Positions 1-64,000 of a stretch of DNA of 64,000 bases are shown here, piece after piece (the stretch's first letter is position 1; the number at the start of each line of letters is the position of its first letter). The notes below the pieces were generated by a model that searched no databases, had not been told where the DNA came from, and saw nothing but the letters and a program-made list of their open reading frames with translations. Source of the DNA: Planctomycetota bacterium (GTDB lineage: Bacteria > Planctomycetota > UBA1135); NCBI GenBank assembly GCA_030748415.1, contig JASMMA010000002.1, positions 1 through 64,000 of the forward strand, given 5' to 3'. The position numbers were made by a program, and so were the translations under genes.

Positions 1-168
1 GCCCACTTTTGGATTTGGGCGGCGTGGAGGAACTATGTCCGGGGGATTACGGTTCTGAATCTGGAGGAAACACCAGCGATGGTGTTTGGGGTCACTCAGA
101 AAAAGTGGACTGTTGCGGAATTGCTGCGGTGGAAGTTTTTCCGACTTCCTTTTTTTGTCACTTTGTGA
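1..168 (+). CDS. C-terminal end of a transposase-like protein (partial)
   Basis: The open frame enters from the left edge and ends at a TGA at 166-168, giving the last 55 residues of a protein. It contains HFWIWAAWRNYVRGIT, then TPAMVFGV and VAELLRWKFFR. The aromatic, basic WRNYVR block followed by a TPAM segment resembles the C-terminal tails of some DDE-type transposases and integrases from Planctomycetota, but the catalytic core lies outside the window. It could also be another DNA-binding protein. No terminal inverted repeat is visible before the decarboxylase gene, which ends 22 bases further on. Confidence 0.4.
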   Translation, partial: AHFWIWAAWRNYVRGITVLNLEETPAMVFGVTQKKWTVAELLRWKFFRLPFFVTL

Positions 169-190
169 CCCAGCCGATTGTGTCAGTGTC

Positions 191-1642
191 CTAGAGGTTT
201 GCTCCAGCTTTTTCCATCTCATCCAAAACAAACCGCAAGTCCTCAACTGTAAGGTCTGGGTGCGTGAGAACCAGCCGAAGGGTGGCGATTCCATCCACAC
301 CTGCATAATTCAACATTATGCGACCCTCATGTTTCAACCGCTCACGAAGAGTAATATTTGCCCGCTCCATCTTCTCAATCCAGGCCCCATCCCTCTCCTG
401 CCCTCGCAAGCTTGGGGGCAAAAACCGGAACAGTAAAGTGCAACCTTCCGGTTCCCTCGCAAGCTCAAAAGAATCACGAAGCTCAACAAGATCCCGAGCG
501 GCAGTTGTCATTTCAAACGCTTGCTCCACTCTCCCCCTATACCCCTCATCACCATGCGATTGCCAAGAAAGCCACAACTTGAGCACATCCACCCTGCGCC
601 CACACTGGAGGGTCATATCCCCGCGGTCGCAGCAAGCCTCTGCTGTGTCATGAAACAAATAATCTGCATCCAATGCATTCGTTGCCTTCAAGCGCCCCTT
701 TTCAGGGAGCAACAAAGCAGAGCACGATAGGGGAACCCCCATCGTTTTGTGAGGGTTCCACGAAAGAGAGTTTGCCCGCTCCACTCCAGCCATCAGCCCA
801 CGATATTTTTCAGAGAAAAGAACGGAACCACCAAATGCGGCGTCGGCGTGGAGCCAAAGGCTGTACTTCTCGCACACATCAGCCAGTGCATTCAAAGGGT
901 CAAAAGCACCGGGCATCGTTGTTCCACAAGTCGCAGAAACCATGAATGGTGTAAAACCCTCGGCAATTGAATCTTGAACCAATCCCTCTAAGGCATCAGG
1001 ACACATTCGACCAACAGAGTCCACGGGAACCTTTCGTGCGGCATCCATCCCAATCCCAACAACACTAGCCGCACGGGGAACAGAATAATGGGCCTCTTCT
1101 GAGCAAAAGAAAACGGGCCGATCATCACCTCGGAGTCCGCGCTGTTTTGCATGAGGGAATGCCGCATTGCGTGCCGCCAACACAGCCATCAAATTCGAAA
1201 GAGAACCGCCAGGATTAAAAATTCCTTCACAGTCATCCCAGCCGGCCATCTTGCCCATTTTTCGAACAAGTTCCTCTTCCACTAAAGTAAAAACAGGAGC
1301 AACCTCATAGGTGTACATCGAGGCATTCGCAAGAGAAGCAATCCATTCGCCAACCAAAGCCGCTGGATCAGAACCCGTATAAAGCTGGTTCAAGAAATAA
1401 GGGTGCCCAGTTCGAACACTTCTCTGGAGAAAAGTTTGAGCTTCAGCGAAGGCAGCTTCCAAACCTCTGCCAAAAACAGGAATCGTGAGCCCCAGTTCTT
1501 CTCGCAATCTTTCAGGAGGCAACCAATCAACAACAGGCTGGTCCCGGTTTTTGTGCTCCCGCAAATAATCGCTCGCAAGTTCTGCCGCTTGGGCAAGAAC
1601 ACGATCAATGCCAAGGTTAGGGGTTAACGCAGAATTAGCCAT
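191..1642 (-). CDS. PLP-dependent decarboxylase, glutamate / cysteine-sulfinate decarboxylase type
   Basis: Group II amino-acid decarboxylase of 483 residues, a cytoplasmic PLP enzyme. NPGGSLSN (about 143-150) is the cofactor-phosphate region. HADAAFGG (265-272) carries the Asp that pairs with the pyridine nitrogen, and SWNPHKTMG holds the Schiff-base Lys at about residue 299. The segment after it (LQCGRRVDVLKLW) follows animal GAD and CSAD closely. Substrate could be glutamate, aspartate or cysteine sulfinate; the sequence does not decide. A longer frame starts at 1813, but it would run 179 bases into the transporter gene with a non-family leader. The ATG at 1642 overlaps the transporter stop by 8 bases (ATGGCTAA) and is preferred. 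The pairing suggests the transporter moves the substrate or product. Confidence 0.88.
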   Translation of the reverse strand: MANSALTPNLGIDRVLAQAAELASDYLREHKNRDQPVVDWLPPERLREELGLTIPVFGRGLEAAFAEAQTFLQRSVRTGHPYFLNQLYTGSDPAALVGEWIASLANASMYTYEVAPVFTLVEEELVRKMGKMAGWDDCEGIFNPGGSLSNLMAVLAARNAAFPHAKQRGLRGDDRPVFFCSEEAHYSVPRAASVVGIGMDAARKVPVDSVGRMCPDALEGLVQDSIAEGFTPFMVSATCGTTMPGAFDPLNALADVCEKYSLWLHADAAFGGSVLFSEKYRGLMAGVERANSLSWNPHKTMGVPLSCSALLLPEKGRLKATNALDADYLFHDTAEACCDRGDMTLQCGRRVDVLKLWLSWQSHGDEGYRGRVEQAFEMTTAARDLVELRDSFELAREPEGCTLLFRFLPPSLRGQERDGAWIEKMERANITLRERLKHEGRIMLNYAGVDGIATLRLVLTHPDLTVEDLRFVLDEMEKAGANL

Positions 1643-2993
1643 CAGAGGTCGAGGAGGACGCCTCGGACCGAATAGCATACTCTGTTTTCGGGATTGTTGG
1701 AGGGGGAAGAGTCCATGCCAAGCCAAGTGGAATAATGAGCAAGTAGGCTCCCCATTCACACGGCGCCGCAGAGCCAAACTTCCAATAAAGAAGAGCACCC
1801 AAAACTGGGCCAAGCGCGCGGCTTAGGGAACCCATCGAGCGGAAAGTCCCCAACGCAAGACCTTGGCGATTCGCTGGTGTGTAACGCGAAATCAGGGCGG
1901 ATAGGCAGGGCATCACAAGAGCGGAGCCCACGGCCATGAACCCAAGGGCCAAATAGAGCTGGAAAGTAGCCTGGGCGGAGGCCAGCAACAAAAAACCAGG
2001 GGCCGTTAGGGCGAGCCCCACAAAGGCAACGCGTCTTTCTCCATACTTAGGTGCAAGACGCCGCACAAAACCGCCCTGAACAAGAGCGATAATGAGCCCA
2101 ATGAAAACAAAGAGCCAAGCTAATTCAATTTCAGAATATTGAAGCCGTTCAACAGCTAAAAAAGTAAGCGTGAATTCCACAGCTGCAAAAGCCGTCAAGA
2201 AGCTCAGGTATAGAAAGTTCGTGCGCCGAATTCCTGGGAAGGAAAGTGAACGGAGGCGGACAACAGGATTAAACGAGCGAAGCTTCGGGCAAGTTGCTCG
2301 GACCTCTATCGGGAAAGTTTCAGGAAAGCGCTTCCATACCCAAATGAGATTCAGTAAAGCCAAAACTGCCGAAATGAGAGCCGGGGCAGAAAAGGGGTTC
2401 AGCGCAAATGCTTGCATGGGCTCAGAAGGAGCGCTCCCAAGAAGAGACAGGTTCATGGAAAAGCCACCAATGGCGGGTCCAAGGATGAAACCCAACCCGA
2501 TGGCCATTCCTACGATTCCCATTCCCTTGGCCCGATCTTCTGCTTCGGTGCAATCGGCAACGGCGGCGGAAGCAGTTGAAATATTGCCGGCCATAATTCC
2601 ACCGAGGACTCGGGCAGCAATCAGGATGGCAAAGGAGCCCGCCCAAACCCAAAGGAGAGCTGAGGCAACGGTGCCGACAAGGGTCAAAAGAAGAGTTGGG
2701 CGCCGCCCGAACCGGTCCGAAATACCGCCCCACACCGTAGAGAAAACAAATTGCAAAAGCCCATAAAGGGAGCCCAGGAGACCCCCAAAAAGAGTGGTGA
2801 CGGCATTGGTATCTTCCCCAGCGAAACCGGCCAGCCACTGGGCAAGTTGACCCACTGGACTATCCACCCCCTCCAGGCCCACATAGTGGTCCAACATCCC
2901 CGGAAAAAGGGGGAAAATGATAGAAAAACCTACAATATCTAGGAAGACTGTTAGGAAAACAATCCCCAGAACGGAGCTTTTCTTGGAGGTCAT
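1635..2993 (-). CDS. MFS transporter, drug:H+ antiporter-1 (TetA-like) type
   Basis: A 452-residue major facilitator with about twelve membrane segments. The N-terminus (FLDIVGFSIIFPLFPG) is typical of the TetA/DHA1 group, and the cytoplasmic loop between segments 2 and 3 has motif A as GGISDRFGRRP. An insertion of about 35 residues after the first segment is slightly long for the family. It is first in a two-gene unit with the PLP decarboxylase, so export or exchange of an amino acid or its decarboxylation product is an attractive inference; drug efflux is equally possible by family. A region with TTTAGT lies 8 bases before the ATG and may be its -10. It diverges from the DUF2249 gene. Confidence 0.85.
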   Translation of the reverse strand: MTSKKSSVLGIVFLTVFLDIVGFSIIFPLFPGMLDHYVGLEGVDSPVGQLAQWLAGFAGEDTNAVTTLFGGLLGSLYGLLQFVFSTVWGGISDRFGRRPTLLLTLVGTVASALLWVWAGSFAILIAARVLGGIMAGNISTASAAVADCTEAEDRAKGMGIVGMAIGLGFILGPAIGGFSMNLSLLGSAPSEPMQAFALNPFSAPALISAVLALLNLIWVWKRFPETFPIEVRATCPKLRSFNPVVRLRSLSFPGIRRTNFLYLSFLTAFAAVEFTLTFLAVERLQYSEIELAWLFVFIGLIIALVQGGFVRRLAPKYGERRVAFVGLALTAPGFLLLASAQATFQLYLALGFMAVGSALVMPCLSALISRYTPANRQGLALGTFRSMGSLSRALGPVLGALLYWKFGSAAPCEWGAYLLIIPLGLAWTLPPPTIPKTEYAIRSEASSSTSDG

Positions 2994-3133
2994 GGTGGGT
3001 CACTAAAGGGTTAGGAGCGGCCCCCTTTTTAGGTCCTTTCCCATCTGAAACCAAGCTCCTACTTTCCCCCTTGTTATCCAAGGGGATGTGTTCTAATCAT
3101 TATTAAGGAAGGCACGCCTTTCCCCGCACATCT

Positions 3134-3682
3134 ATGGAAAACCACCACGCCCTTCCAGAAGAACTTGCCCAAAGAGGCTGCCGCACCGAGCGAGAGCTTG
3201 ATGTGCGCCCTATTCTCTCGATGGGCCAGGACCCATTCAGCCTAATCTTGTCCGCGGTAACTGGCCTAGAAGAAGGAGAGGCTCTGCATTTGATTGCGGG
3301 GTTCGACCCTCTTCCTCTGTACTCCGTTCTTGGTGGCCGAGGGTTTGACCATTGGACCAAAAAGGAAGGCGATAGGGTTGATGTTTGGTTTTTCCCCCAA
3401 GAACGCCTCTCTGACACTCCGACCTCTGAAGAACGGGCCCCGCTTTTGGATCCCGTCGAAGTGGATGTGCGCGAAATGGAACCACCTGAGCCGATGGCCG
3501 CTATTCTTGGCAAGCTCCGGGAATTGGGCCCTGGCGCTCAGTTGGAAATATTGCACCATCGCGAGCCGGTCATGATTTACGAGAAAATTGAAGCGATGGG
3601 TTTTAAGGCAATACCCAAAGAGCGTGGACCTGGCGATTGGCTTATTCGTATCCTGCCTCAATGGGCAGGAGACGATGACTAG
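3134..3682 (+). CDS. Tandem DUF2249 protein
   Basis: A 182-residue soluble protein with two DUF2249 domains. The first starts at LDVRPIL (about residue 22) and has the pattern DPFSLIL / LHLIAGFDPLPLYSVL / GF. The second begins at VDVREMEPPEPM (about 107) and repeats it as LEILHHREPVMIYEKI / MGF / WLIRI. DUF2249 is a small alpha/beta fold related to TusA-like domains. It is often found beside denitrification, hemerythrin and Fe-S assembly genes; its chemistry is not established. The stop overlaps the next ATG by 8 bases, so translation is probably coupled. A GGAAGG stretch lies about 22 bases upstream of the ATG, rather far for a ribosome site, so the start is reasonable but not certain. Confidence 0.78.
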   Translation: MENHHALPEELAQRGCRTERELDVRPILSMGQDPFSLILSAVTGLEEGEALHLIAGFDPLPLYSVLGGRGFDHWTKKEGDRVDVWFFPQERLSDTPTSEERAPLLDPVEVDVREMEPPEPMAAILGKLRELGPGAQLEILHHREPVMIYEKIEAMGFKAIPKERGPGDWLIRILPQWAGDDD

Positions 3683-4946
3683 TTCAGCTGGCTTACCGCA
3701 AACCCAATTTGCTCCCGACTTTAAGTTGGTGGTTTGGCATTTTGGCTTAGGCGTTTTTGGATTTGTAGCAACGGCCGCTGCTTGCCTCTTCGCTGCCCAA
3801 ACTGCCCCTGGGCATTGGTTTCAAGCGCCTCTCTTGGGGGTCGTGCATATTGCTGCCCTATTCTGGTTTTTCCCAATTGCCATGGGTGCGCTTCACCAAA
3901 TGGTTCCCGTTCTGTTTGAGGTTCCAATCCATTCGGAAAAACTATCCTGGGTGGCACTTTTGCTTTTGGTTTTGGGCGCAAGCGGTCTCGTTGCCCACAT
4001 GTTCACTTTAAAAATGGGAACCGGCATGGCCGGGACAGGGGTATTGACTGCTGTATCAGTTTGGGTTTACGCATGGAATCTTTTGCGAACGATTCAAAAA
4101 TCTACCAAAAGAGATCTTGTGGGGCGCCATGTTCGGGTATCGCTCTTCTTTTTAATTCTCGCAATAACAATTGGCGCTGCACTTGCCTTCAACTTCTGGA
4201 AGCCCATCCTCCCAACGAGCCATTTATGGTGGTTGCCCGCCCACGCTCATTTGGCCATCTTTGGTTTTTTCGGTCTCCTCATCATGGGAGTTGGCTACAA
4301 GCTCGCAGAAATGTTCTTACTCGCCTATGGGCATTCGGAATCGGATGGTCGCCGAGCCTTTTGGTTGATGAGTCTGGGTTTACTGATATTGTCGGTTTCA
4401 TTCATTTTGAATTGGAATCCGAACCCCGGCCTCCTCTTCTTAATTCCAGCAGTGTGGTTTTTTGGAAAGCAGTTCGGAGGGATTTTGTCCAGGCGCCTAA
4501 AGAAGCGGCTTGATGTTCCATGGCAACACACGCTTGCAACAATTGCTTGGCTTTCAATTGCCCTTCTTTTGGGGGTGTGTATTCAGTTCGGCCTCCACCC
4601 TGATGCAATTGGTCCACGCGCCGCCACGGCCTATGGCCTAGTTGCCATATTTGGGTTTGTTGGTTCTGTCATCTCTGGGCAAATGTTTAAAATCCTACCA
4701 TTTCTAGTTTGGCTAAAGTGGTTTAGCCCTCTTCTCGGCATGAAAGAGGTTCGGCCAGCAACTGAACTCGTCTCTCTAAAAGGAATGAGTGCACAGTTTT
4801 ACTCTCAGCAAGGTGGTGTGCTTTTCATGCTGTTGGGAATCCTCTTTAATCTCCCAGAACTTGTTTTGTTTGGCGCTTGGCTATTTCTTGCCTCTGCACT
4901 TATTTTTTCGACTCTCATAATCCAAACCCTAAGAGCAAGACCATGA
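3675..4946 (+). CDS. Multi-pass membrane protein, heme-copper oxidase subunit I-like
   Basis: A 423-residue integral membrane protein with about eleven or twelve hydrophobic segments. Histidines sit inside or at the ends of several segments: VVWHFGLG, VVHIAALFWFFPIAMGALHQ and LPAHAHLAIFGFFGLLIMG. The paired-His helix AHAHLAIFGF looks like heme-ligand helices of the heme-copper oxidase / NO reductase superfamily, although the full set of Cu ligands is not obvious. The ATG at 3675 overlaps the DUF2249 stop, and its own stop overlaps the DUF59 start (ATGA), so the three genes form a tight operon. A redox or NO-related role is inferred from this context. A frame opening at 3588 was rejected because it adds a hydrophilic leader inside the upstream gene. 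Confidence 0.7.
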   Translation: MTSSAGLPQTQFAPDFKLVVWHFGLGVFGFVATAAACLFAAQTAPGHWFQAPLLGVVHIAALFWFFPIAMGALHQMVPVLFEVPIHSEKLSWVALLLLVLGASGLVAHMFTLKMGTGMAGTGVLTAVSVWVYAWNLLRTIQKSTKRDLVGRHVRVSLFFLILAITIGAALAFNFWKPILPTSHLWWLPAHAHLAIFGFFGLLIMGVGYKLAEMFLLAYGHSESDGRRAFWLMSLGLLILSVSFILNWNPNPGLLFLIPAVWFFGKQFGGILSRRLKKRLDVPWQHTLATIAWLSIALLLGVCIQFGLHPDAIGPRAATAYGLVAIFGFVGSVISGQMFKILPFLVWLKWFSPLLGMKEVRPATELVSLKGMSAQFYSQQGGVLFMLLGILFNLPELVLFGAWLFLASALIFSTLIIQTLRARP

Positions 4947-5254
4947 CCCCCAATCATATTGAAGCAATCCGCGAAGCACTCCGCGAAGTTTACGACCCAG
5001 AAACTGGGATTGGAATTGTGGATATGGGGCTGGTGTATGGAATTTCTTTTGATGAATCTTCAAGGCAGGCAAGCATTCGGATGACTCTCACCACGCCAGC
5101 TTGCCCAATGTCCTCTGCCCTAAAAGAAGGGGTTATCCGGCGGTTGGAACGCTTACCCGAAGTGGACTCTGCCCATGTAGAAATCGTATTCGAACCGCCC
5201 TGGACCCCAGAGCTAATGAGCGACGAAGCCAAGCGTAAGTTGGGGCGAAGTTAA
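4943..5254 (+). CDS. DUF59 / MIP18-family Fe-S assembly protein (PaaD/SufT-like)
   Basis: A 103-residue cytosolic protein of the MIP18 family. It shows the family pattern: VYDPETGIGIVDMGLVYGI (about 17-35), then MTLTTPACPMSSAL with the conserved Cys, and a C-terminal IVFEPPWTPELMS. Family members help mature or deliver Fe-S clusters. The ATG is embedded in the preceding stop codon (ATGA, 4-base overlap), which rules out the longer frame starting at 4877. Placement behind DUF2249 and the heme-copper-like membrane protein matches an arrangement seen in several phyla. A role in maturing metal centres for that membrane protein is inferred. Confidence 0.85.
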   Translation: MTPNHIEAIREALREVYDPETGIGIVDMGLVYGISFDESSRQASIRMTLTTPACPMSSALKEGVIRRLERLPEVDSAHVEIVFEPPWTPELMSDEAKRKLGRS

Positions 5255-5276
5255 AGCGGAGCTAGACTTTTCGCAT
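5240..5276 (+). promoter_or_regulatory. Likely crcB promoter inside the end of the DUF59 gene
   Basis: TTGGGG at 5240-5245 and TAGACT at 5263-5268 are separated by exactly 17 bases. The -10-like element ends 8 bases before the crcB ATG and no ribosome-binding site is visible. crcB is therefore probably transcribed on its own with almost no leader. The 22-base gap leaves no room for a fluoride riboswitch. Confidence 0.45.
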
Positions 5277-5663
5277 ATGCTTCAGCGACTTCTCTGGATT
5301 GCGGCCGCCGGTGCCCTTGGCTCAATCTGCCGCTACTTTGTTTCGGGTCTTGGGATGCGCTGGCACGCAGGTGGGTTTCCTGTCGGGACCTTGACCGTGA
5401 ATGCACTTGGATGCCTCCTCTTTGGGGCCGTGTGGGCCATGGCTGAACACAGAAACATGCTCACTTCCGAAACGCGTTTAGTTGTACTGGTGGGATTCCT
5501 CGGTGCGTTCACCACCTTCTCGACATTTGGTTTTGAAACTGCCCAAATGATTCGCGAGTCCCAGCATGGGCTTGCAGCTCTCAATGTATTTGCCCAGAAC
5601 GGAGTTGGAATCGCTTGCGTGTTCTTGGGCGAAGCTTTGTTCCTCCGATTTGTCGGAGAGTAA
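5277..5663 (+). CDS. crcB: Fluoride exporter CrcB/Fluc
   Basis: A 128-residue four-helix membrane protein. It has GALGSICRYFVS near the N-terminus, GTLTVNALGCLLFG in the second helix and the signature GFLGAFTTFSTFGFE in the third (about residues 78-92), with the Phe and Thr/Ser residues that line the Fluc pore. Fluc channels work as antiparallel dimers and let fluoride leave the cell. Only one copy is present, so a homodimer is expected. The stop lies two bases from the convergent stop of the GGQ protein. Confidence 0.93.
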   Translation: MLQRLLWIAAAGALGSICRYFVSGLGMRWHAGGFPVGTLTVNALGCLLFGAVWAMAEHRNMLTSETRLVVLVGFLGAFTTFSTFGFETAQMIRESQHGLAALNVFAQNGVGIACVFLGEALFLRFVGE

Positions 5664-5665
5664 AC

Positions 5666-6175
5666 TTAAGCCTTAGATCGTTTACTTCGCCGTCGGTAAT
5701 CCGACAATGCTTTTGGTGCTTTCCCGATGAACTTTAAAAATTGAGAATTGGATATTCCCAAAGCATCAGCTGCGCGCTTATGGTCATCCTCAAAATAGGC
5801 GAGGGTATCGAGAGCTTCAGCGAGTAGGGCGGGGAAGTCCCGGTGTTCAGAGTTGCATGCAATTTTTTGAGCGCACACCCGGCCTTGCCATAACTCGCTC
5901 GAGCAAAACTCAGCCGGAGAAGTGGGGGCACCACTTTGCGGGGCAGCTCGACAATCCAGTGCAAGGTTTAGCCTCAACCGAAACAGGGCAACACGTCGAT
6001 TATCCTTAGATTGCCGCCTTTCGCCCGCAGCTCCTCGGACGCCAGTTGGTTGATGAGTGAGCCGAATTTCAGTTGCAACGCGATTCCTGTGTTGTCCGCC
6101 AGGGCCCGAGCCTCGAGTTTGCTCAATTTGGACATCCTTAAGCAGCTCTTCTTCTGAAAGTGCCGCAGGGTGCAA
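5666..6175 (-). CDS. Release-factor-like protein with GGQ domain
   Basis: A 169-residue protein with a class I peptide-release-factor domain at its N-terminus: GSGPGGQHRNRVAT (about 22-35) carries the GGQ that enters the peptidyl-transferase centre. The codon-recognition domain of RF1/RF2 is absent. In place of ArfB's long basic tail there is a C-terminal helical region ending DYRRRSKRSKA. It most resembles the stand-alone release-factor-like proteins common in Planctomycetota. Peptidyl-tRNA hydrolysis on stalled ribosomes is a family-based guess. It is 14 bases downstream of the efflux-adaptor gene and probably co-transcribed with it. Confidence 0.8.
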   Translation of the reverse strand: MHPAALSEEELLKDVQIEQTRGSGPGGQHRNRVATEIRLTHQPTGVRGAAGERRQSKDNRRVALFRLRLNLALDCRAAPQSGAPTSPAEFCSSELWQGRVCAQKIACNSEHRDFPALLAEALDTLAYFEDDHKRAADALGISNSQFLKFIGKAPKALSDYRRRSKRSKA

Positions 6176-6189
6176 AGGAAGCGTGGGAA

Positions 6190-7794
6190 TCAGTAGGACC
6201 CCTCCTCGGGGAAGACATCAACAAGCATTTTGTTTTGCATTTTGCCCGAGCGAACTTCTAACACTTTTACCTTCGCAACAAGGCCATCTTTGGAATCGTT
6301 AATTTCAGCTACATATCCTGATGCGTGAAAATTTCCAACTCCGGAAAGAGCTGTGCTGTCTCCGACCGAAACCAAACCTTTCTGAGAAAGATTAACCAAG
6401 ACAAACACGCCTCCATCAGAACGAAGTTTAAGAAACTCGCTTTGGGCTGGAATGACACTTCCTACTTTTGCACGAAGCTCAGTTACTTCGCCTGACCATG
6501 GGGCAATGAAGGGAATCTTTTCAAAATCCCTGTGGTAAGCAAGTTGTTCTCGAACACTACTCATCTCTGACTCAAGTTGTTCGAGGGCCAGACCTTCAGC
6601 AGCTAGGCGGTCGTTTTGTTCTCTGCGCCTAGTTTCGGTTAGAGCCTCCATGTTTAAGGCCGAGGCGATTTCTTGCCTAGATGATTTTTGAAGGTTTTCC
6701 TTTTCTGCCTTTAGGGTTCGAATTCTCTTCCGCTGGCCAGAAAGGACCACTTCATAGGCGAGTAACATTTTTGGATCTTCTGAAATCCGTTCTTCGTAAA
6801 CGGTAATCCAATCTTCACACCGATTAATCTGTTCATCAAACCAAGAAATCCGCTCCTTTGCTCGAGCTGCCGCGTCGCGATGTTGTGTGGCAAGCAACCT
6901 GGCTTCCGAGAAAATAGAAGAGTCGTCTGCCGACCGACTTGAGTTCGTGTTTCTCACTTGTCGATTTTCAAACTCCTTTTCAAGTCTTGTTAGGTTCGCT
7001 CTTAATGTTTCGGCCATTGCCGCATGTTGGAGGTCAGCAAGAATTGCAATCGGCGTTCCATTTTCAACGAAGTCGCCTTCTTTAATAAGTAATTTGTTTA
7101 CAACGCCTGTTTGAGGAATACGAACCGTGGGGTTAGGTATAAAAAGTTGGCCTTTGAGCGGAGAAGTTGCACCCTCTTCGCCACGCTCTTTGCCAACAAC
7201 AATCTCAGGTTCAGAATCTCGTATGGGCTTTGTCGCAATTTTATGAATATTGATTTTCTTTCCGCTCGCTTCAAGGGATGTCTCTGCCCCGTCCCTCAAT
7301 AAAAGGCCCGAAGCAACCAGAAGTGCAGCGGCAAGAACAGATCCGCCCACCTTGAATTCTCGGGGATGGCGATTCACCAAAGCAAACAAGCCTTGGGAGG
7401 TGGCCTTTCTGAACGCAATCCTCAAAGAGGCTGTGGTTTCCTCACAAACGACATTTGCGAGATCCGTGTGCAGGTTGCTCGCTTGACCAACTGCCACCGA
7501 GCGAAGGTCTGGACCTGCCCGTTGGATTTCCTGAAGGGCATCTAGGCCCAGGTCGGCTTCTTGTAAGGAAACAAATACTAAGCCCTTAAGGTCGAGGGGA
7601 GTGGGTTCATCTCCATCTGTACTCCAGACATCCCTATCAGGGGCCTGAATTTCCTTGGCGGGTTTCAGTCGGAGGGCCTTGGTGACTAAATCGGAAAACT
7701 GTTCGTCTCCGGCGGGCCAGGTCCAAACGGAGATTCCATCCGGTGAAACGAAGCGTTTGCCGAGGTGCAAGTCAGTCTGAGGGGAGTCGAACAT
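6190..7794 (-). CDS. HlyD-type membrane fusion protein with an extra N-terminal domain
   Basis: A 534-residue periplasmic-adaptor-like protein. Residues 1 to about 165 are soluble and precede the single membrane anchor (VGGSVLAAALLVASGLLL, about 167-185), so they should be cytoplasmic. Then come a first lipoyl half (VRIPQTGVVNKLLIKEGDFV), a long coiled coil rich in Glu, Arg and Leu, and the second lipoyl half (FIAPWSGEVTELRAKVGSVI) with a beta-barrel region after it. Such adaptors link inner-membrane pumps to outer-membrane channels. No pump gene is adjacent, and the N-terminal domain is not one I recognise. TAGAAT lies 10 bases before the ATG. Confidence 0.8.
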   Translation of the reverse strand: MFDSPQTDLHLGKRFVSPDGISVWTWPAGDEQFSDLVTKALRLKPAKEIQAPDRDVWSTDGDEPTPLDLKGLVFVSLQEADLGLDALQEIQRAGPDLRSVAVGQASNLHTDLANVVCEETTASLRIAFRKATSQGLFALVNRHPREFKVGGSVLAAALLVASGLLLRDGAETSLEASGKKINIHKIATKPIRDSEPEIVVGKERGEEGATSPLKGQLFIPNPTVRIPQTGVVNKLLIKEGDFVENGTPIAILADLQHAAMAETLRANLTRLEKEFENRQVRNTNSSRSADDSSIFSEARLLATQHRDAAARAKERISWFDEQINRCEDWITVYEERISEDPKMLLAYEVVLSGQRKRIRTLKAEKENLQKSSRQEIASALNMEALTETRRREQNDRLAAEGLALEQLESEMSSVREQLAYHRDFEKIPFIAPWSGEVTELRAKVGSVIPAQSEFLKLRSDGGVFVLVNLSQKGLVSVGDSTALSGVGNFHASGYVAEINDSKDGLVAKVKVLEVRSGKMQNKMLVDVFPEEGSY

Positions 7795-7861
7795 GGAACC
7801 CTTAATTCTACCTCAAAAGAAGGGAAAAGTGTGAGAAAGAACAAGTGGCATTGGCCGGATC

Positions 7862-7897
7862 AAAAAAAGAAAGACTCGCCGCGGGGGGCAACGAGCC
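7862..7897 (-). terminator. Probable intrinsic terminator downstream of the PAQR gene
   Basis: On the minus strand a G+C-rich hairpin (GGCTCG ... GCC ... GGC ... CGAGTC) is followed directly by a T-rich run, TCTTTCTTTTTTT. It lies between the PAQR stop and the start of the efflux-adaptor gene, on their common strand, so it would end PAQR transcription. The rest of the 157-base gap shows only the TAGAAT near 7800. Confidence 0.5.
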
Positions 7898-7951
7898 TTT
7901 CCATTTCCATGCCTGAAAATTCTGTCTCTTATTCCTTGCTGAATTAGGGGG

Positions 7952-8644
7952 TTAGGTGGCATAGCCAACCATCACCATGTAATGGCAGGCGCTACCGGCC
8001 AGCACGAAAAAGTGGAGTAGTTCGTGGTGGCCAAAAATGCCAGGGAGGATGTTGGGGCGCCGGAAGGCGTAGAAAAGGGAACCAGCAAGGTAGAACTTTC
8101 CACCAAGTGCGAGCCAATAGGCGCCCTGGCCGGGAATCTCAGCCAGGAAGGGGTAAACAATGAAGTAGGACACCACGACCACCACCTGGAAGGCGATAGT
8201 GGATGCCCAGCGAGGGGCGTCGAGCCAGAAAAGCTTTAGACAAACTCCTGCGAGGGCGAGAGCCCAAATGGCGGCAACGGCAATCATTCCAGCGGTGTGG
8301 TCGTTGGCCAAGACGCAAACTGGAGTGAAGGCGCCTGCAATAAAGAGGAATATTGCTGCGTGATCCAGGCGGGTAAGCTGGCGCATTTTCCAACGCGAGA
8401 GGCGGAGGCCATGGAGGGCGGTGCTCATCGCGTACTGAATCATCATCGTCACCATGTAAACGGTGAATGCGAAGATTTTGCGCGGGTCGCCATCGGAGAG
8501 TTCGAGTAGCCAGGCGAGTCCAGCGGCGGCGAGAAGGAATCCGAGGGCGTGACTGAGAGTATTTATCGGCTCTTGAAGACTCCGAAGAGGAGTTGGGAGT
8601 GCCCGAGCGATGGGGCCGAGAGTCTTGTTTTTCTGGTCAGTCAC
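7952..8644 (-). CDS. PAQR / hemolysin III family membrane protein
   Basis: A 230-residue protein with seven membrane helices and the PAQR metal-site motifs: a Ser/His pair in STALHGLR, LDHAAIFLFIAGAFTP in the third helix, and FGHHELLHFFVLAGSACHY in the last, which supplies the two conserved His. Eukaryotic members are progestin and adiponectin receptors with ceramidase-like hydrolase chemistry. Bacterial members (the misnamed hemolysin III group) are linked to membrane-fluidity control, but their substrates are unclear. The GTG start at 8644 is taken because no upstream ATG fits. A poor hairpin-poly-T terminator follows the gene. Confidence 0.88.
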   Translation of the reverse strand: MTDQKNKTLGPIARALPTPLRSLQEPINTLSHALGFLLAAAGLAWLLELSDGDPRKIFAFTVYMVTMMIQYAMSTALHGLRLSRWKMRQLTRLDHAAIFLFIAGAFTPVCVLANDHTAGMIAVAAIWALALAGVCLKLFWLDAPRWASTIAFQVVVVVSYFIVYPFLAEIPGQGAYWLALGGKFYLAGSLFYAFRRPNILPGIFGHHELLHFFVLAGSACHYMVMVGYAT

Positions 8645-8735
8645 GATGCTAATTGAAATCTACCCTAGGAATCTGGAATCGGCAGAAAAACATTGGAAAA
8701 GTATGGGGGAATGACCCCTTTTTGGAGGCTGTCGC

Positions 8736-8747
8736 TATCCTTTCGGC
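8736..8747 (+). promoter_or_regulatory. TANNNT-N6 element before fadD
   Basis: TATCCT followed by six bases and the fadD ATG; no Shine-Dalgarno sequence. Fits a -10 box for a leaderless transcript. Confidence 0.5.
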
Positions 8748-10442
8748 ATGGAACAAAAGGTCTGGCACAAGTCTTACGATTCCGGGGTCCCCGCCGAGGT
8801 GGATTTCCAGGACATTTCACTTATTGATTATCTTGACAGCTCCACTGCGAGGTTCGGTGATCGACCTGCGGTTAAGTTCATGAACTGCTGTCTGAGTTAT
8901 TCTCAATTAAAGGATCAGGTGGACCGTTTAGCGACCGCCCTTGCCGGGATGGGAGTTCAGAAGGGAACAAGCGTCGCCGTGCACTTGCCCAATGTTCCCC
9001 AAACCGTGATTTCCTTTTATGCCATCCAGCGGTTGGGCGCCAAGGCCGTAATGACGAACCCGCTTTATGTACCTCGCGAGATTGAACACCAATGGAATGA
9101 CGCGTCTGTCGAGTTGGCAATTACAGCAGACTTTTTATGGGACCGTCATCTGAAAGGAATGCGGGATAAGCTGCCGGTGAAAAATTACATCGTGACAAGT
9201 ATTCCTGATTACCTGAAGTTCCCACTTAACCTTTTGGCACCGTTGAAACTGAAGAAAATGGATCCACCATCGTGGGCAAAGGTTGCACCTGAAGCTGGAG
9301 TCCATTTCTTTAAGAAAATTGTTTCGTCAAGCGAGCCCAATCCGCCCAAAGTGAAATGCTCCATGGACGATGTTGCAGCTTTGCAATACACAGGCGGAAC
9401 CACAGGCGTAAGTAAAGGCGCCCAGCTGACTCAGCGAAACATTTCCTTCAATGTTCAGCAAGTCCGGCCTTGGTTTACGGGCGTTCAAGAAGGTGAGGAA
9501 GTTTTGCTTTCGTGCTTGCCTTACTTTCACATTTTTGGTTTGACCGTTTGCATGAACTGGCCCATTTCAGCCGGTGCATGCATGGTGCTCATGCCCAACC
9601 CGCGAGACATTCCCATGATGGTGAAAAATATCACCAAACAAAAGGTCACACTATTCCCTGCTCTGCCGGCGTTGTTTAATGCGGTGAACCAATACCCTGG
9701 AATTGAAAACCAGGATATGTCATCGGTGAAGTACTGCTTTTCGGGTTCTGCTCCTCTTCCTGAAGATGTTCAACGGCGCTTTGAAAGCATGACCGGTGCC
9801 ATCATTGTTGAGGGCTTTGGTTTGACAGAAACTTCACCTGTCTTGACTGTGAACCCTCTTCAGGGGAATCGGAAAATTGGCCACATTGGAATCCCCGTTC
9901 CTAGTACCGAAGTGAAAATTGTGGACCCAGAAGACGGTTTGACTGAAATGCCAGTGGGCTCCGAGGGAGAATTAATCGCTCGAGGTCCCCAAGTCATGAA
10001 AGGATATCTGAACATGCCTGACGAAACTGCAAACATGATTCGGAATGGTTGGATTTACACCGGTGATCTCGCCGTGATGGACGAAGATGGCTACTTCCGG
10101 ATTTGCGGTCGCAAGAAAGACATGATTATCGCGGGCGGATATAACATCTTCCCCGACGAGATTGACCGCGCACTGACTGATCACCCTGCTGTTTCAGAAG
10201 CGTGCACCATTGGTGTTCCTGATAAAGAGCGAGGCGAAACAGTGAAGTCTTTTATTGTCTTTGAAAGTGATAACACTGCCAGCGAAGATGAGTTAGAGGA
10301 GTGGTGTCGGAATCGCCTTGCGGCCTACAAGGTCCCAAGAGGTTGGGAGTTCCGCGATGAGCTTCCGAAGTCTTCCATGATGAAGTTATTGCGCAAAGAT
10401 CTTCGCGCTGAAGAAGAAGCGAAGATGAAAAGTGGATCCTGA
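8748..10442 (+). CDS. fadD: Long-chain fatty-acid--CoA ligase
   Basis: A 564-residue acyl-CoA synthetase of the ANL superfamily. It forms fatty acyl-AMP and then acyl-CoA. The phosphate-binding signature YTGGTTGVSKGAQLT is at about residues 215-229. Also visible are GFGLTETSPV (A5 motif), GWIYTGDLAVMDEDGYFRI (A7) and GRKKDMIIAGGYNIFPDEI (A8 hinge), and a C-terminal Lys in PKSSMMKLLRKDLR. Length and motifs match FadD. A TetR-family gene overlaps its 3' end by 11 bases. Other beta-oxidation genes lie 9-15 kb away, so fatty-acid use is a theme of the region. Confidence 0.92.
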   Translation: MEQKVWHKSYDSGVPAEVDFQDISLIDYLDSSTARFGDRPAVKFMNCCLSYSQLKDQVDRLATALAGMGVQKGTSVAVHLPNVPQTVISFYAIQRLGAKAVMTNPLYVPREIEHQWNDASVELAITADFLWDRHLKGMRDKLPVKNYIVTSIPDYLKFPLNLLAPLKLKKMDPPSWAKVAPEAGVHFFKKIVSSSEPNPPKVKCSMDDVAALQYTGGTTGVSKGAQLTQRNISFNVQQVRPWFTGVQEGEEVLLSCLPYFHIFGLTVCMNWPISAGACMVLMPNPRDIPMMVKNITKQKVTLFPALPALFNAVNQYPGIENQDMSSVKYCFSGSAPLPEDVQRRFESMTGAIIVEGFGLTETSPVLTVNPLQGNRKIGHIGIPVPSTEVKIVDPEDGLTEMPVGSEGELIARGPQVMKGYLNMPDETANMIRNGWIYTGDLAVMDEDGYFRICGRKKDMIIAGGYNIFPDEIDRALTDHPAVSEACTIGVPDKERGETVKSFIVFESDNTASEDELEEWCRNRLAAYKVPRGWEFRDELPKSSMMKLLRKDLRAEEEAKMKSGS

Positions 10443-11043
10443 GGCAAAGGCGACCGCCGCCCAAGCTGAACCTGTAGGCAAGGGTGCGGCCATTCTGAAA
10501 GCAGCCGTTGCTGTTTTCAGTATGCATGGTTATCACGCATCTACTGTTGCTGATGTTGCAAAAGAGGCAGGAGTTGCAACTGGAACCATCTACAACTACT
10601 TTGAGCGCAAAGAGGATTTACTCATTGAGTTGTTTCGGCGATATCTGGAACGCTATTTGGTTTTACAAAATACCGGCTTAGATTCTGAAAGCCCAGGCGA
10701 GGAGCAAGTTAGAGGGTTTGTTCATCGACACTTTGAAGTGTTCGGCGAAGAACGGGGTGTTGCCCGAGTGTTCCATGTCCACTGGCGAGAAGTTCAACCC
10801 CTTATTCGGGAAGGCATTCTGCCCTCTTTGCGTACCTTTTTTGGGGTGATGGATCGCGTAGTGAGGGAAGGCATTCAGGCCGGTGAATTTGACCCGGAAT
10901 TAAACCTGCGCCTTGCCCGCCAGCTGATTTCCGGCGCCCTAGATGAAGTTGTCATCTCCTGGGCTCTTTCCGATGGAAGCCGTGTGCTCATGGATTCTGC
11001 AGAGCCCCTTTCTGGGATGCTCTGCCGAGCAATGAGGCCCTGA
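10432..11043 (+). CDS. TetR-family regulator, probably of fatty-acid genes
   Basis: A 203-residue TetR-type repressor. The N-terminal helix-turn-helix reads ASTVADVAKEAGVATGTIYNYFERKEDLL (about 37-65), followed by an all-helical ligand domain. The GTG start at 10432 overlaps the end of fadD by 11 bases, so the two are co-translated. TetR proteins sitting with acyl-CoA ligases (FadR of Bacillus and Thermus) sense acyl-CoA and repress beta-oxidation genes. That role is inferred here from context. No inverted repeat was recognised upstream of fadD that would mark its operator. Confidence 0.87.
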   Translation: MDPEAKATAAQAEPVGKGAAILKAAVAVFSMHGYHASTVADVAKEAGVATGTIYNYFERKEDLLIELFRRYLERYLVLQNTGLDSESPGEEQVRGFVHRHFEVFGEERGVARVFHVHWREVQPLIREGILPSLRTFFGVMDRVVREGIQAGEFDPELNLRLARQLISGALDEVVISWALSDGSRVLMDSAEPLSGMLCRAMRP

Positions 11044-11073
11044 ATACTCGTTCACTTTCCGCGGGGGGGGAGC

Positions 11074-11085
11074 TAAACTCAGACC
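11074..11085 (+). promoter_or_regulatory. TANNNT-N6 element before the SDR gene
   Basis: TAAACT, six bases, then ATG. The 42-base gap after the TetR gene therefore appears to hold an independent leaderless promoter; TTCACT lies at a loose -35 distance. Confidence 0.5.
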
Positions 11086-11955
11086 ATGAGCCTTCAACTT
11101 CCTGACCTTTCTGGCAAGACAGCTATCGTCACGGGCGCCTCTCGTGGAATCGGTAAAGCATTGGCCATCGCCCTCGCCAAACAAGGATGTGCGGTTGTTT
11201 GTGCCGCAAAATCTGAAACTGAGCGAGAGAATTTACCGGGCACAATTCACATGACTGCCGCTGAAATCACCGAAGCTGGCGGCCAAGCGCTGGCCTTCCG
11301 GTGTAATGTTCGAGATGCTGAAGAGGTTGAGGCAATGGTTGCTAAAACTGTGGAAGAGCTCGGAAGCCTAGACATCGTCGTAAATAATGCCGGCGCACTT
11401 TGGTGGCAAGGGGTCAAAGACACTCCCCTCCGCCGTTTCGATTTGTTGCTCGATGTGAATTTGCGGGGCCCCTTTCACCTCGCTCATCTCGCATCAAACA
11501 TCATGGCGAAGCAGGGGAGCGGCGGGCACATTGTGAATCTTGCCCCACCCGTTGACCTTCGCATGTTGCCAGGAAAGACACCCTATCTCATTACGAAATA
11601 TGGAATGACGATGCTGACAAACGGTTTAGCTGGTGAACTAGCTCACGATGGGATTGCTGCATTCAACCTTTGGCCTGCAACGGCAATTGAATCTCAAGCC
11701 ACCATCAACCACCAGCTGGGCACTCGCGAAAATTGGCGCTCCCCAGACATTCTTTGCGATGCATTGATTACCGCGATTGGAAAACCAGTCACAGAGGTCA
11801 GCGGTCGCGACCTCATTGATGAGGATTGGCTCGAAGAGATTGGCGTTGCAGACTGCAATGTTTACAACTGTGTCGAGGGCGGGACTCCCTTGTACATCCA
11901 TGGGCCAAAAGCTTTGTTGCAGTGGAAGGACAAGACTGGGGCAGTCGGGAAGTAA
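11086..11955 (+). CDS. Short-chain dehydrogenase, HSDL2-like
   Basis: A 289-residue NAD(P)-dependent oxidoreductase with a Rossmann fold. The cofactor loop is TGASRGIGKA (about 17-26), the NNAG motif lies in VNNAGAL (about 102-108), and the catalytic YxxxK is YLITK, followed by YGMTML. The stretch NLAPPVDLR...KYGM...NLWPATAIES is close to hydroxysteroid dehydrogenase-like protein 2, a peroxisomal or mitochondrial enzyme linked to fatty-acid metabolism in animals. The SCP2 domain of the animal protein is missing. Its substrate is unknown; placement behind fadD suggests a 3-hydroxyacyl or similar lipid compound. Confidence 0.85.
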   Translation: MSLQLPDLSGKTAIVTGASRGIGKALAIALAKQGCAVVCAAKSETERENLPGTIHMTAAEITEAGGQALAFRCNVRDAEEVEAMVAKTVEELGSLDIVVNNAGALWWQGVKDTPLRRFDLLLDVNLRGPFHLAHLASNIMAKQGSGGHIVNLAPPVDLRMLPGKTPYLITKYGMTMLTNGLAGELAHDGIAAFNLWPATAIESQATINHQLGTRENWRSPDILCDALITAIGKPVTEVSGRDLIDEDWLEEIGVADCNVYNCVEGGTPLYIHGPKALLQWKDKTGAVGK

Positions 11956-12052
11956 AGGGATTAGGCTCAACTTTCTATTCTGGCTCAGGATTGGCGCCCA
12001 GAAGGGGCCTCGCACCAGATTGTTTTTTTGCCCCAAGCGCCCTGGGAGAGGA

Positions 12053-12064
12053 TAGGCTGTGCGC
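12053..12064 (+). promoter_or_regulatory. TANNNT-N6 element before the CHAT gene
   Basis: TAGGCT and then six bases to a GTG at 12065. This spacing favours GTG 12065 over the GTG at 12059 or the ATG at 12068. TTGCCC lies 19 bases before it. Confidence 0.45.
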
Positions 12065-13660
12065 GTGATGCAAGTTCCCCCTATTGTCTTATTGGTCCTT
12101 TCTACTTCAATGTTATTGCCTGCTCAGCAGGCCTCTGGTGGGACTTCTCCTCTTCAAAGCGAAAAGCAATCCCCCGAACTTGACTTGCGGGATGACTTTA
12201 CCCTTTGCGCTGCCTGGAAGGGGCAGGCAACTCGAGTCCAGGCAGCGAGCACGCTGGTTTTGTCGAAAGAGCGTACCCCGGAGCAAAATAAATTGCTGGG
12301 AGCAATTCAGATTGCGAGCAAATCACTATCTGCTTTAGTGAACTTGCCTGCTTCGAAGCGCCCAGAAGATTTCGAGGAGCAATTGGTCGCTTTACGAAAG
12401 GAGAGGCAGAAGAATGAGCGAGAATTAAACCGTGTTCTTGGGCTGGACGTCATTATGGCGACCCCTAATTTTGAGACCCTTATTGCTGCCATCCCAGAAG
12501 GGGCAGCCATGGTGGACTACTATGTAAATGACCATCTCTTTGCCTGGACCGCAAACACTGAAGGAGAAATCCGACTCCATTATCTGGGCGAGGCTGCTGA
12601 GGCGGAAGAATTGTCTGAGGCGTTTTTGAAAAACTTGATTACCCATCGAGGCGGGGAAGGGTTTTCGATGGAGGATTCTCCTGACTTTAATGCGAAGCTA
12701 TACGAAAAAATTTGGAAGCCGCTTAAAGAAGATTTAAATGGAAGAGAGCAAATCCTACTTTGCCCAGATGGTTTTCTCGGAAAGCTCCCGTTTGCCGTTT
12801 TGCAAGATGAAGAGGGAAAATATCTGCTTGAGCGCCATGATTTTGTTTATCTAGAAGATCCGACCGCTCATGTGAAGTGGCCCAAGGAAGTGACTATTTC
12901 TGATGGAAGTTTTCTTGCAATTGGGAATGTGGATTACGGTAAGGAGCCACGCGCTCTGGATTCTGAAGCCGAACAAAATTATATTGCGATGTCAAGAAAT
13001 CTAAATTTAAGGCGAGCGATGGATAAAACATGGATCCCGTTGGATGCAACCAAGAACGAGATGCTGGTGATAGCTGGAATGCATGTGGAATCCTCAGCCA
13101 AGGATGCGCGGCGCGGGATACTCAGCGAACAAGGCGCCTCCGAAGCTAGGATTAAAGAGGAGTTGCCAAACTATAATTTCCTCCATATTGCAACGCATGG
13201 CTTCTTTAATCCTCCTGAAATGAAAAACCAACTCCCGGGCCTTTCGGCTGGCTTGGTTTGTGCTAACGCAAACCAAGAACAAGAAGAGGGCCAGGATGAC
13301 GGTTTTTTGACTGCAGAAGAAGTCTCTTATCTGAATCTCCAAGATTGTTATATGGTGGTTTTGTCTGCCTGTGAAACTTCTTTGGGGAGTATCCAAGCTG
13401 GCGAAGGGCTTCAGAGCCTTCGCCGCGCCTTTACGATTGCAGGTGCCGACTCGGTTATTTCCAGTATGTGGCAGGTTGGAGATGAGAGTACTGCTGAGTT
13501 AATGAAGATGCTCTACCACAATATGTGGGTCGAAAACCAAGGTCGCAGCGAAGCATTGCGGAATGCTCAATTGAACATGTTAAACCACTGGCGAGAAAAT
13601 GGGACTGATGGCTTGCCCAGTACCTGGGGCGCATTTGTGCTTGCTGGTGAGTGGCGTTAA
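12065..13660 (+). CDS. Exported CHAT-domain protease
   Basis: A 531-residue protein with a signal peptide (VPPIVLLVLSTSMLLPAQQ), so it acts outside the cytoplasm. Residues about 60-140 are helical and charged. The C-terminal half is a CHAT (caspase HetF associated with TPR) domain. The catalytic His is in FLHIATHGFF (His about 378) and the catalytic Cys in VLSACETSLG (Cys about 436), followed by GEGLQSLRRAFTIAGADSVI and SMWQVGD, the family's C-terminal signature. The TPR repeats normally preceding CHAT are not evident. No candidate substrate or partner is next to it, and it converges on plsC with an 11-base gap. Protease activity is inferred from the intact dyad. Confidence 0.85.
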   Translation: MMQVPPIVLLVLSTSMLLPAQQASGGTSPLQSEKQSPELDLRDDFTLCAAWKGQATRVQAASTLVLSKERTPEQNKLLGAIQIASKSLSALVNLPASKRPEDFEEQLVALRKERQKNERELNRVLGLDVIMATPNFETLIAAIPEGAAMVDYYVNDHLFAWTANTEGEIRLHYLGEAAEAEELSEAFLKNLITHRGGEGFSMEDSPDFNAKLYEKIWKPLKEDLNGREQILLCPDGFLGKLPFAVLQDEEGKYLLERHDFVYLEDPTAHVKWPKEVTISDGSFLAIGNVDYGKEPRALDSEAEQNYIAMSRNLNLRRAMDKTWIPLDATKNEMLVIAGMHVESSAKDARRGILSEQGASEARIKEELPNYNFLHIATHGFFNPPEMKNQLPGLSAGLVCANANQEQEEGQDDGFLTAEEVSYLNLQDCYMVVLSACETSLGSIQAGEGLQSLRRAFTIAGADSVISSMWQVGDESTAELMKMLYHNMWVENQGRSEALRNAQLNMLNHWRENGTDGLPSTWGAFVLAGEWR

Positions 13661-13671
13661 GCCACTTTCTT

Positions 13672-14412
13672 TTAGTGCGAAGAATCTGGCAGATGGCCTA
13701 GAAATATTTTACGGATTTCAGCGACATGGTCATCTAGTGTTTCAGTAGTCCAGTTTTTTGTTTGAACGGGGCTGAGGAATCTAACGGTGACTGTTCCGGG
13801 TCGTGCGAGCCAAGAACCGTTTGGAACGATATCGGTGATTCCGCAAAAGATACATGGCACAATGGGAATGCCTGCGGCAATTGCCAAGTGGAAAGGGCCC
13901 TTTTTAAAAGGCAGGAGGTGCCCGTTTTTAGAACGCGTACCCTCAGGAGCAATCAAGATGCTTTTGCCTTGTTTGCGGGCACAATCGGCAGCTTCCTCAA
14001 GCGACTTAACTGCGCGTTCACGATTCTTGCGGTCAATTGGAATCATTTGGAGCCGTCGCAATGTTCTTCCTAAGAAGGGAATTTTGTCAAATTCTTTTTT
14101 GTATAGAACAACAGTATTTCCCGCCCAATTTGCACACCACAGTCCAAGGTCCAGGACACTGACATGGTTTGGCATGTAAAGAACGGTTCCAGAATCAAAA
14201 TTCTCTTTACCATAAATTTCTAGATGCACCCCCAATATTTTGAGAATCCCAATACCCCACAAGCGAATGTATCGGTCTTTGTTCTTTTGCGCTCGCTTTG
14301 GAGTAAGGAAAAAAACTCCTAAAACAAATCCGGCATAACCCAAAGCCCATAGCAAGACGATGGGAAAGGTCAGAATCCCTCGAAGAGGAAAGGCGGGGGG
14401 CTTCGCAGTCAC
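13672..14412 (-). CDS. plsC: 1-acyl-sn-glycerol-3-phosphate acyltransferase
   Basis: A 246-residue membrane-associated acyltransferase that makes phosphatidic acid. An N-terminal membrane segment (FPIVLLWALGYAGFVLGVFF) precedes the catalytic motif NHVSVLD (HX4D, about 79-85). Further blocks are GRTLRRLQMIPIDR and the substrate-binding EGTRSKNG, then GIPIVPC. It starts at a GTG whose position is supported by TAGAAT six bases upstream. It is a single gene between the CHAT protease and the HAF-repeat protein. Confidence 0.9.
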   Translation of the reverse strand: MTAKPPAFPLRGILTFPIVLLWALGYAGFVLGVFFLTPKRAQKNKDRYIRLWGIGILKILGVHLEIYGKENFDSGTVLYMPNHVSVLDLGLWCANWAGNTVVLYKKEFDKIPFLGRTLRRLQMIPIDRKNRERAVKSLEEAADCARKQGKSILIAPEGTRSKNGHLLPFKKGPFHLAIAAGIPIVPCIFCGITDIVPNGSWLARPGTVTVRFLSPVQTKNWTTETLDDHVAEIRKIFLGHLPDSSH

Positions 14413-14424
14413 CCTAAGATTCTA
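14413..14424 (-). promoter_or_regulatory. TANNNT-N6 element before plsC
   Basis: On the minus strand TAGAAT is followed by six bases and the GTG start. It occupies nearly all of the 14-base gap to the HAF-repeat gene stop. Confidence 0.5.
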
Positions 14425-14426
14425 AG

Positions 14427-15818
14427 CTATGGTCTGAATACTAAAGTGATGCGGTTGCTTGTTGTGGCACCAGCGGGGGAGGCATCTACGACCTGGAGAA
14501 TTAGTCGGCGACCTGCTGCGTTTGCAGAAACGGGGAGCTGGTCAAATTCGGCGAAACCGAGGGAATCAGCGGTCATCATTCCAAGGGCGCGGGGGTTCGC
14601 AATCCCGACATCAGCGCCCTGTTGGGCAGAATGGCCGGAATAAATTCCCCAGAAGGCATAGAGAATTCCATAGGGGGTCGCGCCTTCGCATGTAATTTTC
14701 AATCCACCGGTTGGGCTGGGGGCCACGGCAGCTGAGGGGGCGAGGAGCCGAAGTTTCAGCGGGTCGGCCAGCCATCCGCGGGTGTACCCGCCGATTGTTT
14801 GGCCAAAACCAACAATCTGACCAGCGGCATTGACTGCGCGAGCAATCGAAATTTCGGCAAAGTTGTGAGTGCCGGTAGGAATGGAATTCAAGTCATACAT
14901 GACCCCGTTCTCAACGACGAATGCATGGGAACCGCCACCACCGCCGGGAAGCCAACCTGACTGCCCAACGATAATGCCATCGGTATTGATGTCATTTGCC
15001 CAACTTTCTAATCCGCCTAAAGTGCCTAAATCATGAAGGCCATGGCGGTCCCAATGGGCGGCGTGGGAATGCCCATTCGCGTCCATCACCCAACCCACGA
15101 CCTCGCCGTGGTCGTTGATAGCGCGTAAGCCTGCGCCATAACCCAAATCAGGCAGTTGGCGATACGCCCCATTTTCCCAGATAGCCGCACGCACTACTCC
15201 ACTTGCATCTTTACTACTTACAGCAACCTGGCCCAAGTTATTGATGTCGCTTGCAGAGGAATAATCTCCGCCTAAAGTGGGGAGTTCCGTCACAGTGCCG
15301 TGGTCCCAAATCACGCCGTGAATTTCGTGGACCATGCCCGAAACATCCGCACTGTTTGCAACACCCACGATGACTCCAGCATCGTTCATGTCGGATGGTC
15401 GCCCAAAGGAACCCCAAATCCCAGCTAATTGGGAGGTAGGGGTGTCCAGCCAAAGGTCCGATTCAATAGGAAAAAGACCGGAACCCCATGTTCCATCGGG
15501 TTCCTGCCCCCAGTCAACAAGACCGCAGATTTCCTGAGAGTTGTTGGTTCCATAGGTAAAGCAGTTGATGCCTCCAAGGGAAGGGATGTCAAACCCAGTG
15601 CCATCAACCCATTGCCAGGAGGTGAACTGAGAGCCAAGGGCGTAAACATGCTCGGTATAACCCACCACGATTCCGGCATCGTTGATGTCCGTTGGAAAGC
15701 TCTTAGTGCCCCCAAATGCGCCCAAATGGTCCACTTCATAACTCGTTTGGGCTGAAAGGGAGCTCAAAGCGGTCATAAAGGCCAAAATGAGGGATACGGA
15801 GGGGGGAAATGGGCGCAT
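14427..15818 (-). CDS. Secreted HAF-repeat protein with shared C-terminal module
   Basis: A 463-residue exported protein. After the signal peptide (SLILAFMTALSSLSAQ) it consists of about seven HAF-type repeats of 35-50 residues built on DINDAGIVVGY, NNSQEICGLVDWG, DMNDAGVIVGVAN, DINNLGQVAV, AINDHGEVVGWV, DINTDGIIVGQS and AVNAAGQIVGFG. These form a beta-propeller-like array of unknown function. The last 105 or so residues are a separate beta-rich domain that also ends three other secreted proteins in this window. The ATG at 15818 is chosen because it begins the signal peptide; the frame extends ten codons further upstream. Confidence 0.82.
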   Translation of the reverse strand: MRPFPPSVSLILAFMTALSSLSAQTSYEVDHLGAFGGTKSFPTDINDAGIVVGYTEHVYALGSQFTSWQWVDGTGFDIPSLGGINCFTYGTNNSQEICGLVDWGQEPDGTWGSGLFPIESDLWLDTPTSQLAGIWGSFGRPSDMNDAGVIVGVANSADVSGMVHEIHGVIWDHGTVTELPTLGGDYSSASDINNLGQVAVSSKDASGVVRAAIWENGAYRQLPDLGYGAGLRAINDHGEVVGWVMDANGHSHAAHWDRHGLHDLGTLGGLESWANDINTDGIIVGQSGWLPGGGGGSHAFVVENGVMYDLNSIPTGTHNFAEISIARAVNAAGQIVGFGQTIGGYTRGWLADPLKLRLLAPSAAVAPSPTGGLKITCEGATPYGILYAFWGIYSGHSAQQGADVGIANPRALGMMTADSLGFAEFDQLPVSANAAGRRLILQVVDASPAGATTSNRITLVFRP

Positions 15819-15951
15819 GGTTATGTTCTCACAATGATATACCAACACGGCAAACTCTGCAGTGGAAGAGGAATCCTAGGAACATTTGGCCCTCGCGGCC
15901 GTCGTAATTATGAAGTACCCTTGTAGATACCATTCCCCAGAAAACCACCCC

Positions 15952-17547
15952 ATGCATTCACTTCTGACTCTTTTACCCCTTCTGGCCGCCTCCGCACACG
16001 GTGTGGACGGTGCTGAAACCAATCTCGACCAGCACTTTTTCTCCTGGAGCGTTCAGTCCTTGGAGCTTCCGGCTACCGCTGGTGAGGACTTCCAAGTCAG
16101 CGTTGTGCTGGATGATGTTTTTGACACCGAGCTCGTTCTTCACCCCTACTCGGTGCGGGCGGACAATTTCGCTGTTTGGGAACAGGGTCCTGACGGATCC
16201 CTCCGCGCAGTCGCTGCTCCCGCCATTTCGACTTACCGTGGTTTCATTGCCGGGATTCCTGACAGCGTGGTGAGCGCAAACCTTCATGATGGCCAACTGC
16301 GCGCAAGTATTTTCTTGGGCGAGGGCAATGGAATGCGTGTTATTCAACCCCTTTCGGAATTTGAAGAAGGCGCAGCCAATAACTTGCATGTGATTTATGA
16401 CACTGCTGAATTGGTTCCTGATGACCAATGGGTCATGGCAGAACCGCTGATTGCTGAAGGTTCTGAAGTTCCCCATGCAAATGGTACGAGCGTACCTGGC
16501 TCGGGCCTTCAAGCGCCACCTTCCAATAATCCAGGAAAAACATGGGGAATCCCATTCGGTGTTTCGCCTGCTCCAGGAACTTTGAATGGATCAGGAAATG
16601 GGTCCGGTCGCGCGATTGACAAAACGGTCGCCATTGCTTGCGATGCTGACTTTAAATTCTACCAGAAGAATAACAACTCCACGAACCAAACGGTTCAGGA
16701 CATTGAAGACATCATTAACGATGTTGAAGTGATTTACCAACGCGATGTCTCTATTTGTTGGAGAGTCGCCGCAGTTGTTGTGCGGACTTCCAGTTCAAGT
16801 GATCCCTACACATCCAACAATGCAAGCACTTTGTTGAACCAAGTGCAGTCTGAATGGAACGCAAACCAAACTCACATCGCCCGCGATGTTGTTCAACTTT
16901 TTACTGGCCGTAGCGTGAGCGGGTCCACGATTGGAATTGCTTGGCTCGGTGTGGTTTGCAAAAATGGAATTCACTACTCCATGGTGCAATCTCGCTACAC
17001 CTCAAACTGGTCCCGCCGCGTGAGCTTGTCTGCCCACGAATTGGGCCACAACTGGGGCGCAGACCATTGCTGTTCGAGTTCTTCATGTTCAGGCTGCCAC
17101 ATTATGTGTCCCTCAAACGGCGGCTGCTCAGGTAATGTGAGCAAGTTTGGTTCTCAGAGCATTTCAAGTATCAACCAATACCGCAATAACAGCGCACCAT
17201 GCGCGGTTGACGGTTGCGGCACGGGGCCGACAATGACTTTGAGCTCACCATCCCCAGGAACCGCTGGTCGTTACAACAAAGTGACCATTAAGAATGGAGA
17301 CGCAAACAGTTCTGCATTCTTCCTCTACAGCTTCAATAATAATGGAACCACTTCAGTTCCAGGTTGTTCTGGATTAAGCTTGGATATGAAGAACGCCAGT
17401 CAGGTCGGAACCATTTCCCTTGACCAAAATGGCTACGGTGAACTTTTGGCTCTTGTGCCAAGCGCTGTTGCAGGTCGCACGATTTACTTGCAAGCTGCGG
17501 ACACCAGTGCATGCACGACGAGTAACCTCGTTACGCATACCTTCTAG
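15952..17547 (+). CDS. Secreted zinc metalloprotease, reprolysin-like
   Basis: A 531-residue exported protease. A signal peptide (LLTLLPLLAASAHG) leads into a propeptide-like region of about 170 residues with YRGFIAGIPDSVVSANLHDG. The catalytic domain begins near residue 225 and holds HELGHNWGADH (362-372), the HExxHxxGxxH zinc site of metzincins, followed by the Cys-rich CCSSSSCSGCHIMCPS. The M of HIMCPS fits the Met-turn. The last 105 residues form the shared C-terminal module. The start at 15952 opens the signal peptide; an in-frame ATG 66 bases earlier would add a non-signal leader. A paralogue with the same propeptide is at 59096-63022. Confidence 0.87.
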   Translation: MHSLLTLLPLLAASAHGVDGAETNLDQHFFSWSVQSLELPATAGEDFQVSVVLDDVFDTELVLHPYSVRADNFAVWEQGPDGSLRAVAAPAISTYRGFIAGIPDSVVSANLHDGQLRASIFLGEGNGMRVIQPLSEFEEGAANNLHVIYDTAELVPDDQWVMAEPLIAEGSEVPHANGTSVPGSGLQAPPSNNPGKTWGIPFGVSPAPGTLNGSGNGSGRAIDKTVAIACDADFKFYQKNNNSTNQTVQDIEDIINDVEVIYQRDVSICWRVAAVVVRTSSSSDPYTSNNASTLLNQVQSEWNANQTHIARDVVQLFTGRSVSGSTIGIAWLGVVCKNGIHYSMVQSRYTSNWSRRVSLSAHELGHNWGADHCCSSSSCSGCHIMCPSNGGCSGNVSKFGSQSISSINQYRNNSAPCAVDGCGTGPTMTLSSPSPGTAGRYNKVTIKNGDANSSAFFLYSFNNNGTTSVPGCSGLSLDMKNASQVGTISLDQNGYGELLALVPSAVAGRTIYLQAADTSACTTSNLVTHTF

Positions 17548-18737
17548 GCGGAGCAAGCTTCCTTAGCGATTAACCTCCCTATCGCCAGAGACGCAGTTGC
17601 GGCTGGCGATGGGGCGTTGAGGACATGGAACATCCGTTCGGAGCGTTGCCATAAAAAGTCATCTACGAGGGTGCCGTTCCGGAGGACAGCTTGTGCACGC
17701 ACGCCTGAAGGACGAGGGAGTAGGTCACCCAACTGGATTGCTGGGACCAATTTTTGGAGTGCTTTCGTGAAGCAAGATTTAGAAACGGACCGCATTATTT
17801 CGGCGGCGGCGGTTGGGCCAAAACGGGCGAGCAACGCCCAAGTTCCAGGCCAGACGATGGATTCTGCGCATTCCTTAAAATTGACATTTCGCCAGGTATA
17901 ACCTTCACGGGCGAGAGCAGGTACGGCGTTTGGTCCGCACTCCACACCTCCGGAAATGGTAGATGTGAAGTGAACTCCCAAAAAAGGAAAACGGGGGTTA
18001 GGGGTTTGGTATATCAATCCTCGGATCATTCGAGAGGCTTCGGTAGTCAGGGAATAGTATTCCCCACGAAAAGGAATAACGCGAGCGATTGGTTTTAAGC
18101 CGCACATGAGTGCAATCTTGTCCGAGTAAAGGCCCGCGCAGTTGATGCCCTGTTTTGCCTGGAGGGAGCCCGTGTTGGTTTCGAAAAATAGAGAGTTTGG
18201 GCCAGTTCGAATATTAAAAACCTTTGATTTGTAAAGAAGTTGAACACCTTTCCTGCTCAACTGTTCGGCGAGCTCTTTGCAAACTTCTTTGTAGTCCAAA
18301 ACGGCGGCTTCGGGAACGTGAAGGGCCATTTCGGCAACAGCATGCGGTTCAATACTGCGAAGCTCAGATTTCCCAACAAAACGACACTCCACCCCGTTTG
18401 TTTGTGCTCGCTCGTGAAGGAGATTTAATCGATCGACTTCTTTTACATGTGTTGCAAGAATGACTTTGCCGCATTCTCGATAGGGGAGTTGGGCGTTTCG
18501 GCAAAACGACTTCATTTCAATGGCGCCTTCACGGCAAAGCTTCGCCTTGAGTGAGCCTGGTTTGTAGTAAAGACCAGAGTGAACCACATTTGAGTTTCTT
18601 CCGCTTTGGTGTCGCCCCACTTCTGATTCTTTTTCGAGGACAACAACGGCGGCACCAGGGCGGTGTTCTAAAAAAGCGCGGGCACAAGCGAGTCCAACGA
18701 TGCCCCCGCCGACCACGACCAGGTCGGCTGTTTCCAT
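17544..18737 (-). CDS. lhgO: L-2-hydroxyglutarate oxidase/dehydrogenase
   Basis: A 397-residue FAD-dependent oxidoreductase of the DAO superfamily. VVVGGGIVGLACARAFLE is the dinucleotide fold, then EKESEVGRHQSGRNSNVVHSGLYY, the LhgO fingerprint with GRNSNVVHSG. NCAGLYSDKIA and a C-terminal NAPSPAATASLAIG complete it. The enzyme oxidises L-2-hydroxyglutarate to 2-oxoglutarate and passes electrons to the quinone pool. The ATG at 18737 starts the nucleotide fold; a longer frame from 18815 would overlap the next gene. It is last in the fadI-fadJ-holin-like unit. Its stop overlaps the metalloprotease stop by four bases. Confidence 0.87.
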   Translation of the reverse strand: METADLVVVGGGIVGLACARAFLEHRPGAAVVVLEKESEVGRHQSGRNSNVVHSGLYYKPGSLKAKLCREGAIEMKSFCRNAQLPYRECGKVILATHVKEVDRLNLLHERAQTNGVECRFVGKSELRSIEPHAVAEMALHVPEAAVLDYKEVCKELAEQLSRKGVQLLYKSKVFNIRTGPNSLFFETNTGSLQAKQGINCAGLYSDKIALMCGLKPIARVIPFRGEYYSLTTEASRMIRGLIYQTPNPRFPFLGVHFTSTISGGVECGPNAVPALAREGYTWRNVNFKECAESIVWPGTWALLARFGPTAAAEIMRSVSKSCFTKALQKLVPAIQLGDLLPRPSGVRAQAVLRNGTLVDDFLWQRSERMFHVLNAPSPAATASLAIGRLIAKEACSA

Positions 18738-18747
18738 TAAGCAATCC

Positions 18748-19011
18748 TCATGAAGGGTTTCGGGCGATTCTGTTGTACAGCCAGGCGATGACTGCACCAG
18801 CAATAATCCCATCAACCACGCCGAAGACAGTCCCGATGAGAGTATCTAAAACCCCACCGCTCCCTTCGTAAAGTGGGTAGATGTCTGCCCACAATTGAAT
18901 CCAGCTTCCGCCAAAGCTGGGGCAAAACATCATGAAGATGCCGAACAAGAGGAAGTGGAGTCCCCAGAGGATGCCGATGGTCAGCGCCATCGCGCGTACA
19001 TCAAGTTTCAT
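18748..19011 (-). CDS. Small membrane protein of the so-called bacteriophage-holin-like family
   Basis: An 87-residue protein with two or three hydrophobic segments (MALTIGILWGLHFLLFGIF, then TLIGTVFGVVDGIIAGAVIAWLYNRI). The pattern KLDVRAMALTIGILWGL ... GVVDGIIAGAVIAWLYN matches small membrane proteins often labelled bacteriophage holin in PVC and other genomes, where there is no phage context. None is seen here either. It sits 7 bases after fadJ and 10 before lhgO. Its function is unknown. Confidence 0.7.
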   Translation of the reverse strand: MKLDVRAMALTIGILWGLHFLLFGIFMMFCPSFGGSWIQLWADIYPLYEGSGGVLDTLIGTVFGVVDGIIAGAVIAWLYNRIARNPS

Positions 19012-19018
19012 GGAGTCT

Positions 19019-21208
19019 TTATACCCTAAATTTCCCACCTGAGCTTGCAAGTTCGGTGAGGATTTTTGCGGGTGTGAACTTTTCGACCCCACCTTCGCGC
19101 TCCGCCATTTCAGGGGAGGCGACAATAGCGTTGAGTCTTTTTACAACTTCGGCTGTGCCAACGGAATCGGCGTAACCTAAAACACCTCCGTGGAAAGGTG
19201 CAAAACCTGTTCCGAAGACCGTAGCCAGATCCAACATTTGGGCGTTTTCGGTAACGCCCTCTTCAAGGCATCGTGCGGCTTCGCCCACCATGGAGAGGAC
19301 CATCCGGTCCACTAGCTCGGTATTGTTGAGTTTATTGGCCCAGGTTGCTGTTTGGAATTTCGCAAGATCCGTGGCCAAACTTGGTTTGGCTTTTTTGCCC
19401 TTGGGGTGCACATAGAAGCCCTTTCCAGTTTTTTTGCCGAGGCGATTTTCACCAAGACCTTCATTCATCTCAGGGCATGGTGTAAAGCGGGTACCGTAGG
19501 CCTCGTGGAGAGAAACGCCTGTGTGCAGAGCAATGTCAAAGCCCACTTCATCAATTAAAGTGAAAGGCCCCATCGGCATACCAAATTCAAGCATGAGCCG
19601 GTCCATTCTTGCCGGGTCGGCCCCGGCTACGAAGAGACGCATGGCCTCGTCTAGGTAGGGAGCAAGCAGTCGGTTCACTTGGAATCCTGCGACATCTTTG
19701 ACTACTACAGGAGTTTTTCCCAAGCGCAAAGCTAGGGCACAAGTTGCGGTGACAACTTCATCCGAAGTCTTTTCTCCTCGAATCACTTCGACGAGGGGCA
19801 TTCGCTTAACTGGATTAAAGAAGTGCATCCCGACCACGCGTTCTGGGTTTGGAATTTTTTCTGCAATCGCAGTCACGCTCAAGGAAGAAGTGTTCGTTGC
19901 AATGATGCAATCCTTGGCAACAACTTCCGCGAGACCGCCGAGCACCTTTTGTTTCACAGGGAGAACTTCGGCAACGGCTTCAATGATGACTTGAGAATTT
20001 CCAAGGGTGCTGGAATCTAAAGTTGCATCTAAATGGTCGATTGCCTCGCTTGCCTTGTGGGGACGAATTCGCCGCCGGCGTTTGCGCTTTTCGACATCCT
20101 TTCTGTGAGTCAAGAGTGCTGTGTCCAAAGCATCCGCAGACAAATCGCAGATGCGGGTCCAGATTCCACGATCGGCCATTGCGCTGGCAATTCCCCCGCC
20201 CATAATGCCGCCGCCAATCACGGCTCCGTACTGAATAGGGGCGGGTTTCCAGCCATCAGCACCTTTCCCCAGTTTCTTCGCGGCTTCAGAACCCTTGAAG
20301 ATAGAAACAAGAGCTTTACAAACGGAACCCGATGCCAGTTCGGCAATGGCACGGGCTTCTTTTCGTGCTCCAGCTCCACGGTTGGTAACCGGAGCCGCAA
20401 TCACTAAATCAAGAGCTTGAAGCGCAGCGGGGTATTTGCCCCGAGTTTTCTTCATGATAGTTTTTCGAGCTTGGCCTGCAATGAACTTGGCCATGAGTGG
20501 GTTCTTATCCATTGCCCAAGCTTTCCAACCGCGTTCCTTGCGCCGTAATTTTTTGCGGCCCATGGCAATATCCTTTGCGATATCCAGAAGGTATTCAGGC
20601 TTGGCAATCCTGTCCACCATGCCGCGCTTCCACGCAGCTCGGGCCTTGAATAATCGACCAGTCAGGATGGCATCGAGGGATAGCGGCAATCCAATCCTTT
20701 TCGGTAGGCGATGAGAACCACCCCAACCTGGAATAATGCCTAGCTGAGTTTCAGGTAAACCGATTCGTGTTTTTTCATCGTCGGAAGCAATGATTAAATC
20801 ACAAGCGAGTGAAATTTCGAATGCGCCTCCTGGCACAGGGCCCGAAATGGCGGCAACAGTGCAAGGTTCTAAATCCTCGATGCGATTAAAGAGTTCATGC
20901 ACCGCCAAAACCATTTGTTCAATCACCTTCGGATCAGTGAGTTGGGCAATAGCATCAATGTCTGCCCCCGCGGCAAATTGACCCGGAGCACGGCCAGTAA
21001 GGACAATTCCCTTCAGCGTTGAATCTTGCTCCAAGTCCTCAACAACGGCATCTAAATCCCTAATGAGGGGCGCATCCAAAACAGCGAGAGAGCGGTGAGG
21101 CGGGTCCAAAACCACAACGGCGAGGCCGGGTTCGGGTCGCTCTACGCGAATACATTTCCCAGGCTCGGGGGAGTTTTCAGGAAGAGGGTATCCAGAGAAG
21201 TCGGTCAT
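19019..21208 (-). CDS. fadJ: Fatty-acid oxidation multifunctional enzyme (enoyl-CoA hydratase / 3-hydroxyacyl-CoA dehydrogenase)
   Basis: A 729-residue FadB/FadJ-type protein. The crotonase half (residues about 1-300) has the oxyanion-hole block AAGADIDAIAQL and the segment PGGAFEISLACDLII / GLPETQLGIIPGWGG, with both catalytic Glu. The dehydrogenase half opens with the NAD motif VIGGGIMGGGIAS and carries the catalytic His in GMHFFNPVKRMPLVEVI. The final helical domain contains GFQVNRLLAPYLDEA. Together it hydrates trans-2-enoyl-CoA and oxidises the product to 3-ketoacyl-CoA. The ATG overlaps the fadI stop (ATGA), so the pair is co-translated and probably forms the trifunctional complex. An earlier in-frame start at 21256 would lie inside fadI. 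Confidence 0.92.
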   Translation of the reverse strand: MTDFSGYPLPENSPEPGKCIRVERPEPGLAVVVLDPPHRSLAVLDAPLIRDLDAVVEDLEQDSTLKGIVLTGRAPGQFAAGADIDAIAQLTDPKVIEQMVLAVHELFNRIEDLEPCTVAAISGPVPGGAFEISLACDLIIASDDEKTRIGLPETQLGIIPGWGGSHRLPKRIGLPLSLDAILTGRLFKARAAWKRGMVDRIAKPEYLLDIAKDIAMGRKKLRRKERGWKAWAMDKNPLMAKFIAGQARKTIMKKTRGKYPAALQALDLVIAAPVTNRGAGARKEARAIAELASGSVCKALVSIFKGSEAAKKLGKGADGWKPAPIQYGAVIGGGIMGGGIASAMADRGIWTRICDLSADALDTALLTHRKDVEKRKRRRRIRPHKASEAIDHLDATLDSSTLGNSQVIIEAVAEVLPVKQKVLGGLAEVVAKDCIIATNTSSLSVTAIAEKIPNPERVVGMHFFNPVKRMPLVEVIRGEKTSDEVVTATCALALRLGKTPVVVKDVAGFQVNRLLAPYLDEAMRLFVAGADPARMDRLMLEFGMPMGPFTLIDEVGFDIALHTGVSLHEAYGTRFTPCPEMNEGLGENRLGKKTGKGFYVHPKGKKAKPSLATDLAKFQTATWANKLNNTELVDRMVLSMVGEAARCLEEGVTENAQMLDLATVFGTGFAPFHGGVLGYADSVGTAEVVKRLNAIVASPEMAEREGGVEKFTPAKILTELASSGGKFRV

Positions 21209-22521
21209 GACATGCGCTCCAGTACAACGGAGCCACCTTGGCCGCCGCCGATACAAAGGGTTGCGAGGCCGAGTTCATGATTGCCGGCCTGAAGTTCGTG
21301 GGCAGTTGTGAGTAAAAGTCGAGCGCCTGTGGCGCCAACAGGGTGTCCAAGGGCGATGGCGCCTCCGTTTGGATTTGTTTTTGCAATGTCCAATTGGCCG
21401 ATTGCTTTGTTGCGCCCAAGTTTTTTCTTTGCGTATTCTGTCGAATTAAAAGCACGCTGGCAAGCAAGCACTTGCGTTGCGAAGGCTTCATTCAGCTCTA
21501 CTACGCCCATGTCTTTGAGTTCGCAGCCGGCGGAATCGAGGGCGGTGGCCGAGGAATGGACTGGGCCAATCCCCATTCGTTCAGGGTCGCAACCTTCCCA
21601 AGCCCATGAGCGGAACTTAGCAAGGGGAGTCAGGCCAAGCTCCTTTGCGCGCTCTTCAGTGCAGACTAGGAGAGCGGCGGCGCCATCTGTGATTCCGCAA
21701 GCGTTTCCAATCGTGACTACGCCATCAGGCTTTTCAAAGTAGGGGCGCATTTTGGACAGTTTTTCAACCGACTGCCCGTCGCGAATTGAATCATCATGTT
21801 CGACGCGACCCTTCTTTGAACCCAAGGGCACCATCGGGAGGATCTCTCTTTTGAATCGTCCCTTGTCCCGAGCGGCTTGAGCGCGGTTGTGGCTTTCACA
21901 GGCAAACTGGTCAGCGTCGGCGCGCGTGATTCCAAAATCGCGAGCGAGGAGCTCAGCGGTCTTGCCCATGATGAGTCCAGTTGTTGGATCGGTTAGTCCT
22001 TCAACCAAAGTAATGGTGGGAGCTAACCAAGATGGCCGGAAACTCGCAAGTGTTGATAGTTTGGCAAAAGGGGAGCGGGCTTTCATCATGCGTTCGAAGA
22101 AGCCGGTCATCTTTTTGCCAAAGGTGAGAGGGTAGGCGGACATATGTTCCACACCTACACAGAGGTAAGTATCGCCGAGGCCCGCTTGAATGTGGGTAAT
22201 TGCCGAAGTAACCGCCTCAATTCCACTGGCGCAGTTCCGTGCAACGGTGCGGGCGGGAACCGACTGGGGAATTCCTGCTCGGAGTGCCAGCACCCGACCA
22301 ACATTGGCCTGGTTGAAAGGGTTGCCGACACACCCGGCAACCACCTCGTCGATGGTAGAGGGGTCTAGATTGGTCCGGGCGATGAGCTCCCGGGCAACCT
22401 GGGCCCCTAAGTGGGCGGCATCCTCGCCTCGAAACAAACCACCGGCGCGAACCCAGGGAGTTCGGATGCCTGCGGCCAGCACGATGGAGGGGCCATTTTC
22501 AGATTTTGTGTAATGAACCAT
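21205..22521 (-). CDS. fadI: Acetyl-CoA acyltransferase (3-ketoacyl-CoA thiolase)
   Basis: A 438-residue thiolase. The nucleophilic Cys is in ARNCASGIEA (about Cys97). The catalytic His lies in GGAIALGHPVGATGARLL, and the second Cys in TLCIGGGQGGSVVLE. The length and the KMTGFFERMMKARSPFAK region suit FadI rather than the shorter FadA. It cleaves 3-ketoacyl-CoA to acetyl-CoA and a shortened acyl-CoA. It is first of the minus-strand unit fadI-fadJ-holin-like-lhgO and diverges from a TetR gene across 90 bases that hold a repeat-rich putative operator. Confidence 0.92.
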   Translation of the reverse strand: MVHYTKSENGPSIVLAAGIRTPWVRAGGLFRGEDAAHLGAQVARELIARTNLDPSTIDEVVAGCVGNPFNQANVGRVLALRAGIPQSVPARTVARNCASGIEAVTSAITHIQAGLGDTYLCVGVEHMSAYPLTFGKKMTGFFERMMKARSPFAKLSTLASFRPSWLAPTITLVEGLTDPTTGLIMGKTAELLARDFGITRADADQFACESHNRAQAARDKGRFKREILPMVPLGSKKGRVEHDDSIRDGQSVEKLSKMRPYFEKPDGVVTIGNACGITDGAAALLVCTEERAKELGLTPLAKFRSWAWEGCDPERMGIGPVHSSATALDSAGCELKDMGVVELNEAFATQVLACQRAFNSTEYAKKKLGRNKAIGQLDIAKTNPNGGAIALGHPVGATGARLLLTTAHELQAGNHELGLATLCIGGGQGGSVVLERMS

Positions 22522-22549
22522 GGATTTCTATTGCGTGGGTCAGATAACA

Positions 22550-22571
22550 GTGTAAACTTTACGGTGTAAAC
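22550..22571 (+). promoter_or_regulatory. Putative TetR operator between fadI and tetR-fadE
   Basis: Two copies of GTGTAAAC, at 22550-22557 and 22564-22571, are spaced 14 bases apart. Between them is the small inverted repeat GTAAA-C-TTTAC. This is the only ordered structure in the 90-base divergent gap, and TTATCT lies next to it on the fadI side. It is the best candidate for binding of the TetR protein encoded at 22612, controlling both directions. Confidence 0.55.
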
Positions 22572-22611
22572 ATGGCGGAAAATCTTCTACTTTTTTCGCC
22601 CAGAGCAAAAA

Positions 22612-23199
22612 ATGACCCGAAACGGAGGATCCCAGACCCGAGCCGCCATCCTAAAAGAGGCGCGACGCGTTTTGCTGGACCAGGGATACACCAGCCTGTC
22701 TATGCGCTCTCTCGCTGGGGCAATTGGCTGCACTCCAACAACCATCTACCTCTACTTCAAGAACAAGGATGCCCTCATCCACACTCTAATTGATGAAGGC
22801 ATGAACATGCTCCATGGAAAGTTGGCACAGGTTCTGGAAGAGACAGCCGATAGCGATTCCATTGAGCGAATGCGTGCTCTCGCTGGCGCTTACTTTGACT
22901 TCGGACTGGAAAACCAAGAGTACTACGAGGTGATGTTCATGTTGCATCCTCAACACATGGACCGCTATCCCGCAGTGAAGTACCGAAGTGCTCGCCGGAA
23001 CTTGGAGCTCTTTGCAGAGCAACTACCCGAGGGACCATCCCGGCCTGTGGCCGGCATTCAAATATGGTCCGCTCTGCACGGGACCATTTCCCTTCTCATC
23101 GCCCAACGAATAGATAAAAAATTCTCACGGGATGAGCTCCGTGAGCTCGCCATTGAACAGGCGGTAGCCATGGTGGCTGCACGCCCCATTGAAAATTAA
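22612..23199 (+). CDS. TetR-family regulator of the fad divergon
   Basis: A 195-residue TetR-type regulator. The helix-turn-helix is LSMRSLAGAIGCTPTTIYLYFKNKDALI in outline (about residues 28-55), and a helical ligand domain with a TetR_C-like WSALHGTISLLIAQR segment follows. It is three bases upstream of fadE and divergent from fadI, so control of beta-oxidation in response to an acyl-CoA or hydroxy acid is a reasonable inference. A second TetR gene accompanies fadD at 10432; the two are not close copies. Confidence 0.87.
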   Translation: MTRNGGSQTRAAILKEARRVLLDQGYTSLSMRSLAGAIGCTPTTIYLYFKNKDALIHTLIDEGMNMLHGKLAQVLEETADSDSIERMRALAGAYFDFGLENQEYYEVMFMLHPQHMDRYPAVKYRSARRNLELFAEQLPEGPSRPVAGIQIWSALHGTISLLIAQRIDKKFSRDELRELAIEQAVAMVAARPIEN

Positions 23200-23202
23200 A
23201 CC

Positions 23203-25716
23203 ATGCAAGGATTCCTCACTGACATCCCTTTTCTTTACACTTTTTTCGGTGTTTTTGCCGGCCTTGTTGTGCTGGGTTTTCTCGAAGCGCCACTCATTGT
23301 TTTCACTTTAGGCGTAGCGGTTTTGTTTGCCGGTTTTGCGGCACCCACTTGGCTTTGGGTCGTTTTTGGTGTCATTGCAGCAGTGTTTAACCTGCTCCCA
23401 TTGCGCCGAGCCATCGTGACCAGCCCTTTGATGTCGCTCATGAAAAGGGCAGGCTTTATTCCTGCGATTTCGGATACCGAGCGTCAAGCATTAGAAGCCG
23501 GAACGGTTTGGGCCGATGCGGAGTTGTTCTCAGGAAAGCCCGATTTCAAGCGCCTCATGAGTGAGAGTTATCCGCAAATGAGTGAAGAAGAGCAGGCTTT
23601 CTTCGACGGTCCTGCAGAAGAAGCATGCCGAATGGTTGACGATTGGAAGGTTTTCCAAGATCGTGATTTAGAACCCAAGGCGTGGCAGTTCCTGAAGGAC
23701 GAAGGTTTCTTTGGAATGATTATCCCTAAGAAGTATGGGGGGCTTGAGTTCTCTCCCATTGCGATTAGTTCCATCATCGCTAAGTTGTCGGCGCGTTCTA
23801 TGCCTTTGGGAATTACGGCGATGCTTCCAAACTCCTTGGGTCCGGGTGAGTTGATTTATCACTATGGAACCCAGGCCCAAAAAGAAGATTGGTTGCCTCG
23901 TTTGGCGGACGGAAGTGAAACTCCCTGCTTTGCGCTCACGGAGCCGGGCGCCGGTTCAGACGCGGGCGGTATTCAGTCCACCGCCGTAGTTTTTGAAGGG
24001 GAAGATGGAAAAACAAAACTAAAGTTGAATTGGAATAAGCGTTACATCACGCTTGCTTCTCGTGCGACAGTCTTGGGATTGGCGGTCAAACTCCATGACC
24101 CCTCTAACTTGCTTGGAAAGGGCTTCCACCCTGGAATTACTTGCGTTTTGGTTCCAACCGAAACTCCCGGAGTCATCAACGATCGTCAACACGACCCTTT
24201 GGTAGTTCCTTTTATTAATTGTCCCACGCAGGGGACCGATGTTGTAGTCCCAGCCGAAAACATCATTGGCGAGGCCGAAGGTGCAGGCAATGGCTGGAAA
24301 ATGCTAATGGAATGTTTGGCCGCTGGCCGAGGAATCATGCTGCCAGCACAAGCTGCCGCTGGTACCAAGATGGGCGCCCGCACAGTCAGCGCTTATTCCG
24401 TGGTTCGCAAACAGTTTGGTATGTCGATTGGTAAGTTTGAAGGCATTGAAGAACCTATGGCGAGAATCGGAGGCTGGGCATACATCCTTGAGGCGACCCG
24501 CCGTTACACCTGCGGAGGCCTTGAAGGAAACAAGCCAGCTGTTGTTTCGGCAATCGCGAAATACCAGTTCACTGAAATTTTCCGCAAAGCGGTCAACGAT
24601 GCAATGGACATTTGTGGTGGCGCGGGAATTAGCCGCGGGCCACGCAACTTACTGGCCCATGCTTACATGGGGGCTCCGATTAGCATCACTGTCGAGGGGG
24701 CCAACATTCTCACTCGCACCCTCATGATTTTCGGCCAAGGGGCCATTCGTTGCCACCCTTGGGCATACAAAGAAATCACAACTCTTGGTGCAGGTGATGT
24801 TGCCGGTTTTGACCAAGCCTTCTGGGGTCATGTCAGCCATGTTTACCGCAACAAAATGCGTGCATTTTTATTGAGCATGACTCGAGGCCGCCTTGCCAGC
24901 CCTGCAGTTTCCGCACCCGCTCGGCGGTACGCGCAAAAACTCGAATGGTCTTCTGCCAGCTTTGCATTCCTGGCAGATTTAGCCATGGGCTTGATTGGGG
25001 GTAACCTCAAGCGAAAAGAAGCTCTTACCGGGCGCTTTTCCGATGTCTTATCTTGGATGTATTTAGGGACTGCAGTGATTCGCCGCTTTGAAGCGGAGGG
25101 TTGTCGCGAAGAAGACTTGCCGCTCTTTAAGTGGTCTATGGACTATTCCTTGGCGCAAATCCAAGAAGGCTTCGATGGAATCTTCTCCAACTTCGATGCA
25201 CCCCTTGTCGGGGGCTTCATGAAAACAGTTGGTGCAGGGTGGTCACGCTTGAATCCAATCGGCCTCAAGCCAAGCGACCGAACTGGACACAAGGTTGCGA
25301 AACTCATGCAAGTGCCAGGAGAACAGAGAGATCGATTGGGTTGTGGTTTACACCACTCTGAAGATCCTGAGGATGCCCTCACCCGTCTCGAAAATGCATT
25401 TGAAATTTGCTACCAATCGGATGCTGTTGCAGCAAAAATCCGTAGTGCAGTTCGTGCTCGCAAACTTCCAAAAGGAAAGCCACTCACCTTAGTTGATGCA
25501 GCAGTTGAAGCAGGGGTCATTTCTTCAGAGGAAGCTGCTCTTGTTGCTCGTGCGGAAGAGGCTCGCTGGGATGCCATTCAAGTGGATTCCTTTAACGCGG
25601 AGGAATACTTATCGACTGCGGAGAGAAAGTCAGACTCAGTTACGAGTGGGAACCGAAGCGATGGAAGCGAAGTTTCTTTCAATTCGCCGGAGGATTCGGT
25701 CACACCGGCGGGCTGA
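23203..25716 (+). CDS. fadE: Acyl-CoA dehydrogenase, FadE type
   Basis: An 837-residue membrane-associated acyl-CoA dehydrogenase. Two or three hydrophobic segments at the N-terminus (FLYTFFGVFAGLVVLGFL; VAVLFAGFAAPTWLWVVFGV) match FadE. The flavoprotein core follows: FGMIIPKKYGGLEFSP, CFALTEPGAGSDAGG (substrate/FAD loop), GNGWKMLMECLAAGRG and DICGGAGISRGPRN. The DUF1974 C-terminal region (LEWSSASFAFLADLAMGLIGG; KWSMDYSLAQIQEGFDGI) is present. It performs the first oxidation of fatty acyl-CoA. The length agrees with E. coli FadE (814). The last 81 bases overlap tail-to-tail with the squalene-synthase-like gene. Confidence 0.93.
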   Translation: MQGFLTDIPFLYTFFGVFAGLVVLGFLEAPLIVFTLGVAVLFAGFAAPTWLWVVFGVIAAVFNLLPLRRAIVTSPLMSLMKRAGFIPAISDTERQALEAGTVWADAELFSGKPDFKRLMSESYPQMSEEEQAFFDGPAEEACRMVDDWKVFQDRDLEPKAWQFLKDEGFFGMIIPKKYGGLEFSPIAISSIIAKLSARSMPLGITAMLPNSLGPGELIYHYGTQAQKEDWLPRLADGSETPCFALTEPGAGSDAGGIQSTAVVFEGEDGKTKLKLNWNKRYITLASRATVLGLAVKLHDPSNLLGKGFHPGITCVLVPTETPGVINDRQHDPLVVPFINCPTQGTDVVVPAENIIGEAEGAGNGWKMLMECLAAGRGIMLPAQAAAGTKMGARTVSAYSVVRKQFGMSIGKFEGIEEPMARIGGWAYILEATRRYTCGGLEGNKPAVVSAIAKYQFTEIFRKAVNDAMDICGGAGISRGPRNLLAHAYMGAPISITVEGANILTRTLMIFGQGAIRCHPWAYKEITTLGAGDVAGFDQAFWGHVSHVYRNKMRAFLLSMTRGRLASPAVSAPARRYAQKLEWSSASFAFLADLAMGLIGGNLKRKEALTGRFSDVLSWMYLGTAVIRRFEAEGCREEDLPLFKWSMDYSLAQIQEGFDGIFSNFDAPLVGGFMKTVGAGWSRLNPIGLKPSDRTGHKVAKLMQVPGEQRDRLGCGLHHSEDPEDALTRLENAFEICYQSDAVAAKIRSAVRARKLPKGKPLTLVDAAVEAGVISSEEAALVARAEEARWDAIQVDSFNAEEYLSTAERKSDSVTSGNRSDGSEVSFNSPEDSVTPAG

Positions 25717-26733
25717 AAATACCGTAGGAAAGGCGCGCAGAAGAATGGCGAAGGGGCCTTTTGGTCCCTCCCAATAAGGCAATCCCGCTCGCCGTGCACA
25801 TGAACGCCAATACCGGTCTGTAAACAGAATCATGAGAATCGCCGCGCCGCGGGCAAGGCTCCATGTGGGCAACTTCATGCCCTCTACCATCCGGCGATAG
25901 GCATCTCCACGAAGAAGTGCGAGCCGCAGGAGATTCTCTCGAACCTGGCGGATAGTCTCAAGTTTATTCATCGGTTCGCCCGAGTCAGATTCATGAATAA
26001 GTGTGACTAAACTTTCGTCGTAGCCAACGCCGCGTTCCAAATCTTTTTCAATGTCCCTCGTCACATTTGCAAGTTGTACAAGTTCCCCAACCGCCAAGGC
26101 GTCGGTTCTTTGTTCGGATGAGGCAGCCTCGTTTTGCATCAGATGAATAGAAAACAGCACGGGGTTCCCAAGAACATGGCGGCAGTATTGAAGGAGTTGA
26201 TTCTCACCAATCAGGACACCTTTTTGTTCCCGGAACCGTTGAGATGCCCATGCCATGCCTGTTGCCATGTTGGAGACAAGCTCTCGAATGGCACTTTTTT
26301 GCTCTTCGGGAAGAGTGAGGAAAGATTGGTCAACAAGATTACAGCGATCCACTAACAAGAGGTGGGAAAGGTCGCGATTGTTGTAATGAGTGCCTTTAGG
26401 AATCGCGGGGGCGGGCGGGGGGATGGTGCTGTTAAGCCTTTCGCCGAAACTGCGGAGAACTTGCTCTCGTTCCTCAGGGTTTGGGTGAAGATCTTCGTAA
26501 GTGTCCAGAATCCTGCAATAAAGATAGCCAACTGCTGCAGCTCGGGCCTGGGGCGCGGGCAACATAGCGATACATGAGGAAAAAGTACGGGCCGCGTGAG
26601 GCAGAATGGCCCACAAAAAAGTTTCTGGATTTTGAATCGTCCGCAGGCGCGCAAAATCAGGCTGGTCGCGACTAATAAAGGCATCGCGTAGCAATAAGCC
26701 GGGCCGTCGAATGAAGAAGGGAATCCTAGTCAT
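25636..26733 (-). CDS. Squalene/phytoene synthase family protein
   Basis: A 365-residue head-to-head prenyl synthase. The first Asp-rich motif is RILDTYEDLHPN (DTYED) and the second NVTRDIEKDLERG (DIEKD); both coordinate Mg and the diphosphates. A C-terminal hydrophobic stretch (LARGAAILMILFTDRY) could touch the membrane. The product could be squalene, dehydrosqualene or phytoene; no desaturase, squalene-hopene cyclase or HpnC/D/E partner is in the window to decide. The stop lies inside the fadE coding region on the other strand (81-base convergent overlap), and the reading frame is intact to that stop. Confidence 0.83.
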   Translation of the reverse strand: MTRIPFFIRRPGLLLRDAFISRDQPDFARLRTIQNPETFLWAILPHAARTFSSCIAMLPAPQARAAAVGYLYCRILDTYEDLHPNPEEREQVLRSFGERLNSTIPPPAPAIPKGTHYNNRDLSHLLLVDRCNLVDQSFLTLPEEQKSAIRELVSNMATGMAWASQRFREQKGVLIGENQLLQYCRHVLGNPVLFSIHLMQNEAASSEQRTDALAVGELVQLANVTRDIEKDLERGVGYDESLVTLIHESDSGEPMNKLETIRQVRENLLRLALLRGDAYRRMVEGMKLPTWSLARGAAILMILFTDRYWRSCARRAGLPYWEGPKGPFAILLRAFPTVFSARRCDRILRRIERNFASIASVPTRN

Positions 26734-26751
26734 GAATGCAGCCGGATACTT

Positions 26752-26763
26752 TAGAATCTCCCC
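26752..26763 (+). promoter_or_regulatory. TANNNT-N6 element before the ABC ATPase
   Basis: TAGAAT, six bases, then the GTG start of the ATPase gene, all within the 30-base divergent gap to the squalene-synthase-like gene. Confidence 0.5.
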
Positions 26764-27570
26764 GTGATTCAGAGCAGAGATTTACGGAAGAGTTACGGCG
26801 ACAGAGAAGTTCTGCGGGGTGTGAGTCTGTCCGTTCAGAAGGGTGAAGTATTTGGTTTTGTGGGCCCGAATGGAGCTGGGAAAACGACATTTTTGAAGTG
26901 TCTTGCGGGAATTACTCGCCCAAAATCGGGGAGTCTGGAAGTGTGTGGGGTGAATGTGCTAAAGAATCCGCTCGCCGCGCGAAAGAGAATTGGATATGCC
27001 CCGGGAGAAACCTCGCTTTACGAATCCATGCGAGTGAAAGGATTTCTGCAATTTTGTCTTTCTTTCTATAAAACCGCCGATTACAGCAGGGCAATTGAAT
27101 TGGCAAACGAGTTTGCTCTTCCATTAACTCAAAGGGTGAGGGAACTTTCGCACGGCATGAAACGGAAACTCCTCCTGATTCAAGCAATTACCAGTGGGGG
27201 CGAAGTCATTTTGCTCGATGAGCCCATGGAGGGCCTAGATCCTGAGGCCCGACGCAAAGTGGAATCGATGCTTCGAGATTTGGCCGCACAGGGTCGCACA
27301 ATTTTCTTTTCCTCACACGATTTGTCGAGCATTGAGCGTGTTTGCAATCGGGTTGGGTTTTTAAGGAAAGGGGAGTTGGTGCGTTGCGGAACTTTAGAAG
27401 AGGTCATGTCGGATGCCTCTCAATTTTTACAACTTCGTTTTCAAGAAGAAGACCGCGAGGAAATTTTTTCAGCTCTTCAAGACCTGCCGGCACAAACATC
27501 TAGGGTTTCCGGTGATTTGGAAGATGTTTTTGAAAACTTGTATGGTCCAGATTGCGAGGAAAAAACATGA
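26764..27570 (+). CDS. ABC transporter ATP-binding protein
   Basis: A 268-residue ABC ATPase of the ABC-2 export (DrrA/CcmA-like) type. Walker A is FGFVGPNGAGKTTFLK (about 31-46), the signature is the variant ELSHGMKRKLLL, Walker B is EVILLDEPMEGLDPEA, and the H-loop is FFSSHDLSSIERV. A C-terminal regulatory tail follows. It begins at a GTG placed by the upstream TAGAAT. Its stop shares four bases with the start of the permease gene (ATGA), so the two make one transporter. The substrate is unknown; the adjacent prenyl-synthase gene is divergent, so a link is not shown. Confidence 0.92.
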   Translation: MIQSRDLRKSYGDREVLRGVSLSVQKGEVFGFVGPNGAGKTTFLKCLAGITRPKSGSLEVCGVNVLKNPLAARKRIGYAPGETSLYESMRVKGFLQFCLSFYKTADYSRAIELANEFALPLTQRVRELSHGMKRKLLLIQAITSGGEVILLDEPMEGLDPEARRKVESMLRDLAAQGRTIFFSSHDLSSIERVCNRVGFLRKGELVRCGTLEEVMSDASQFLQLRFQEEDREEIFSALQDLPAQTSRVSGDLEDVFENLYGPDCEEKT

Positions 27571-28337
27571 TGCTCGTCCATTTGTTTTGGCGCGAACACC
27601 GAGTTTTAGTCATGGGCTATACCGGCATCTTGGGGGCTGCACTCAGCGCTGCAGTTTTCTATTGGCCTCACCTCCGAGATGCGGGAATCTTGACTCTTGT
27701 TCAGTATCTCCCCTTCGACCCGTTGAAAGAATTCGCTTCAGGGTTTGAACGGGAAGGCTTCTGGGCGTATTTTGCCGTCCAACATTTGTTCCGAGGCGCG
27801 GGGATGTTCGGGGTTGCGGCAGCAGGCCTGATGGGTTCAGGAATCGTTGCTCGAGAAGTAGATAATCGCACCGCAGAACTTCTTTTGTCCCGCCCAATCT
27901 CTCGGTCTAGAATCTTATTGGAACGATGGATTGCTGGAGCCATCTTTTTGCTTTTGCCTTTGTTAGCAACGACCTGTCTTGCCGCTTATTTCGCCCCTCA
28001 AGTAGGCGAAGTTTTAGAACTCAAGCCGGCTCTATTAGCAACCCTTTTTGCTTGGCTCTTTCCTTTGGCAGCCTTTTCTATCACGACCTTCTTTTCAACT
28101 TGGTTCTCAAACCAAATCAAGGCTGCGATTCTTGTGTTGGGAGTTTCGATTCTTCAAATGGCCTTTTATTTGATACCAGAACTCTGGAATCACTCCATTT
28201 TTAATATTATTGATTTGGATGTGACCCTTAAATTTACAAGAGGCGAGTTCCCCGTACAGGAAACTCGCACTCTTATTTCGATTTCAGTTGTGGCGGTTTT
28301 AGCCTCCATTTGGAGCTTCCGCCGCCGTGGATTTTAG
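27567..28337 (+). CDS. ABC-2 type permease
   Basis: A 256-residue membrane protein with about six hydrophobic segments, among them MGYTGILGAALSAAVFYW, GVAAAGLMGSGIVARE, WIAGAIFLLLPLLATTCLAAY and AAILVLGVSILQMAFYLIP. The segment REVDNRTAELLLSRPISRSRILLERW is the typical cytoplasmic loop of ABC-2 permeases that contacts the ATPase. Two consecutive ATG codons (27567, 27570) are possible starts; the first overlaps the ATPase stop. The stop overlaps by four bases with that of the convergent subtilase gene. Confidence 0.85.
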   Translation: MMLVHLFWREHRVLVMGYTGILGAALSAAVFYWPHLRDAGILTLVQYLPFDPLKEFASGFEREGFWAYFAVQHLFRGAGMFGVAAAGLMGSGIVAREVDNRTAELLLSRPISRSRILLERWIAGAIFLLLPLLATTCLAAYFAPQVGEVLELKPALLATLFAWLFPLAAFSITTFFSTWFSNQIKAAILVLGVSILQMAFYLIPELWNHSIFNIIDLDVTLKFTRGEFPVQETRTLISISVVAVLASIWSFRRRGF

Positions 28338-29842
28338 AAAACAGTCACGGTCATGAGGTTGGAATCACTAATGGTTCCATTGTCATTAACCGCACACTCA
28401 AGGTAGTATGTTCCACTAGGGGCGCTAGGAGGAACGAGAGAAGAAAGTGTGCCCTGGCCGCTGGAGTCCGCCTGCGAAGAAGTAACAACGCCCCATGGGT
28501 TTCCAATTTCAAAGTTGTGCCCGAAAAGGGTCACCCCAGTATTGCTTGTGCTATAAAGGAGGTGAACAAGTGAGTTTGGTGCAGCACGAGTGAAGTCAAA
28601 GCTGGCAGTGAACCCTTTAATGAGTCCCGTTGGGCCAGTCAATGTGATGCTGTCCGCGCCACCGCTGCCACCACCATTGAGGAATGCAGCCTCCATACAG
28701 AGGTCAAATTCCGGCCGGCCGGCACCGTAGTAAATGTCATCGCCGCTACTGCCGAGATCTTTGCAGTTGTCGTACATCATTTGCTCAATTGCATCTGCAC
28801 TGAGGTTTGGCGCGGTCTGCATCATCATTGCGAGAACGCCCACAGCAATGGGGCAAGAGAATGATGTTCCACTTACCGATGAGTAACCACCGGATCGGCT
28901 AGTTGTCCAGATGCCATCTCCAGGTACGGCACAATCAACAATGTTGCCATAGTTCGACCAAGAAGTGCGCGTGTCGTTGTTTTTTGTTGCGGCAGTAACC
29001 ACGACATCTGTGTGATCATATCCATTTATTTGGCGGCCATCATTTCCTGCAGCCCAAACCAGAATCGAGCCTTCGCCGCGAACATGGGTTCCAGTTGTGC
29101 CCACGGTGGAGGAGTCCACGCCGGACCAGGATGCCCCAATTACACGAGCTCCGTTGTCGGAGGCCCAACGAGCGCCATCGGTAATATCCGACATGTAAGC
29201 GACACCGCTTGAAAAGTTTGTACAACGAACGGGCATTAGTTTGATATCCCATGCCATTCCAACGACACCCTTGCTGTTATCGCCTATGGCGCCAACACAA
29301 CCAATCGTGTTTGTTCCGTGGCCATGAACATCGCTGACATCGCCGCCGTTTGCTTGGGATTGATTTGAAGCGGAGTTGTAGCCCGGGACCATGCTCGCAC
29401 TGAGATCTTCGTGCCCGGTGTTTACGCCTGTGTCAACGGTGCAAGCAATGAATGATCCGTCGCCTGTTCCGTAGTCCCAAGCGATAGTGGAGTTCATTTT
29501 CGAGTGGTGCCACTGTTGACTAAACTTCGGGTCATTTGGTGTAGTGCCAATGGTGTAAACCCACCAATCAGGTTCAGCGTATTCAAAAAGACCCGTCGCC
29601 ATAAGTTCAGCCGAAAGCGAATTCTCATCATGGCTTGCGGGAATATTCAGAATATATTCGTTCGTGTCCGCGACAAACTCGCGAATCCACTCAGGATGAA
29701 TATGGTCCACGGCCTCTTCTTGAGATGGGCGCACTGTCAAGCGGCCGGAGAATTCTTTGACTCCGGGAATTTCTTGGTAAAGCTGAGTGGGAGCTTGAGC
29801 AGCAGGAAAAGCCAAAAATGGCAAAAGGATGGCGTGAATCAT
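28334..29842 (-). CDS. Secreted subtilisin-like serine protease
   Basis: A 502-residue exported S8 protease. Signal peptide MIHAILLPFLAFPAAQA, then an inhibitor-I9-like propeptide to about residue 95. The catalytic triad is visible: Asp in ACTVDTGVNTGHED (about 137), His in DVHGHGTNTIG (about 175) and Ser in SVSGTSFSCPIAVGV (about 327), with the oxyanion Asn in LVWAAGNDG. The catalytic domain ends near residue 385, and the last 105 residues are the shared C-terminal module after a Gly-rich linker (NGGGSGGAD). The start at 29842 opens the signal peptide. It has no obvious operon partner. Confidence 0.9.
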   Translation of the reverse strand: MIHAILLPFLAFPAAQAPTQLYQEIPGVKEFSGRLTVRPSQEEAVDHIHPEWIREFVADTNEYILNIPASHDENSLSAELMATGLFEYAEPDWWVYTIGTTPNDPKFSQQWHHSKMNSTIAWDYGTGDGSFIACTVDTGVNTGHEDLSASMVPGYNSASNQSQANGGDVSDVHGHGTNTIGCVGAIGDNSKGVVGMAWDIKLMPVRCTNFSSGVAYMSDITDGARWASDNGARVIGASWSGVDSSTVGTTGTHVRGEGSILVWAAGNDGRQINGYDHTDVVVTAATKNNDTRTSWSNYGNIVDCAVPGDGIWTTSRSGGYSSVSGTSFSCPIAVGVLAMMMQTAPNLSADAIEQMMYDNCKDLGSSGDDIYYGAGRPEFDLCMEAAFLNGGGSGGADSITLTGPTGLIKGFTASFDFTRAAPNSLVHLLYSTSNTGVTLFGHNFEIGNPWGVVTSSQADSSGQGTLSSLVPPSAPSGTYYLECAVNDNGTISDSNLMTVTVF

Positions 29843-29944
29843 GGAGTGGTTTTTGGGTTCTGATTGAGGGTTCTTTAGGGGAAAAGGGGCTCTTGCCCAC
29901 ATTCTCTCTACGCAGGAAACCGGGGAAAGTTCCCTAAAAGTGCC

Positions 29945-31000
29945 TCAGGAATCGGTTTTGATCCGGAAAATGGCACCTTCTGGCATATTAATGAGATAGA
30001 TTTCGCCGGTTGCTCCTTCGGCGAAAGAGGCAAGCCCGAATCCACGATTAAGTTGGGGATGTTCCTGCACATCAATGAGAACTGTTGCCCCCTTCATTAG
30101 AGATGGCTTTCCAGACCAAACTTTCCCACTTGCCCAATCACCAAAAAAATAATGGCCTCGGAATTTTGGACTAAGTTCTTTGCCTCGGTAGATAAAGCCG
30201 CCCGTAACGGAGCATGAGCGGGGATTTCCGCCCTGCTCGTATTCAAATGCTGGTTCACGAAGTGTTTCTCTCCACCCATCGAAAACATCATCGGGAATAT
30301 TGAAGTCATGTCTTCCCTCACGCCAACGCCACCCAAAATTTAAATGTTTCTCACTGGCCTTTGCAAAATCAATTTCTTCCCACTTATTTTGCCCCACATC
30401 TCCAATCCATAAATCGCCGGTGTTTCGGTCGAAAGAAAACCGCCATGGATTGCGTAAGCCCCAATGCCAGAGCTCCGGCTCGATTTCTTTTTGACTAAGC
30501 TCAAAACGGAGGATTCCGCCAAGGAATGTTTCACGGTTTTGTCCGTTATCTTGGGGGTCATTGGCGGCTCCGCCATCACCGAGGCCTAAGTAAAGAGCAC
30601 CATCTGGCCCAAAGCATATTTGCCCACCATTGTGGTTTGCCCACGGTTGTTTTTGTGTGAAAAGAACTGTTTCTTTGAGCGACTGGTCTCCAATCTCAAA
30701 TTTTGATAAATGAGTGGTACCCTTCTTGTTGCTGTAATGGGCAAACAGAGTGTTTGCGTTCTTGGCCTTTGGGGGAAAAGCGATTGCAAGTAGGCCCCGT
30801 TCGCTTTGGGTGCTGACTTGGTCGGAGATGTCTAAAATTTTCTCGAGCTTTTCCCCTTTAAGTCGAAGGATGCGGCCATTTCGCTCAGCGATATAGAGAG
30901 TGGATGGCTGAGAGCGAATCGAAGTCGCATGAATAGGGGAGTCGAGGCTCTCAATGACGGGCTCAAGAGCAAGCTGAAAAAATGTTAGAGCTAAGAACAT
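29945..31000 (-). CDS. PQQ-type sugar dehydrogenase (glucose/sorbosone dehydrogenase fold)
   Basis: A 351-residue six-bladed propeller protein with an N-terminal signal-like segment (MFLALTFFQLALEPVIE). Typical of soluble aldose dehydrogenases are PIHATSIRSQPSTLYIAERNGRI in outline, SERGLLAIAFPP, WANHNGGQICFGPDGALYLGLGDGG, GGILRFEL and LRNPWRFSFD. The catalytic His fits HNGG. Expected to oxidise a sugar in the periplasm and give electrons to a cytochrome or quinone. It overlaps the preceding TIM-barrel gene by ten bases, making a two-gene unit for an exported sugar pathway. Confidence 0.85.
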   Translation of the reverse strand: MFLALTFFQLALEPVIESLDSPIHATSIRSQPSTLYIAERNGRILRLKGEKLEKILDISDQVSTQSERGLLAIAFPPKAKNANTLFAHYSNKKGTTHLSKFEIGDQSLKETVLFTQKQPWANHNGGQICFGPDGALYLGLGDGGAANDPQDNGQNRETFLGGILRFELSQKEIEPELWHWGLRNPWRFSFDRNTGDLWIGDVGQNKWEEIDFAKASEKHLNFGWRWREGRHDFNIPDDVFDGWRETLREPAFEYEQGGNPRSCSVTGGFIYRGKELSPKFRGHYFFGDWASGKVWSGKPSLMKGATVLIDVQEHPQLNRGFGLASFAEGATGEIYLINMPEGAIFRIKTDS

Positions 31001-31914
31001 TGGTAGCGAAGAAGTAAATCGCGAGTGAAAACGATGCCATCCCGCTCGGAATGCGCGCCACCTTCATACTCAACTCCGATAAATCCTCGATAGCCGGAGC
31101 CCTTTACAATTTTTAGCATTCGGGAATAGTCGGTGTGAATTTCATTTCCGGCATCGTTGAATTCATGTGATTTTGCACTCACGGCTTTTGCAAAGGGCAT
31201 CATTTCTGAAATCCCTTCATATCGGTCGTAAGTTTCCCCATCGCCAAGGTTGAAGTTCCCAAAATCAGGAAGGGTGCCACAACCCGGATGATTGACAGCT
31301 CGAATGACTTGGGAGAGCCAACTCCCATTCGAAGATAGACCGCCGTGGTTTTCAACGATAACAGAAAGTCCGCGTTGAGCACCTTCTTCGGTTAGAGACC
31401 GGAGGCCGCTCGCGGCGCGTTGGGCCTGCTCTTCCCAGGTCCCGCTGCTTTGGGCGTTGACTCGAATGGAGTGGCAGCCGAGAGTTTTTGCGGCATCCAG
31501 CCACTTCAAGTGGTTCTCAACGGCGATGCGGCGTTTGTTTTTGTCAGGGTCACCGAGAGCCCCTTCGCCATCGCACATGATAAGTAAGGATTCGACTCCC
31601 GAGTCGCTGCACCTTTTTTTCAGTTCTGCCAAATACTTTTTGTCCAGTGCCTTGTCTTTGAAAAACTGGTTCACATACTCGACGCCTTCAAACCCTAACT
31701 CCGCAGCGGCGGCTGGAAAATCTAGATTGGTCATTTTCCCGGCAAAGAGAGTTCGGTGATAGGACCATTCGGCAAGGGAGAGCCTAAACCATGGTTTCAA
31801 GCTCGTTCCCTGCTCTTGAATTCCTTCTGCTGGGGAAGCAAATACGCAGGCGGGCAGCCAAGGGAGGCTCGTTGTGGCGAGGGCTGATTGGAGGAAGTTT
31901 CGGCGGCTGGTCAT
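30991..31914 (-). CDS. Tat-exported sugar phosphate isomerase/epimerase-like TIM-barrel protein
   Basis: A 307-residue protein of the xylose-isomerase-like TIM-barrel (AP endonuclease 2) family. The N-terminus SRRNFLQSALATTSLPWLPA is a twin-arginine signal, so the folded protein is exported. Barrel strands include LGFEGVEYVN, SIRVNAQSSG, LSVIVENHGG (metal-ligand Glu), GTLPDFGNF and YRGFIGVEYEGG. Such proteins isomerise or epimerise sugars and 3-keto-sugars. The substrate is not evident. The start at 31914 is fixed by TATGCT seven bases upstream. It is co-transcribed with the sugar dehydrogenase. Confidence 0.83.
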   Translation of the reverse strand: MTSRRNFLQSALATTSLPWLPACVFASPAEGIQEQGTSLKPWFRLSLAEWSYHRTLFAGKMTNLDFPAAAAELGFEGVEYVNQFFKDKALDKKYLAELKKRCSDSGVESLLIMCDGEGALGDPDKNKRRIAVENHLKWLDAAKTLGCHSIRVNAQSSGTWEEQAQRAASGLRSLTEEGAQRGLSVIVENHGGLSSNGSWLSQVIRAVNHPGCGTLPDFGNFNLGDGETYDRYEGISEMMPFAKAVSAKSHEFNDAGNEIHTDYSRMLKIVKGSGYRGFIGVEYEGGAHSERDGIVFTRDLLLRYQCS

Positions 31915-31927
31915 TTTCGTTAGCATA
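31915..31927 (-). promoter_or_regulatory. TANNNT-N7 element before the TIM-barrel gene
   Basis: Minus-strand TATGCT (31927-31922) followed by seven bases and ATG. It overlaps the plus-strand TAGCAT of the divergent gene by five bases. Confidence 0.5.
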
Positions 31928-31932
31928 CGAGC
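31921..31932 (+). promoter_or_regulatory. TANNNT-N6 element before the aminotransferase gene
   Basis: TAGCAT, six bases, GTG. Read on the other strand the same bases give the -10 of the divergent gene, so one near-palindrome may serve both directions within an 18-base gap. Confidence 0.5.
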
Positions 31933-33093
31933 GTGAACAAGGAACTGCTTCGTTTTTGGACCCTGGATTCAGGTGTGGCCTATTTGAATCATGGCTCCTT
32001 TGGCGCAGTTTTGAGTGTAGTCCAGGAACACCAAAATGAGTTGCGCCGGCGAATGGAGGAACAGCCTTATGACTTTATGGTGCGGCAGTTGCGGCCGGCT
32101 CTCGCTGAAGCTCGTTCAAGCTTGGCTTCTTTTCTTGGTTCCAGTCCAAATGATTTGGTTTTTGTAAACAATGCAACTGAGGGGGTGAACTCCGTTTTGC
32201 GTTCTTTCCCCTGGAAGCCAGGCGACAGGATTTTAGTAACCGACCATGAATATCAAGCTTGTCGAAACGCAGTAGATTTTGTCGCGGGGCAATTTGGGTT
32301 GGAAGTTGATGTTGCAGAGATTCCGTTCCCCTTGATTTCGCCAGACATTGTTGTGGATCAAGTGTTGGGATTGGTCTCGCCCCAGACCCGATTAGTTTTG
32401 CTGGACCATGTAACTTCTCCCACGGCGTTGATTCTTCCTATCGAACGCCTGATTTCAGCTCTTCGCTCGGACGGTATTCAGGTGCTAATTGATGGAGCCC
32501 ACGCGCCGGGAATGTTGTCCCTGAACCTGAACCACCTTGGCGCGGATTACTACACAGGCAATTGTCATAAGTGGATGTGCTCTCCCCGTGGCGCAGGGTT
32601 TTTGTGGGTGCGTGAAGAACGACAGGAAGAGGTGCGTCCGGTTTCAATTTCTCATGGAGCAAGCGAAGATTCTCCGGAGATAACCCGTTTTATCGAAGAG
32701 TTTTCTTGGAAGGGCACTGATGACCCAACTGCTTGGTTGTGCGTTCCTGCGGCAATCGCTGCTTTGGATAGTTTGGCCAGCGGGGGATGGCCTGACATCA
32801 TGCAAGCTAACCGACAGTTGGCGCTGGAAGCCCGGGATATTTTGTGTACGGCCCTTTCGATTGCGCCACCTGCCCCGGATTCCATGATTGGCTCCATGGC
32901 AAGCATTCCTCTTCCACCTGGGGACCCGGAACTTTTTTACAAGCAACTTCTCTCATTGGGCATTGAAGTTCCCGTGTTTAATTGGAACCACTCCCGCATC
33001 CTCCGCATATCAGCACAAATCTATAACACCCGCGAGGATTACGAAACTTTATCGCAAAACATGATGCTTGCGAGTGGCGGCGATTTCGTTTAA
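31933..33093 (+). CDS. Class V aminotransferase, isopenicillin-N-epimerase-like
   Basis: A 386-residue PLP enzyme of the NifS/CefD branch. It begins FWTLDSGVAYLNHGSFGAV, typical of the group. FVNNATEGVNSVLRSF binds the cofactor phosphate, IQVLIDGAHAPGM supplies the Asp and His around the ring, and YYTGNCHKWMCSPRGAGFLW has the Schiff-base Lys in HKW. Family members are cysteine desulfurase-like, epimerases or ergothioneine EgtE-type lyases; the annotation isopenicillin N epimerase is common but rarely proven. It is a lone gene with a GTG start supported by the N6 rule. Downstream the ordered gene layout breaks off. Confidence 0.85.
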   Translation: MNKELLRFWTLDSGVAYLNHGSFGAVLSVVQEHQNELRRRMEEQPYDFMVRQLRPALAEARSSLASFLGSSPNDLVFVNNATEGVNSVLRSFPWKPGDRILVTDHEYQACRNAVDFVAGQFGLEVDVAEIPFPLISPDIVVDQVLGLVSPQTRLVLLDHVTSPTALILPIERLISALRSDGIQVLIDGAHAPGMLSLNLNHLGADYYTGNCHKWMCSPRGAGFLWVREERQEEVRPVSISHGASEDSPEITRFIEEFSWKGTDDPTAWLCVPAAIAALDSLASGGWPDIMQANRQLALEARDILCTALSIAPPAPDSMIGSMASIPLPPGDPELFYKQLLSLGIEVPVFNWNHSRILRISAQIYNTREDYETLSQNMMLASGGDFV

Positions 33094-33209
33094 GTCAAGC
33101 CAAACCCATTCGCTTCTATCCATGTCGTAATCGTTGTCTTTTGTAACTCCAAGTTGATTCGTCATTAATGGCATGAGTGCAGGTTTTCAACATGGAGAAT
33201 ATTTCGGTT

Positions 33210-33731
33210 ATGAATCGTGGCTTTGTGCGTCATCTTTGGGGTGAGCTCCAGCCAATACAAATCACTGGGAGAACTGCTTCAGCTTGTTTTAGCTCGGGTT
33301 GCTCGCGCGAAGAAGCCGAAAAAGTTGCCGGTTGTTATGTCGGTGAGCGAAGTTTGATATCTACTTCATGAAAACAAAGGCACTCCTCGGCTTATGGCTT
33401 CTCTTTTGTATGGGAGTGGCCGTGGCAATGGGTTATTCCGGCGACTTCTCATTATTTCCATAAAGAGACGGCAAGATGGAGAAGGCACCATCTTCATGAA
33501 ACGGTGTTGCAGAAAGAGGTTCGCCGGTCGGTGCGCGAGTTGCGTTTTAGCAAGTGGGTGACTTGCCACACTTTTCGGCACTCCTTTGCCACACATCTTT
33601 TGGAATCGGGGTCGGACATTCGCACGATTCAGGAATTGCTTGGGCATTCTGATGTGAAGACAACCATGATTTATACTCATGTACTGAACAAGGGCGGCTT
33701 GGGAACTCGAAGTCCACTGGACCGCTTGTAG
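33210..33731 (+). pseudogene. Integron integrase (IntI) pseudogene
   Basis: Remains of an IntI-type tyrosine recombinase in at least three frames. First, GFVRHLWGE near 33219. Next, an open piece to the TGA at 33355-33357 ending ARAKKPKKLPVVMSVSEV, the segment linking the IntI N- and C-domains. Third, an open frame from 33372 to the TAG at 33729 with [54 protein letters not shown] and [20 protein letters not shown]. The HxxR and GH..Y catalytic residues remain, and EWxWQ...RRHH plus YTHVLN(K/R)GG are IntI traits. About a third of the protein, including the first catalytic Arg, is lost between the pieces. The gene cannot make a working enzyme. Confidence 0.8.
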
Positions 33732-33885
33732 ATAGGTTGTGCATGTCTGTGTTCCGCTAGGATTTGCACTAAGGGCACCCCGTAAAAGTTGTATCATGCC
33801 ACCAACGACTCAACCCCCAGACCAGCCTATCCTCCCTTTCTACAGATACGCAGGTCTTTCGAATAATAGTTAGGAGTAAAAGCAT
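33732..33885 (+). other. Gap after intI, no supported gene
   Basis: Holds an open frame of only 25 codons (33796-33873, MPPTTQPPDQPILPF...), probably a truncated gene start, and a TAGGAG ribosome site at 33871-33876 that serves the DUF4177 gene. An attI site could lie here but none was recognised. Confidence 0.4.
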
Positions 33886-34104
33886 ATGACAAAATGGGAA
33901 TACAAAAGCATCGTTGGGCTTCTAAACTCAAGTGGTGCGCTTGGTGGTTTGCTCAAGGGGTGGAACCTAAAGGCAGAAACTAACGATACTGTAAAAGACC
34001 TTGGCGAGGAAGGGTGGGAGATGGTCAGTATCACCAGCATCAACGTACTCGGGTTTACCAAAAACGTACTCATGATTTTCAAGCGTCCTAAGGAATCTTC
34101 ATGA
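33886..34104 (+). CDS. DUF4177-like small protein
   Basis: A 72-residue protein. MTKWEYKSI at the start, LGEEGWEMVSI in the middle and IFKRP at the end match DUF4177, a family of one-domain proteins of unknown function, though here a Gly/Leu-rich insert follows the first strand. TAGGAG ten bases upstream is a good ribosome site, unlike most genes of this window. It sits between the integrase pseudogene and the attC-like site, where a cassette gene would be expected. Confidence 0.65.
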   Translation: MTKWEYKSIVGLLNSSGALGGLLKGWNLKAETNDTVKDLGEEGWEMVSITSINVLGFTKNVLMIFKRPKESS

Positions 34105-34138
34105 ACCTACCCTTGGACTATCTAAGAGTTTTAGAGTG

Positions 34139-34312
34139 ATGAAAAAGAAATTGGGAAGAACATTTATAATCCCTGGAACAGTTTTCTTAGTAATCGGCTT
34201 GGTGCAGCAAGAATTCACTCTAAGTTTTAAGAGTGGAATGTTTAATTTAGGAATCATATTTGTTCTCTCAGGAATAGTAGCGAACATTCTGCACAAAAAT
34301 GAGACTACTTAG
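34139..34312 (+). CDS. Small two-helix membrane protein
   Basis: A 57-residue frame with a Lys-rich start (MKKKLGR) and two hydrophobic segments (FIIPGTVFLVIGLV and FNLGIIFVLSGIVANIL) joined by a short polar loop. Hydrophobicity and the K/R-rich cytoplasmic end look like a real membrane protein, but no family is recognised. It ends 9 bases before the attC-like site, as the last gene of a cassette would. Confidence 0.45.
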   Translation: MKKKLGRTFIIPGTVFLVIGLVQQEFTLSFKSGMFNLGIIFVLSGIVANILHKNETT

Positions 34313-34321
34313 AAGTATAAG

Positions 34322-34423
34322 GTCCAGCAAGTCGCTGGAGGTGACCACCATCGCTGATCCTGCTACCCACTTCGAGCTTCACAGGCCTCGCGCTCGTGTG
34401 GCACCTCAGCTTTAACGCTGGCT
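34322..34423 (+). other. attC-like recombination site
   Basis: A 102-base imperfect palindrome with attC geometry. The 5' arm is GTCCAGC (34322-34328), spacer AAGTC, then GCTGGAGGTGACCAC (34334-34348). The 3' arm is GTGGCACCTCAGC (34398-34410), spacer TTTAAC, then GCTGGCT (34417-34423). The inner arms pair except for two extra bases in the 5' arm (G in GCTGG and A in GTGACC), equivalent to the extrahelical bases that guide IntI. The outer boxes pair through CCAGC/GCTGG, and the unequal spacers would form the unpaired central spacer. The core triplet is AGC/GCT rather than the usual AAC/GTT, which weakens the match. Confidence 0.55.
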
Positions 34424-34567
34424 AGAATGTGAATATAACCGGTTGCGCCATGCTCAATTGTGAGGATAAGGGAATGACAAGCGGAGGGATGGCCGGGAAA
34501 TACGAGACGACTAATATTGCAGGTGAGTCAGTGAATTCATTCCTAAAACACTCGCCCATTAATATGA
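34424..34567 (+). other. Non-coding gap
   Basis: No convincing gene. A 65-codon frame runs through here in a different phase from the hsdR fragment and has no recognisable features. Confidence 0.4.
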
Positions 34568-34798
34568 CTTCGAATACCCCGAGAAAAACTAATCAAACTC
34601 GCCAAAGAGGTAAAGACGGTGGTTGATGATAAAGCTAATTACCCCGATTGGAGCCTGCGCAACGATATTAAAGCCGAATTAAAGGCCGACCTAATTATCC
34701 TGCTTGCCGAAAACGGCTACCCACCAGTCGATCGCGACGAAGTGTATAAAGAAATTTTTGAACAGGCCGAGAACTTTAAAAAGTACACCGCCAACTAA
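34568..34798 (+). pseudogene. 3' fragment of a type I restriction endonuclease gene (hsdR)
   Basis: An open frame of 76 codons without a start, preceded by a stop at 34565-34567. It ends with PDWSLRNDIKAELKADL, LLAENGYPPVDRDEVY and EIFEQAENFKKY, the recognisable C-terminus of HsdR proteins. The helicase and nuclease parts are gone, and no hsdM or hsdS gene is near. It is a relic, consistent with the decay seen in the flanking integrase gene. The next 95 bases up to 34893 hold nothing recognisable. Confidence 0.75.
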
Positions 34799-34893
34799 AA
34801 GCCGTAGGCGTTCTAGGTCAATACCTTATTGCAAGAAAAGCTTGGGTGTTTTCAGAAAGGAACGAGGCGGGTAGTCGTGAGTTGTTAAGGGAA

Positions 34894-36342
34894 TTAACCT
34901 ACAGTTCCTGAGAATAGTGTTGAGAAAAGGGCACGGTTGGTGCTGTAGGCGTGCATCCATACATTCAGGCCAATAGCATTCGCAGGGATGCTAGCGGAGT
35001 GCTGAACTTGGCCAGAGTTGTTTGCGGTAAAGATGCCCATTAATTGAATAGGAGAGCTAAGTGCGACATCACCAAAAACCGTGGAAGTGGGCCCACCTCC
35101 GGTAAGTGAATAGCCCAAGTAAATTTTGTCTCCTGGTGATGCGCCATCAATGCTGATGTTGGCATTTGCCCCAGCTGCAAAGTTAGTCACCGACAACGCT
35201 AATGGAGTGTATGAGTACCTGCGAATATAGTGGGTGCCAGTTCCCATATTTTGAGCTCCGAAAAAGTCGTTAGTGCCATCGCCGTCCAGGTCGGTGTTTG
35301 CAAGGGCAATCCCTTGGTCGTAAGCGCGAGCCTCATCTGGCAATATGGCGCCAGTGCGGTGGGAGGCAACGAACAAATAAGTACTTCCTGAAATCAATAA
35401 ATCTTCGTTGCCATCACCCGTGGCATCGGTTGGGACAATTACAGTGCCTATGCGCTTGCCGTTATTCCCAGTAATGCGATCAATTTCTTGCCAGCCACTA
35501 CTTTCATAAACGGCAACAAAGCCATCGTCTTGGTATTCTTCAATTGCACCAATCAGCAATTCTGCAACGCCATCACCATTCCAGTCGCTTACTGCAAGAG
35601 ATTTTCCAAATTGTTGCCCCTTCCAGGAGCCATCAAGTTTGACGATTTCCGAGAAAGTGGAACCAGATATAACGGCAACAAAGCCGCGGCTGTTGTATCC
35701 ATTACCTGAGCCAGTATCTGCAGCGGGAGCGCCGAAGGCATAGTCCAAAACACCATCACCATCGAAATCGCCCGATACAAAATATGAATCAATCAGTACT
35801 TTGTCATTTGCGCGTTTGCCTCGATAAACGACTTGGCGGGGTGTTTGGTCGCTAAACACTAAGTAGACCGCGCCCAAATTATTTTTGCCGTTCCAGTCTT
35901 CATATGGGGCACTTACGAGTAATTCAGGCAGACCATCTCCGGTGAAGTCAGGAATAACAATGCCGTTATAGCCAAAGAGATCGCCAATGGGCTCGTTATA
36001 GGTGAACAAGTTTTGTCCGGTTGCCGAGGACAAAATTGAAATTTGGTTTATGGTTGAAAATAAAACATAGTCTCGAAGTCCGTCGGCGTCTAGGTCTTCA
36101 GTAAGTGCGGCAATGGTGTATCTGCCAATATGCGAGCGTAGCAAGGAGCCATCTATTCCAGAGAGAATTTCATAACTGCTGTCCGAGGTGACCAGTACCT
36201 CTTCATAGCCATCGGCGTTAATGTCTGGAAGAGTCAATATAAAATCTCCATACATAAAATCGGTGGATGGGTGTGCCCACAGTTCTTCTATTTGAGGCAC
36301 AGGGCTGAAAGACAAACAAAGGGGGGCAAGAAGACTAAACAT
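34894..36342 (-). CDS. Secreted FG-GAP (integrin-like) repeat protein with shared C-terminal module
   Basis: A 482-residue exported protein. Signal peptide MFSLLAPLCLSFSPVPQ. Seven FG-GAP/VCBS-type blades follow with Ca-binding loops: PDINADGYEE, DLDADGLRD, DFTGDGLPE, DFDGDGVLD, DWNGDGVAE, DATGDGNED and DLDGDGTND. Together they should form a seven-bladed propeller. From about residue 375 the shared beta-rich C-terminal module follows (LALSVTNFAAG...). The ATG at 36342 starts the signal peptide; the frame is open a further 66 codons upstream, but that stretch overlaps the divergent DUF2200 gene. TAAGGT lies 8 bases before the ATG. Confidence 0.85.
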   Translation of the reverse strand: MFSLLAPLCLSFSPVPQIEELWAHPSTDFMYGDFILTLPDINADGYEEVLVTSDSSYEILSGIDGSLLRSHIGRYTIAALTEDLDADGLRDYVLFSTINQISILSSATGQNLFTYNEPIGDLFGYNGIVIPDFTGDGLPELLVSAPYEDWNGKNNLGAVYLVFSDQTPRQVVYRGKRANDKVLIDSYFVSGDFDGDGVLDYAFGAPAADTGSGNGYNSRGFVAVISGSTFSEIVKLDGSWKGQQFGKSLAVSDWNGDGVAELLIGAIEEYQDDGFVAVYESSGWQEIDRITGNNGKRIGTVIVPTDATGDGNEDLLISGSTYLFVASHRTGAILPDEARAYDQGIALANTDLDGDGTNDFFGAQNMGTGTHYIRRYSYTPLALSVTNFAAGANANISIDGASPGDKIYLGYSLTGGGPTSTVFGDVALSSPIQLMGIFTANNSGQVQHSASIPANAIGLNVWMHAYSTNRALFSTLFSGTVG

Positions 36343-36429
36343 TCTGATTAACCTTACCACGGGTTTTGTATTCTGGATAGAGCCAAAATAAGCCCGCGCC
36401 TGTTTGCGGATACAATCTTGGTCAGTGAA

Positions 36430-36789
36430 ATGAGTCCAGAAAGCAGAGATGAACGAATTGCAAAAATGGTGTTTGCAAAGATTTATCCACTTTACATTGA
36501 TAAGGTGGAGAAAAAGGGCAAGACCGTAGAGGAGCTTCATCAGGTAATAACTTGGTTAACCGGTTTTACAGATGAAGATATTCAAAGGTGCGTAAAGCGC
36601 GAAATTTCCTTTGCCGAATTTTTTGACCAAGCCACTCTAAATCCCAACGCGCATCTTATTAAGGGTGTTGTCTGCGGACATCGAGTCGAGGAAACTGAAA
36701 ATGAACTTACCCGCAAAGTGCGTTATTTGGATAAGCTAATCGACGAATTGACGCGTGGTAAAAAAATGGAGAATATCTTGCGCGGCTAA
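36430..36789 (+). CDS. DUF2200 family protein
   Basis: A 119-residue soluble protein. The family pattern is clear: RIAKMVFAKIYPLYIDKVEKKGKT, ITWLTGFTDEDI, the middle block FFDQATLNPNAHLIKGVVCGHRVEE and the ending VRYLDKLIDELTRGKKMENIL. DUF2200 proteins are common single-domain proteins of unknown role, often spread by transfer. The ATG at 36430 is taken; TACAAT at 36411-36416 is a possible -10. The stop TAA doubles as part of the -10-like element for the SET-domain gene. Confidence 0.85.
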   Translation: MSPESRDERIAKMVFAKIYPLYIDKVEKKGKTVEELHQVITWLTGFTDEDIQRCVKREISFAEFFDQATLNPNAHLIKGVVCGHRVEETENELTRKVRYLDKLIDELTRGKKMENILRG

Positions 36790-36798
36790 CTTGTTGAA
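36787..36798 (+). promoter_or_regulatory. TANNNT-N6 element before the SET-domain gene
   Basis: TAACTT, which includes the DUF2200 stop, then six bases and the GTG start of the next gene. Confidence 0.45.
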
Positions 36799-37620
36799 GT
36801 GCAAGTAACTCATCGCTTTTTGATTTTCCTTTCCGCTTTGGTTTGGTATGGCGGGGGAGTGGGGTTGGCGTGGAAGGGCTCGGCTTTGTTGTTGGAAGCG
36901 AATTCAATCAATCAAGATGGGGTGTGGAGTATTTTGGCGCCACTATTAGGTGTCGTGATAGGGGTGATTAAAGCAAAATTTATTTTTATAAAAAACTGTC
37001 GCAAAAATATTACTCGGATTAATCAACTTCTTCAGCCAAAGCCTTGGCAGTTTTTTAGATTGAGGTTTATGTTTATTCTTCTAATTGCAATTACTGTAGG
37101 CACAAGTTTGTCAAGCATGGCGCATGGTCACTATAACTTTTTATTGTTAGTAGGCGTTATAGATATAAGTGTAGCAGTCGCATTATTAGTAAGTAGTTTT
37201 GTTTATTGGAACCCTACTTATATAATGCTATCAATGAATAAAGTTGTAGTAGAAAACCATGCAAGTGATGTTGTAGGGCGGGCAGTTTATGCCGCTTGTG
37301 ACATAAGCGTTGGCGAAACCCTAATTCAAAGTAGTCACATTAAAGAATTAGGCCGTCGAGATCGTTACTCAATGGAGAGAGACGGGAAACACATCTTGAT
37401 ATCGGAGCCTGGGGTCATAGTGAATCATTCTTGCTCTCCAAATTGCAAAGTTGTGCCGAATTCTGCTGGAGCATTTGATTTTATTGCCCTAAAAGAAATC
37501 TCCAAGGGCACTGAAATCACTTTTGATTACTTGTCCAACGAAGCAGAGGTTACGGCTTTTACTGATTGTTGTTGTGGTTCTGCTCGTTGTCGTCGAACCA
37601 TGAGCAACACTAAATGTTAA
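36799..37620 (+). CDS. Four-helix membrane protein fused to a SET domain
   Basis: A 273-residue protein. Residues 1 to about 140 hold four hydrophobic segments (FLIFLSALVWYGGGVGLAW; WSILAPLLGVVIGVI; RFMFILLIAITVGTSL; FLLLVGVIDISVAVALLVSSF). From about 150 a SET methyltransferase domain follows: VVGRAVYAACDISVGETLI, then the catalytic NHSCSPNC with the knotted core, FDFIALKEISKGTEITFDYLS, and a post-SET-like Cys cluster CCCGSARCRR that could bind zinc. SET domains transfer methyl from SAM to protein lysines. Membrane anchoring is unusual, and the target is unknown. The stop overlaps the next gene by seven bases. The fusion is in one open frame. Confidence 0.75.
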   Translation: MQVTHRFLIFLSALVWYGGGVGLAWKGSALLLEANSINQDGVWSILAPLLGVVIGVIKAKFIFIKNCRKNITRINQLLQPKPWQFFRLRFMFILLIAITVGTSLSSMAHGHYNFLLLVGVIDISVAVALLVSSFVYWNPTYIMLSMNKVVVENHASDVVGRAVYAACDISVGETLIQSSHIKELGRRDRYSMERDGKHILISEPGVIVNHSCSPNCKVVPNSAGAFDFIALKEISKGTEITFDYLSNEAEVTAFTDCCCGSARCRRTMSNTKC

Positions 37621-38027
37621 GAACAATAATCGCTATCGTTTTGGGCCTGGCCGTTGGCTCAATGGTCAATATGGGCATAATTATGGTAGGTCCTAATTTT
37701 GTCCCACCACCAGCTGGAGTCGATGTGACCGACATCGATAGCATCACAGCCAACGCCCATCTCTTCGAGGCCAAGCATTTTCTTTTCCCGTGGTTGGCCC
37801 ATGCCACCGGCACCTTGGCCGGCGCAATCGTGGCCAGTCTGGTCGCGAGTGCTAGGCGTAAAATTGCTGGCCTAGTTGTTGCCGGTGCATTTTTGGGTGG
37901 TGGAGTAATGATGGCCCTCTCCGTACCCGCACCAATTTGGTTCCTAATTTCAGACTTGGGTCTTGCCTACATTCCAATGGGCCTCTTGGGGCATAAATTA
38001 GCCCGTGCGTGGAAGCCAGGCATTTAG
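37614..38027 (+). CDS. Conserved four-helix membrane protein
   Basis: A 137-residue membrane protein. Segment 1 is IIAIVLGLAVGSMVNMGIIMVG, then an extracytoplasmic loop (FVPPPAGVDVTDIDSITANAH), WLAHATGTLAGAIVASLVA, AGLVVAGAFLGGGVMMALSVP and a last short segment. The PPPAGVDVTD loop followed by a Gly/Ala-rich helix pair is seen in small membrane proteins of many marine bacteria whose role is unknown. Coupled to the SET-domain gene by a seven-base overlap (ATGTTAA). Confidence 0.65.
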   Translation: MLRTIIAIVLGLAVGSMVNMGIIMVGPNFVPPPAGVDVTDIDSITANAHLFEAKHFLFPWLAHATGTLAGAIVASLVASARRKIAGLVVAGAFLGGGVMMALSVPAPIWFLISDLGLAYIPMGLLGHKLARAWKPGI

Positions 38028-38061
38028 CGCACCTAAATAATCTGCTAGGATTCTCCCTTAA

Positions 38062-38781
38062 GTGCGAGACTCCCTGTACCAAAAAGACGAAGACTTAGTC
38101 GAAGCATTCCGCTTTGACGAGAGCGTAGCCGAAGTGTTTGCCGACATGGTGCAACGCTCGGTGCCTGGGTACTCAGCTCTACTTTCCCTTATTGGGGTTA
38201 TTGCCAATCAGTTCGCGACCGCAGGCAGTAATTGTTTTGATTTAGGATGTTCCCTCGGTGGCGCCACCCTTGCCATTGACAAGGCCACCTCCGGGCGCAA
38301 CTGTCATATTTACGGAATCGATAATTCCGAGCCGATGCTCGCTCAAGCTCAATCCAAACTAACAGGAATTGCCAGCAATCGCGTGCAATGGGTGTGCGAA
38401 GATTTGCTTAACACCAATATTCAAAACGCTTCTTTAGTGGTACTAAACCTAACTTTGCAATTTGTCGCCCCCAAGCACCGCCGCCAGGTAGTGGAAAAAA
38501 TCTATCAAGGCTTATTGCCAGGCGGGGCGCTATTGATTTCCGAAAAGGTGAAATTTGCCAGCGCCGCTAAGCAACAGCGTTTTAGCGACTTGTACTACGG
38601 CTTTAAACGCGCCAATAGTTATAGCGAATTGGAAATTGCCCACAAGCGCAACGCCCTAGAAGAGGTAATGATTTTGGACACACCAAAAACTCACCTTGAC
38701 CGCTTGGCCGACACGGGCTTTTCTTCAGTAGAGCAGTGTTTCCAAGCCTTTAATTTTGTAAGTTATTTGGCAATAAAATAA
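38062..38781 (+). CDS. cmoA: Carboxy-S-adenosyl-L-methionine synthase
   Basis: A 239-residue SAM-binding protein matching CmoA, which makes carboxy-SAM from SAM and prephenate for tRNA wobble modification. Seen: DLVEAFRFDESVAEVFADMV, YSALLSLIGVIA, the SAM loop CFDLGCSLGGATLA, YGIDNSEPMLAQA, LNLTLQFVAPKHR and LLISEKVKF, then FSDLYYGFKRANSYSELEI. The length fits the family (about 245). The start is a GTG ten bases after TAGGAT. It is joined to cmoB by a TAATG overlap. The pair is typical of Gammaproteobacteria and unexpected in this setting. Confidence 0.92.
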   Translation: MRDSLYQKDEDLVEAFRFDESVAEVFADMVQRSVPGYSALLSLIGVIANQFATAGSNCFDLGCSLGGATLAIDKATSGRNCHIYGIDNSEPMLAQAQSKLTGIASNRVQWVCEDLLNTNIQNASLVVLNLTLQFVAPKHRRQVVEKIYQGLLPGGALLISEKVKFASAAKQQRFSDLYYGFKRANSYSELEIAHKRNALEEVMILDTPKTHLDRLADTGFSSVEQCFQAFNFVSYLAIK

Positions 38782-39749
38782 TGATAGATTTTCAGCCGGC
38801 AATCGCCGTTTTGGAAGAGTCGCAAATTCCATGGCCGTGTACAAAGCTGAAACGCGATTTGGAACTTGCGCTCGACAAAAACCTAAACGGAAATTTAGAG
38901 CGATGGTTTGAAGCATTAGCCAACTTGCCACAAGTAAAATCCGAACAAGTTGCGTTAAATCAAGATTGCATCCAAGTGGGCTTAGCCACTAACTTGAATT
39001 CTGCCCAACATGGCGACTTAAAGCACCATTTAAAAGCTTTGCATCCGTGGCGAAAGGGCCCCTTTGAGTTGTTTGGGTTAAAGGTGGATAGTGAGTGGCG
39101 ATCCGACTGGAAATGGCAACGAATTTCCCCCCATTTGTCGCCCCTAAAAGACCGCCTAGTATTAGATGTGGGTTGCGGAAACGGGTACTACGCCTTGCGT
39201 ATGGCTGCAGAAGGCGCCACTGTTTTTGGCATTGACCCAAGCATGTTGTTTGTAAGTCAATTCGCAGCAATTACTGGCTTTATGAAAATGCGGCCAAGTG
39301 CGTATTGCCTGCCTTTTGGTATCGAACAAGTGCCAGCGAATCTTCATGCATTCGATACAGTTTTTTCAATGGGAGTCCTTTACCACCGACGCAACCCAGC
39401 CGAGCACATTAACGCCTTAGTGAACACCCTTCGACCCGGTGGAGAACTAGTTCTTGAAACACTGGTTATCGACGGCGGTAAAAATGATGTGCTTATTCCT
39501 GAAGGTCGCTACGCAAAAATGCGTAATGTCTGGTACATTCCGAGCATAGAGCATTTATTTTGCTTATTGAAACAAGCTGGCTTAAAAGAAATCCGTTTGA
39601 TCGACGATTCAATTACAACAACTGAAGAACAACGCTCAACAGAATGGATGACCTGGGAGTCATTGGCCAACTTCCTTGATCCAACCGACAAAAGCAAAAC
39701 CATCGAAGGCCACCCAGCTCCACGAAGGGCAAGCATTATTGCTTCATGA
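38781..39749 (+). CDS. cmoB: tRNA U34 carboxymethyltransferase
   Basis: A 322-residue partner of CmoA (E. coli CmoB has 323). It transfers carboxymethyl from carboxy-SAM to 5-hydroxyuridine-34 to give cmo5U, widening wobble reading. Motifs: HPWRKGPFELFGLKVDSEWRS in outline, the SAM loop LVLDVGCGNGYYALRM, FGIDPSMLFVSQF, FDTVFSMGVLYHRRNP, LRPGGELVLETLVIDG and YAKMRNVWYIPS. Translation follows directly from cmoA (stop and start share one base). It ends the run of closely packed plus-strand genes from 36430. A 132-base gap with TATAAT at 39839 precedes the next gene. Confidence 0.93.
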   Translation: MIDFQPAIAVLEESQIPWPCTKLKRDLELALDKNLNGNLERWFEALANLPQVKSEQVALNQDCIQVGLATNLNSAQHGDLKHHLKALHPWRKGPFELFGLKVDSEWRSDWKWQRISPHLSPLKDRLVLDVGCGNGYYALRMAAEGATVFGIDPSMLFVSQFAAITGFMKMRPSAYCLPFGIEQVPANLHAFDTVFSMGVLYHRRNPAEHINALVNTLRPGGELVLETLVIDGGKNDVLIPEGRYAKMRNVWYIPSIEHLFCLLKQAGLKEIRLIDDSITTTEEQRSTEWMTWESLANFLDPTDKSKTIEGHPAPRRASIIAS

Positions 39750-39881
39750 TTGCCCTGGCGGTTTTGAGTCCATTCGCTGATAACTGAATGTCTTGAGTTT
39801 GAATATTTGTGGTTTACTAAGACCAATTGGGCTGAGCCTATAATTCAGCCTGCTTTAATCCCCAAACCCACAATCCCCAAA

Positions 39882-42125
39882 ATGTCTTCATCCAAGATTA
39901 CCTGGACTCTCGTTGACGAGGCTCCTGCTCTCGCCTCCTACTCCCTTTACCCTGTACTCGAGGCTTTTACCGCCGGCACCAGCGTAGAAATGGAGCGCGC
40001 CGATATCTCGCTCGCCGGTCGAATTTTGGCGAATTTCCCCGAAGCGTTGACCGCTGAGCAAAAACTGGCCGACGAACTTAGTCGTTTGGGGGAAATGGCG
40101 AAAACCCCTGCTGCCAACATTGTGAAGCTGCCAAATATCAGTGCTTCGGTTCCGCAACTGCAAGCCGCGATTACAGAGCTTCAGTCTCAAGGGTACGATG
40201 TGCCGACTTATCCCGAAGAGGTAAACAGCGATGCCGACCGTGAACTACAAGCACGCTATGCAGTTGTTTTGGGCTCGGCCGTTAACCCGGTATTGCGCGA
40301 AGGCAACTCTGATCGCCGTCCCGCAACCGCAGTTAAAGCATTTGCTCAGAAATCTCCCCATCGCATGATGAAGGATTGGCCAGAGACTGGTTCGAAGACT
40401 CGCGTAGCCCATATGGAGAGTGGCGATTTCTTTGGCAGCGAAGTATCAACTACTTTGCCTAGCGACACCTCGGCCACGATTGAGTTCCTAAGCGAAGATG
40501 GCTCAAGTGAATGTCTAAAGTCGAACCTTGAACTTATTGCCGGTGAAGTAATCGATGCCTCGTCAATGAGCGTTTTTAAGTTGCGCGAGTTTTACGCCCA
40601 GCAAATTGCCGCCGCCAAAGCTGATGGTGTTCTTCTATCTTTGCACCTAAAGGCAACCATGATGAAAGTGTCCGACCCAATCTTATTTGGACATTGTGTT
40701 TCGGTTTTCTTTGCCGAAGCTTTGAATAAGCACGCCGACTCCCTAGCTGAAGTCGGCGCGAATGTGAATTTCGGCCTTGCCGATGTGCTTTCCAAGCTTG
40801 ATAAATTGCCAAGTGATAAGCGCGAGGAAATTGAAGCTGACATCAATGCTTGTTATGAAACCGGACCCTCGTTGGCGATGGTGGATTCGCGGCGCGGCAT
40901 TACCAACCTGCATGTTCCAAACGATGTGATTATCGATGCTTCCATGCCAGTAGTGGTACGCGATGGGGGCCGGATGTGGAATTGGGACGATGCTCTCCAA
41001 GACACCATTGCCATGATTCCCGATCGCAGCTACGCCACCATGTATCAGGCGATTATTGAAGATTGCCAACAGCATGGGCAATACGACCCCGCCACTATGG
41101 GCAATGTTGCAAATGTTGGATTAATGGCCAAAAAAGCTGAAGAGTATGGTTCGCACGATAAAACTTTTGTGGCGCCATCTGCAGGCAGTTTTCAAGTTAA
41201 AGATGCCGAGGGCAATCTTCTGCTTGAGCAAAAAGTGGATAGTGGCGACATTTTCCGCATGTGCCAAACCAAAGACGAGTCGATTCGTGATTGGGTAAAA
41301 CTGGCAGTAACTCGCGCGCGCGCCACTGGCGACCCGGCAATCTTTTGGTTGAACAAAGATCGAGGCCACGATGCGCAACTTATTCAAAAAGTAGAGACAT
41401 ACTTACCCGAACACGACACCACTGGTTTGGAAATTAAGTTCATGCCACCTGTCGATGCAATGAAATTCTCATTGGAGCGAGTGCGGCGGGGTGAAAACGC
41501 CATCGCAGTTACTGGAAATGTACTTCGTGACTATCTAACCGACTTGTTCCCAATTCTGGAATTAGGAACTAGCGCGCGTATGCTCTCGATAGTGCCGCTT
41601 TTGCAAGGTGGTGGGTTATTCGAAACTGGCGCCGGCGGTTCAGCACCTAAGCATGTTCAACAATTTGTAAAAGAGGGCCACCTTCGTTGGGATTCCCTGG
41701 GCGAATATTGCGCCTTGGTTCCATCCTTAGAACAAGCCGCCGCAGAATCTGGCGATGCACAAGTTGCCATTCTTGCGAAGACTTTAGACCAAGCTGTTGG
41801 TCAATACTTGGAAAATGGTCGCATGCCATCGCGCAAAGTAAACGAAATCGATAACCGTGGTGCGACTTTTTATCTTACCCTTTATTGGGCAAAAGCCTTG
41901 GCGGCGCAAAGTGAAGATAATGAACTGCAGAATCGATTCACACCACTAGCCACAGCTTTGGCGGAGAACGAAGACAAGATAGCGGGCGAACTTCTTTCAG
42001 CTCAGGGCGAGGCTATGGAGCTAGGTGGCTATTACCACCCGAATCCTGAACTTTGCGACAAGGCCATGCGCCCAAGCGAAAGTTTCAACTCCATTCTTGA
42101 TGAACATTTGTGCCTGAAGGCTTAA
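39882..42125 (+). CDS. icd: Isocitrate dehydrogenase, monomeric NADP type
   Basis: A 747-residue enzyme of the monomeric IDH family (usually about 740), a TCA-cycle step forming 2-oxoglutarate and NADPH in the cytoplasm. Recognised blocks: [21 protein letters not shown] in outline, [80 protein letters not shown] and [15 protein letters not shown]. The ATG at 39882 begins the family N-terminus (SSKITWT); the frame is open 25 codons further, with no family sequence. It has TATAAT 38 bases upstream, a normal-length leader unlike the leaderless genes around it. Monomeric IDH is scattered across phyla, so transfer is possible. Confidence 0.95.
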
Positions 42126-42153
42126 TCAAGGAGCTTTTGCATCGGGAGAAAAG

Positions 42154-42327
42154 ATGGGAGAAGGCCACGCCTTTGTCCGTCGCTATATTAAGTTGTTGAG
42201 AACCGCCATTTCGAACTTGCAGTGGACAGAGTTGGTGGTTAGTCAGTTTTCTGAAGGGAAAATAACCTCCGACCACCTGGCATCGGAGCTTGCTGGCGAG
42301 TTGATGCTGAAACTCCCTCGAGTTTAG
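42154..42327 (+). CDS. Small hypothetical protein
   Basis: A 57-residue frame, MGEGHAFVRRYIKLLRTAI through to LMLKLPRV, with GGGAGAA-like purines just upstream (CGGGAGAAAAG) as a ribosome site. It looks like a soluble, mainly helical protein; no family recognised. Its TAG shares a base with the GTG of the cytochrome gene, which suggests coupling. It could also be a chance frame filling the 200-base gap. Confidence 0.35.
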   Translation: MGEGHAFVRRYIKLLRTAISNLQWTELVVSQFSEGKITSDHLASELAGELMLKLPRV

Positions 42328-43316
42328 TGGACATTAAGCCGCTGCGAAGGGAACATGGAGCGGTGAGAAGAGGCATCCCCCTGTTTTTGTTAGCACTGTG
42401 CATGAGCGCATGTGCAGGTGAATCTGCACCACCCGAAAACCAAGATACTCCATCATCAACAGTGGCAACCGCTGAAAATGATTCAGGCCTGAGCGGAAAA
42501 AAAGTGTATGAACTCATGTGCTCTATGTGCCACGGTGAAAATGGCGACGGGAAAGGCATTGTTGTTTTGAAAACCAAGGCGCGTAGTTTCATTGATGGCG
42601 GTTACTCATTTGGTAATACACCCGAAGCGGTTTACAAAACAATCAGCAATGGTATAGGTGGCACCGAAATGCCTGCCTTTAAGGATTCGCTAACTGAGCA
42701 AGAACGGCGAGCAGTTACTGAGTATGTCTTGGCATTTAACCCGGAGAATTCAAAACAACGAACTGGCGACCCAATAATGCGGGTTGCGGACACACCCTTG
42801 ATTGCTCGGGGGCATTTGCCCTCGGTTTCCGAAATTGCTCCCGAACACCCGCGCGGTTTAATAGTCGGCACCACCGATGGTTTAAGTTGGGAATATCGAG
42901 CCGACGACTTGCGCCTATTAGCGGTGCGCAAAGGTGATTTCGTTGAGCGAGCCGATTGGGGAGGTCGCGGCGGAACACCGCTCAAGCCACTAGGTGAAAT
43001 AATTTGGCTAAACCAAAATGGTGATCCACCTCCACCTTGGAAACTAATCACAAAAGAAGGCGAAGTCGAGCTAATTGCCAAACTAGCTGGAACAACAGTC
43101 CTCGATGGGCGAGCAGTTGTGCGCGCCCAACTTGAAGACGCAAATAGCCAATTGCTCGGCTATGTGGATATGTGGGGAAGCTCAATAATTGAAGGTGGGG
43201 AGATTGTTCCGATTAGGAACTTCCGCTTAATCGGGTTTACTGTCGACGCAAAAATGCAATACGAAGACAAACAAATTGATTTCTTTCCTGGTTACCCAAT
43301 CGAGTTTTCAAAATGA
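42327..43316 (+). CDS. Lipoprotein c-type cytochrome with a C-terminal beta domain
   Basis: A 329-residue (or shorter) exported protein. GIPLFLLALCMSACAG is a lipoprotein signal with the Cys in SAC. A mono-heme cytochrome c domain follows: ELMCSMCHGENGDGKG (CxxCH) and, as the distal Met, GGTEMPAFKDSLTEQE. From about residue 150 to the end is a domain I do not recognise (VGTTDGLSWEYRADDLRLLAVRKGDFVERADWGGRGG in outline). The start could be the GTG at 42327, joined to the small gene, or the GTG at 42363 directly before the signal. Stop and next ATG overlap (ATGATG). It is probably the electron partner of the next protein. Confidence 0.82.
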   Translation: MDIKPLRREHGAVRRGIPLFLLALCMSACAGESAPPENQDTPSSTVATAENDSGLSGKKVYELMCSMCHGENGDGKGIVVLKTKARSFIDGGYSFGNTPEAVYKTISNGIGGTEMPAFKDSLTEQERRAVTEYVLAFNPENSKQRTGDPIMRVADTPLIARGHLPSVSEIAPEHPRGLIVGTTDGLSWEYRADDLRLLAVRKGDFVERADWGGRGGTPLKPLGEIIWLNQNGDPPPPWKLITKEGEVELIAKLAGTTVLDGRAVVRAQLEDANSQLLGYVDMWGSSIIEGGEIVPIRNFRLIGFTVDAKMQYEDKQIDFFPGYPIEFSK

Positions 43317-45730
43317 TGTATAGCTTGCTTTTTTTCGCTTTGCAAAGTAACGCAGAGTATTACACAGTAGAAAACTTTACTCCACCCACGGGCGAAGTAA
43401 TTGAAGTTGGCGGTTTGGATTTCGATTCTTTCGGAACGCTGTTTGTTTCAACTAGGCGTGGTCGAGTTTGGAAAATTGAAAATGCGCTTGCCGACAACCC
43501 AGCCGATGCAAAGTGGACCATGTGGGCCGAAGGGTTGCACTCGGGTCTTGGACTAAAAGTAGTAAACGACCAAGTTTTCGTGGTGCAACGCGGAGAACTT
43601 TCTCTTTTAAGTGACAGCGATGGCGACGGCTTGGCCGAAACCATTGACACCATTACTCAAGACTGGGGAATGTCTGGCAACTACCATGAGTTTGCATTCG
43701 GTTTACCGGTCGATCCCCAAGGCAACTTCTATATCAGCACCAATGTTGGTTTCTGGTCTCCTGAGTGGTGGCATGGCTTGTCCAAAGCCCCTTATCGAGG
43801 GTGGATTTCGCGCATTTCTCCAGAAGGCAAGGTTGAGCCCATTGCCAGCGGAGTGCGCTCACCATGCGGTTTGGGCACGAATAATCAAGGTGAATTGTTC
43901 TACACCGACAATCAAGGTGACTGGATGCCAGTGTGCGGAGTGTTTCATGTAGAAGAGGGCGACTTTTTTGGCCATCCATCTTCATTAAGGTGGCTCGAAG
44001 AAGGTGGCGGTGAACTTCCATCATCTACGATTCCACCTTCAAAGGAACGCAAGCCGGCGGCCATTTGGATTCCCTACGAATGGTCACGATCAACGGGCAA
44101 CCTAGTTGCAATTGAACAAGTCGGCAAGTTTGGCCCCTTCGACGGGCAAATGGTCGCCGCCGAATTAACCAATGGCATGTTGGTGCGTTTGCAAATGGAA
44201 AAAGTGCGTGGCCAATGGCAGGGGGCATGTTTCCCTTTGCGCGAAGAAATTGGCTCGGCGGTGCGGGTTCGTTTTGCAAGCGATGGCTCATTGTTCGCTG
44301 GCTACACCAATCGTGGTTGGGGTGGGCGCGCTCCGGGCGATGGCTTGGCGCGTATTCGTTGGACAGGTGAAACACCACTTGAAATGAAAACCGTGCATTT
44401 ATCGCAAGACGGTTTTGAAATTGAATTTACTAAACCTATTGCCGAGGATATTAGCTCAAAAGTAATCGAGCGCGTCTCCTTGCGTGAATACGACTACAAC
44501 TGGTGGTGGGATTATGGATCACCCGAAATGCGTGAACGGTTGATTCGAGTTAAAACTGCAAGCTTATCGCCTGATCGGATGCGGCTAGAAATTCGCACCG
44601 ATGGTTTAATAGCGGGTAAATGTGTGCGCGGCCGTTTGCCAGGCTTGGGTCTAGTGCATGACACCTTTGATTACACCATTAACCAACTACCTGAAGGTCC
44701 ACTTGCAACTGAGCAAGTTGCCAAAATGGTTGAGCCGCCGGCACCGCGCCAAAATGAAAATGAAGGCTGGCTTACCATGACTTGGGGGGACGCTCTAGAT
44801 GTTTGGGATAGCGATGCTTGGGAGCTATGTGCAGTTAAGGCCGACCCAACTGATAATACTGCGTTTGTGACTTCAATCGGGAATTCGGCAATTGTAAACA
44901 AGAAAGGTCGTAAAGATTTACGCAGTCATGCCTCATTTGGCGACCTGGAATTTCGCTTCAATGTGATGTTGCCCGAAGGTGGTGACAGTGGTTTGTACTT
45001 TATGGATCGTTATGAATTGCAGTTGGTTGACGATTGGCAACAAATGGCGGGGGTGGTTGGCGTGAAAAATCCACGGGCAAAGGTTTGGCGTGGTTCACAC
45101 GATTGGCACATGATTACAGGTCGCTTTTATGCCCCACGCTTTGACCGCTCGGGAAATAAAATAAAAAATGCACGCTTTGAAAACATTGCGATTGATGATG
45201 TTGTAGTGATTGGGGCTGCCGAATGTGAAGCGCCTACCGGTGGTGGCGCCGCCGGCGAAGTTGCCCGTGGTCCTTTGCGTTTTCAAGGTATAGCTGGAGA
45301 AGTAGCACTGGCTGATATTCGTGCCCGCCCTCTTTACGAGCCAGTTAATCTAGATGGCTGGAATTCAATTGAAGACCCATTTGCAAAAACGGAAATCGAC
45401 GGTGATTTTGAACTGCACGCGCGCCTAAAGATAGGCGAAGGGGAATCCGCACTTCAACTTGGGAAACATGAAATTCGCTTTAATGCCATCGGAGCAAGTA
45501 GCGCCCGCACCGGAAGCATCTTGCCGGGTGCTCCAATTAAGACAGACCTACTACAAGCTGATACCTGGTTCGATTTAGATGTGCGTTGCATTCAGGGCGT
45601 CCTTCAAGTTTCACTAAACAACGCCCTCTTTAATCAGCTAAGTGGAGTCAAGCATCAAGAGCTTAGGTTTAAGTTAAGAGAAGGCGGCCAGTTGGAAATT
45701 GCAGACCTTTACTGGCAAGCAATCCCCTAA
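43313..45730 (+). CDS. Exported propeller protein with DUF1080 domain
   Basis: An 805-residue secreted protein. After a short signal (MMYSLLFFALQSNA) it has a beta-propeller of the PVC membrane-bound-dehydrogenase type: FDSFGTLFVSTRRGRVWKI, SDGDGLAETIDTI, YHEFAFGLPVDPQGNFYIS, GVRSPCGLGTNNQGELFYTDNQGDW in outline. The C-terminal half is a DUF1080 (3-keto-disaccharide hydrolase) beta-jelly-roll: FGDLEFRFNVMLPEGGDSGLYF, YELQLVDDWQ and then LRFQGIAGEVALADIRARPL. Many homologues end in a cytochrome c domain; here the heme is on the preceding gene instead. Glycan or keto-glycoside processing is inferred. Confidence 0.82.
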   Translation: MMYSLLFFALQSNAEYYTVENFTPPTGEVIEVGGLDFDSFGTLFVSTRRGRVWKIENALADNPADAKWTMWAEGLHSGLGLKVVNDQVFVVQRGELSLLSDSDGDGLAETIDTITQDWGMSGNYHEFAFGLPVDPQGNFYISTNVGFWSPEWWHGLSKAPYRGWISRISPEGKVEPIASGVRSPCGLGTNNQGELFYTDNQGDWMPVCGVFHVEEGDFFGHPSSLRWLEEGGGELPSSTIPPSKERKPAAIWIPYEWSRSTGNLVAIEQVGKFGPFDGQMVAAELTNGMLVRLQMEKVRGQWQGACFPLREEIGSAVRVRFASDGSLFAGYTNRGWGGRAPGDGLARIRWTGETPLEMKTVHLSQDGFEIEFTKPIAEDISSKVIERVSLREYDYNWWWDYGSPEMRERLIRVKTASLSPDRMRLEIRTDGLIAGKCVRGRLPGLGLVHDTFDYTINQLPEGPLATEQVAKMVEPPAPRQNENEGWLTMTWGDALDVWDSDAWELCAVKADPTDNTAFVTSIGNSAIVNKKGRKDLRSHASFGDLEFRFNVMLPEGGDSGLYFMDRYELQLVDDWQQMAGVVGVKNPRAKVWRGSHDWHMITGRFYAPRFDRSGNKIKNARFENIAIDDVVVIGAAECEAPTGGGAAGEVARGPLRFQGIAGEVALADIRARPLYEPVNLDGWNSIEDPFAKTEIDGDFELHARLKIGEGESALQLGKHEIRFNAIGASSARTGSILPGAPIKTDLLQADTWFDLDVRCIQGVLQVSLNNALFNQLSGVKHQELRFKLREGGQLEIADLYWQAIP

Positions 45731-45755
45731 GGCGCATTCGAAACTTGCGTCTTTA

Positions 45756-47006
45756 TTAAGACTTGCCGGGAACTGGTGGCTTTGGTGCTGGTCGCTCCGC
45801 CCATTCCCAAGTCGCCGGAGTTAGTTGTTCCTCGGAATTAAGGCAATCGTCCCAAGTAACTCGTTTGCCGGTGTAAGCCGACATGCGGCCAAGAATTGCC
45901 GCTTGAGTTGAGCGAACCATCGCCTCGCCTTGGTTGTGAGCATTGCCCGCTCGAATTGCTGCAAACAACTCGTCATGTTCGGTTTGGTACATGTTGTTGC
46001 CAGAGCCTTCGTATTTCCAGGGCTTACTGCCAGCTATTTCAAACTTGCCCGCCCAACCGTCAAGGTTTGCAACACCCTGAGTGCCCAAAATTCGGTCTAG
46101 GTTTTCCATGGCGGTGCCATCCCATTGGCGAGTTAGTAGGTGGCCTTGGGCGCCATCTGCAAATTCGTAGACCACCGAGAAATGATCCCAAATGTCGCCA
46201 TATTTTTTAGCGGTGCGTTGTTGGCGACCACCAACGGCAACGGCGTTCAAAGGAGTTTTGTCGCCAAATGCCCACAGAATTTTGTCCACGCTGTGAACGG
46301 CTTGTTCAACAAGATGGTCGCCACTTAAATAGGTGTGGTAATACCAATTGCGAAGGTGGCGCTCCATGTCGCTCCATTCTTCTTTATTGCCGCGGTGCCA
46401 AACACCTCCAGCGAGATAAGTGGCATAAGCAAGTTGCACATCTCCTAAGCGACCCGAGTTGATTTCTTCGTAAATTGCGCGTTTACCGTAATGCGCGCGC
46501 CAGCAAAAACCGTGCGCCAAGCACAGACCCTTTTCTTGAGCCATGCGTGCAGTCTCTAAAACTGAACGCAGACCCGGGCCATCAACCGCAACAGGCTTTT
46601 CGCAGAACACATGCCGATTTTTTTCGATTGCATAGCGTAAGTGCTGTGGGCGGAAGGCAGGGGTTGTGGCTAGTAAAACCACATCGCACTCATCGACCAC
46701 CTTTTTGAATCCATCGAAACCATCGAATCGGCGTTCAGGTGGAACATTGACACGCCCTTCTCCGCCATTTTCTTCGAGACCTTTGAGAGATGAATCGAGT
46801 CGGTCCATAAATACATCTGCCATGGACCAAATAACCGTGCCTTCATCGGCGGCGAGTGCTTGCAGCGCGGCACCAGTTCCACGGCCACCGCACCCAATCA
46901 GGCCAATCTTTAAAGTGTCATTGCCCGCGACAAATGCGGAGCGAGCGATAGATGGAGCAGTAACCAAAGTGGCGGCAGTCCCGCGGAGAAAGTTGCGGCG
47001 ATTCAT
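45756..47006 (-). CDS. Tat-exported Gfo/Idh/MocA oxidoreductase
   Basis: A 416-residue NAD(P)-dependent oxidoreductase. NRRNFLRGTAATLVTAPSIA is a twin-arginine signal. The Rossmann fold follows: LKIGLIGCGGRGTGAALQAL, VLLATTPAFRPQHL, and HVFCEKPVAVDGPGLRSV with the EKP cofactor motif. The catalytic domain has HLVEQAVHSVDKILWAFG (His/Lys-type active-site region). Exported members oxidise or epimerise sugars at C3, using tightly bound NAD. Its leaderless promoter (TAAACT-N6) makes it a separate unit from the TIM-barrel gene 26 bases upstream. The gene converges on the propeller-DUF1080 gene. Confidence 0.9.
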   Translation of the reverse strand: MNRRNFLRGTAATLVTAPSIARSAFVAGNDTLKIGLIGCGGRGTGAALQALAADEGTVIWSMADVFMDRLDSSLKGLEENGGEGRVNVPPERRFDGFDGFKKVVDECDVVLLATTPAFRPQHLRYAIEKNRHVFCEKPVAVDGPGLRSVLETARMAQEKGLCLAHGFCWRAHYGKRAIYEEINSGRLGDVQLAYATYLAGGVWHRGNKEEWSDMERHLRNWYYHTYLSGDHLVEQAVHSVDKILWAFGDKTPLNAVAVGGRQQRTAKKYGDIWDHFSVVYEFADGAQGHLLTRQWDGTAMENLDRILGTQGVANLDGWAGKFEIAGSKPWKYEGSGNNMYQTEHDELFAAIRAGNAHNQGEAMVRSTQAAILGRMSAYTGKRVTWDDCLNSEEQLTPATWEWAERPAPKPPVPGKS

Positions 47007-47018
47007 GGAGTTAGTTTA
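47007..47018 (-). promoter_or_regulatory. TANNNT-N6 element before the Gfo/Idh gene
   Basis: TAAACT, six bases, ATG on the minus strand, inside the 26-base gap after the TIM-barrel gene. Confidence 0.5.
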
Positions 47019-47032
47019 GCGCACTGTTGGAG

Positions 47033-47914
47033 TTATGGTGCCCAATTCGCGGCTTTCTCAATCCTAAGGGCAGCAATCTTTTCATTTTCAAGGGGAGAAC
47101 ATTCGCAACCAATCGGGCCCTCATAACCTAATGCTTGAAGTTCCTGAAAAACGCGACCGTATTGTATTTCTCCGGTCCCTGGCTCCTTTCGCCCAGGGTG
47201 ATCTGCGAGCTGAATGTAACCCACTTGGTCAAAACCCTCTCGAAGCCGACCACACAGGTCTCCCTCTGAAATCTGCATGTGGTAGAGGTCCCAATTGATT
47301 TTTACCATAGGAGAATTGACCACTCGGCAGATGCGAACCGCATCGGAGGAACCGTAGAGGCAGTGCCCTTTGTGGTCCACTCGGATATTCATCGGTTCCA
47401 AAATCAACATGATTTGGTTTTCTTCAGCAATGGGCGCGACGCGCTTGAGAGCCGTAGTGATATGCGTGTGCATTTCCTCACGAGTCATCCCAGCCTGGTC
47501 GTTCCCGCCAACGACAGTCACCATGGGAGCATTGATTTTCTTCGCCGTCGCGCAGGCGGCGCGAATATCCTCCTCGAATTTGTCGTGGTTTTTTGGATTG
47601 TTCATCCCGGGAAAGAAACCCCAACCAGTAAATTGGGCAACCCGAACTCCAGTTTCTTCGCACACGATTTGAATTTCATCCAAATCCTTGTTCCGCCAGG
47701 GCCAGAATTCGACCCACTTGAAGCCTAAATCGGCGGTTGCTCGAATGCGGTCAGCAAAGTCCAGCTTTCGAAACCACATTTCAATGTTGATGGCAAATTC
47801 AAATCGATTGGCCACATTCGAAGAGAGGCCAGTGGATGTTTGAGAAGCAAGTTGGCTTCCGACTGTGGGAAGGGCGGCACTCAGGGCAAGGAACTGTCTT
47901 CGGTTGAAAGGCAT
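47033..47914 (-). CDS. Tat-exported hydroxypyruvate-isomerase-like TIM-barrel protein
   Basis: A 293-residue TIM-barrel protein. NRRQFLALSAALPTVGSQLA is a twin-arginine signal. The barrel follows Hyi/OtnI: FAINIEMWFRKLDFADRI, LGFKWVEFWPWRN, MVTVVGGNDQAG, QIMLILEPMN (metal Glu), VKINWDLYHMQISEGD and YIQLADHPGRKEPGTGEI, ending YEGPIGCECSP. The DHPGRxEPGTGEI stretch is the hallmark of hydroxypyruvate isomerase. Its true substrate outside the cytoplasm may be a different keto-sugar. The ATG is set by TAAACT six bases upstream. Confidence 0.87.
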   Translation of the reverse strand: MPFNRRQFLALSAALPTVGSQLASQTSTGLSSNVANRFEFAINIEMWFRKLDFADRIRATADLGFKWVEFWPWRNKDLDEIQIVCEETGVRVAQFTGWGFFPGMNNPKNHDKFEEDIRAACATAKKINAPMVTVVGGNDQAGMTREEMHTHITTALKRVAPIAEENQIMLILEPMNIRVDHKGHCLYGSSDAVRICRVVNSPMVKINWDLYHMQISEGDLCGRLREGFDQVGYIQLADHPGRKEPGTGEIQYGRVFQELQALGYEGPIGCECSPLENEKIAALRIEKAANWAP

Positions 47915-47926
47915 GTAGCCAGTTTA
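47915..47926 (-). promoter_or_regulatory. TANNNT-N6 element before the hydroxypyruvate-isomerase-like gene
   Basis: TAAACT, six bases, ATG. The element overlaps the last three bases of the upstream gene, so this gene probably has its own start point. Confidence 0.5.
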
Positions 47927-49447
47927 GGGAGATCCGCAAAGCACGCGAATACCAACCCAACCGCAATCCGACATCCACCATGAACTTTTCGGCCATTGAG
48001 GGTCGCGAGCTTGCCAACTCCTGTCGTATCGGTCCCTTGACTGAGGTGAGATGGTGGCATCCTGAAATGAACCCCCACAAACAACGCCCTTTCCAGAAGA
48101 ATCCGTAGCCCATTCAGCTAAATTCCCTACGATGTCGAAGAGCCCATTTCTTTCGGCGGGGAGCTTTCCGCTTGGGTGGGGGCGGCCGTCAGAGTTGCTT
48201 TTGCTCCAACCGTTCCTGGCACCTTTGGCACCGGCCATCCACTCCCATTCAGTAGGTAGGCGGTATTCCCTGCCTGTTTCTTTGCTCAACCATTCACAAA
48301 AGTGTTGGGCCGAATTAAAAGTCATCCCAAGAGCGGGATATCCATCGTGACCATAGCCGCGATCCACGGGGAACACAGACTTGCTTGGCCCAGAGATTCC
48401 ATCCGCCTCAATTTCTTTTGAACTGCGAAGAAAAAACAAGTCAAAGATTTCCCAAGGGATTTCAGTTTTTGACAAGTAATAGTCACCATCATTAATCGGT
48501 ACCATTTCAATGGAAGCTTCGGAATTATCAAATGTTTGAATGAATGATTTGGTGTACGGTTGTGGCCTGTTGGGGCCACTCATCCCTAAGGACACTCCAG
48601 TCAAGTTCCATTCTGGCTTTAAGGGGATTTTGAGGTGCCGAAAGATTGTCGGGACAATATCCACAACTTCGGCATAGCGCCGCCATCGCTTTGGCCCGCC
48701 TTTGTAATTCCCCGAAGCGAGCAAGAAAACCGTTCGGTGGAGAGGGATATCTTTTCCGTGGCTGGTGCCAGTCCCGCCGTGGTCGGTTGTTGCCAGAATG
48801 AGCCAGTCGTCCAGGTTTTCCATCGCATCTAAGACGCGGCCAATTTCTGAATCCACATGTTCAATTGCCTGAATATAATTTGGAATATTGGTCCCGTATC
48901 CAGCTGAATGCCCAGCGTGATCGACTTCATCGAAATGAAGGAACATGACATTGGGCTGATTCGCACGCAGTTCTGAAATCGCAAGATTGGCAACTTCAGT
49001 TGTGCTTTTGGGCGCAGCAACAAAATCAGCACCCGGCCGAGCCAAATTTGAAAGGGGCGCCCATTCGGTGATTGACGCTGTTCGATAAGAAGGATTGAAT
49101 TCTTCGATTCGGGTTAAAAAGTGGGAAGCAGGCTTGCCCACATACCCTTCAAACGAGTTATCCAATACGCCATGAGTCTCAGGCCAGACCCCGGTCAGAA
49201 TGCTCATCCAGCTGGGGCCGCTAACGGTCCGGGCACAAGTTTGGGCTTGGGGATTAAAGGCGCCCACGGAGATTAGGTTGTCCAGATTAGGGGTATTCGC
49301 CAGTTTGAGCGCGTCAGGGCGGCACCCATCAATGCCAATCAGGAGGACTTTTGGTGGGGATGTCTTGGATTTGTTTGAGCTTGGAACCTCAGTCTTCTGG
49401 CAGGCATGAAGAGCTAGAAGTAGAAGAAGAAAAATGTGAACTCGCAT
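47924..49447 (-). CDS. Exported alkaline-phosphatase-type phosphodiesterase fused to an FGE-like domain
   Basis: A 507-residue lipoprotein or secreted protein (FLLLLLALHACQK, lipobox-like). The N-terminal 300 residues are a nucleotide pyrophosphatase/phosphodiesterase: LLIGIDGCRPDALKL (metal Asp), TVSGPSWMSILTG with a Ser/Thr nucleophile, LHFDEVDHAGHSAGYG and LATTDHGGTGTSHG (metal ligands). From about 320 it becomes a formylglycine-generating-enzyme/SUMF1 domain: MTFNSAQHFCEWLSKETG, YRLPTEWEWMAGAKG, GLFDIVGNLAEWATD, VCGGSF and GWVGIRVLC. FGE-type folds in bacteria often bind ligands rather than modify sulfatases. Start by TGATG with the upstream gene. Confidence 0.83.
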   Translation of the reverse strand: MRVHIFLLLLLALHACQKTEVPSSNKSKTSPPKVLLIGIDGCRPDALKLANTPNLDNLISVGAFNPQAQTCARTVSGPSWMSILTGVWPETHGVLDNSFEGYVGKPASHFLTRIEEFNPSYRTASITEWAPLSNLARPGADFVAAPKSTTEVANLAISELRANQPNVMFLHFDEVDHAGHSAGYGTNIPNYIQAIEHVDSEIGRVLDAMENLDDWLILATTDHGGTGTSHGKDIPLHRTVFLLASGNYKGGPKRWRRYAEVVDIVPTIFRHLKIPLKPEWNLTGVSLGMSGPNRPQPYTKSFIQTFDNSEASIEMVPINDGDYYLSKTEIPWEIFDLFFLRSSKEIEADGISGPSKSVFPVDRGYGHDGYPALGMTFNSAQHFCEWLSKETGREYRLPTEWEWMAGAKGARNGWSKSNSDGRPHPSGKLPAERNGLFDIVGNLAEWATDSSGKGVVCGGSFQDATISPQSRDRYDRSWQARDPQWPKSSWWMSDCGWVGIRVLCGSP

Positions 49448-50334
49448 CAACTCTGCAAAATCTTGTCCATGTTTCCTGCGATATTTTGCAAGCGTTCCCG
49501 GCCACCACCACCAATTTCAGCAGTAAACCAGCCGTCGTAATCTAAAGTTCGAAGCTCTTTCATGACAAGGGGCCAGTCGCAGTCGCCTTCTAAAAGCTCA
49601 GCGCTAAACCCAGCCCAAATACCTTCTTCATTGGCTTTTGTTCGGCTGTACTCTTTTACATCAATCTTTAAAATTCGATGACCTAACTCACGAATCCAAT
49701 GTTCGGGCCACCCGTATCGGAGGATATTTCCAACATCGAAATAGGCCCCAACTTGTTTGGAATCAAAGGAGTCAATCCAGTGAGACATTTCAACAGGGGA
49801 AATCAAAAAATTATTCCAAACATTTTCAAAAGCAATTTTGACTCCCAACTTTTCAGAAAGTTCAAGCTGAGAGGATATGGCTTCATGGGCGCGCTTCCAT
49901 GCGGTACCGTAATACTCACCCTTATTGACCACTGCCGGGACAACCAGAACCGTGGAAGCACCAAAGTCGTGTGCATCTTGAAGGGCAGTTTTAAGGTCAA
50001 CAATGGCCTCTTTGCGGACATTTTCGTCGGCATGATTAAAGGTTTTCCGCCAATGTGTGGAATCCACGACCCCGTGAATTGGGAGACCAGATTTGTCCCT
50101 CGCCTCGAGGACTTCCTTTGTGGTGTATCCATTAGGGCTATCCATTTCTACTCCATCAAATCCAAGCTCCTTGAGTAAATTGAACTTGGCAAGAAGGGAA
50201 TCCCCTTCTTGAACCATGCCAATCTTCACCGCTTTTTTGAAGGGTTGAGGGGTGTAATGGGTACTCAGGAGGGGCTTAGATGCGCTTGCAACTGCAACCG
50301 TAGCGAGGAAACTTCTTCGTGAAAGAGGGGTCAT
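49447..50334 (-). CDS. Tat-exported sugar isomerase/epimerase-like TIM-barrel protein
   Basis: A 295-residue TIM-barrel protein, third of its kind in the window. SRRSFLATVAVASASKPLLS is a twin-arginine signal. Barrel elements: LGFDGVEMDSPNG, ASTVLVVPAVVNKGE, VKIAFENVWNNF (metal Glu), VGAYFDVGNILRYG, HRILKIDVKEY and YDGWFTAEIGGGG. It resembles L-xylulose-5-phosphate 3-epimerase or 3-keto-sugar enzymes. The ATG at 50334 is embedded in the stop of the HEAT-cytochrome gene (ATGA), and its own stop shares one base with the ATG of the phosphodiesterase, so all three are one operon. Confidence 0.85.
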   Translation of the reverse strand: MTPLSRRSFLATVAVASASKPLLSTHYTPQPFKKAVKIGMVQEGDSLLAKFNLLKELGFDGVEMDSPNGYTTKEVLEARDKSGLPIHGVVDSTHWRKTFNHADENVRKEAIVDLKTALQDAHDFGASTVLVVPAVVNKGEYYGTAWKRAHEAISSQLELSEKLGVKIAFENVWNNFLISPVEMSHWIDSFDSKQVGAYFDVGNILRYGWPEHWIRELGHRILKIDVKEYSRTKANEEGIWAGFSAELLEGDCDWPLVMKELRTLDYDGWFTAEIGGGGRERLQNIAGNMDKILQS

Positions 50335-53300
50335 TTTCTTGTGGCCCAAAGAGTGCCACCGAGGAGATGCTTTTGGAAAAGGTCCGATTTCCAGACTTCG
50401 GGGCGATGGCCAAGAGCAGTGTAAAAGATTCGCCCATTTCCATGTCGCCTAGTCCAGGTTATTCCAAAATCTTTGTCCTTTCTTCGAATCGTGGGAAGGG
50501 TGGTGTCCACAGAATTTGTATCTAAGGAGAGAAGGACTCTTTTCTCCTCGCGTGACCAATCTTTGAATTGGTAGATTTCGTCTAGAATCTGGAATTCTGA
50601 TTGAAGATGCTGAGTTGCGAGGTGGTTTTGGTCTTCAACAGCAATGGTCACCTCTTCATGCCAGGGATGTCCATCGAAGTAACCCCCAAGGAGCTCACCG
50701 AATTCGGGCCATTCATAAAAAGTATCACTTGCGCAATGCGCCCCTATAAGAGCGCCTCCCTTTTCTACAAAGTCGAGCAAAGCAGATTTTCCACTTTCCG
50801 GCCAAGGAAGCTCACCGGTGGTGTAAAGAAAAACTGCGTCAAACTCAGAGAGGCCTTCGTGAGAAAATCTGTCTGCCGAACGGTCAATAACAACATCTAG
50901 CCAAATATTATCTTCTGCCCAGGTGTTCCAACTTCTCTCAACAAGGGAATCCTGATTCGATTCTGATTTTGCTACTGCGTGTTCGTAACCCGCTGAAAAA
51001 ACATGAACCAATACCTTCTTCTTTCGGCGAAGTGAAGATAGGTAATCAACCAATGTCTGAACCTCGCTTTCTTCAAGTAGTGCACCCAAATTAGGTGTCA
51101 TGGCTGAGATTCCCAGGTCAGTCCCATTAGGGCCCCTGATTTCAAACCCTGGGGCAATTTTTGCTGCGGGAGTCAGGATGGAATCCCGAAGCTCCTGCTT
51201 GTTCAGAAAAAGCCCAATAGATGAAAGCTCAGGGCCTACTTCGCTCGGAGATTCTCCTGATGATTCTCCCTGAATCCAATGACATCTTTGGCAGGAAGCG
51301 GCGGTATTCTCGAAAAAGACCTTCTTTCCTTTTTCGACAGAAGCAAGCCTTTCTTCTTTGAGTGGCGGAAGGTTTCGGTCCATAGCCCATCCTCGGTGTT
51401 CGCGTGGCAGCTCAGGTCGCCAGGTATTGTGAAGACGATCAAACCCAGTTTGCTTGTGCCAATTCCACAGTATTTCCAAAGCTTCCTCGCGCATTTCGTT
51501 TCCAGCGGAGCGCTTCAGTACAAATCGAAGTAAAGCTTCAGCGTCTCGGTCTCGTCCGCTGAGGTGACAAGCATGGATGGCTCTTCGTAGGTGAAATTCA
51601 CTCAGGTTTTCTCTTTTCAATGAATCCGCAAGATGGGCCATTGCCTCGGAGATTGGCAAATCGTAAATCGCAATGGCCGCCTCGGTTGCAACGAGTGGGT
51701 CTTCGTCATTTAGGAAAAGACTAAGGGAAGGCGATTTTTGATGGCGTAGAGCCAAAACAGACGCCATGCGCACCGAAGAGTTTGGGTGTTTAGAAAGCGA
51801 CTCCAAAAATGATTCAGTAGAGGTTTGCGAAAGAGCGAGGCTTGCTCCATGCTGGATAAAACGGTCTTCCTTCTTGTTGGAAGTAACCAAGTCAAGAAGG
51901 GCGCTACTACTCTGTTTGTCCAGACCGAGTTTCCCAAGGCCCATGCTTGCAAAGTAGCGCACACGCGGAGAGTGGTCTTTCAAAAGGGCGTGCAGCGATG
52001 TCCGGGAACTTTGAACTTGGTGCTCGCCCATGATTTTTGCAAGTTGAGCGCGGAGCTCTGGTTCAGTTTCTGATAGCAGGAGTGGGGTTAATGTAGCAAT
52101 CACTCGATTGGATTGTGTTTTCCTGGCAATTTGAGAAAGTCCCCAGAGTGAGTGGAGCCTTGCGAATAGGGATCTTGATGAAGAAAAAGAATCCAAAAGC
52201 AGTTGGGTTTTTTCTCCTTGCACGAGAGCAAGTTGAGCTTCCATTCGAACTCGCCGATCCGGGTGGCCGAGGAAGGAAGTGAGTTCGGGGTCGGGGATGG
52301 GGGAGTTTTCTTGAATAGAACGCCAAAACTGTTTCAGAATCTTTGCAGTTTCAGCTCCTTCCTCGCGCGCAGTGGAATCTTTTGTGCGAACTTCCCAAAG
52401 CCGCCCCTTGCCGGCACCGACCCAGCCTTCCACCCAATCCGAAACCATCATGGAGCCATTGGGCATGAAGTCCACATCGGTTGCCAGCGTTCCCCAAATA
52501 AACTTTTCATCAAAGTTCATTTCAAAGCCCGCCCCTTTTGGCTCCATTTTGAAGCGCCGAATGCCGCTCCAATCCTTAGCACCAAGAAAATCAGCGATAA
52601 GAAAAGAATTATCAAATGAGTTTGGAAGACCCGTTCCAGGGTAGTGGGCTATTCCGCTAGGGCCACTTGTGAGGTTGGCGATGGGTGCATTTAGGAAGGC
52701 AGGTTGGCCAGGGTGGGAGGGTTTCCACCAAGATTCTGGCATCCAGGGACCGCGGTCGGGAAGGTATTGGTAGTTCATTCGCCAACCGCTATCGCCACCT
52801 TCCATCAAATAGACAATCCTGGCAGAGTCGCCAGCATCGCAATTGTTATCACCAGTCCAGAGGTTGCCATAGTCATCGAAGCAAAGCTCCTGAGGATTTC
52901 GAAGGCCAACACAAAACACCTCAAGGCCGGACCCGTCTAGCTCACAACGGAAAACAGCACCACTTCCTGGATTCGCAAGCAATTCCCCATGGTCATTTTC
53001 AACGGAGTAGCCTCGGTCTCCGATGGAAAAATAAAGTCGGCCATCAGGTCCTATTTGCAATCCATGCATGTCATGTCCACGAAGTGCGACCCGAACCCCA
53101 TAGCCTCGGTGAAGGGATTCTCGCGAATCTGAAACACCGTCCCCATCTTCATCCTGAATCTTCCATAGATGGGGGATACAGGTGTACCAAGATTCGGTTC
53201 CTCCGCCGGGTCGGGGGCGTATGAGAAATCCTGCACCCGTTCCATCTAAGAGCTCCTGAAATCCATCAGCAAAAACTTGGGATGTGTCAGCTAGGCCATC

Positions 53301-53660
53301 TTGGTTCTGATCTTCAACTAAAACAACGCGGTCTTCTTGATCAGTCCACTCGGTTGCGTACTCCGGATGATGTTTGAGATACATCGCGGCGCGGTCATCC
53401 ACCGTCATGCATCGAAGATCATCTTCGGTCCAATATTTGTGCGAACGATTATCTGGAACGCCCTCAGTTTCTTGTCGGTAAGTTTCGCAAACAAAAACGC
53501 GACCGAGTGAATCTGGGTAGAAAACAACAGGGTTAGCAAGCAGGGGGTCGGAAGCCCAAAGCTGAATTTCAAATCCCTCAGGGACCTGGGGGACGGGGTG
53601 GTCTTCGCCCTGGAAGGAAAAGGCGGCAAGGAGGAGGAGTTGCAGGCTCACGGCCCGCAT
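50331..53660 (-). CDS. Secreted propeller-HEAT-cytochrome c-ThuA protein
   Basis: An 1109-residue exported protein of the PVC heme-binding (CxxCH) type. A signal peptide (LQLLLLAAFSFQG) leads to a propeller dehydrogenase-like domain: VPEGFEIQLWASDPLLANPV in outline, DQNQDGLADTSQVFADG, GPDGRLYFSIGDRGYS and LRNPQELCFDDYGNLWTGDNN. HEAT repeats occupy about residues 460-730. A cytochrome c site follows, AASCQRCHWIQGES, with distal Met in ISAMTPNLG. The last 230 residues are a ThuA-like domain (VHVFSAGYEHAVAKS; GGALIGAHCASDTFYEWPEF; YTALGHRPEVWKS). It is likely to oxidise or process a sugar at the cell surface. Three bases separate it from the upstream small gene. Confidence 0.87.
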   Translation of the reverse strand: MRAVSLQLLLLAAFSFQGEDHPVPQVPEGFEIQLWASDPLLANPVVFYPDSLGRVFVCETYRQETEGVPDNRSHKYWTEDDLRCMTVDDRAAMYLKHHPEYATEWTDQEDRVVLVEDQNQDGLADTSQVFADGFQELLDGTGAGFLIRPRPGGGTESWYTCIPHLWKIQDEDGDGVSDSRESLHRGYGVRVALRGHDMHGLQIGPDGRLYFSIGDRGYSVENDHGELLANPGSGAVFRCELDGSGLEVFCVGLRNPQELCFDDYGNLWTGDNNCDAGDSARIVYLMEGGDSGWRMNYQYLPDRGPWMPESWWKPSHPGQPAFLNAPIANLTSGPSGIAHYPGTGLPNSFDNSFLIADFLGAKDWSGIRRFKMEPKGAGFEMNFDEKFIWGTLATDVDFMPNGSMMVSDWVEGWVGAGKGRLWEVRTKDSTAREEGAETAKILKQFWRSIQENSPIPDPELTSFLGHPDRRVRMEAQLALVQGEKTQLLLDSFSSSRSLFARLHSLWGLSQIARKTQSNRVIATLTPLLLSETEPELRAQLAKIMGEHQVQSSRTSLHALLKDHSPRVRYFASMGLGKLGLDKQSSSALLDLVTSNKKEDRFIQHGASLALSQTSTESFLESLSKHPNSSVRMASVLALRHQKSPSLSLFLNDEDPLVATEAAIAIYDLPISEAMAHLADSLKRENLSEFHLRRAIHACHLSGRDRDAEALLRFVLKRSAGNEMREEALEILWNWHKQTGFDRLHNTWRPELPREHRGWAMDRNLPPLKEERLASVEKGKKVFFENTAASCQRCHWIQGESSGESPSEVGPELSSIGLFLNKQELRDSILTPAAKIAPGFEIRGPNGTDLGISAMTPNLGALLEESEVQTLVDYLSSLRRKKKVLVHVFSAGYEHAVAKSESNQDSLVERSWNTWAEDNIWLDVVIDRSADRFSHEGLSEFDAVFLYTTGELPWPESGKSALLDFVEKGGALIGAHCASDTFYEWPEFGELLGGYFDGHPWHEEVTIAVEDQNHLATQHLQSEFQILDEIYQFKDWSREEKRVLLSLDTNSVDTTLPTIRRKDKDFGITWTRRHGNGRIFYTALGHRPEVWKSDLFQKHLLGGTLWATRK

Positions 53661-53663
53661 AGC

Positions 53664-54248
53664 CTACTGTTTGATTACCTGAATACAGGAATTTGTGAGG
53701 TCTGTTTTGGGATAGTTAGCTGGAATCTTTGGCAGCTCTTCCCCCTTTCCTTTCTCAATGACTAAGGCGTAGCCATTTTGTTGGGCAACAGCTAGAACAG
53801 CTTTGGCATGAACTTGGGTGGCTTGCCCCAGCAACTGTGCCCGCCTGGCGCTTCCTTTCTTTAATTTGTCCTTTCGAATGGTTTGATAGGCAGGGATTTC
53901 TAAATAAATCGCGCGACTGTCAACTTCGCCAACTTTGGGGTTTTCTTTTTCATCAAATTCAAAGAGAGAACCAAAGTGAACATGAGTCTCACCTCTCACT
54001 GATGCTTCATCAACTAGGATTTCTTCGAAGGTGATTCCTTCCTGGAGTAATGGTTTTGTTTTTTGAGCACGATCCCTTCCGGAGCGGCCGCCATATTTTC
54101 CACCCCCGCGCGTTGCTTCGCTTTTCACAGACTCTATTGCCGGAGCGTTCTCTTCCAGTTCGGATTCAGGAGCATTGTCAATCAGGGCATTTCCGCCAAT
54201 TACAGCAATGAAAAGGATGCCAAGGAGAGTGATGTCGTTTTTTTCCAT
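53664..54248 (-). CDS. Membrane-anchored Skp/OmpH-like small protein
   Basis: A 194-residue protein with one N-terminal membrane segment (DITLLGILFIAVIGGNALI) that acts as anchor or signal. A Gly/Lys/Arg-rich linker follows (ATRGGGKYGGRSGRDRAQK), then a domain whose final part (VHAKAVLAVAQQNGYALVIEKGKGE ... KTDLTNSCIQVI) resembles the end of OmpH/Skp chaperones (GYDLVI...DITDEVL). The long helical tentacles of Skp are mostly missing. It is first in an operon with the large HEAT-cytochrome protein. TAGTAT six bases before the ATG marks the promoter. The function is uncertain. Confidence 0.55.
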   Translation of the reverse strand: MEKNDITLLGILFIAVIGGNALIDNAPESELEENAPAIESVKSEATRGGGKYGGRSGRDRAQKTKPLLQEGITFEEILVDEASVRGETHVHFGSLFEFDEKENPKVGEVDSRAIYLEIPAYQTIRKDKLKKGSARRAQLLGQATQVHAKAVLAVAQQNGYALVIEKGKGEELPKIPANYPKTDLTNSCIQVIKQ

Positions 54249-54260
54249 GATGAGATACTA
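54249..54260 (-). promoter_or_regulatory. TANNNT-N6 element before the Skp-like gene
   Basis: TAGTAT, six bases, ATG. A second -10-like TATACT lies ten bases further upstream. Confidence 0.5.
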
Positions 54261-54286
54261 AGAGAGTATAGGTCAATTCTATCATG

Positions 54287-56083
54287 CTATTTGGCTAATT
54301 GAGCTTCAATCTCGGATAAACCTGAACCAAGAGCACTAGGTTGATTCCCCTCTAGGCCCACAAGCTCCACGCGCAGTGTTCGGATGAGTTTTTTGGATTT
54401 GAACTCAAGAACTCCCTTCTTCCAACGGTCTTCCGGCATCGAAACTTCGTAACGTTTTCTTCCATTGATAGTGATTTTGAGTAGCTTCAGTTGAGGCGAA
54501 TCAACTCCATATCTTCTTGGGAAGGCATCTAAGAAAAGAAGCTTATTGGCTCGAAACGGTTCGCGAATTTTTACTTCAATCCAAGGGTTGGAGTCGTCAT
54601 GAGCGGCAACCCATGCTCGACCTAGCAAGTTGTCGAAGGCCTTATGAGGCTCATGGCCACTTCTCGAACTACTTGCGGTTATTTCCTTTTTGAATTTTTG
54701 AAATAAGTTCAACTTTGCTTCTCGAGCGACCTTGAGGTCACTGGGGTCTAAAACCAATTGGACTTTGACCTTTAAAATGGAACTTTTCAAGACTCCGCCT
54801 TCTGTTTCGATTTCGCAGCGGATTTCCCATAAGCCTGAATTTTGAAATGAGTGCTGGGTGGAGAATCCACGAAGGGTGTCGGTGTCTTCAGTAATGAGCC
54901 CCCACTCTTTTTCGCCTAGCCGCCGAACGAAAAACTTTGCGGATGTTGGGGGAAGGTCTGACTGTGAAACCCAGATGGTCATAGGGGTGTCACCAGTAGC
55001 CGATAGCACAACCTCTTCGCCTTCTGGGGTCGAAAGTGATTTGGAGGGCAGGGCGCCTCCTGTTACAGCTCGATTTGTTGCTCGATTTAAAAAAAGAAGG
55101 CCAAGGCTGGTTTGTAGTTCCGAGCTCTGTTGCTCAGACACAGTAAATCCGGAAGAGGATCTCCCAGTGAACCAGCCTCCCTGGGATTTTTGATCACCGA
55201 TTAATTTACTTACACCCTCGTTATACCAGCTATGACTTCCTAGTTTTTCGATATTGAGGTAGGCGCCAATGCGCTCATAACCCCAAAGATGAAAGAAGTG
55301 CCAGGAACGATTTGGAGGATTGGTCTTTAGGGACCAATTTGCATTAATCCAAGCTAGGGCAAGTTGCGCTTGCTTTTCCCAAAACTTTCGCTTTCGTTTA
55401 GATAGTGCCTTCCCTAGTTGTTCTTTGCAAATTGAGTGAATGGTAATACCTGCAGAAGCCATGGAACCAGAAGAAGCGCTTCTCGGTGTATAGGAAAACC
55501 CTTGAATAAGGTTTGCAGCCTTTTCTTTTGCATTCAAATATTCCTCTGGACCGATGCAGAGCTCTACACCATCTAATGCCTTGAGCCAAACATCATCCTC
55601 GACTTTGACGCCCATCCTTGATGCGGCATCCAAACCGAGTACAGCAATCATCGTGTTGGATAAATCTTCAGCACCTCCTGGGTATGTCCAAAGACCGCTT
55701 GGGGCTTGCCAATCTAATAGTTGATTCGTTAAAGTTTTCGCCCATTCTTGATGTTGTTCGTCTTCGGTTGAAGCAAGCGCCAGGAGGAGGAACCCCGTGT
55801 TGTAGGTGTGTTGGGGCGAAACTGTACGAAGGTATTCAAGTGCGCGAATAATCGCAGGGTGGTGATTTGGTACGTCGGATTGAAGAAGGGCAAACACGCA
55901 GAGGGAAGAGATTCCTGAAGGATACTTGTCGGCCCAGCCATCCCACGAACCATCAGGAAGTTGTTCGTCTAGTAAAAAGTCAACTCCTCTAGAAACGGAC
56001 TCGCTGATTTGAACTTGAACATCTTCTTCCTGCTCCTGAGGAAAGGAGAGCAGAGGAGCAATGAAAAAGCTACTAAGAATCAC
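54287..56083 (-). CDS. Secreted alpha/alpha-toroid (terpene-cyclase-like fold) protein with discoidin-like domain
   Basis: A 598-residue exported protein (signal ILSSFFIAPLLSFPQEQ). Residues about 25-330 form an alpha/alpha toroid of the prenyltransferase/squalene-oxidase-repeat class: SRGVDFLLDEQLPDGSWDGW, QLLDWQAPSGLWTYPGGAEDLSNT in outline, ending with GDQKSQGGWFTG. No DxDD cyclisation motif is present and the protein is secreted, so it is not a hopene cyclase. The C-terminal 130 residues look like a discoidin/F5-8 domain: ITASSSRSGHEPHKAFDNLL, WIEVKIREPF. It may bind glycans. Its start overlaps the stop of the octaheme gene (ATGA), so both are one unit. Confidence 0.75.
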   Translation of the reverse strand: MILSSFFIAPLLSFPQEQEEDVQVQISESVSRGVDFLLDEQLPDGSWDGWADKYPSGISSLCVFALLQSDVPNHHPAIIRALEYLRTVSPQHTYNTGFLLLALASTEDEQHQEWAKTLTNQLLDWQAPSGLWTYPGGAEDLSNTMIAVLGLDAASRMGVKVEDDVWLKALDGVELCIGPEEYLNAKEKAANLIQGFSYTPRSASSGSMASAGITIHSICKEQLGKALSKRKRKFWEKQAQLALAWINANWSLKTNPPNRSWHFFHLWGYERIGAYLNIEKLGSHSWYNEGVSKLIGDQKSQGGWFTGRSSSGFTVSEQQSSELQTSLGLLFLNRATNRAVTGGALPSKSLSTPEGEEVVLSATGDTPMTIWVSQSDLPPTSAKFFVRRLGEKEWGLITEDTDTLRGFSTQHSFQNSGLWEIRCEIETEGGVLKSSILKVKVQLVLDPSDLKVAREAKLNLFQKFKKEITASSSRSGHEPHKAFDNLLGRAWVAAHDDSNPWIEVKIREPFRANKLLFLDAFPRRYGVDSPQLKLLKITINGRKRYEVSMPEDRWKKGVLEFKSKKLIRTLRVELVGLEGNQPSALGSGLSEIEAQLAK

Positions 56084-58107
56084 TGCTTTGGAATGCCCTG
56101 AAGGGCTCTTTGGGCATTTTGGTTTTCGGGGTTCAGCTCAAGGGCTTTCTCAAGCGCCTGCCTTGCCTGTTGATATTGACTTCTTTGGAGGTAAAGGATG
56201 CCCAAGTTGTACCAAGGTTGGGCTTGTTCTGAGTCAAGAGCCAGAGATTTTTCCATTGCATGAAGGGCGGATTGGGAACCATTTTGGGAACTTTTCGCCG
56301 CCGCTCTTGCCAGGCCGAGGAGAAACCAAAGGCGTGCATGGTCTGGGTTGGCAATGACCGATTTTTCCAAAATCTTTAGTGCCTCTCCGGGTTTATTGGC
56401 AGCATCAAAGGCACTAGCAAGTGCAATATCTAGGGCAGGAGATTGAGTATCCCAAGTTCGAGCCCGTAGGAGTTCCGCTATCGCCTCCTCGGGTTGTTGG
56501 GAATCACGAAGCCAGGTTGACCAAGCGGCTGCACCTGGTGGTTGATCTCGGTTATGGGTCAAGAACTCCAGAAGTTCTTTTGCCGAATCTGAGGATTGGT
56601 CTAAGTATGGCCCAAGGGAACGAGCGGCCTCAACACGGATTCCTTTATAGGAATCAAAATAACGAAGTGGCCTGTTTCGAACTGAATATGTTTCCAGAAG
56701 GGTTGGGCCCAATGCACGAATGGCTTGAAGGCGAACGAGTTCTTCTTCATCACTTAATGCGGCGAAGAGAGCGCCACGAACTTCAGGTATATTTGGCCAC
56801 GCCTCAAGGGCGCCCGTTAAGACCGCTCGCCAAGTTGAATGAGTTTCTTGTTTAAGGTGAGCCAAAATAGGAGACCATCCCCCAGCTTTGCCAACTCTTG
56901 CATCATGAAGAAGAGTGGCTCTCTTCCGTCTCGGGCGATCCATGTTATCTCCATACCACTTCTCGGTGAATGAGTGGGCCCACTCGACACTTTGGTCGCC
57001 ATGGCAGGAATTGCAAGCATTGGGGACACCTAACTTTTTTGTGAGATAGGGGTCTGGAACGCCAAAGCTATGGTCGTGCCGTGGGTCCCGCTGCATGTAA
57101 ATGGTCGTTGGCATATGGCAACTGATGCACCGCGAACCATCGGATTCAGGCAAATGGTGCGTGTGGCCTTCTGGCCGAATCGGGGGAATCTCCCCCTGCG
57201 TTTCTGCGTGACAACTCATGCAAAGGGAATCCCCTTGGAGTTTCGTGCGGCTGGAGTGGGGGTCATGGCAATCAAGACAAGTGACGCCAGCTTCAGCCAT
57301 TCGGCTCAATCGAAAGGAAGCCCACTCGTAGTCTTCGTCTTTGATTTGCCCATCGGCGTGCCAAGTTTCACTTAAGCCAGGAAGTTCTGGAAGGAAAGAA
57401 TCCAGGAACCGATCATGTGGATGGGAAGTTTCGGTAAGCTCGCCTCGCCTGGAGTGGCATGGAGCACAAGCTTCAACAACATCGCTTGCCTTTCCGAGGA
57501 TAGTTTCTCCATTGTCTAATACATGTTGCTTTCCTGGACCGTGGCAAGATTCGCAACCAACACCATGCTCTTGAACTTTGGAAGCGTAAGAGTCTGTTTC
57601 TGCATTCCAATTCTTTTCGAATCCAGTATTGTGGCAACGGGCGCACATGGAATTCCAATTCATACCCCTTCCAGTCCAGTGTCCCCATTCTCCAGGTTGC
57701 CGACCATCGGAAAAAATATCAAACCACTCTCCCTTTTTGGGATCCCAAGCCCGTTGGGCAACTTGACCGCGACCATTCTCTTCAATAACAAATTGGACAA
57801 GAGGCTCTACTCCGATTGAGTGAGTGCTATCAAACTCAACTTGTTGTCCCTTTTTGTTGGTTGCCGTTACGGAGCGAGTTTGTTCGAGAATTTTTTCCGC
57901 TTGAGAATGATTGCTTTGCGACCAGGCGGTCCATTCGCCGGGATGGCATTCGCGGCATGAATCTGAACCGGCCCAAGAAGCGGGATTGTGCAGTAGAGAT
58001 TTGGGTTTATTGCCACCGCTGGTTTCTTTGGGGACGCCGCCGCCACAAGCCAGAAGAGTTGCGAGAATGGCTGAGGAAGCAAAAAAGGCAGAGTCTCGGG
58101 GGGTCAC
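56080..58107 (-). CDS. Octaheme cytochrome c lipoprotein with HEAT-like and TPR repeats
   Basis: A 675-residue lipoprotein (SSAILATLLACGGG). Eight CxxCH sites appear in order: CRECH, CARCH, CESCH, CAPCH, CLDCH, CMSCH, CISCH and CNSCH, all before about residue 375. Then a HEAT-like segment (VRGALFAALSDEEELVRLQAIRALG in outline) and at least three TPRs near the C-terminus (PWYNLGILYLQRSQYQQARQALEKALEL). Such octaheme-TPR proteins belong to the cytochrome c554/NrfB/doxx-rich group and carry electrons outside the cytoplasm; a catalytic role cannot be judged. The GTG at 58107 begins the lipoprotein signal and has TAGGAT seven bases upstream. A frame open to 58380 would overlap the DUF1080 gene. 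Confidence 0.87.
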   Translation of the reverse strand: MTPRDSAFFASSAILATLLACGGGVPKETSGGNKPKSLLHNPASWAGSDSCRECHPGEWTAWSQSNHSQAEKILEQTRSVTATNKKGQQVEFDSTHSIGVEPLVQFVIEENGRGQVAQRAWDPKKGEWFDIFSDGRQPGEWGHWTGRGMNWNSMCARCHNTGFEKNWNAETDSYASKVQEHGVGCESCHGPGKQHVLDNGETILGKASDVVEACAPCHSRRGELTETSHPHDRFLDSFLPELPGLSETWHADGQIKDEDYEWASFRLSRMAEAGVTCLDCHDPHSSRTKLQGDSLCMSCHAETQGEIPPIRPEGHTHHLPESDGSRCISCHMPTTIYMQRDPRHDHSFGVPDPYLTKKLGVPNACNSCHGDQSVEWAHSFTEKWYGDNMDRPRRKRATLLHDARVGKAGGWSPILAHLKQETHSTWRAVLTGALEAWPNIPEVRGALFAALSDEEELVRLQAIRALGPTLLETYSVRNRPLRYFDSYKGIRVEAARSLGPYLDQSSDSAKELLEFLTHNRDQPPGAAAWSTWLRDSQQPEEAIAELLRARTWDTQSPALDIALASAFDAANKPGEALKILEKSVIANPDHARLWFLLGLARAAAKSSQNGSQSALHAMEKSLALDSEQAQPWYNLGILYLQRSQYQQARQALEKALELNPENQNAQRALQGIPKQ

Positions 58108-58120
58108 AAGTTCAATCCTA
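58108..58120 (-). promoter_or_regulatory. TANNNT-N7 element before the octaheme gene
   Basis: TAGGAT, seven bases, GTG. It supports the late start. The rest of the gap up to 58258 shows nothing else clear. Confidence 0.45.
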
Positions 58121-58258
58121 GAGTTACCATAAAGGAATGGCACGCGCGAAGAAGAGTTGGCAGTAAAAATTACAGGACAGCAAGCGGCTTCGTGCAGAAG
58201 GCCACACAATCGTGAAGCGCGGAAAACGCTGGTTTGTGGAAGGGGTTGCTTGATTCCC

Positions 58259-59044
58259 CTAGAGTGGTCGAACCCAAATATTTCGATAACGAACAGGGTT
58301 TCCGTGATCTTGTAGCTTAAGGGGTAGCTTCTCCGGATGAGCTTGATAAGTTGCCACCTTTCGGTGTACGGTTTGGCCAATAAAAGATTGATGGTCGTGA
58401 ACTAAAACTCCGTTGTGGAACAAGGTAATCGTTGCAGCCGAAACCAAATCTTCACCGGAGAACTCAGGTGCGTGAAAAATAATGTCGTAGCTTTGCCATG
58501 TTCCGGGTTTACGACTTGCGTTTACAAGAGGGGGGTGTTGACCATAAAGGGCGGCTGCTTGTCCATCGGGATAGGTGCGCGACGACCATGAATCCAAAAC
58601 CTGGATTTCATAAAGGCCCATCATATACACACCACTATTGCTTGCACCTTGACTTGCTTGCTCGCTAACAGGGGACATCCATTCAACATGAAGTTGGCAA
58701 TCACCAAAGGCATTTGCTGTCCGAATGTCACCTGTTCCGTTGACTTCCATGGCCTGGCCCTCCACCAGCTTCCACTTTGCGGCTTTGTTGTCATAGGAGC
58801 GCCAACCATCAAGGCTGCTGCCATCAAAAAGAACAGTTGCGTCAGGAGGGGGGGTGAGGGGCAAGTTTTGCCCGGCCGGGCCAACAAAGGGTGGGATGGG
58901 TCTCTCCCTGTCGTGAACCTTCCACTTTTGCCCAGGCAGAGTTGGAGTGTCTGCGTATCCTTTGGCCGGCATGGTTAGGTAAGGAGGAGTTTCGTCTTGA
59001 AGGACTGCTGCGGCCAGCAAAAGGAGGAAGATGGAATTTTTCAT
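58259..59044 (-). CDS. Secreted DUF1080 (3-keto-disaccharide hydrolase) protein
   Basis: A 261-residue exported single-domain protein (signal MKNSIFLLLLAAAVLQ). DUF1080 hallmarks: ATVLFDGSSLDGWRSYDN, WKLVEGQAMEV, FGDCQLHVEWMSP, NSGVYMMGLYEIQVLDSW, QAAALYGQHPPLVNAS, GTWQSYDIIFHAP and LQDHGNPVRYRNIWVRPL. The Pfam name for the family is 3-keto-disaccharide hydrolase; homologues cleave 3-keto-glycosides. It would act after a C3-oxidising enzyme such as the Gfo/Idh protein at 45756. The 52-base gap on its upstream side has TAGTAT but not at the leaderless distance. Confidence 0.88.
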   Translation of the reverse strand: MKNSIFLLLLAAAVLQDETPPYLTMPAKGYADTPTLPGQKWKVHDRERPIPPFVGPAGQNLPLTPPPDATVLFDGSSLDGWRSYDNKAAKWKLVEGQAMEVNGTGDIRTANAFGDCQLHVEWMSPVSEQASQGASNSGVYMMGLYEIQVLDSWSSRTYPDGQAAALYGQHPPLVNASRKPGTWQSYDIIFHAPEFSGEDLVSAATITLFHNGVLVHDHQSFIGQTVHRKVATYQAHPEKLPLKLQDHGNPVRYRNIWVRPL

Positions 59045-59095
59045 TCGGAGTGGTGGACCGTTGCAGAATGCAACGATTTGACTCCGAGCATACTA

Positions 59096-62000
59096 TCAAA
59101 GACCGGTTACATCGTTCCAAGTGCGACCAATGCGGATTTCGTCGAGGAAGGCTTTAGATGTGGAGTAAATCTTCGCGCCGCCGGCGCGGATGAAGAGTTG
59201 GGTGAGGTTTCCAGAGCTTTGGAGCCCGGGGGAAATGAGGTCCCATTCATTTGCACCGCTCCCCATGCCAGATAATTGGGAGTCTGATTGGTGCACGGTG
59301 TCGGAAAGAGAGTCGTAAACCTTCATCCAGCATTGGTCAGCGCCCTTGCCGCTTGCATCTATTCGAAGCACAATAAATTGAGTCCGGCCCTTGCTCGCTG
59401 CGGTTCCAGTAATGTCTCCTCCGAGTCCACTAATGGCCCACTTTCCGGATTCGGCGCCGGCAAGAAGGGTGTTACCCGACGCGGCATCTTTTAGGCCAAC
59501 CATACCAGTCATTTCTTGGTCAGTGCCCTCGAGCTTGATTGCGAAGGAAAGGTAATAGGTTGCTTCACCTGCGAGGTCGATGTTGACTTGGTTTTGATCC
59601 AACTCGCGCGCACCCTCCATGGCGAGATTGCTTACAGTTTTGCGTTCGAAGAAACCATCGGCTTCGGTGAAGGGCAAATTGGATGGGTATGCGCCGATGC
59701 TCCCAGTCCGGTGCTTGTATCCATTCGAGGTCGGGACCGACCAGGGCGCGGCGAATGCAGTTCCACCGCCAAGGCCATCAAGGTGATCGCCGTCTAGGCC
59801 ATCGTTGAAGCCTTCAAAGACAGTTGCCGTCCATGGGAGTTCTGTTCGGAATCGCCAAATGCGCCCAGGAATGGTGTCGCCATTTGGATAAACCTCATCA
59901 ACTCTCCAAAAATACCAACTCAAATCCTGAAGGTTGCTCAATCCGATTTGGTTGCTCGTTTGTTGAGTCAAGAACTCTGGAGAATTCATATCGGCGTCGC
60001 GAACGCTTTGGAAATCAGTACCTAGATATACGTTGTGTAAAGGGGTGTTGTGGCCGCTGACCCATTCAAGTTGAGGTGAAGTGGATACAAGGGTTTGAGT
60101 GTCAAAGGGAATTGGGCCGTGGGCTGCGCCGCCTGAAAGAAGCTCTGCGACTTCCACACTGGACATTCCCCAATCCCACACAGCGAACTCGTCAATTTTT
60201 CCAAAGAAGCGAGAGTCAGGGTAGGTTGGATTCAGTGGGAGAAGGTGAAGTTCGTTCGTTGAAGCAGAGAAGTTGTGTGCCCAATATCCAATCTCGACAC
60301 CATTTGCATAAAGAGAAAGGTGGCTTCCGTCATAGCTTGCGGTGAGCATGGTCCATGTCGAAGAAGGGAGTTGCCATGCAGTATCGAGACCGGCGAATTG
60401 AACGGAGCCGTTTGAAACTTCTATCATTCGCCTTTCGGAAAGAGAAGCTTCAGGAGACCCGAAACCTCCAAGCAAGGTTCCATCCGCAAGCGGGGCATTT
60501 GGATTCACGAACAAATTGAAAGTAAACGGGGCATTGGGGGAGGTCGGAACACCCGTTGCGGAATTCGATGAAATACGGGCAGTGCCAGAAATATCCAGGC
60601 AGTCACCATGAGGGCCGGGCACTCGAGTGAATCCGGGATTGTTGGCGAGATCCGTCAAGAAGGTCAGTTCTCTTCCACCCAAAGTATTTTGCCAGGAAAG
60701 CGGTTCTTTTTTGGAAACTTCCCAACGCAAGTACCGGCTCTGCTGGGGGGCGAACGGGATTACTTGGGGAGCCGATTGGCTGGAGTGGTTCAAGACTCGA
60801 ACAGGATCCGATAGAGCGAATGTGGGTTGACTACTCAACCAAAGGCGAGATTCTTTGGTCCAGGAAGTATTACTGCTTCGGTCAATAAATCGAACTCCTT
60901 TGATATCAAGATTGGTTCCCAAATCAAACTCGACCCAGGTGCCATCATTTGGGTTTTGGGTTAAAGCGGTTCCAACAACTCCTTGGTTGTCTGAAATGAA
61001 TTCCGTTGAAGAGTCTTCGTCAACAAGGTTCGACGATGGGAACCCAGCTTGAGCATTGGATGAAAGCGTAATGCTTGGCGCAGGCAGTTCAGTTAACCCA
61101 GTTTCTTGCAAGAAGGCGAGCTCGCTTCCCCCTAAAGAGTGGCTGTTGGAGTTTGGATTCTCCTGTGCGGTAATTTCGAGCCGAACGAACTGGGCTTGGA
61201 CAGCATCAAATGGATAATTCACAAAGTCGGAGTGGTTGGAAACAGAAATATCCACCCAAGGGTCATTCAAATCAAAGACATTGTCTAGTGAGAACCAGAG
61301 CCGGAACTCAGAAATCCAATCTCCGGAGTTTCCGCGGTCCATAAAACGAACACTAGCAAGGTCAACAGGGCTCGGAAACGCCATTTCGAGCCAGGTCCCG
61401 TCGAGTGGGTCACGGGTTAAATTGGAAGATACAATTCCTTGGTTTGCCGAAGCAAACTCTGTTCCTGTACTGTTGTCGAAAAGATATCGAGATGGGGACC
61501 AACCCCAAGTGTCACAATCCAATGCAATCGAGGGGTCAGATGTTTCAGCTAACAAGCTTGGCCCGTCAATTTCTCCCTGATTGTTGCTGCCAGAAGTATC
61601 GGCTGCAGTTGAGCCCATTCCTTCTTCAAAACTCCATTCAGCCACCATTGATTTGTCGTTCACAGAAACCGTTACAGGTGTCCAATGCTCATTAGCGCCC
61701 TGGTCGGAGGCGGCATACCAGAAGGTATCGGTGTAACTCCCCGCCCTAGTTCGGTCTGGTTCATAAAGAAGGAGGTCTCGGCCACCGGGTCCAGCGCCGC
61801 TTGCAATCGAGACGGTCCCACCTTCTTCTGAAACAGGATCCGTTGACGAAACATGAATGTGTTCCATGTTTGCGTCGTAATCATTTTCTAAAACATCGAC
61901 AAGTAAATCGCCTTGGGCATCAATGCTCGTCCAGTCTGGATTAGCATAGGGACGAACGGAGTCTAAGTAGGGAGGGATGATGGGCAGGTTTAGCCACGAA

Positions 62001-63022
62001 GCTCGGCTTTGAATAATGTCCGTGGACTCTGGCCCATAAAGAAGCCAAGAACCGCACATGGCGGAACCGCCCCAAGGCCAGCAGTCAATGTGGCCGCAGC
62101 CCCAATTGTGCCCAATTTCATGAGCGATGATTCCTGGGCTATAACCACGATCCCAGTAAAGACCCGCATAAGCGAGGCCACCACCTAAGGTTCCAACCCA
62201 CGCAAGGCCCGCTATGCCATCTCCTTGGTAATCTTCAAGCATGACTGCAGATTCCCGAGGGATGTGGCTTTGATTGTTATCCCACTCAACACCAAACTCG
62301 CCTAAGAGTGCTCCAGATGTCGTTCCCACATAATATTGGGCTTGTCGAATGACAATTCCCGTTAGCTCATAAGAAACCATGGCATCTCGAGAGCATACGA
62401 GGTCATTTTCGGCGAGTTGGTATTCAACTCCAGCGGTAACACCCGCAACGGTTTGGCCTTCGCGAAGCCAATAGTCATAGGTAGCATCGAAGGCGATTCT
62501 GGATTTCCGCATATTCCAATTCCAGGGGAACGGAGAAACGAAAAGAGAGCCGCCTGAAGGTGGGGGAAGGCTCGTGGCCCTACCGCCTGGGCTTGTCGAA
62601 TGTGCAGACCAAGTTTTCCCATCGACTCCACACATTTCCATGGGAATAGGTGGGGCTTTGGCAATTTCATGCCACCCATTTCCGATGCTTTCCTTCGGAG
62701 TAATTCGCCAAATGGAATGATCGGGCATAAGAACCGAAGCAAGAAGGCCGCGAGGTTCGAGGCTTGCAGCAACTGTGGCGCCCGGCAAGCCATCTACGAA
62801 ACCAAAGTAGGTCCGTGAGGGGGGCACTTTTTCGATTGGCCCCTCGGTGTTTTGAAGAATAAAGTTCTCTGCTCGCAAGGAGCGGCGATGTAGAACTAAA
62901 GCGACTTGCTCACCCTTGAAATCTACTGCGGTTTGAAACCGCTCCGGTAGACCAGGGGGCAAATCCAGCTGGAAGGGGGCCTGTTGGAGTGCCGCAAGAA
63001 GGAGAATCGAGGGGAGGGGCAT
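59096..63022 (-). CDS. Large secreted metalloprotease with discoidin-like and LamG-like domains
   Basis: A 1308-residue exported protein (LPSILLLAALQQA). The propeptide (about 20-130, with TYFGFVDGLPGATVAASLEP) matches the one at 15952. The metzincin catalytic domain has HEIGHNWGCGH at 301-311 and Met in GGSAMCGSW. Next come a cadherin/BIG-like region (LVDVLENDYDANMEHIHVSS), two discoidin-like domains (YLFDNSTGTEFASANQGIV and NLVDEDSSTEFISDNQGVV), a LamG-like domain (PFTFNLFVNPNAPLADGTLL; WTMLTASYDGSHLSLYANGV) and a final beta domain. The C-terminal module of the other secreted proteins is not evident here. Likely cell-surface or extracellular protein digestion on a glycan matrix. Confidence 0.85.
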   Translation of the reverse strand: MPLPSILLLAALQQAPFQLDLPPGLPERFQTAVDFKGEQVALVLHRRSLRAENFILQNTEGPIEKVPPSRTYFGFVDGLPGATVAASLEPRGLLASVLMPDHSIWRITPKESIGNGWHEIAKAPPIPMEMCGVDGKTWSAHSTSPGGRATSLPPPSGGSLFVSPFPWNWNMRKSRIAFDATYDYWLREGQTVAGVTAGVEYQLAENDLVCSRDAMVSYELTGIVIRQAQYYVGTTSGALLGEFGVEWDNNQSHIPRESAVMLEDYQGDGIAGLAWVGTLGGGLAYAGLYWDRGYSPGIIAHEIGHNWGCGHIDCWPWGGSAMCGSWLLYGPESTDIIQSRASWLNLPIIPPYLDSVRPYANPDWTSIDAQGDLLVDVLENDYDANMEHIHVSSTDPVSEEGGTVSIASGAGPGGRDLLLYEPDRTRAGSYTDTFWYAASDQGANEHWTPVTVSVNDKSMVAEWSFEEGMGSTAADTSGSNNQGEIDGPSLLAETSDPSIALDCDTWGWSPSRYLFDNSTGTEFASANQGIVSSNLTRDPLDGTWLEMAFPSPVDLASVRFMDRGNSGDWISEFRLWFSLDNVFDLNDPWVDISVSNHSDFVNYPFDAVQAQFVRLEITAQENPNSNSHSLGGSELAFLQETGLTELPAPSITLSSNAQAGFPSSNLVDEDSSTEFISDNQGVVGTALTQNPNDGTWVEFDLGTNLDIKGVRFIDRSSNTSWTKESRLWLSSQPTFALSDPVRVLNHSSQSAPQVIPFAPQQSRYLRWEVSKKEPLSWQNTLGGRELTFLTDLANNPGFTRVPGPHGDCLDISGTARISSNSATGVPTSPNAPFTFNLFVNPNAPLADGTLLGGFGSPEASLSERRMIEVSNGSVQFAGLDTAWQLPSSTWTMLTASYDGSHLSLYANGVEIGYWAHNFSASTNELHLLPLNPTYPDSRFFGKIDEFAVWDWGMSSVEVAELLSGGAAHGPIPFDTQTLVSTSPQLEWVSGHNTPLHNVYLGTDFQSVRDADMNSPEFLTQQTSNQIGLSNLQDLSWYFWRVDEVYPNGDTIPGRIWRFRTELPWTATVFEGFNDGLDGDHLDGLGGGTAFAAPWSVPTSNGYKHRTGSIGAYPSNLPFTEADGFFERKTVSNLAMEGARELDQNQVNIDLAGEATYYLSFAIKLEGTDQEMTGMVGLKDAASGNTLLAGAESGKWAISGLGGDITGTAASKGRTQFIVLRIDASGKGADQCWMKVYDSLSDTVHQSDSQLSGMGSGANEWDLISPGLQSSGNLTQLFIRAGGAKIYSTSKAFLDEIRIGRTWNDVTGL

Positions 63023-63034
63023 CCACTAAGGATA
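63023..63034 (-). promoter_or_regulatory. TANNNT-N6 element before the large metalloprotease
   Basis: TATCCT, six bases, ATG; the same hexamer and spacing as before fadD. Confidence 0.5.
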
Positions 63035-63081
63035 CCCCCTAAACCGCTCCCTGTGGGCGGTATCATGCCGACAATAATGTC

Positions 63082-64000
63082 CTATTCTGACTTATTATTG
63101 AGAATGCCGTCGAGCATCTCGTGAAGCTGTTGGTCATCTCCAGCCAGGAGCTTGGCTTTGTTGGCAAACTTCTTGGCATTCTTCAAATCATTTGTGAATC
63201 TGTTGCACCAAAATGCGGCATTAACATAGAGTTCACGAGTTACTTCACGGTCTTTGATTCCATGGCCATCCAGCATAATAATGGCCTCAACAGCAGCCTC
63301 TACAGCTTCCAAACTGTTTACTGACCGGCATTGGGCAAGGATGACAAGTTCCAAGAGCCCTTCTTTATTTTCTGCGTCCAGCTCTTTGCCCTTCTTTCCG
63401 AGCTCATCGTCAAAGTGACCATTACCCAGAAGTGCTTTCAGGGCTTCGGTCTCTAGTCCCAAATCAAATCCCTTGCGAACAATGTCAGCAATTGTGGAAG
63501 TGCCTGGCGTATCTGGGTTGCTTCCCTCTAATAGGTCAATCGCTTTAAGAACGACAGTTTTCTGGTCTGCCGTTTTTTCAGCTGATTTAAACTCTTCATT
63601 TAACTTCTTTGCATCGGCAAGGCCTTTTCTTCCGGCATCCGCAATCTCAGCCATATGGGCAATGTACTTTTCAGGGCCGCCTTCTTGGTAACCAGTGCGC
63701 CCAAAAACTTCACCTTCTGTATTCATGAGGAGAATTGTTGGAAATCCACGAATCCCATATTTTTTGTTCAGTTCATCGTTGCGTTCAGGGTTAGGAACTT
63801 TTGCTTTAATTGCCTCGTCGCGAGGGAAATCCAAGGCCACCAAAATATAATCTTTCTTTGCAGGGGTCAGGAATTCTGCGTGTTGAAATACTTCTTCGTG
63901 GAGTTTAATACACCACCCACACCAATCTGAGCCGGTGAAATCAACTAGGAGATCTTTGCCCTCAGCTTTTGCAGCGGCTGCGGCTTTGTCGAAGTCATCG
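63082..64000 (-). CDS. Thioredoxin-fold protein with helical C-terminal extension (partial)
   Basis: The gene runs off the right edge, so its start and any signal peptide are missing; 305 residues are visible. The first part reads LLVDFTGSDWCGWCIKLHEE, a thioredoxin-like fold with the active site WCGWC, then YGIRGFPTILLMNTEGEVFG with the cis-Pro in GFPT. From about residue 125 the rest is helical and charged, with a TPR-like look (LYVNAAFWCNRFTNDLKNAKKFANKAKLL). This layout is common in DUF255/thioredoxin_7-like periplasmic proteins of PVC bacteria. It would act as disulfide reductase or isomerase, but the partner is unknown. Confidence 0.8.
   Translation of the reverse strand, partial: DDFDKAAAAAKAEGKDLLVDFTGSDWCGWCIKLHEEVFQHAEFLTPAKKDYILVALDFPRDEAIKAKVPNPERNDELNKKYGIRGFPTILLMNTEGEVFGRTGYQEGGPEKYIAHMAEIADAGRKGLADAKKLNEEFKSAEKTADQKTVVLKAIDLLEGSNPDTPGTSTIADIVRKGFDLGLETEALKALLGNGHFDDELGKKGKELDAENKEGLLELVILAQCRSVNSLEAVEAAVEAIIMLDGHGIKDREVTRELYVNAAFWCNRFTNDLKNAKKFANKAKLLAGDDQQLHEMLDGILNNKSE

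Follow-up and report, generated by a model that had tools for sequence, protein, structure and literature searches.

A site at positions 34322-34423 of the window (the whole 64-kb stretch of DNA that was analyzed, from a planctomycete-like MAG) is very probably a real attC that ends a gene cassette once inserted at the adjoining attI, in an integron that is now a static relic and whose core pair changed during or after decay. As neither an intact integrase nor a further detectable attC was found in the genome, the locus is best read as an integron relic. The site is classed as an attC variant and not as a canonical attC, because a core AGC/GCT replaces AAC/GTT. The new part is this compensated core; integrons of this sort, and their decay, are already known. 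The features of the locus are the following:

33289-33420 (+), intI pseudogene fragment 1, profile match to TIGR02249 positions 86-129, with one in-frame TGA
33414-33731 (+), intI pseudogene fragment 2, C-terminal part, profile match to TIGR02249 positions 211-315, with a stop codon
33736-33757 (+), first copy, now decayed, of a repeat (CGTTATGCAGGTCTGTATAACGC in G007) that family relatives carry immediately 3' of intI
33819-33869 (+), attI (AGACCAGCCTATC...ATACGCAGGTCTTTCGAATAATAG), conserved across six related loci
33870-34417 (+), integrated cassette, 548 bp, starting at the T of the attI junction GTTAGGA and ending at the G of the attC R' box, the exact cut being presumed
33886-34104 (+), cassette ORF 1, 72 aa, profile match to DUF4177 (31.4 bits, cut-off 25)
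34136-34312 (+), cassette ORF 2, 58 aa, small hydrophobic protein
34322-34423 (+), attC, core AGC/GCT, whose bottom strand folds (covariance model, layout scan and fold)
34322-34328 (+), R'' box GTCCAGC (consensus RYYYAAC)
34334-34344 (+), L'' box GCT[G]GAGGTG[A], which holds both extrahelical bases (bottom strand T-N6-C)
34345-34401 (+), variable terminal structure of the attC (fold and covariance model)
34402-34410 (+), L' box CACCTCAGC (covariance model and fold)
34417-34423 (+), R' box GCTGGCT (consensus GTTRRRY)

When the bottom strand was folded as DNA, positions 34324-34328 paired with 34417-34421 (P about 0.9), and an inner stem formed between 34334-34346 and 34400-34410. Both extrahelical bases (34337 or 34338, and 34344), roughly 6 nt from each other, sit on the R''-L'' arm, with none on the other arm, and the central spacers are unpaired and unequal (34329-34333, 5 nt, versus 34411-34416, 6 nt). 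This fold agrees with the initial annotation, which had described two single unpaired bases on one side only, an unequal spacer and outer boxes. The core triplets are AGC (34326-34328) and GCT (34417-34419), where the conserved core would read AAC in R'' and GTT in R'. The stem is unbroken except for its outermost two R pairs, and no decay was seen elsewhere in it; natural attCs, too, often leave these two pairs open. The remainder of the R boxes (GTCC/GGCT) fits the consensus RYYY/RRRY with one departure, in R', of a kind common among relatives (e.g., GTTAGCC in G042). The fold energy of the site was unremarkable (z of -1.23 for the bottom strand and -0.35 for the top strand), so energy by itself would not establish an attC.

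The spacings are identical to those of the aadA1 attC: the R'' box, 8 nt, an extrahelical base, 6 nt, an extrahelical A and the stem on one arm, and 6 nt, 9 nt and the R' box on the other. The aadA1 attC sequence used as the reference matched plasmid records at 100% identity. A layout scanner, designed with the site already in view, gave the attC a score of 17.4. That score was reached by 0.2% of 3000 dinucleotide-preserving shuffles of positions 33732-34894 with any core triplet allowed, a value partly dependent on the site, unlike the covariance model, since the first cut-off had missed the site by 0.1 (the outermost two R pairs being mismatched) and was lowered before the shuffles. Once the G[A] bulge motif was also required, 0/3000 shuffles reached it. 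A free-core scan of 1.15 Mb of integron-bearing loci returned the AAC core 28 times, versus 0 in resampled sequence, which indicates that the grammar of the scanner picks out real attCs.

A cleaner test was provided by a covariance model trained on 45 canonical attCs, all lacking the AGC core, from integron loci of planctomycete-like bacteria, cyanobacteria, Chloroflexi, proteobacteria and others. Its sole match in the 64-kb window was 34322-34423 on the (+) strand, over the full model (1-57), with 31.1 bits and an E-value of 1.8e-6. The same model gave 143 matches in 99 sources (1.2 Mb), and the score of the site is within the range of real arrays, e.g., 22-33 bits 3' of the intact intI of G002, a family member. 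The default search returned the full-length match, and a search of 33-36 kb with the filters off returned the inner stem alone (12.7 bits). A covariance check had been proposed in the initial annotation, and ours was significant. That annotation had staked the site on a covariance score or a second copy; the site stands because the score is significant, whereas the search for a second copy with the AGC/GCT core failed in the genome both as a DNA copy search and as a pattern search. The pattern RYYYAGC...GAC...GCTRR, searched with one loop-length range, recovered the site and two others in the genome, which equals the level of the reversed control, so that no second AGC...GCT site stood above control level.

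The whole-genome covariance search found no attC, and it missed the window's own site too; this search is therefore blind to variant cores, and further such sites are possible. Run on ten genomes together, it gave 1-16 matches in 8/10, the relatives acting as positive controls. In the window, the model found no second attC closing a cassette past 34423. Instead of the two or more attCs of an array, a single one was found, in the window and in a genome search partly blind to variant cores. The left arm of the site, GTCCAGCAAGTCGCTGGAGGTGACCA, resembles the attC GCTTAACAAGCCGCTGGAGCTGACCG of G042, a genome of the same order.

In place of the intact intI reading frame of a sedentary chromosomal integron, the locus holds two fragments only, and TIGR02249 positions 130-210 were not found between them. 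The last 75 aa of fragment 2 are up to 81% identical to the longer IntI of relatives. The genome yielded no intact integron integrase, its further TIGR02249 matches being other tyrosine recombinases that scored under the cut-off; as the assembly is 90.6% complete, an intact intI could be absent from it. Intact integrases and attC arrays are present in family relatives, and 3/5 of the relatives searched with TIGR02249 had an intact intI.

When the sequences 3' of intI were aligned across six related loci, the similarity fell off beyond the junction G^TTAGG (...ATACGCAGGTCTTTCGAATAATAG^TTAGGA, 33869/33870), and the loci diverged into different cassettes. The attI that this conservation marks beside the intI relic is an addition to the initial annotation. 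The repeat that immediately follows intI in family relatives is palindromic (CGTTATGCAGGTCTGTATAACG in G007) and decayed in the window; it may be a candidate attI arm or integrase binding site. The family member G007 also holds two separate relics, each with an intI 3' end and an attI (L023:10525-10740 and L041:9012-9128), so that in this family intI has repeatedly lost its 5' part while attI persisted.

The attI junction gives the left boundary of the cassette and the attC the right one, hence its 548 bp. ORF 1 begins at the 17th base of the cassette; it has nine distant homologues, 0/9 of which lie beside a detectable attC. ORF 2 has no family match above the cut-off. The attC starts 591 nt past the integrase stop (33731) and about 9-10 nt past ORF 2, and it closes the 3' end of the cassette ORFs near attI. 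The distance of 591 bases after the integrase remnant had been given in the initial annotation and agrees with the ORF list and the sequence; likewise, the two tiny genes said to precede the site, as in a cassette, correspond to the two small ORFs between attI and attC. The cassette start (G^TTAGGA) and its own R'' box (GTCCAGC) pair imperfectly and are not an ideal matched pair. intI, attI, cassette and attC all have the same orientation, as in family relatives. Overall, the attC-like site that had been proposed at 34322-34423 is upheld by the covariance model, its geometry and orientation, the nearby attI and integrase relic, and the real attCs of relatives.

The likely history of the locus would be as follows. 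An integron integrase would have inserted the cassette at the attI next to it, in a sedentary integron of the inverted type, with cassettes 3' of intI and on the same strand. The integrase would then have been lost by a deletion and a stop, leaving attI, one cassette and the attC. During or after this decay, both partners of the middle core pair would have changed, turning A-T into G-C, with G·T as the simplest intermediate state if this order of changes is correct, and the stem still folds. The site is presumably inactive in cis at present. Such a locus illustrates the death of a sedentary integron, in which attI, one cassette and an attC outlive the integrase.

The closest counterparts are the attCs of planctomycete-like sedentary chromosomal integrons (G042, G002), which share with the window the R''-spacer-L''/L'-spacer-R' layout, the G[A]C bulge motif, the extrahelical bases on the matching arm and the orientation downstream of intI and attI. 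These integrons have an AAC/GTT core, in contrast to the AGC/GCT core, single site and dead integrase of the window. In the integron remnants of Treponema phagedenis, an attC and cassettes outlast intI, in a lineage whose cassettes lie on the intI strand (PMC3607928). The window resembles them in what is left after intI loss and in belonging to a same-strand lineage (PMC3607928), but it has a single cassette and retains attI and a recognizable 3' piece of intI.

In the 138 attCs that have letters at both middle core positions, the pair was A-T in 135 and G·T in 2; the attC of the window alone had G-C. The core had been described as changed on both sides with pairing kept, which is accurate and unique in this set. 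Two attCs of other integrons, L031:4990-5046 and L098:3829-3909, carry half-changed AGC/GTT cores, with the same R'' A to G change as the window; unlike the window, their R' still reads GTT (a G·T wobble) and other attCs are present in the locus. Core changes confined to one side occur in a handful of other attCs. On folding, the core pair had a probability of 0.90 as G-C and 0.98 as A-T, whereas the two half-changed forms gave 0.00 and 0.54. AAC and GTT were reported to be the sole conserved bases of attC (PMC2727003), and IntI1 was reported to need GNT only, with a laxly constrained second base (PMC10127599). GCT fits GNT and G-C pairs, so the change preserves both the pairing and the minimal motif. 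The secondary sites of IntI1 share this minimal GNT with the GCT of the window but are off-target and without an attC hairpin (PMC10127599). No natural compensated attC core was found in the literature searched, which held general statements only (most subscription papers being outside our reach).

We give about an even chance to the same relic having acquired the core change unselected, either by a quasipalindrome correction that copied one mutation across the arms or by two independent transitions on partner bases. The dead intI is in line with this account, both core changes are transitions, and by a rough count two substitutions in the six core bases land on pairing partners in about 1/10-15 cases; a template-switch correction within the hairpin could also yield a paired change. 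The lack of decay in the remaining stem speaks against it. The initial annotation had taken the paired change to argue for a variant core over random decay. The change itself is real, but that argument is weak, given a dead integrase and odds that are not especially long for two chance changes to hit partner positions. Although such a core is rare, the case for selection over coincidence is modest.

It is unlikely that the site is a functional attC with a compensated core, in which an ancestral or outside integrase would cut G^CT (bottom AG^C) and selection would have kept the two sides matched. An attC stem intact save for the outermost two R pairs, next to a fragmented intI, would be expected of such a site, as would the relaxed requirement reported for IntI1 (PMC10127599), and two attCs of other integrons are already half changed. 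However, neither an intact intI, in a genome that is 90.6% complete, nor a second AGC/GCT copy or any other attC was found in the genome, and the A-T middle pair is retained almost throughout the 138 attCs. An unrelated hairpin (a terminator, a repeat element or a chance inverted repeat) that merely resembles an attC is highly improbable: the fold energy alone would allow it, but the covariance E-value, the shuffles, the attI and cassette boundary, the single copy in the genome, the absence of any Rfam match at gathering thresholds in the 64-kb window and of a T-run after the hairpin all oppose it, and the chance hairpin in particular was rejected by the shuffle test and the covariance model.

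With the integron relic as the preferred reading, residual recombination at the AGC/GCT site might still be possible by analogy with IntI1, which reportedly tolerates GNT. We regard it as quite improbable that some IntI recombines AGC/GCT cassettes, so that the middle core position would need pairing and not the letters of AAC/GTT. AAC/GTT is usually regarded as the fixed part of attC, and the compensated core separates base identity from pairing. A natural AGC/GCT site offers a simple test of whether IntI reads the letters of the core or its pairing. Detection tools that require AAC/GTT could overlook such sites.

The same-genus genome G001 lacks the stretch from 33.1 to 36.8 kb of the window, but it shares the flanking genes, namely a class V aminotransferase gene that ends at 33093 and, on the other side, a conserved gene that starts at 36799. 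Just past the attC, 34541-34798 (+) encodes the C-terminal piece of an R subunit of type I restriction (PF11867, E 4e-16). G023, G007, G021 and G017 contain similar DNA, and the G007 copy is also a short ORF (140 aa), not a full hsdR. A protein with apparent FG-GAP-like repeats (34894-36540, -) and a DUF2200 protein (36418-36789, +) are encoded inside the stretch missing from G001. Further downstream, 37620-39825, also absent from G001, spans tRNA wobble-uridine modification genes, namely a CmoA-like methyltransferase gene followed by CmoB (38062-39749, +; TIGR00452, 431 bits).
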